This document shows positions 1 through 26,799 of a DNA stretch of 26,799 nt, piece after piece. The translations under genes were made by a program, and so were the position numbers. How positions within the stretch are numbered: position 1 is the stretch's first letter; every line of letters begins with the position of its first letter. Source of the DNA: Candidatus Tectimicrobiota bacterium (GTDB lineage Bacteria; JACPUC01). The notes under the pieces were generated by a model, which made no database searches, had not been told where the DNA came from, and saw only the letters and a program-made list of their open reading frames with translations. The stretch spans positions 1-26,799 of the forward strand of contig JACPUC010000005.1 in assembly GCA_016192455.1 (NCBI GenBank), given 5' to 3'.

Positions 1-37
1 ACATCGTTGCGGCGCTGTTCGCTGCATTGGCAAGGGG

Positions 38-135
38 CTTGTGAGGAACCCATGCTCCCCCACACGCCCATCCCGTAGGGGCGGTTCGCGAACCGCCCCT
101 CCAAGCCGGGGCGCGCGAGGAGACACGGTTCCTTC
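38..135. repeat. Three-hairpin intergenic repeat, copy 1
   Basis: The core is a perfect 24-bp palindrome at 77-100, with arm AGGGGCGGTTCG and its complement. A left hairpin precedes it (GTGAGGA, then TGCTCCCCCAC), and a GCGCGAGGAG... segment with a degenerate complement follows. The same order and spacing recur at 16481-16582 and 22425-22530, which defines a repeat of about 100 bp. It probably forms cruciforms in DNA or stable hairpins in RNA. Its function is unknown; a role as a transcript end or a REP-like mobile palindrome is inference. Confidence 0.75.
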
Positions 136-651
136 CTAGACTGAGGTTGCGGGCGGGGCAAGCCCCGCCCCTACGATCAGCCCCCGCGGGCGCAGTTGGG
201 GAGAAGGTCCCCACTCAGAATTAGGTGATGGAACGTAGGGGACACGATACTAGCCGCGGGCGCGGCCGAGGAGGGAACGTCGGCGCGGCGTCGCTTCCCT
301 GCTTGCAATGGCGGCAGGGGCGGTCGATATTGTGGAGAGAACCGGCCGCCGGACCTTGCCGCGGCGCAGGTCGGCGGCGGGGGGCGGGTGTGTGCGGCGC
401 CGGCGGCGCGACCCGACCTCGCGGCTCGAACGGCTGGCAACGGGCCGGCCGCCGGGATCGATCGGCAAGGCAGGCTCACGGCAGCCGCGGGCGGGGTGCG
501 TGGGCAGGCCGCCGCGTCAGTGCAACGGGGCAAATCAGAACCGGCGCGTGAGCCTCCTGAAAGTTCCCCGCGCCGAGGCGCGGGGGTTGAAGCGCGGCGG
601 AGGACGGAGGGCCGGTGGCGTTAACTCCCAACAGGAGGTGAGGTGCTGTCC
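45..651. other. Intergenic region upstream of fumarase
   Basis: About 600 bases with no convincing gene: the frames open here lack the third-position bias of the neighbours and resemble no family I know. It holds two structured repeats in tandem (see 38-135 and 145-213). The rest, 214-632, is very G/C-rich sequence in which I see nothing. A strong Shine-Dalgarno AGGAGG lies at 633-638, just ahead of the fumarase alpha gene. Confidence 0.6.
145..213. repeat. Variant of the structured repeat with a different core
   Basis: A 9-bp perfect stem, GGGCGGGGC/GCCCCGCCC, spans 151-170 with an AA loop and is followed by CTAC, as in the main family. About 27 bases downstream is a second hairpin, TGGGGA-GAAGG-TCCCCA (197-213), which resembles the right-hand hairpin of copy 2 (GGGGAC-AAG-GTCCCC at 16563-16577). 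It looks like a family member in tandem with copy 1 whose central palindrome has been replaced. Confidence 0.55.
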
Positions 652-1494
652 ATGGTTCGAACGATCCACGTGGATGAAGTAGTTCCGGCGGTTGCGGAAC
701 TCTGCATATCTGCGAACTACGACCTGAACGAGGATACAATCCAGTCCCTGAAGCAGGGGATGGAGCACGAAGAGTCCTCCACCGGGGTCGCCGTCCTGCG
801 CCAGATTCTCGATAACGCGGCGATCGCCACCGAGGAGCGCCTGCCGATGTGCCAGGATACCGGCACGGCGGTCTTTTTCGTGGAAGTGGGGCAGGATGTC
901 CACCTCGAGGGCGGGTCGCTTTACGACGCCATCAACGAAGGCGTGCGCCAGGGCTATAAGGAGGGCTACCTGCGCAAGTCGATCTGCGATCCCTTCACGC
1001 GCAAGAACACGGGCGACAATACCCCTGCTATTGTGCACTACGATGTCGTTCCCGGCGACCGCCTGAAGATCACCATGGCCGCCAAGGGGGGCGGCTCTGA
1101 GAACATGAGCTCCGTCGTCATGTTGAAGCCGTCCGACGGCCGCCAGGGGCTCATCAACTACATCGTCAAGCGGGCCGCGGAGATGGGGCCGAACCCCTGC
1201 CCCCCTATCGTCATCGGCATCGGCATCGGCGGCAACTTCGAGAAGGCAGCGCTGCTCGCCAAGAAGGCGATCCTACGCCCCCTCGGTGAGAAGAACCCCG
1301 ATCCGGAGCTGGCGGCCCTTGAGGAGGAGATCCTCAAGAAGACGAACGCTCTCGGCATCGGCCCGCAGGGGATGGGCGGGCGCACCTTCGCCCTGGGAGT
1401 CCACATCCTCAAGCACCCGTGTCATATCGCCAGTATGCCGCTGGGCGTCAACATCCAATGCCATGCCAACCGCCACAAGGACGTGGTGCTGTAG
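652..1494 (+). CDS. Fumarate hydratase class I, alpha subunit
   Basis: Iron-sulfur subunit of a two-subunit class I (oxygen-sensitive) fumarase; with the beta subunit it interconverts fumarate and L-malate. The 280 residues match the usual length of the separate N-terminal subunit. Candidate [4Fe-4S] cysteines are C67 in MCQDTGTA, C183 in NPCPPIVIGIGIGG, and C257 (HPCHIA) or C270 (NIQCHANRH). Also seen are the family segments KGGGSENMS and GPQGMGGRTFALGV. An in-frame GTG at 643 is an alternative start: AGGAGG at 633-638 lies 4 bases before it and 13 before the ATG at 652. I prefer the ATG because the family usually begins close to this point. The beta subunit follows 9 bases downstream. The split fumarase next to succinate dehydrogenase and succinyl-CoA synthetase recalls methylmalonyl-CoA pathway clusters such as the mmc locus of Pelotomaculum. 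A paralogous tartrate dehydratase is possible but less likely in this context. Confidence 0.93.
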   Translation: MVRTIHVDEVVPAVAELCISANYDLNEDTIQSLKQGMEHEESSTGVAVLRQILDNAAIATEERLPMCQDTGTAVFFVEVGQDVHLEGGSLYDAINEGVRQGYKEGYLRKSICDPFTRKNTGDNTPAIVHYDVVPGDRLKITMAAKGGGSENMSSVVMLKPSDGRQGLINYIVKRAAEMGPNPCPPIVIGIGIGGNFEKAALLAKKAILRPLGEKNPDPELAALEEEILKKTNALGIGPQGMGGRTFALGVHILKHPCHIASMPLGVNIQCHANRHKDVVL

Positions 1495-1503
1495 GGGAGG
1501 AGT

Positions 1504-2076
1504 ATGAGCGAGCCAATTCGCCTCACGACACCGCTGAGCCGCAAGGATGTGGAAGCCCTGAAGATCGGCGACCAGGTGCTGTTGAACGGCGTGATCCTCA
1601 CCGGGCGCGATGCCGCCCATAAGCGTATGGTCGAGATGCTCGACCGCGGCGAGAAGCTGCCGGTCTCCGTGGACGGCCAGGTGATCTACTACGTCGGTCC
1701 CACCCCCGCCAAGCCCGGCGCGGTGATCGGCTCCGCCGGGCCGACCACCTCGAACCGCATGGATGCCTATGCGCACCGTCTCATGGAGCTGGGGCTGCGC
1801 GGCATGATCGGCAAGGGCTCGCGCGGGCGCAACGTCATCGAGGCCATGCAGAAGCACGGCTGCGTCTACTTCGCCGCCATCGGCGGCGCCGGCGCCCTGC
1901 TGGCGCGCTCCATCAAGGAGTCCAGTGTCCTGGCCTGGCCCGACCTGGGAACCGAGGCGATTCACCGCCTCGTGGTGCAGGATTTCCCCGTCGTCGTCAT
2001 CAACGACGTGCGCGGCAACGACCTCTACCAGGAGGGACGCAAGGAGTTCGACCTGACCGCCAAGACGATCGTCTGA
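1504..2076 (+). CDS. Fumarate hydratase class I, beta subunit
   Basis: C-terminal partner of the iron-sulfur fumarase (190 residues, the usual length for a separate beta subunit). The family signature GSAGPTTSNRMD is at residues 77-87. GKGSRGRN (103-110) and YFAAIGGAGALLA (122-134) are the other conserved blocks of the swivelling beta domain, which completes the active site. The start is well supported by GGGGAGGAGT directly before the ATG. With only 9 bases after the alpha stop codon, the two genes are surely co-transcribed. The subunit has no iron-sulfur cysteines of its own. In context it feeds malate from, or to, fumarate handled by the SdhABE complex encoded about 1 kb downstream. Confidence 0.93.
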   Translation: MSEPIRLTTPLSRKDVEALKIGDQVLLNGVILTGRDAAHKRMVEMLDRGEKLPVSVDGQVIYYVGPTPAKPGAVIGSAGPTTSNRMDAYAHRLMELGLRGMIGKGSRGRNVIEAMQKHGCVYFAAIGGAGALLARSIKESSVLAWPDLGTEAIHRLVVQDFPVVVINDVRGNDLYQEGRKEFDLTAKTIV

Positions 2077-2094
2077 TCGAGGCCGTTCCGGCGC

Positions 2095-2127
2095 CCAGGT
2101 AGCTCCCGAGACCAGGTAGCTCCTGAG
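2095..2127 (+). repeat. Tandem 16-bp direct repeat
   Basis: CCAGGTAGCTCCCGAG at 2095-2110 is repeated with one change at 2112-2127, a period of 17 bases. It lies directly downstream of the fumarase beta stop codon. Function unknown; it could be a slippage product or a paired protein-binding site. Confidence 0.55.
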
Positions 2128-2203
2128 CCATGATCCGAGTCGGAGTGAGGCGCCATGCCCGTCAGGGCTGTGATAACTGCCTCGCGCCCGGCGTTTACCC
2201 CAG

Positions 2204-2226
2204 GGGCATCTCCCCCGGGGATGCCC
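2204..2226 (+). terminator. Possible terminator hairpin downstream of fumarase
   Basis: GGGCATC (2204-2210) pairs with GATGCCC (2220-2226) around a 9-base loop, 127 bases after the fumarase beta stop codon. No T-run follows, so this is at best a weak or factor-dependent terminator, or an RNA-stabilising hairpin. Confidence 0.3.
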
Positions 2227-3111
2227 ATTCCCTGCTGGCGCGGCCGGCGGTTGGACGGCTGTCCTTTCCAACCGCAGGAGCCGCGCCATAATTTTTGAAG
2301 TCGAAGGCTGGCGCGCATCCACCCGAGGCCCACGCCACTCTCCAACCCCTTCTCGAATCTGCCCCACGAACCATCACGCAGCCGCACCCTCACCTCTCCT
2401 CCACAGGACGTAGCCCTTTGGCTCTTCCCCTCCCGTCAGCTCGTTTCGACCGCCAAAAGGCCTGGACAGCCTCGACAGATGCACTATCCTAAGAGCGACA
2501 GGCGCTCGTCCATTGCCACTTCCATTGATACGTTTCAGAGGTCCTGGAGCGCGGTTGTTCGCCGACAAGCTGTGGGCACGTGTGGTATCGGCTCCCTCTG
2601 CCGCGGTGGCGCTGCAGCGGCAAGGGCGGGACCCGCTCTGCTCATCTTTCTCCATGATTTCCTTGACCAAGTTGTTGGCGGAATGAGGGAGGAGGCTCCA
2701 TATTAGATGCGTTTTTGGCGCGACCCGGGGCGGAGCGACCTCCTCTGCGGCGCCGGCAGCTCGAATGGGTAGGGGTGTGCCCGCGGCAGGCTTGGCGGGG
2801 GCAGGTGCGCCCGTGCCCCGCATGTGGTATCTTTGCCAAGGGGAGGTTCTGCTCCCATGAGGCGCCGGCGGCGAGGCTGTGCCTCACCGTGGCGCGCGCA
2901 GGGCCGTGCCGCCCTGCACCCCCGGTGGCGTGGGCAGGGAGGCGGGCCGGAGGGGGTAGGATGCCAGCGGAAGGACATGTGTGGGCGAGGGGAGCGCTTC
3001 GCAGGGGCGGCCTGGGCTCCCGGCGTTGGTGTTAAATGGACAACGTTCCAGGTGAAGGACCGTGGGGGGTGGCGTGCAGCCCGTCAGAGCTCAACGCAAG
3101 GGGAACGAAGT

Positions 3112-4821
3112 ATGAGAGTGCATGACGTGGTGGTCGTGGGGTCTGGCTTGGCCGGCATGGAGGCGGCGTTGCGCGCCAGCCAGGACGGCGAGCTGGATGT
3201 GGCGATCGTCTCGAAGGTGTTCCCGACCCGCTCCCACTCCGGCGCGGCCCAGGGGGGCATTGCCTGCGCCATCGGCAACCAGGACCCCGAGGACAACTGG
3301 GAAGTCCACATGTTCGACACGGTGAAGGGCGGCGACTACTTGGTGGACCAGGATGCCGCCGAGCTCATGTGCAAGAAGGCGCCCGAGATCATCTACGAGC
3401 TCGAGCACATGGGGCTGGTCTTCAATCGCCTCCCCGACGGCCGCATGGCGCAGCGCTCCTTCGGCGGCCACAGCAAACCCCGCGCCTGTTTCGCCGCCGA
3501 CTGGACCGGCCACGCCATCCTGCACACCCTCTTCGAGATCGTGCTGAAGCGGAAGGTGAAGGTCTACAGCGAGTGGTACGTCACCTCCCTCATCGTGCGC
3601 GACCACACCTGTCACGGCGTGGTGGCCTACGACATCATGCGCGGCGCCCTCGAGGTCTTCAAGGCGCGCGCCGTCATCTTCTGCACCGGCGGCTACGGGC
3701 GCGCTTACAAGATCACCTCGAACGCCCACGCCAACACCGGCGACGGCCTCAGCATCGCCTATCGCGCCGGCATCCCCCTGGAAGACATGGAGTTCGTGCA
3801 GTTCCATCCCACCGGGCTGTACGGCTCCGGCATCCTCCTGACCGAAGGCGCCAGGGGCGAGGGGGCCTACCTCTTGAACAACGACGGCGAGCGCTTCATG
3901 AAGAAGTACGCTCCCGAGCGCATGGAGCTGGGGCCGCGTGACATCGTGGCGCGCGCCGAGCAGCAGGAGATCGACGAGGGGCGCGGCATCAACGGCAAGA
4001 CGTGCGTCAACGTCGACATCCGCCACCTCGGCAAAGAGCGCATCATGGAGCGCCTGCCGCAGGTCCGCGACCTGGCGTGGGATTTCCTCGGCCTGGATTG
4101 CTTCAGCGAGTGCATCCCCATCCAGCCCACCGCCCACTACTCCATGGGGGGCATCCCGGTCAACCTCGACTGCGAGTGCGTCATCGACGACAAGGGGACG
4201 AAGATCGACGGCTTCTACGCCGCCGGCGAGTGCTCCTGCGTGTCGGTGCACGGAGCGAACCGGCTGGGGACGAACTCGCTCCTCGAAGCCTGCGCCATGG
4301 GGGCCATCGCCGGCACGAGCGCCGCGAAGTACGCCAAGAGCGCTCCCGACCTGAGCCTCCCCGATGATGCCGACGTCGAGGCGAAGCGCGAGATCGACTG
4401 GCTGCTCAACGCCCGCGGCAGTGTAAAGATCGCCGATCTGGGCGATGAGCTGCAGCGGACCATGATGGACGACTGCGGCGTCTTCCGCACCGAGGCGCAG
4501 CTCAAACGCCAGTACGACGTCGTCAAGAACTTGCAGCAGCGTTTCCAGAGCATCGGCCTCAGCGATCGCAGCAAGACCTTCAACACGGAGCTCCTCGGGG
4601 CCCTCGAGCTGAGCCACCTGCTCGACTTCGCAGAGGTCATCGTGCTGGGAGCGCTGAACCGCACCGAGAGCCGCGGCGGTCATTCCCGCAAGGACCACCC
4701 GAAACGCGACGACGCCAACTGGTTGAAGCACACCCTTGCCTATAAAGATGTGGACGGACCGCGGTTTGCCTACAAGCCGGTGACGATTACGCGCTTCCAG
4801 CCCCAGGAGAGGAAGTACTAG
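3112..4821 (+). CDS. sdhA: Succinate dehydrogenase/fumarate reductase flavoprotein subunit
   Basis: Catalytic FAD subunit that interconverts succinate and fumarate, passing electrons to the iron-sulfur subunit encoded next. It has 569 residues, typical of SdhA. Seen in order: FAD-binding GSGLAG (10-15); [10 protein letters not shown] (41-50), where H42 is the expected covalent FAD attachment site; HPTG (232-235); EGARGEG (245-251) with R249; GPRDIVARA with R276 and R281 as likely proton-shuttle residues; HYSMGG (342-347); and [13 protein letters not shown] (380-392). The start at 3112 is chosen because the Rossmann strand begins immediately and AAGGGGAACGAAG precedes it. There is no signal peptide or Tat motif, so the active site is predicted to face the cytoplasm, unlike the Tat-exported methylmenaquinol:fumarate reductases. 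The sdhB start codon lies 1 base after the stop. The reaction direction cannot be read from sequence. Confidence 0.96.
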
Positions 4822-4822
4822 G

Positions 4823-5779
4823 ATGGCCGAGCACACCACCTTCAAGGTCTTCAGGTACAACCCGGAAACCGACAGCAAGCCCTACTTCCAGAGCTACCAG
4901 GTGCCGCTCCAAGGGGGGAAGACCGTGCTGGACGGTCTGAACGAGATCAAGGGGCAGCAGGACGGCACCCTGACCTACCGGATGTCCTGCCGGAGCGCCA
5001 TCTGCGGCTCCTGCGGCATGGTGGTGAACGGCCACAGCAAGCTCGTCTGCCGCTTGCAGATCGCGGAAGTCTTGAAGAACTTCGACGAGGTTGTCATCGA
5101 GCCGATGCGCAACTTCGAGGTTATCCGCGACCTCGTGGTCAACATGGACCGCTTCTGGGACAAGATGGACAAGGTGACGCCCTGGCTCGTGGCGGACGAG
5201 GAGAACGTCCCCGCCACCGAGCGTTTGCAGTCCCCGGCGGACTTCAACGTCATCCGCGACGCTTCCTCCTGCATCATGTGCGGCGTCTGCCTCTCCGACT
5301 GCACCTCGCTCGAGGTCGACAGCAACTTCCTGGGACCCGCGGCGCTCGCCAAGGCCTTTCGCATGGCGGCGGACAGCCGCAGCGTCGACCGCGAGGAACG
5401 CCTCCTCGAGCTGAGCAAGGAGGGCGGCGTGTGGGATTGCGCCCGCTGCTACGAGTGCGTGCAGGTCTGTCCGAAGTACGTCGCGCCGATGGAAACCATC
5501 ATGAAGCTGCGCGAGATGACGCTGAAGGCGGACCTCGTCGACAACCGCGGCACGCGGCACGTGGAGCACTTCACCGAGTTGGTGCTGGATTCCGGCATCC
5601 TGGATGAGCGCCGCCTGCCCATGAAGACGGTGGGGCTCACCGACCTGAAGGGCATGCTGCACATGGCCCCCACCGGCCTGCGGATGATGCTGAAGGGGAA
5701 GATGCCGTTGATCCATCCGCATATCAAGGACGTTGACGAGCTGCAGCGGATCGCGCACAAGGTGGAGGAATCGAAGTGA
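4823..5779 (+). CDS. sdhB: Succinate dehydrogenase iron-sulfur subunit
   Basis: Electron-transfer subunit of 318 residues, longer than canonical SdhB (about 240) because of a C-terminal extension from about residue 225. The plant-type ferredoxin domain has [2Fe-2S] cysteines C56, C61, C64 and C76. The C-terminal ferredoxin domain has C150-x2-C153-x2-C156-x3-C160 and C206-x2-C209-x2-C212-x3-C216. Canonical SdhB lacks a Cys at the C209 position and builds a [3Fe-4S] cluster. The extra Cys here predicts a second [4Fe-4S] cluster, as known for complexes that use an SdhE (CCG-domain) anchor. It starts 1 base after the sdhA stop, and its own stop overlaps the next start in a GTGA arrangement, so the three genes should be translationally coupled. 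Confidence 0.95.
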   Translation: MAEHTTFKVFRYNPETDSKPYFQSYQVPLQGGKTVLDGLNEIKGQQDGTLTYRMSCRSAICGSCGMVVNGHSKLVCRLQIAEVLKNFDEVVIEPMRNFEVIRDLVVNMDRFWDKMDKVTPWLVADEENVPATERLQSPADFNVIRDASSCIMCGVCLSDCTSLEVDSNFLGPAALAKAFRMAADSRSVDREERLLELSKEGGVWDCARCYECVQVCPKYVAPMETIMKLREMTLKADLVDNRGTRHVEHFTELVLDSGILDERRLPMKTVGLTDLKGMLHMAPTGLRMMLKGKMPLIHPHIKDVDELQRIAHKVEESK

Positions 5780-6660
5780 AGTACGCCTTCTTTCCGGGAT
5801 GCGTGGCGAAGCAAACCTGTCCCGAGCTCTACCATTCAACAAAGAAGGTCGCCCAGGCGCTCAACATCGACCTCGTCGAGCTGGAGAATGCCGCCTGCTC
5901 CGGCGCCGGCGTGGTGAGCCAGCAGAACGAAGCCTTGAGCGACGCTCTCAACGCCCGCACCTTTGCGATGGCCGAGAAGCAGGCGCTGCCGATCATGACC
6001 ATCTGCAGCACCTGCCAGGGCGCCTTCTGCCGCGCCAACAAGCGCCTGCGGCAGGAACCTTACCGCGACAAGATCAATGGCTACCTCTCCGGCAACGGCA
6101 AGAACGAGGGGGGCTACAAGGGCACCACGAAGATCAAGCACTTCCTCTGGGCGCTCGTCGAGGACCTGGGGATCGAGGAGCTGAAGAAGCGAGTGAAGCG
6201 GCCGCTGCGCAACCTGAAGGTCGCCTCCTTCTACGGCTGTCACCTCCTGCGCCCCTCGGACGCTCTCGGCTTCGACAATCCCGACAACCCCACCTCCCTG
6301 GAAAAGGTCATCGACGCCCTTGGCGCCGAGCCGGTGGACTACGACGGCCGCACCCGCTGCTGTGGCTTCCCGATTCTCCTGGAGAACGAGAACGCCTCCA
6401 TGGCCATGGTCAGCAAGCACACCCTCGAGGCCAAGGAGAAGGGGAGCGACTGCATGGTCACGCCCTGCCCGCTCTGCCACCTCAACCTCGACGTGCAGCA
6501 GCCGAACGCCGAAAAGATAGCCAGGCAGAAGATCGGCCTGCCGGTCCTGCACCTGCCCCAACTTGTCGGCCTGGCCTTGGGCTTCAGCGAGCACGAGATG
6601 GGGCTCCACAAGCACATCGTGCCCACCGGCAGGGTGGTGGAAAAGGCCATCGGCAGCTAG
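5776..6660 (+). CDS. CCG-domain (HdrB/SdhE-type) subunit of succinate dehydrogenase
   Basis: Cysteine-rich anchor subunit that replaces the usual SdhC/SdhD membrane cytochromes in type-E complexes. It is related to heterodisulfide reductase subunit B and is expected to pass electrons to or from quinone or another carrier. It has 294 residues and two CCG repeats. The first is C9, C41 (A-C-S-G, lacking the usual Cys pair), C77 and C80. The second is C155 (YGCH), C195-C196-G197, C231 and C234 (CPLC). No hydrophobic segment is long enough to span a membrane, so the complex would be a peripheral membrane one. The GTG start overlaps the sdhB stop by 3 bases. 'SdhE' is used here in the structural sense, not for the unrelated flavinylation factor. 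The electron acceptor is unknown. Confidence 0.92.
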   Translation: MKYAFFPGCVAKQTCPELYHSTKKVAQALNIDLVELENAACSGAGVVSQQNEALSDALNARTFAMAEKQALPIMTICSTCQGAFCRANKRLRQEPYRDKINGYLSGNGKNEGGYKGTTKIKHFLWALVEDLGIEELKKRVKRPLRNLKVASFYGCHLLRPSDALGFDNPDNPTSLEKVIDALGAEPVDYDGRTRCCGFPILLENENASMAMVSKHTLEAKEKGSDCMVTPCPLCHLNLDVQQPNAEKIARQKIGLPVLHLPQLVGLALGFSEHEMGLHKHIVPTGRVVEKAIGS

Positions 6661-6702
6661 CGCGCGGCTCTGCCGCCCGCCGATCATACGCGTGGGGTCC
6701 TC

Positions 6703-6736
6703 ATGGGAGGTCTGGGTTCGGCGCCAGACCTCCCAT
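6703..6736 (+). terminator. Perfect 13-bp hairpin after the sdh genes
   Basis: ATGGGAGGTCTGG (6703-6715) and its exact complement (6724-6736) surround an 8-base loop, GTTCGGCG, 43 bases past the stop of the CCG-domain gene. No T-run follows. It is a strong RNA hairpin and could end or attenuate transcription, or protect the 3' end of the sdh message, before sucC. Confidence 0.5.
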
Positions 6737-6940
6737 CCATGGTAAACCCTTCTGTCGCGAACACCACTGGCTGATCCTGCGGCGTCCCCTTCGGGTGAGA
6801 CCCCGGCCTGCGGTCTCGGGAAAACCCGCGGCGGGAAGAGCGCGGCATCCCAGTGCCCGACCCGTTGCAATGACGAGGTAACGCGCGGCTCCCGCAAGCT
6901 GCGTTGAGGCATGATCCGAGCAGGCGCGCGAGGCGAAGTG

Positions 6941-8098
6941 ATGAAGATCCACGAGTACCAGGCGAAAGAGATTCTGTCGCGCTACGGCGTGCCGGTGCCG
7001 CGCGGAAAGGTGGCGGCCGGCGTCGACGAGGCCGAGGCCATCGCCCGGGAGCTGGGCGGCGCCTGCGTGGTGAAGGCGCAAATTCACGCCGGCGGCCGCG
7101 GCAAGGGGGGCGGCGTGAAGCTGGTGAAATCGCCCCAGGAGGCCCGCGGCGCCGCGCAGGCGATCCTCGGCATGCAGCTCGTGACGCCGCAGACCGGCCC
7201 CGCCGGGCAGAAGGTGAAGCGCGTTCTCGTCGAGCAGGGGATGGCCATCGCCCGCGAGCTCTACCTCGGCATGCTGGTCGATCGCGCCCGCAACGCGCTG
7301 GTGGTGATGGCGAGCGAGGCCGGCGGCATGGAGATCGAAGAGGTCGCCGCCGCCACGCCGGAGAAGATTCTCAAGGAGTACGTCGATCCGGCGGTCGGCC
7401 TGCGACCCTTTCAGACCATGCGCCTTGCCTACGGCCTGCACTTGCCGGCGGAGAGCGTCCGCAAGGCGAGCAGCTTCATGCTGCAGCTCTACCGGGCCTT
7501 CGTCGACATGGACCTGTCGCTGGCGGAGATCAATCCCCTGGTGCTGACCAAGGACGGCAACCTCTTGGCCCTCGACGCCAAGGTGAACTTCGACGACAAC
7601 GCCCTCTTCCGCCATCCGGAGACGAAGGAGCTGCGCGACCTCGATGAAGAGGACCCCAGGGAGATCGAGGCCTCGAAGTACGGTCTCAGCTACATCAAGC
7701 TCGACGGCACGGTCGGCTGCATGGTGAACGGGGCCGGCCTGGCCATGGCGACGATGGACATCATCAAGCACTTCGGAGCGGAGCCGGCGAATTTCCTCGA
7801 TGTCGGCGGCGGCGCCAGCAGCGAGACGGTCGCCAACGCCTTCCGCATCATCATCTCCGATGAGCGGGTGAAGGCGGTGCTCATCAACATCTTCGGCGGC
7901 ATCGTGCGCTGCGACCGGGTGGCGCAGGGGATCATCGAGGCCCTCCAGAAGGTGCAGGTGGAGGTGCCGGTGGTGGTGCGCCTCGAGGGGACGAACGCCA
8001 CGGAAGCCGCCAAGCTGCTCCAGGAATCGCCCCTCAACTTCCGGGTGGCGACGGGCCTCAGCGATGCGGCGCAGAAGGTGGTGGCGGCAAGCGCCTGA
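6941..8098 (+). CDS. sucC: Succinyl-CoA synthetase (ADP-forming) beta subunit
   Basis: With SucD it interconverts succinyl-CoA plus ADP/GDP and phosphate with succinate plus ATP/GTP and CoA. It has 385 residues, close to the usual 388. It starts with the family N-terminus [12 protein letters not shown], followed by the ATP-grasp nucleotide-binding segment [19 protein letters not shown], the metal-binding region [12 protein letters not shown]...[15 protein letters not shown], and the C-terminal CoA-ligase domain with FLDVGGGAS and [10 protein letters not shown]. An in-frame ATG at 6911 would add ten residues ([10 protein letters not shown]) without homology; the ATG at 6941 gives the standard start. 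In this cluster it links the mutase product succinyl-CoA to the succinate dehydrogenase, and is a site of substrate-level phosphorylation if the flow is oxidative. Confidence 0.96.
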
Positions 8099-8224
8099 GA
8101 CGGCGCGCGGCCACGAGGCCACGAGTCGACACGGGCTCTGCGACCACCATCGACGAGGCCGGCTGACGAAGCCGATGGCCCATGCCGCGCGCTGGGAGCA
8201 CGGGCTGCGAAGGACGAAACCCTC

Positions 8225-9100
8225 ATGAGTATCCTGGTTGACGCGACGACGAAGGTGGTGGTGCAGGGAATTACCGGCCGCGAGGGGAGCTTCCACGCTG
8301 GGCAGTGCAAGGAGTATGGCACGCGGATCGTCGCCGGCGTCTCTCCAGGCAAGAGAGGCACGCTGGAACAGGGCGTGCCCGTCTTCAACACGGTGCGCGA
8401 CGCCGTCACCGAGACCGGAGCGAACACCTCGCTCATCTTCGTGCCGCCGGCCTTCGCCGCTGACGCCATTATGGAGGCGGCCGACGCCGGGGTGGCCCTC
8501 ATCGTCTGCATCACCGAGGGCATCCCCACCATCGACATGGTGAAGGCCGCCGAGTACGTCAAGCGCCGCCGCGCGCGCCTTGTCGGCCCGAACTGCCCGG
8601 GCGTCATCACCCCCGGCGCGGCGAAGGTGGGCATCATGCCCGGCTTCATCCACCGCCCGGGTGACGTGGGGATCGTGTCGCGCAGCGGCACCCTCACCTA
8701 CGAGGCTGTCAAGCAGTTGAGCGAGCGCGGCATCGGCCAGTCCACCTGCGTCGGCATCGGCGGCGACCCCATCATCGGCTCGACCTTCCGCGACATCATC
8801 GCGCTCTTCCAGCAGGATGCCGCCACCGCCGCCATCGTCATGATCGGCGAGATCGGCGGCAGCGCCGAGGAGGAGGCGGCGGCCTTCGTGAAGGAGCACG
8901 TGACGAAGCCGGTCGTGAGCTTCATCGCCGGCCAGACCGCCCCGCCGGGACGCCGCATGGGGCATGCCGGCGCCATCATCTCCGGCGGCAAGGGGACCGC
9001 GGCCGAGAAGATGGCCGCCCTGAAGGCGGCCGGCATCCACGTCTGCCCCAGCCCGGCCGAGATCGGCCGGACCATGGCCACGGTGCTCGGACGCGCCTGA
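8225..9100 (+). CDS. sucD: Succinyl-CoA synthetase alpha subunit
   Basis: CoA-binding and phosphohistidine subunit; 291 residues, full length. The N-terminal Rossmann CoA-binding domain shows [17 protein letters not shown] (residues 11-27) and the loop VSPGKRG. The CoA-ligase domain shows [11 protein letters not shown] and [11 protein letters not shown]. The catalytic H247 is in [21 protein letters not shown] lies 9 bases ahead of the ATG. It is separated from sucC by 126 bases, unusually far for this pair, in a stretch where I see no gene or clear hairpin. It pairs with SucC as an alpha-beta unit. Confidence 0.96.
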
Positions 9101-9177
9101 ACCGCGCCCGTGAAGAACGCCGGCGCCGCGCCGCGGAACCGCTTGGCGTCCAACCTTCTTGCCTGCGAGTGACGACG

Positions 9178-9600
9178 ATGGAACGAACCTTGGCGATTAT
9201 CAAGCCGGACGCCGTGGCAGCCGGGGTTGTCGGCAAGATCCTCAGCCGCGTCGAGGCGGCAGGGTTCACTATCCGCGCCCTGAAGCTCGTGCACCTCAGC
9301 AAGCGGCAGGCCGAAGGGTTCTACCAAGTGCACCGCGAGCGGCCCTTCTTCCAGGACCTCACGACCTTCATGTCGTCCGGGCCCGCCGTCCCCCTCCTTC
9401 TCGAACGCGAGAACGCCATCGCCGCCTGGCGCGAGCTGATGGGAGCAACCAACCCCGCCCAGGCGGCCGAGGGCACCCTGCGCAAGGAGTTCGCCACCGA
9501 CATCGAGAAGAATGCCGTGCACGGCTCCGACTCCCCGGCCACCGCGGCGTATGAGATCGCCTTCTTCTTCTCGGCGCTGGACGTCTGCCCGCGTGATTGA
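9178..9600 (+). CDS. ndk: Nucleoside diphosphate kinase
   Basis: Transfers the gamma-phosphate between nucleoside triphosphates and diphosphates through a phosphohistidine. It has 140 residues, the usual length. The N-terminus is [10 protein letters not shown], and the catalytic H115 is in NAVHGSDSP, followed by the conserved [13 protein letters not shown] at 9169 in the same frame is an alternative start adding three residues (M-T-T); I take the ATG because the family begins [10 protein letters not shown], though neither start has a strong ribosome binding site. Its place after sucCD makes sense: it exchanges GTP and ATP made by succinyl-CoA synthetase, and such neighbourhoods are common. 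Confidence 0.95.
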
Positions 9601-9823
9601 CGCTCTGACTGACCCGCGCGACTGACCTGGGGGTTGCGCTCATTCTCCAGCACCACTGCCGCCGCCTCCGTCCGCCGTCGGTCTCCGTGGACTCGTCTTG
9701 ACGCCTGCCCGCCCAAGTGGTAGTGGTACTAACGTCGCGGCAGTCAGCATGTCAGCGCACCGCAGCCTGGGCCGCACGCCGGCGAGCGGCGGCTCTGCGC
9801 CTCGGCGGGGGGTGGAAGGCTCC

Positions 9824-11341
9824 ATGTTCCGCAAGGTCCTGGTTGCAAATCGTGGCGAGATCGCCGTCCGCATCTTGCGGGCCCTGCGCGATCTCGGCAT
9901 CGCCTCGGCGACGATCTACTCCGAGGTGGACCGCAATGCCCTGCACGTGCGCTACGCGGATGAAGCCTACCTCGTGGGCCCCAGCCCCTCGACGCAGAGC
10001 TACCTCTGCCTCGAGCGCATTCTCGAAGTAGCCAAGAAGTGCGGCGCCGACGCCCTGCATCCCGGCTACGGCTTCCTGGCCGAGAATGCCGAGTTCGCGC
10101 GCCGGTGCGCGGAGGCCGGCATCACCTTCGTGGGGCCGCCGGCCGAGGCCATCGCCAGCATGGGGAGCAAGACCGAGGCGCGGGCGCTGGCCATGGAGGC
10201 GAAGGTGCCGGTGGTGCCTGGCACCGCCACCGCCCTCCGCAGCGAGACGGAGGCGGCGCGCCTCGCCGACGACATCGGTTTGCCGCTCGTCGTGAAGGCG
10301 GTGGCCGGCGGCGGCGGCAAGGGGATGCGCGTGGTCTCCCGCCGGGAGGACCTGCCGGGCGCCCTGCGGGCCGCGCGCTCCGAGGCAGCCTCGGCCTTCG
10401 GCGATGATACGATCTACCTCGAGCGCTACCTCGAGCGGCCCCGCCACATCGAGATCCAGGTCCTCGGCGACCAGCACGGCAACCTCATCCACCTGGGCGA
10501 GCGCGAGTGCTCGGTGCAGCGCCGGCACCAGAAGGTCATCGAGGAATCCCCCTCGGCGATCATCACCCCGGAACTGCGGAACGCCATGGGCGAGGCCGCC
10601 CTGCGTCTCTGCCGCAAGGTGGGGTACTTCAGCGCCGGCACCGTCGAGTTCCTTGTTGATGGCGAACGCAACTTCTACTTCCTCGAAATGAATACCCGGC
10701 TGCAAGTCGAGCACCCCGTCACCGAGGCGGTCACCGGCATCGACCTGGTCGAGGCGATGCTGCGCATCGCGGCGGGGGAGCCGCTGGGGCTGCGGCAGGA
10801 GGAGGTCCGCTGGCTAGGGCATGCCATCGAGTGCCGCATCTACGCCGAGGACCCTCGCAACGGCTTCCTCCCATCCCCCGGTCGCATTGAGGTGCTCCGC
10901 GCCCCGGGCGGGCCCGGCGTGCGCGACGACTCCGGCGTCTACGAGGGCTTCGAGGTGCCGATCTACTACGATCCGCTCATCTCCAAGCTCGTCACCTGGG
11001 GACCCGACCGGGCCACCGCCTGTCGACGCATGCAGCGCGCCCTGCGGGAGTACGTGGTGGTCGGCATCGCCACCACCATCCCCTTCCACCAGGAGATCAT
11101 GAATCACTCCGCCTTCCTTGCCGGCGAGATCGATACGAACTTCATCGAGCGCGAGTTCGAGCTGAAAGAGCCTGCGCCGGACCCCCAGACGGTGCGGGTC
11201 GCCATTCTTGCGGCGGCGATCGACGAGCACTACCATGAGCTGCGCCTGGGGGCGGCGGCGGCCAGGACGAACGGGCGCGGCGTCGCCCTCCCCGCCTGGC
11301 GCCTGGCGGGACGGCAAGCCCAGCTCCAGCACGGCTGGTAG
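9824..11341 (+). CDS. accC: Biotin carboxylase subunit of acetyl-/propionyl-CoA carboxylase
   Basis: ATP-dependent carboxylation of biotin on a carrier protein. It has 505 residues, against about 450 for E. coli AccC; the extra C-terminal 50 or so resemble the longer AccC/PccA-type proteins. The biotin carboxylase N-terminus MFRKVLVANRGEIAVRI is followed by HPGYGFLAENAEFA (79-92), ATP-grasp glycine loop KAVAGGGGKGMRVV (158-171), HQKVIEESPS and the active-site stretch FYFLEMNTRLQVEHPVTE. An upstream open frame to 9698 adds residues without family similarity; GGGGGGTGGAAGG before the ATG at 9824 settles the start. The biotin carrier follows 37 bases later. No carboxyltransferase is in the window, so the acyl-CoA substrate is not determined; next to a methylmalonyl-CoA mutase, propionyl-CoA is the leading guess. 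Confidence 0.92.
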   Translation: MFRKVLVANRGEIAVRILRALRDLGIASATIYSEVDRNALHVRYADEAYLVGPSPSTQSYLCLERILEVAKKCGADALHPGYGFLAENAEFARRCAEAGITFVGPPAEAIASMGSKTEARALAMEAKVPVVPGTATALRSETEAARLADDIGLPLVVKAVAGGGGKGMRVVSRREDLPGALRAARSEAASAFGDDTIYLERYLERPRHIEIQVLGDQHGNLIHLGERECSVQRRHQKVIEESPSAIITPELRNAMGEAALRLCRKVGYFSAGTVEFLVDGERNFYFLEMNTRLQVEHPVTEAVTGIDLVEAMLRIAAGEPLGLRQEEVRWLGHAIECRIYAEDPRNGFLPSPGRIEVLRAPGGPGVRDDSGVYEGFEVPIYYDPLISKLVTWGPDRATACRRMQRALREYVVVGIATTIPFHQEIMNHSAFLAGEIDTNFIEREFELKEPAPDPQTVRVAILAAAIDEHYHELRLGAAAARTNGRGVALPAWRLAGRQAQLQHGW

Positions 11342-11378
11342 CGCAGCGCCTGACCATGCCCGCGAGCTCCGGAACCCC

Positions 11379-11876
11379 ATGGCCTACATGATTCAGATCG
11401 GCGAGCAGGTGCACCGCGTCGAGGTGCGCCAGGGTGAGGCTGGCATGGCCGTCGACATCGACGGCCAGCGCTCGGTCATTGACGTGGTCCCCGGCGCAGG
11501 GCGCGTCTACTCGCTCATCGTCGACGGCAGATCGTACGTCATCGACGTGCAGGAGCTGGGCGAGCAGCGGCAGGTGCATGTGAACGGCCTGGCCCTGGTC
11601 GTCGACGTCATCGACGAGCAGCGGCGCCGGCGGCATGGCGCCTCGGGCGGCGGCTTCGAGGGTGAGCAGCTCATCTCCTCCGCCATGCCGGGGAAGGTTG
11701 TGAAGATCCTCGTCGAGGTCGGCCAGCAGGTTACCAAGGGCCAGGGCGTCATCGTCATCGAGGCGATGAAGATGGAGAACGAGCTGAAGGCGCCGCGCGA
11801 CGGCGAGGTGAAGCAGATTCTCGTGCAGGAAGGGCAGGCGGTGGAAGCGCGGGCCGGCCTGCTCCGCATCGAGTAG
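11379..11876 (+). CDS. Biotin carboxyl carrier protein of acyl-CoA carboxylase
   Basis: Carries carboxybiotin between the biotin carboxylase encoded just upstream and a carboxyltransferase located elsewhere. It has 165 residues. The C-terminal biotinyl/lipoyl domain (about 95-165) holds EAMKMEN with biotinylated K131, preceded by [20 protein letters not shown]. The N-terminal half (1-85) is rich in short beta segments ([30 protein letters not shown]), as in the carriers of propionyl-CoA or oxaloacetate/pyruvate carboxylase types, rather than the Ala/Pro-rich linker of E. coli AccB. The start ATG is at 11379; a second ATG 9 bases later is possible. No strong ribosome binding site is visible, so coupling to accC is likely. 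Confidence 0.9.
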
Positions 11877-12090
11877 CCGGCGGGGCGACCACGACGCCAG
11901 GTGCGCGGCGAAGCTGGAGCGCGGGCGTCCCCCCCGCAGCGAGCCTCCAACAGCGGCGCGGGGGGAGAGCTGCAAAGCGCCCTGCGGCGGCCTATCCTTA
12001 CAGGTGAAGGAGCCTCCATCCGGTCCCAGGGGCCGAACAAAGAGTCTGTTGCGCAGGGTGGGGAGAGCGCCTCGAAGAGGGGATGCTGCC

Positions 12091-13677
<1,587 letters not shown>

Positions 13678-13703
13678 TGGGATAATGAGCCGGTATCTCA
13701 TTC

Positions 13704-13745
13704 CCCCATCTCCCGCGAGCCGCGCAGCATCTCGCGTAGATGGGG
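13704..13745 (+). promoter_or_regulatory. Long hairpin between mutase gene and alaS
   Basis: CCCCATCT (13704-13711) pairs with AGATGGGG (13738-13745), and CGCGAG (13714-13719) pairs with CTCGCG (13731-13736). Together they make a 14-bp stem with a small internal loop and an 11-base apical loop. It lies 26 bases after the mutase stop and 51 bases before alaS, and is followed at once by a second hairpin (13749-13771). It could be a terminator without a T-run, or a leader structure affecting alaS. Confidence 0.5.
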
Positions 13746-13773
13746 TGCGCGAGGGGGCAGTGCTCCCTCGCAA
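13743..13773 (+). repeat. Partial copy of the structured repeat (right hairpin only)
   Basis: The segment GGGGTGCGCGAGGGGGC (13742-13758) is identical to the right-hand hairpin arm of repeat copy 3 near 22498-22514, and both continue to a CCTCGCAA arm. Here GCGAGGG (13749-13755) pairs with CCCTCGC (13765-13771). The central palindrome of the family is missing and a different hairpin (13704-13745) occupies its place. Confidence 0.6.
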
Positions 13774-13787
13774 GAAAACTCATTTAG

Positions 13788-16472
<2,685 letters not shown>

Positions 16473-16480
16473 TGGAAGGT

Positions 16481-16582
16481 TTCTTGTGGTGGATCATTGC
16501 TCCCCCACGCCCCCTGTTCCGTAGGGGCGGTTCGCGAACCGCCCCTACAAGACGGGGCGCGCGGGGACAAGGTCCCCAGGCG
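16481..16582. repeat. Three-hairpin intergenic repeat, copy 2
   Basis: A perfect 28-bp palindrome (16521-16548; arm GTAGGGGCGGTTCG) is flanked on the left by TTCTTGTGGTGG...TGCTCCCCCAC (16481-16507) and on the right by GGGGAC-AAG-GTCCCC (16563-16577). It fills the gap between the convergent alaS and molybdoenzyme genes, where a two-way transcription end is expected. Confidence 0.8.
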
Positions 16583-16619
16583 GGAGATCAACGATGTAAG
16601 ACTCTTCCACCCTTCCTCC

Positions 16620-18644
16620 TCACCCCACCCTCTCCACCTCCACGAGACAGTCGTAGAACGTCGCGCCGTGGTTCATGTCGGTGGGCGCGTCGGAGGTGAG
16701 GAAGTTCGTCGTCACCCCGTCCTTGCCGATCCACAGACCCGATTCCAGGTTCACGACCCCCGGCTTCATGGCGTCGTCGAGCTTCACCGGCAGGGTGATG
16801 CTGCCGCGATCGTTGAAGACGCGGGCGCGAGCGCCGTCGGCGAGGCCGCGCGCCGCCGCGTCCAGGGGGTGGATGCGGAGGGCTGCCTGGCCGGAGACGC
16901 GGCGCAGCTTCTCGTCGTTGTTCCACTGCGAGTGGATGCGGTGCTTCGGCTTCGTCGAGAAGAACTGCAGCGGGTAGCGCGCCGCCAGGTCGGGCGACGC
17001 GCCGCGGCTCTCCGCCGGCGGCCGGAAGCGCGGCAGCGGGTCCACCTGCCAGAGCTCCGCCGCTTGTCGGCTGAGCAGCTCGATCTTGCCGCTGGGCGTG
17101 TCGAAGCGGCCGTTGGCGAAGGGGATCGCCTCCGCCGTGGAAGGCAGCACGGCCCCCTGTTCAAGCCTCGCCAGGCTGATGTCGGCCGGCAGCGAGCGCT
17201 CCAGCACCTCCCGCACGTCGAGCTCGAAGTACTTCATCGGCAGGTCGAGGCGGCGCGCCAGCTCGCCGTAGATGCGCAGCTCGCTGCGGCATTCCCCCGG
17301 CGGCTCGATGACCTGCGGGCGGTACTGCAGGTAGGGGTGCCAGTAGCTCGCCAGGAGGTCGGCCTCCTCGAACATCGTCTTGGCCGGCAGCACGATATCC
17401 GCCAGGGCGGCCGTATCGGTCATGAACTGCTCGATCACCACCGTGAAGGGGATGGCGCGGAAGGCCGCCAGGACAGCGCTCGTATCCGGGTTCTGCGTCA
17501 CCGGGCTGGCGCGCTCGACGAGGCAGGCGGCGATCGGCGGATCGGTAGCGGCGAGGGTGGTGCGGCCCAGGGCCGCGCGCCCGCCAAGGGGCCGGATGCG
17601 CTCCCCCGCCGGCGGCTGCGGCAGGCCGTTGCCGTAGACGTAGCTGGCGCGGTTGGCGTAATCCAGGCCGCCGCCGGGGATGCCGATGTTGCCGGTGATC
17701 GCCGCCAGCGCGGCGATGGCGCGCACCGTCTGGCCGCCGTTCGTGTAGCGCTGGATGCCGAAGCCGACGTTGATGTTGGCTGGCCGCCGCGTGGCGTAGT
17801 GGCGCGCCAGCTCGCGGATGGTCGCCGCCGGTACGCCGGTCGCCGCGGCGGACTCTTCCGGGACGTACTCCCGGACCATCGCCGCGAACGCCTCGAAGCC
17901 CTCGATGCGCTGTCGGCAGAAGGCTGCATCGTGCAACCCCTCCGCGAGGATGACGTGCGCCATGGCGAGGGCCAGGGCGCCGTCGCTGCCGGGGTTCGGC
18001 TGGATGTGCCAGGTGGCGCGCGCCGCGGTCTGCGTGCGCAGCGGGTCGATGACGATCAGGCTGGCGCCGCGGCGCACCGCCTCGAGCAGGAACGGCATTT
18101 GGTGCTGGTTGGTGGCGGCGGCGTTCTTCCCCCACAGGATGATGCAGCGGCAGTTGCGGTAATCCTCCGGCGGCTGGTGGGTGAGGCGGCCGAAGGTGAG
18201 GCGGCAGGCCTCGATGCCGGCGGGCCAGCAGAGATCGCCGTAGTGGTAGGAGTAGCCGCCGTACAGGTTGAGGAAGACCGTGCCGATGCCCGCCATCACC
18301 CCCTTCATGCCGGTGCCGGTGCAGTAGAGGAGGGCCTCCGGGCCGTAGCTCTCGCGCACGGTGATGAGCCGCTCGGCGATGCGGTCGAGGGCTTCCTCCC
18401 AGGAGATGGGCCGCCACTGCCCGGCCCCGCGCTCGCCGTCGGCCAGCAGCGGATGCAGGAGGCGCTCGGAGCTGTAGACGCGTTCGACGTAGCGGTAGCC
18501 CTTCGAGCAAAGGCGCCCCTGCGTCGCCGGATGGCTGGGGTCGCCCGTCACCTTGAGCAGGCGGCCGTCCTCGACGTGCGCCAGCATGCCGCAGCCGGAG
18601 TAGCAGTTGCGCGGGCAAACGGTGCGGATGACCTCGCGTGACAT
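16620..18644 (-). CDS. Cytoplasmic molybdopterin-dependent oxidoreductase
   Basis: Member of the DMSO reductase superfamily (bis-MGD enzymes); 674 residues. The N-terminal [4Fe-4S] domain has C10-x3-C14-x3-C18 and C46 in GRLCSKG, followed by the molybdopterin domains (WRPISWEEALDRIAERL; GKNAAATNQHQMPFL; VIDPLRTQTA) and a C-terminal dinucleotide-binding domain (KHRIHSQWNNDEKL; ALRIHPLDAAARGLADG). C139 in YGDLCWPAG is at the position of the Mo ligand (Cys/Sec in formate dehydrogenases); its codon is TGC, so it is not a Sec site here. There is no Tat signal before the cluster motif, so it is cytoplasmic. The ATG at 18644 has AAGGA upstream; an open frame further upstream is not protein-like. No electron-transfer or membrane partner genes are adjacent. 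The substrate is unknown; formate-dehydrogenase-like and polysulfide/thiosulfate-reductase-like roles remain open. Confidence 0.9.
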   Translation of the reverse strand: MSREVIRTVCPRNCYSGCGMLAHVEDGRLLKVTGDPSHPATQGRLCSKGYRYVERVYSSERLLHPLLADGERGAGQWRPISWEEALDRIAERLITVRESYGPEALLYCTGTGMKGVMAGIGTVFLNLYGGYSYHYGDLCWPAGIEACRLTFGRLTHQPPEDYRNCRCIILWGKNAAATNQHQMPFLLEAVRRGASLIVIDPLRTQTAARATWHIQPNPGSDGALALAMAHVILAEGLHDAAFCRQRIEGFEAFAAMVREYVPEESAAATGVPAATIRELARHYATRRPANINVGFGIQRYTNGGQTVRAIAALAAITGNIGIPGGGLDYANRASYVYGNGLPQPPAGERIRPLGGRAALGRTTLAATDPPIAACLVERASPVTQNPDTSAVLAAFRAIPFTVVIEQFMTDTAALADIVLPAKTMFEEADLLASYWHPYLQYRPQVIEPPGECRSELRIYGELARRLDLPMKYFELDVREVLERSLPADISLARLEQGAVLPSTAEAIPFANGRFDTPSGKIELLSRQAAELWQVDPLPRFRPPAESRGASPDLAARYPLQFFSTKPKHRIHSQWNNDEKLRRVSGQAALRIHPLDAAARGLADGARARVFNDRGSITLPVKLDDAMKPGVVNLESGLWIGKDGVTTNFLTSDAPTDMNHGATFYDCLVEVERVG

Positions 18645-19236
18645 GGGATAGATTCCTTGCCGCGGTCTTGCCGGTGGAGCGCCGCGGCGGTTGATCGAGA
18701 GGAGTGGCCGGCCTCCGCGCCGTGGAAAGCCAGGAGGAGCGGCTGCTGCGGGCTGGATGCGCTCGAGGGGTCGCAAGGAAGCGAGGTCGGCTGGAAGTGC
18801 GTGCGCGTCGGCGTCAGGAGGCGTATCGCAGACCGCAGCCCCAGGCCGGCGTCGCCGCGAAGCTCAGGGCGATGGCCGCTTCGCAGGTCGTCCCGCCGGG
18901 CAGTGCGAGTCATGTACAGTATCTGCAACGCCGCGGGCACGTCAAGGTGTTGCATCGTGGAGGGTCGGCGGACCTTTCTTGCACTGGGCTGGGAAGGAGG
19001 CGCTGCTTTTCGCCCGCGGCACCGAGGGCAGGCGTTGTTGCTGCGGCGAGCGCGACCTCGGTGCGAGCGCCTTGCAGCGCTCTACGTTCTGGAAAAAGGC
19101 CAACCTACATCAGCACGCGGCGGTGGCCGTCAAACTACTTATGATGTGTGCGTATGGGCAGGCGAAAAGCGGCAAGATAGGCTCGTTCGCAGTCGTAGGA
19201 GGAGGCATTTCTCACTGCCTACAACCTGAGGCGTCT
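18645..19236. other. Intergenic region between molybdoenzyme and HEPN genes
   Basis: About 590 bases with no recognisable gene; the frames open in it have no family similarity. It contains a promoter-like block for the molybdoenzyme gene (18916-18945) that has a near-identical sister at 21256-21300. Composition shifts from G/C-rich to markedly more A/T-rich after about 19100-19190, marking the left edge of the ParA-HEPN island. Confidence 0.5.
18916..18945 (-). promoter_or_regulatory. Predicted sigma-70-type promoter for the molybdoenzyme gene
   Basis: Read on the minus strand: TTGACG (complement of 18940-18945), an 18-base spacer, then TACTGT (complement of 18916-18921), about 270 bases upstream of the start codon at 18644. 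The 20 bases covering the -35 box and the sequence upstream of it (CCACGATGCAA then ACCTTGACG) recur at 21280-21300 with one change, suggesting an activator or shared regulatory site as well. Confidence 0.5.
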
Positions 19237-19839
19237 TCAGGCGGCCACCCTGTGAATGGCCTCACACACTGTAGAAACGAAGTCAATCGCCTCTTCGACC
19301 ATCTTCGAATCGATTGGCCACCTGGAACCCGGATAGCTCGGATCGATATCTGCCTCGTGAGCAATCTTGTTGCGGCGATCCACCAAGAGGTTAATTCTCG
19401 TTTTCACATTCTGTGGCTTATCGTTTAACTCTTGACTTACCAAGTTCCATAATTCAATGTCAGAAAACAATCTCACAGCATCAGCGATCTTGTCAGGATG
19501 TTGAAAAGATAAAAAGCTATGCTTTGTCCGAATCTCTGTATCGAGCCATGCCGTTCCCGAAGTGCCGCTCTTTATGAGTAACGTACTCTCAAGTGAGATA
19601 CCGAACTTGAGAAACGCAGGCGTTGGATTCCTTTTTCCTTCATATGCCTGAACCATGCCAAGTCTTGAAAGCTCGTGAATGTAATGATCAAGAGCACTCA
19701 CGACCATGACAATTTCTGCGCGCAATAAGTCCGACAAGTCAAGCGCTTTGGTGACCATCGTCGACATGCTGAGATAAATAGCACGCATGTTACGTACCCG
19801 CTCAAGATTCTGCCGAAACTGATCAAGCGCGTGCTGCAT
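19237..19839 (-). CDS. HEPN-domain protein (RiboL-PSP-HEPN type), putative RNase effector
   Basis: A 200-residue, mostly helical protein. An early helix DLLRAEIVMVVSALDHYIHEL (37-57) and the late motif LVDRRNKIAHEADIDP (152-167) match the RiboL-PSP-HEPN group. R156-x4-H161 is the R-x4-6-H signature used as the catalytic pair in HEPN ribonucleases. The ATG at 19839 is preferred over a TTG at 19854. The gene overlaps the 3' end of the ParA-like gene by 17 bases, implying translational coupling and a shared function. HEPN proteins of this class occur in toxin and anti-phage systems, so an RNA-cleaving effector under control of the ATPase is the likely role; that is inference. A/T-richer codon use indicates transfer. 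There is no signal peptide or membrane segment. Confidence 0.8.
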   Translation of the reverse strand: MQHALDQFRQNLERVRNMRAIYLSMSTMVTKALDLSDLLRAEIVMVVSALDHYIHELSRLGMVQAYEGKRNPTPAFLKFGISLESTLLIKSGTSGTAWLDTEIRTKHSFLSFQHPDKIADAVRLFSDIELWNLVSQELNDKPQNVKTRINLLVDRRNKIAHEADIDPSYPGSRWPIDSKMVEEAIDFVSTVCEAIHRVAA

Positions 19840-20881
19840 GGTCGACGATCCCAATCACGCGATTCGCGGCCTGGGAAAAAAGCTCCCTGAATTTCTCCAT
19901 AGAAGATTTGGTAGTTTGCAGCACCACACCCTGTTGATCAAGCTGCTCATCAGTAAGGGCGAACACAGGCACTTGGTGCTCCTGTGACCGAGCAATCAGT
20001 GAATTGAAGTCTGACATTTGCAGCAATGGCTGTTCCGGTTCAAATCCAACCGCCGCGTAAACGTTAGGTGGCAACAACATATCGGCCTTTGCTAATGCAG
20101 GCAGGAGACGTTCCCTTAATCCCCTCTCAAGCTCATCTATCCACTTTTGAAACGCCTGCGCGGGCACCTTCCCCTTCTGAAGACGGTACCTCTGAATGAT
20201 ACTTCCCATAAATTTTGGTGACAACTTTGGCAAAGGATAGTCCGCTTCTATAAGAACACGATATTCGCGTGCAGACTCCGCCCATTTACGCCATTTAGGA
20301 AGAATGGTGGCCAACGACTCGATTCCCATAGTTGAGAAGTAATCCGGGTGCATCGGAACAAGAAAAAAGTCGCTTGTCATCAGCACGTTTTGGTTAACTG
20401 GGCCAAGACTTGGACTGAGGTCAATAAATACGTAATCAATGTTGTTGGCCGCCGCAGTCACGTCTATTAGATGACGAAGCGATCCCGGTAAGTTACGGAG
20501 CGTAACAACCGATCCCGAAAGTTCCTGCGCGATTGCAAGTGTCACCTCATACTCGGCAAGGCCAACATGCCCGGGAAGTAACATTAGATTGTCGTTTCCT
20601 GGCACTGCGAGGCATTCAACTGCCTGAATCGGTGTAGGTCGTGATTCAAAGGCGGGAGACAACCCATCACGGATGTTCTTCGGCTCTTGATTGCCGACAA
20701 TAGCCTGTAGATCTTCAAGCTTCTTGTATCCGAGAACCATGCCGGTGAGATTGCACTGTGGATCGCAGTCGACGAGCATAACACGCTTTTCTTTAGTGGC
20801 AATCATCCATCCAAGGTTGAAGGTTGTTGTGGTCTTACTTACTCCGCCCTTGTGATTGAACAAGCAAATTACAGTAGCCAT
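19823..20881 (-). CDS. ParA/MinD-family ATPase paired with HEPN protein
   Basis: A 352-residue deviant-Walker ATPase. KGGVSKTT (11-18) has the signature K11 and K16, Walker A' is LVDCDPQCNLTG (36-47), and Walker B is VFIDLSPSLG (151-160, D154). The region after about residue 200 is longer than in minimal ParA proteins and carries charged helices (WIDELERGLRERLL, 247-260; TKSSMEKFRELFSQAANRVIG, 324-344). The ATG at 20881 has GGAGA 8 bases ahead; an upstream alternative at 20926 adds 15 unrelated residues. No ParB, parS-like cluster or replication gene is nearby, so ordinary plasmid partition is unlikely. The overlapping HEPN gene suggests a two-gene defence or toxin-like module in which nucleotide state controls the nuclease. 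That role is inferred, not shown. Confidence 0.85.
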   Translation of the reverse strand: MATVICLFNHKGGVSKTTTTFNLGWMIATKEKRVMLVDCDPQCNLTGMVLGYKKLEDLQAIVGNQEPKNIRDGLSPAFESRPTPIQAVECLAVPGNDNLMLLPGHVGLAEYEVTLAIAQELSGSVVTLRNLPGSLRHLIDVTAAANNIDYVFIDLSPSLGPVNQNVLMTSDFFLVPMHPDYFSTMGIESLATILPKWRKWAESAREYRVLIEADYPLPKLSPKFMGSIIQRYRLQKGKVPAQAFQKWIDELERGLRERLLPALAKADMLLPPNVYAAVGFEPEQPLLQMSDFNSLIARSQEHQVPVFALTDEQLDQQGVVLQTTKSSMEKFRELFSQAANRVIGIVDHAARA

Positions 20882-21255
20882 GGCATTATCTCCGGGAAGT
20901 AAACTGACTCGGAACGAAAACGTCACGTTCTCGAATCAGTGCATGTTGCACCTATGCTTCACTGACCCGCCTTCATTGTCGAATCCAATGCCGGATTAAG
21001 CCTGTATCTCGATGATAATCGGCGACTTCACCTCTAGAAGATGTACCAACTACAATGCCGTCGCTTCAAAGAAACCGGAAATCTTCTTCCTGGGTTCCGG
21101 TACACAACTTGATGGTGCCCTAGAATTGGTGCATAGTTGCTTGTGGCACGTTTCTATTGTTGGCGGTAGGGTTGTTTGTTAAAGTCCCCTCCGCAGGGTG
21201 AACCGTCACAGACAGTCCGAGCCCCGGTATCCCGAGGCTTCGGCCTGTCGCTCGT

Positions 21256-21285
21256 ACGATACTTGAAACACGTAGCTTTCGTCAA
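21256..21285 (-). promoter_or_regulatory. Predicted promoter reading toward the ParA-HEPN genes
   Basis: Read on the minus strand: TTGACG (complement of 21280-21285), an 18-base spacer, then TATCGT (complement of 21256-21261). Box positions, spacer length and the upstream GATGCAA match the block at 18916-18960. It lies about 375 bases ahead of the ATPase start codon, so if used it would give a long leader. Confidence 0.45.
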
Positions 21286-21289
21286 GGTA

Positions 21290-21319
21290 TTGCATCGTGG
21301 TCGGTTGGCAGGCTATCTT
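21290..21319 (+). promoter_or_regulatory. Candidate promoter for the metallophosphoesterase gene
   Basis: TTGCAT (21290-21295), an 18-base spacer and TATCTT (21314-21319) point toward the phosphoesterase gene, whose ATG is 118 bases downstream. It overlaps the conserved block shared with 18940-18960. The -10 match is moderate. Confidence 0.35.
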
Positions 21320-21436
21320 AGCACGGGGTGGGCACGCGGCAGGGAGGTTCGGCGCCGAGACTGCGGCTGCTAGCACGGCGCGGCGGCGCGGCGGCCCGGA
21401 GCGAGGCGCGGCTGGCGGCAGCGAGAGGAGGCATCA

Positions 21437-22228
21437 ATGGCGTGGAAGATCTTCTCCGACATCCATGGGGCGTACGAGGCGGTGATCGCGCAGCTCGCCC
21501 CGGATGATACCGCCTTCCTCCTGGGGGATTACCTCGATCTCCTGGAGTTCGAGCAGCTCGAAGGGATCGTGCCCGACTTGGTGGGGCGGAACGCCGTCGG
21601 CGAGGCGCTGCGCAAGGCGCAGGCGGGCGAGCCGGGCGAGTTTCGGGCCCTGGTGCGGGCCACGCTCCATCCCGGCGGGGAGCACTTCGAGGCCCTGCTG
21701 GGGCGCGCCGCCGGCGAGTATGACCGCTGCCTGGCAAGCCTCCCCTGTCAAAGCTACATCCTGCACGGCAACACCGATTTCCCCGACCTGGTGCGGCAGC
21801 GCTGCAACGGCACGGTGGCGTTTGTGGACGGCCGCAGCATCGAGGTGGACGGCACGCGCGTCGGCTTTGTCGGCGGGTGCCTGCAAACCCCTCATGCCCT
21901 GGCGGGCGAGGAGGAGACAAGCGCCTACGAGGCGAAGTTCGACGCGCTGGGCCAGGTGGACGTCCTCTTCATGCACATCCCGCCGGACCTGCCCGACATC
22001 ACCTACGACGTGAAGGCGCGGCGCAAGGAGGCGTGCAGCAAACGCGCCGTCGAGTACCTGCGCGACGTGCAGCCGGCGTTCGTCTACTTCGGGCACGTGC
22101 ACAACCCGCGCAGCCACACCGCCACCCTGGGCCGCACCCAGATCACCAACGTCGGCTACTTCCGGCGTCACCAGCGCGCCACCATCCATTGGCGAGGCCG
22201 CGGGCGAGCCACGGAGGCCGGAAGGTAG
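21437..22228 (+). CDS. Metallophosphoesterase family protein
   Basis: Calcineurin-like phosphoesterase of 263 residues with the full set of metal-binding motifs: D8-x-H10 in FSDIHG, GDYLD (30-34), GNTD in YILHGNTDF (near 116), HIPPD (near 178) and GHVHNPRSH (near 220). The substrate is unknown: this superfamily includes protein phosphatases, nucleotide phosphatases and nucleases. There is no signal peptide, so it is cytoplasmic. GAGAGGAGGCATCA directly before the ATG is a strong ribosome binding site. G/C-rich codons place it with the host genes rather than with the island to its left. It is a single-gene unit whose 3' side carries a hairpin and structured repeat copy 3. Confidence 0.88.
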   Translation: MAWKIFSDIHGAYEAVIAQLAPDDTAFLLGDYLDLLEFEQLEGIVPDLVGRNAVGEALRKAQAGEPGEFRALVRATLHPGGEHFEALLGRAAGEYDRCLASLPCQSYILHGNTDFPDLVRQRCNGTVAFVDGRSIEVDGTRVGFVGGCLQTPHALAGEEETSAYEAKFDALGQVDVLFMHIPPDLPDITYDVKARRKEACSKRAVEYLRDVQPAFVYFGHVHNPRSHTATLGRTQITNVGYFRRHQRATIHWRGRGRATEAGR

Positions 22229-22598
22229 CACTCGCCCGCCTCCATCGCTTCACGACGTACCGGCAGTGCTGCAACCGAAAGAGCAGGCTTGCAGCGCGGC
22301 AGCAGTGCTCCCTCGCGCCTCCCCCTCAACCTAGACAGCGCGCACCAAGCCGCGGCGGCCAGCGCTACGTCGCACAAGTTCCATCCGTAGTTCGACGCCT
22401 TCTTCGTGCCATATGGGGAAGAAGTTCTTGTGGGGGACCCTTGCTCCCCCAAACCTCTTGGTCCGTAAGGGCGGTTCGCGAACCGCCCCTACCAGCCGGG
22501 GTGCGCGAGGGGGCGAGGCTGCCTCGCAAATCTCTTCGCTCTCATTTGAGAAACAGCACACCAGTTCCTGGTCATGCCGGGCTCGCGCGCGCCGCAGC
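22229..22598. other. Intergenic region between convergent genes
   Basis: About 370 bases between the ends of the phosphoesterase gene and the GrdB-like selenoprotein gene. No gene is apparent. It contains the stem CTTCTTC (22399-22405)/GAAGAAG (22418-22424) and then structured repeat copy 3; together they are candidates for ending transcription from both sides. Confidence 0.5.
22425..22530. repeat. Three-hairpin intergenic repeat, copy 3
   Basis: Left hairpin TGGGGG (22431-22436)/CCCCCA (22446-22451); central 28-bp palindrome at 22465-22492 with one mismatch (GTAAGGGCGG instead of GTAGGGGCGG); right hairpin GCGAGG/CCTCGC near 22506-22528. This is the clearest full-length member. It shares TTCTTGTGG and TTGCTCCCCCA with copy 2. 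It sits between convergent genes, as copy 2 does. Confidence 0.8.
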
Positions 22599-23486
22599 CT
22601 ACGTCCAGCAGAGCGTCTCATCACACTGGCGCAGCTCGGCTTCAAACCCAGTCAGGTTCTCGCCCAGGATGCGCTGGCGTTTCATGGTGGCGCGTTCGAA
22701 GGCGGCCAGGTAGAGGGCGCGCATATCGGCCTCCCAGCTCCGGTCGTCACCGTTCCAGGTGAAGGGGAGATCGACGATCGACCCCGGTTCGCTGAAGCGG
22801 CTCAGCGTCGCAAGGAAGGCACGGAGCACGGCGCGCTGGTTGGCTGGGTCGTTGGGCCGCCCCGCGGTATTGCCGAGGGGGTAGTCGAGGAAGACCGTGC
22901 GCGGCGGCTTCACCTTCATGGCGATGTCGCGCGCCAGACCGAGGTAGAGAGTGGGAATGCCGGCGGCTTCGACGACGCGGGCGACCAGTCCCACGGACTG
23001 GTGGCACGCCGGTCAGAGCGGGAAGCAGCAGAGGAGGTCCACCCCCTGGCGCTGCAGCTCCTTGGCGATGGCCGGGCCGAACTCCTGGGTGACCTTGTCG
23101 TAGAGCTTGATCGGCCCCACCATGGAGATGTGCTCGTCGGCGAGGCGGCCGATGATCCGCTCGGCCTCGAACTGGCGGAAACGCTCCAGGGGGAAGACGA
23201 CGTTCACGTCCGCGTGGCCAGGCTGGCGCACCGGCGTGGGGTGCGAGGGGGTCAGCGCGGCGGCCGGCGTGTCGCGGTGGATGAGACGGTAGACCATGTC
23301 GTTCGGCGGGTTGAAGGGAGGGTCCGTCTTCAGGTGCACGCCGGCGCTGCCGAGGATGGCCACGGTGCACCGCGCGAGTGGTTTGCGCAGCGGGGTCCAG
23401 GGGCTGTCGTCATGCTCCCACCAGGGCAAGGGGGGCAGCGGGGCGCTCGCCTCGTCAACGAGGTCGATGTATCGGAAGAAGGCCAT
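22599..23486 (-). CDS. GrdB-like selenoprotein (glycine/betaine/proline reductase B family), Sec158
   Basis: One gene of 295 residues interrupted only by an in-frame TGA at 23013-23015 (codon 158), read here as selenocysteine. The sequence around it is CCFPL-U-PACHQSVGLV, a U-x2-C redox motif where family members without Sec have Cys. Upstream family features are AGVHLKTDPPF (49-59), LTPSHPTPVRQPGHADVNVV (78-97) and ERIIGRLADEHISMVG; downstream is GLVARVVEAAGIPTLYLGLA. Both halves stay in one frame. A SECIS-like hairpin begins just after the TGA. The ATG at 23486 has an excellent GGAGGAGG ribosome binding site. True GrdB/PrdB enzymes cleave glycine, betaine or proline with GrdA/PrdA partners, which are absent here. 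This short stand-alone form is best called a predicted selenol oxidoreductase of unknown substrate. A nonsense mutation is the alternative, but the motif position argues against it. Confidence 0.85.
22977..23009 (-). promoter_or_regulatory. Predicted bacterial SECIS element of the GrdB-like gene
   Basis: In the sense strand, ACCAGTCC (complement of 22995-23002) pairs perfectly with GGACTGGT (22984-22991) around loop GTG (22992-22994). Five more pairs, interrupted by two single mismatches, extend the stem to 22977-23009. The loop starts 18 bases after the TGA and its first base is G, as expected for bacterial SECIS hairpins bound by SelB. Confidence 0.7.
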
Positions 23487-23676
23487 GAGGTTCCTCCTCC
23501 TAAGTGCGGGTCTGTTGAGGTTTCCCTTGTCACTATACAGGAAGTAGAGTCTCGCTGCGAAAGGCGCGGCTCCATCGTCTGCTTGAGGGGCAGTTCCCCA
23601 TGGGCCTCCGGCCCACCCGCAAGGTCATGAAAAGAAGCGGACACTTCTTTCTCGGTAACCTTTCATCCCATCGACC

Positions 23677-23704
23677 GTAGGGGCGGTTCGCGAACCGCCC
23701 CTAC
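23677..23704. repeat. Structured repeat copy 4 (central palindrome only)
   Basis: Perfect 28-bp palindrome with arm GTAGGGGCGGTTCG, identical to copy 2. The flanking hairpins of the full element are missing; instead CATCCC...CGA on the left faces TCGGGATG on the right, which extends the pairing. Confidence 0.75.
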
Positions 23705-23800
23705 ATCGGGATGCAAGGAACCGCGGCTGAACGCAGAGTCAGGAGGATCTCGGTGTGCCTCCGCGTCCCCCTGCGGTTCCTTCCCCTACCTTCCCCGCGC

Positions 23801-23848
23801 CCTCTGCGTCTCCGCGGTGCACTCTATTGAACCGCGGAGGCGCAGAGG
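23801..23848. repeat. Inverted repeat of the CGCAGAGG type
   Basis: CCTCTGCGTCTCCGCGGT (23801-23818) faces ACCGCGGAGGCGCAGAGG (23831-23848) across a 12-base spacer: 18 positions, one of them a G-T pair. The right arm continues into another GCAGAGG. Repeats of this wording are common between genes in several bacterial phyla. It lies downstream of the BenE-like gene and may cap its transcript. Confidence 0.65.
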
Positions 23849-23969
23849 ACGCAGAGGCGAAGGAGACTGGCCGCGCGAACGTCAACCTCGCCATCACAAG
23901 CAATCAATTACGTAGGGGTTCTTCCCAAACAAGAGGCTGCGCGAGGGCCGGGGAGGGGCCGGCGGCGCG

Positions 23970-25208
23970 CTACGCCGTGGCGCGGGCGGCGAGGGCGCGG
24001 AAATCTTGGCGCTCGAAGAAGAGCGAGGCGAGGAGCCCGCCGAGAATGCCCCAGAAGGGCGCGCCGATGTTGTAAATCGTCAGATTGGAGATAGTGATGA
24101 GGAAGGCGACGAAGGCGCCCGCCTTGAAAGGTCCGCGGAAGGCCTCGAGGAACGAGCTGATGAGCACGCTCACCAGCGCCAGCCCGCCCAGCAGGCTCAC
24201 CAGCGCCAGCGGCAGGATGCGCGCGATGGACGCCGCCACGGGCGAGAAGAGGCCGAAGAAGAACCACATGCCGCCGGTCACCAGGCTGGCGACGTAGCGC
24301 GCTTCCGGCGGTCCGCTCGTCGGCTGCGCGTTGATGGCGTTGGTGGGGCCGGTGACACACGCCGACGGCGCGCCGAAGAGCCCTTGGATGGTGCCGGCGA
24401 TGCCGCAGGTCATCGTCATCGAGTTCACGGGAGGCTCGTAGCGCGCCGCTTTCAGCACCGTGATGCCCTGGATGTTGTGGACCGCCGCCACTGACAGGAA
24501 GAGCGGGATGAGGAGCTCGACCTGCGACGTCAGGGTGAAGCGCGGCGCGACGAACACCGGCCGGCCGATGCTGAGCGAGGCCAGCTCCCACTTCGCAAAC
24601 CCGGCGAGGCTCGCCGCCAGGAGGCCGGCCAGGATGGCCCCGAACATCGGCGGCACGTGGCGGGAGAGGCGCTGGGAGCTGGAGAGAACCGCGTAGACCA
24701 GGACCGTCACGGTGGCGATGAGCGGCAGCGGCGTGAAGGTGCGGATGATGTTTACGCCGAACGGCAGGAAGACGCCGGCCACCATGCCCATGGCGATCGG
24801 CAGGGGCAGCCGCTCCATCAGCGGGCGAATGAGGCCGGTCACCCCGAGGACGAAGAGGAGCGCCGCCGTCGTCAGGTAGACCCCCACCACCTCGTCGAAC
24901 CCCATGTGGGTGAGGGCCACGCCGACAAGCACCGTGCCGGGCATGGTGAAGGCGGTGGAGGTGGGCTGGCGGTAGTAGAGCGCCTGCAGGAAGGTCACCA
25001 CCCCGGCCAGGCCATAGCCCATGAAAATCCAGGAGGAGACGAGGGCGTGGCTGAGGTTGCCCTTCTGCGCCGCCGTCAGCACCAGGAGGAGCGGCCCGGT
25101 CATGCCGAAGAGCGCCGACACGAAGCCGTTGGCGAGGTTGCCGCGCGTGGCGCAGCGGGGGAGGTCGCGGAGGCTGGCGAGGAGGCCCGGGCCGCGTTCA
25201 ACGATCAT
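23970..25208 (-). CDS. BenE-family (benzoate/H+ symporter-like) permease
   Basis: Integral membrane transporter of 412 residues with about eleven hydrophobic segments. Family-like blocks are NGFVSALFGMTGPLLLVL near the N-terminus, QPTSTAFTMPGTVLVGVAL, AMGMVAGVFLPFG, HNIQGITVLKAA, and FGAPSACVTGPTNAINA, the BenE counterpart of the substrate-site loop in nucleobase/sulfate-type carriers. Similarity to BenE suggests proton-linked uptake of an aromatic or other organic acid, but the substrate is not readable. ATG at 25208 or GTG at 25217 could start it; neither has a good ribosome binding site. It is divergent from the seleno-rhodanese gene with 169 bases between, so they may share a control region. 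No benzoate-degradation genes are nearby. Confidence 0.85.
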   Translation of the reverse strand: MIVERGPGLLASLRDLPRCATRGNLANGFVSALFGMTGPLLLVLTAAQKGNLSHALVSSWIFMGYGLAGVVTFLQALYYRQPTSTAFTMPGTVLVGVALTHMGFDEVVGVYLTTAALLFVLGVTGLIRPLMERLPLPIAMGMVAGVFLPFGVNIIRTFTPLPLIATVTVLVYAVLSSSQRLSRHVPPMFGAILAGLLAASLAGFAKWELASLSIGRPVFVAPRFTLTSQVELLIPLFLSVAAVHNIQGITVLKAARYEPPVNSMTMTCGIAGTIQGLFGAPSACVTGPTNAINAQPTSGPPEARYVASLVTGGMWFFFGLFSPVAASIARILPLALVSLLGGLALVSVLISSFLEAFRGPFKAGAFVAFLITISNLTIYNIGAPFWGILGGLLASLFFERQDFRALAARATA

Positions 25209-25377
25209 CGGAGACACTTTCGGGAAGCGCAGGTGGCATCTGCAGCGCGGCTACGATACCATGAGCGGCAGCAGGAATCTAGGCTGCGGCAATGGTGCGC
25301 ACCCCTCGCCTGGAGCCCGCGGGGCTGAACCTGGGGAGGGCGCCGTGGCGCGGACTCAAGGTTGATGGAGTAGAACT

Positions 25378-26202
25378 ATGCAGGATGCACAAGCGTTGCG
25401 AATCACCGTCGCGGACCTGAAGGCGAGCCTGGGGGCGGCGAAGGTCCGCCTGATCGATGCGCGCCCGCCGGCGGAGTACGCCGCGGGCCATGTCGCCGGG
25501 GCGGTGAACTTCGATCCGTTTCCCCCGTATGCGACGATCGACACGAGCCCCGCGGGTCTCTCCGCCTTCTTCCACATGATGAGCGAGGTGTTCGGCCGCT
25601 TGGGGATTGCCCCCACCTCGCGGGTGATCTGTTACGACGCCACCTCCGGCGTGCGCGCGGCCAGGCTCGTGTGGCTGCTGCATGCCATGGGGCACGCCGA
25701 GGCGGTCATCGTGGATGGCGGGATGCAGGCCTGGCAGGCCGCCGGCTACCCCGTCGAGGAGGCGGTCCCCGACGTCACCCCCACCACCTTCACGCCGCGG
25801 CTCAGGGGGTCGCTGGTGGCGGGGTTCGAGGATGTCCTGGCTGGCCTCTCCGACCCCAAGGTGGTGCTTTGGGACGTGCGCAGCGAAGGCGAGCACTACG
25901 GCGAAACGGTGCGCTCCAAGCGCGGCGGCACCATCCCCGGCGCCATCCACTACGAGTGGACGAACAACCTCGACGGCAACGGCTGCTTCAAGGACCTCGA
26001 GGTCATCCGCCGCGAGCTGGAGGCGCGGGGGATCACGCCGGAGAAGGAAATCATCCCCTTCTGACAGGGGGGCTACCGTTCGGCGAACGGTTGGCTTGTC
26101 TTGCAGCTCTTGGGCTACCCGAAGGTGCGCAACTACGTCGGCTCGTGGGGCGAATGGGGCAACCGCGAGGACCTGCCGATCGAAAAGCGGCAACGGCCAT
26201 GA
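25378..26202 (+). CDS. Tandem-rhodanese sulfurtransferase, selenoprotein with Sec229
   Basis: A 274-residue two-domain rhodanese (thiosulfate/3-mercaptopyruvate sulfurtransferase-like) if the in-frame TGA at 26062-26064 is read as selenocysteine. The N-terminal domain (about 8-125) has [20 protein letters not shown] and an inactive loop with Asp where Cys would be ([14 protein letters not shown]), normal for tandem rhodaneses. The C-terminal domain (about 140-265) has [13 protein letters not shown] and the active-site loop [22 protein letters not shown], where homologues have CQGGYRS, then [18 protein letters not shown]. Translation ending at the TGA would lose the catalytic loop and 45 further residues that are clearly family sequence. 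A SECIS-like hairpin follows the TGA. GATGGAGTAGAACT precedes the ATG. The acceptor is unknown; transfer of sulfur or selenium as persulfide or perselenide is the inferred chemistry. A nonsense mutation or base-call error is the alternative. Confidence 0.87.
26075..26091 (+). promoter_or_regulatory. Predicted bacterial SECIS element of the rhodanese gene
   Basis: ACCGTTC (26075-26081) pairs perfectly with GAACGGT (26085-26091) around loop GGC. The loop begins 17 bases after the TGA at 26062-26064 and its first base is G. Geometry matches the hairpin in the GrdB-like gene (18 bases, loop GTG). Confidence 0.65.
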
Positions 26203-26254
26203 CCTTCGCCGCAGGGGCGGATGCTGAACGAGAGGGAAAGATTGAAGGGGGCTT

Positions 26255-26434
26255 CTACGCCAAAATCTCCGGGTCTTGCAGCTCTTTGTACATCTCGCAG
26301 TCGGGGTTGGTGCAGCGCACCCAGACCGTGGTGGAGAACTTGACGCCAAGCTGGATGCTCGGCTGCTGACAGGTGGGGCAGATGAGCCTGGCATCAATCA
26401 CGGCAACGTTCTGGATGTCACCTTTGCCGGTCAT
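26255..26434 (-). CDS. Small zinc-ribbon protein
   Basis: A 59-residue protein, MTGKGDIQNV...LQDPEILA, with one zinc-ribbon: CPTC (residues 19-22) and CTNPDC (41-46), separated by QQPSIQLGVKFSTTVWVR. AGGA lies about 7 bases before the ATG. It converges on the rhodanese gene with 52 bases between the ends. The cysteine spacing and beta-hairpin pattern resemble C-terminal ribbons of topoisomerase or transcription-factor type and small phage-like Ogr/zinc-ribbon proteins. I cannot assign a function; nucleic-acid binding is a guess. Confidence 0.65.
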   Translation of the reverse strand: MTGKGDIQNVAVIDARLICPTCQQPSIQLGVKFSTTVWVRCTNPDCEMYKELQDPEILA

Positions 26435-26589
26435 GGGATGATCCTGCCTTCATTCTGGGGCCGCCTCGGCGCGCCGGCGTCTCGTCCAGCCATGATGGGG
26501 GGAAGCGCCCGCCGACACGCCCCCCCCGCCGAGGGGTAGCAGGGCTCGTCCCCTGGCTCGACCTGGAGGCCCCCCCCCCGGAGGCCCTA

Positions 26590-26799
26590 GGAGCCTGTCG
26601 GAGAAACCCCCGCAGGCGTCTGGTTTTTGGTAGACTGTGAGGTGTTCGCAACCGGCGCGGGGCCGGCCCTGTTCCGCTGTTTGCTGGTGGGGGTGTTATG
26701 CCACGCAAGTTCCGCACCACCAACCCTGATCAGTTGTACCTGCTGCCGCCGTCGCTGCAGGAGTGGCTGCCGGAAGGGCACCTGGCGTACTTCATCCTG
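26590..26799 (+). mobile_element. Left end of an insertion sequence (IS1182-like), truncated by window edge
   Basis: A transposase gene starts at 26698, and about 108 bases of leader precede it. GAGCCTGTCGGAGAAACCCC at 26591-26610 resembles the terminal inverted repeats of IS1182-type elements; GCCTG/CAGGC (26593-26597/26613-26617) can pair. The exact left boundary and target duplication cannot be set because the right end is outside the window. A 10-base C-run lies just outside at 26570-26579. Confidence 0.6.
26698..26799 (+). CDS. Transposase, N-terminal fragment (DUF772/IS1182-like)
   Basis: Thirty-four codons remain open to the window edge. FRTTNPDQLYLLPPSLQEWL and PEGHLAYFIL match the conserved N-terminus of DUF772-type transposases, which begin with a short 'DQ..LLPPSL.DWLPE.HLA.F' segment. 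The ATG follows GGTGGGGGTGTT. The catalytic DDE residues would lie beyond the window, so whether the gene is intact is unknown. Confidence 0.75.
   Translation, partial: MPRKFRTTNPDQLYLLPPSLQEWLPEGHLAYFIL

Follow-up and report, generated by a model that had tools for sequence, protein, structure and literature searches.

The open reading frame that starts at position 25378 of a Candidatus Tectimicrobiota contig has a TGA triplet at the position where related rhodaneses encode the catalytic cysteine, and the frame continues beyond it. The question raised by this locus is whether the triplet terminates translation or specifies selenocysteine (Sec). The stretch analyzed (termed here the window, 26,799 nt) is the whole of contig C25 of a draft genome of 4.46 Mb in 31 contigs. 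Comparison with homologues, RNA folding, phylogeny, structural modeling and a search of the source genome together make it very probable that the gene encodes a predicted tandem-domain sulfurtransferase of the thiosulfate/3-mercaptopyruvate type, in which Sec 229 is the sole catalytic chalcogen and is decoded with the help of a downstream hairpin.

The reading frame and its internal TGA

The frame consists of 228 codons from ATG 25378 to TGA 26062–26064, followed by 45 more codons and a second TGA at 26200–26202 (Table 1). Read by the standard code it is a 228 aa open reading frame, and gene calls made in this way would report a truncated protein, as had been stated in the initial annotation. 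The read-through protein is a two-domain rhodanese, with the Pfam Rhodanese family matching in two stretches (1.5e-36). Its score against the NCBIfam equivalog for SseA, the 3-mercaptopyruvate sulfurtransferase (NF008557), is 108 bits, which is below the curated cut-off of 250.

Table 1. Positions of the features of the rhodanese locus in the window.
Feature	Position	Strand	Remarks
Tandem rhodanese selenoprotein gene	25378–26202	+	274 codons, Sec is residue 229, stop TGA 26200–26202
GGAG, probable ribosome-binding site	25366–25369	+	5′ of ATG 25378, suggested by its sequence
Rhodanese domain, N-terminal	25405–25743	+	residues 10–122, best Pfam stretch
In-frame TGA, Sec 229 at the catalytic Cys position	26062–26064	+	active loop U-Q-G-G-Y-R (229–234)
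Read-through part	26065–26199	+	45 codons completing the catalytic domain
SECIS hairpin	26075–26091	+	ACCGUUC-GGC-GAACGGU, 7 bp, 17 nt between TGA and loop

In alignments, the internal TGA occupies the column of the catalytic Cys, both for the solved rhodaneses 1e0c, 1uar and 3aax and for 110 distinct sequences of Cys homologues, which bears out the initial proposal that the frame is interrupted exactly at that residue. Residue 229 and R234 are invariant across the 41 rows of the alignment, when U is read as C.

The homologue set was obtained from a scan of a genome collection and from searches of relatives, and it comprises 150 distinct sequences that cover the catalytic codon. This codon is TGC or TGT in 110 of them and TGA in 40, and no other codon is found. 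Thus the position is Cys or TGA in 150 of 150 sequences, which is in keeping with replacement of Cys by Sec and not with random stops in relatives. One group of Sec forms is from Poribacteria, Latescibacteria, one “Gemmatimonadetes” MAG and one Nitrospinota MAG. The remaining Sec forms are found in the class of genome G186 and its relatives, in the pair G143/G282 and in the window gene. The source genome also holds three intact Cys paralogues beside the Sec rhodanese.

A Sec gene of another rhodanese subfamily (CRIxERS type) was also observed (L166, about positions 4624–5358, minus strand, G324:C133). TGA likewise stands in place of its catalytic Cys codon (URLSHRAS), and a 9-bp hairpin, ACCGGGCCA-GUC-UGGUCUGGU, lies at +19. 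The same genome carries a Sec rhodanese of the window type.

Conservation beyond the TGA

The mean identity of the window protein to 40 homologues is 68% in the 45 codons after the TGA and 38% in the 228 codons before it, and identity is greater downstream than upstream in all 40. When the window gene is compared with its nearest Cys homologue (L019), there are 6, 5 and 20 differences at codon positions 1, 2 and 3, respectively, over 41 downstream codons. The conservation after the TGA and the predominance of third-position differences argue that the read-through part is coding sequence under constraint and not a decaying tail. The earlier claim that the same frame runs for 45 residues past the TGA to 26200–26202 therefore holds, and these residues are under strong selection.

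These data bear on the simplest alternative, which is that the TGA is an ordinary stop and the gene either a decaying pseudogene or a shortened, non-catalytic rhodanese. Such a reading agrees with the 228 aa frame of the standard code, and the three Cys paralogues could render a Sec copy dispensable. However, the codons that would lie outside the gene are its most conserved part and change mostly at third positions, there is neither a frameshift nor a second stop ahead of the natural gene end, and TGA is present at exactly the same codon in 39 other homologues. An ordinary stop is thus strongly disfavoured, and we consider it very improbable.

The downstream hairpin

The arms of the hairpin are at positions 26075–26081 and 26085–26091 and the GGC loop is at 26082–26084. 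The stem of 7 bp, the loop and the distance of 17 nt described in the initial annotation are confirmed, but taken on its own the hairpin is not unusual. Its energy is −7.7 kcal/mol alone and −17.4 for the local fold, and the folded 52-nt stretch has a z of −2.2. Among synonymous recodings of the same peptide that follow the codon usage of the window, 8–10% give an equally stable hairpin. The hairpin by itself is therefore weak evidence, insufficient for the claim. Since the total fold is also no better than that of recoded controls, stability alone was rejected as proof of a SECIS. In other genes of the window, 3.4% of codons have a comparable hairpin on their 3′ side.

Published criteria for bSECIS elements specify a loop of 3–9 nt with G in the first two positions, a stem of 4–16 bp, a spacing of 16–37 nt and an MFE of at most −7.5 (PMC13188914). 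The window hairpin lies within all of these limits, with a G-led loop of 3 nt, 7 bp, 17 nt and −7.7 kcal/mol. When loosely applied, the same criteria are also passed by 20 of 110 Cys homologues and are thus not specific.

It is the comparison with other Sec genes that raises the hairpin above chance. The hairpin is common to 16 Sec genes in three lineages, i.e. the window gene and 15 others. Its form is ACCGUGC-GGC-GCACGGU in the class of G186 and UCCGUGC-GGC-GCACGGA in G143/G282; the window form is given in Table 1. Two of the seven pairs have changed on both sides (A-U/U-A and G-C/U-A), 99.1% of cells are paired, and pairing across the 16 hairpins is lost in a control in which the partner arm is slid. 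A Watson-Crick hairpin of 6 bp with a 3-nt loop and G in the first two positions is found in this range in none of the 110 Cys homologues. The window SECIS is thus supported by covariation with the other Sec lineages.

Two codons of the stem region differ in the same way between Sec and Cys forms. The Arg codon in the stem is CGT in all 16 hairpin-bearing Sec genes vs 3 of 68 GC-rich Cys homologues; of the 427 Arg codons counted in sampled genes of the window, 9 are CGT. Nine codons on from Sec, Gly (Gly 238) is found in 16 of 16 hairpin-bearing Sec genes vs 3 of 110 Cys homologues.

A misreading of TGC or TGT as TGA can be considered here as well, since the assembly is a draft in 31 contigs and a single base change would be enough. 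The same codon is TGA in many independent assemblies from other lineages, which makes a sequencing or assembly error most unlikely. In addition, only a real TGA would lead one to expect the covarying hairpin together with Gly 238 and the rare CGT codon.

In the largest other Sec group, that of Poribacteria, Latescibacteria and Nitrospinota, neither a GGC hairpin at +17 nor a consistent canonical SECIS was found. A SECIS common to this group was rejected, since RNAalifold gives no covarying helix and few members pass the published criteria. Members of the Sec clade without the hairpin are L021, L059, L063, L071, L080, L084, L110, L112, L115, L117 and L161. Some bSECIS are reported to lie outside the published model (PMC13188914), and the Poribacteria-type clade may use a different SECIS element.

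Selenocysteine machinery of the source genome

All four components, selA, selB, selC and selD, are present in the source genome, so that the Sec reading does not fail for want of machinery. SelA (491 bits) and SelB (366 bits) are encoded close together on contig C23. The tRNA-Sec is on C8 and scores 75.5 bits, above the Rfam cut-off; ARAGORN calls it tRNA-SeC with anticodon tca (UCA). SelD scores 389 bits (L169, positions 1908–2828; G000:C3:190907–191827) and has one in-frame TGA near its N-terminus. This TGA is followed at +17 by the hairpin GGGUCC-GGG-GGACCU, the spacing and loop type of which are common to SelD and the rhodanese gene. By its in-frame TGA and hairpin, the SelD of the source genome is likely itself a selenoprotein. 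The alpha subunit of its formate dehydrogenase gives a full-length match with no TGA.

The presence of SelB was also considered as a means to discriminate Sec from Cys forms. SelB is above the cut-off in 21 of 21 Sec-form genomes searched vs 22 of 28 Cys-form genomes, and the discriminator was rejected since most Cys-form genomes have SelB too.

Decoding of the UGA as Trp or Cys, by suppression or a change of code, is exceedingly improbable: an in-frame UGA in a conserved gene fits any recoding, but UGA terminates this gene itself and is the commonest stop (12 of 18 counted in sampled window genes), which argues against global reassignment, and its place at the catalytic Cys together with the Sec machinery points to Sec.

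Phylogeny of the Sec forms

The window gene groups with Cys homologues, outside the other Sec groups. Its nearest relative is L019, with 51% identity; L019 and L048, from a Tectomicrobia contig with the same match, are probably one gene. A tree of 95 rows needs five changes of state between Cys and Sec. In AU tests, a single Sec clade of the window gene and the Poribacteria-type group is rejected (p 0.0025), as are one with the G186 class (p 9e-5) and, at a borderline level, one with the G143 pair (p 0.036). A single origin of all Sec forms is rejected as well (p 7e-6).

At least two independent origins of Sec from Cys are well supported by these trees, and three or four are likely, with the exact count blurred by long branches and by the borderline G143 test. 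Since the window gene branches apart from the remaining Sec groups, as judged by the AU tests, the conversion has probably been repeated, with parallel gain of the hairpin, and the window lineage appears to have made the change independently.

On balance we lean towards a more specific reading, in which Cys has been converted to Sec at least three to four times in tandem rhodaneses and three lineages (the window, the class of G186 and the G143/G282 group) have converged on nearly the same SECIS, CCGUNC-GGC-GNACGG at +17. Here Gly would replace the usual Thr, Ala or Ser and so complete the SECIS stem. If this is correct, the family offers a natural experiment on the origin of a SECIS inside the coding sequence of a catalytic loop, and parallel changes at one codon make that origin testable.

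Structure and proposed function

An AlphaFold model of the read-through protein, built with the 41-row alignment, has a pLDDT of 95.2 and a pTM of 0.92 over all 274 residues. It matches solved tandem rhodaneses with Z of 32.8 to 1uar and 32.7 to 1e0c (Foldseek 1e-26). The model displays two rhodanese domains of the TST/MST fold, of which the C-terminal one holds the chalcogen and the active loop of six residues. Sec 229 follows a strand at positions 224–228 and opens the loop ahead of a helix at 233–244. The start of a loop after a strand and before a helix is the usual location of the catalytic Cys in the rhodanese fold.

Sec insertion, the chemistry and the substrate are inferred as follows. 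With the ribosome at UGA 26062–26064, the hairpin with its GGC loop 17 nt further on would recruit SelB and Sec-tRNA(Sec), and translation would then proceed to 26199 and complete the catalytic domain. Were translation to stop at the UGA, the resulting protein of 228 residues would be missing its active loop and final helices. From the established rhodanese mechanism, the selenolate in the cradle loop most probably accepts a sulfane sulfur donated by thiosulfate, a persulfide or 3-mercaptopyruvate. A Se-S persulfide-like intermediate would form, and the sulfur would be passed on to a nucleophile or thiol.

No conserved neighbourhood that points to a substrate was found, and the genes on either side change from one lineage to the next (MATE, seryl-tRNA synthetase, amidase, xanthine-dehydrogenase-like and BenE). 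The phage and defence libraries gave no match. In two separate lineages, xanthine-dehydrogenase-like large subunits adjoin or are near the Sec rhodanese (L163, positions 7277–9595; L063, positions 2686–4917). A link between this neighbour and sulfuration of the molybdenum site is possible.

Other features of the window

A near-perfect palindrome, CCGTAGGGGCGGTTCGCGAACCGCCCCTACA, is present in four copies at positions 73–103, 16519–16549, 22463–22493 and 23675–23705. Three of the copies are within longer repeats of 86 nt, and the element is REP-like. At positions 26700–26799 the contig breaks within an open reading frame that, judged by eye, resembles the start of a transposase (MPRKFRTTNPDQLYLLPPSLQEW...). 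The contig may thus end at a mobile-element repeat.

Comparison with known rhodaneses

Sec forms of COG2897 have been predicted selenoproteins in the literature since 2005 (PMC1088965; PMC2398784; PMC9312934; PMC13188914). Three Sec sequences of the “rhodanese-related sulfurtransferase” COG2897 were described from the Sargasso Sea (PMC1088965), and the GOS data gave eight Sec rhodaneses of cd01449 and one of COG2897 (PMC2398784). The COG2897 form appears in a later review (PMC9312934) and is listed as COG2897/SseA “form 4, UxxG” (PMC13188914). Deposited representatives of this form are MCY3690685.1 and MQG53192.1. In the literature searched, of which coverage was partial, no functional characterisation of a Sec rhodanese of the COG2897 type was found. 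The idea of a Sec COG2897 rhodanese is thus already known, and what is new here is the independent origin and the parallel SECIS. Since a single genome here holds a Sec form beside three Cys paralogues, with a covarying SECIS and with relatives for comparison, the contribution of selenium to sulfur transfer could be measured.

By motif and description, the window protein resembles the UxxG form, both being tandem rhodaneses with Sec for Cys, and U-Q-G-G fits UxxG. The published examples are from marine metagenomes and reviews; the window gene falls outside the Poribacteria/Latescibacteria Sec clade of this analysis. Two other Sec rhodaneses also have a rhodanese domain with Sec but are separate families: NF041203, with a CxU motif (window protein 41.5 bits, cut-off 115), and TsoB, NF045694 (window protein 19.2 bits, cut-off 805). 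Azotobacter vinelandii RhdA (1e0c, 36% identity) and the Thermus rhodanese (1uar, 32% identity) share with the window protein the two-domain fold, the catalytic position and the six-residue loop. Both have a catalytic Cys where the window protein has Sec, and the active loop, C-Q-T-H-H-R in RhdA, is U-Q-G-G-Y-R in the window protein.
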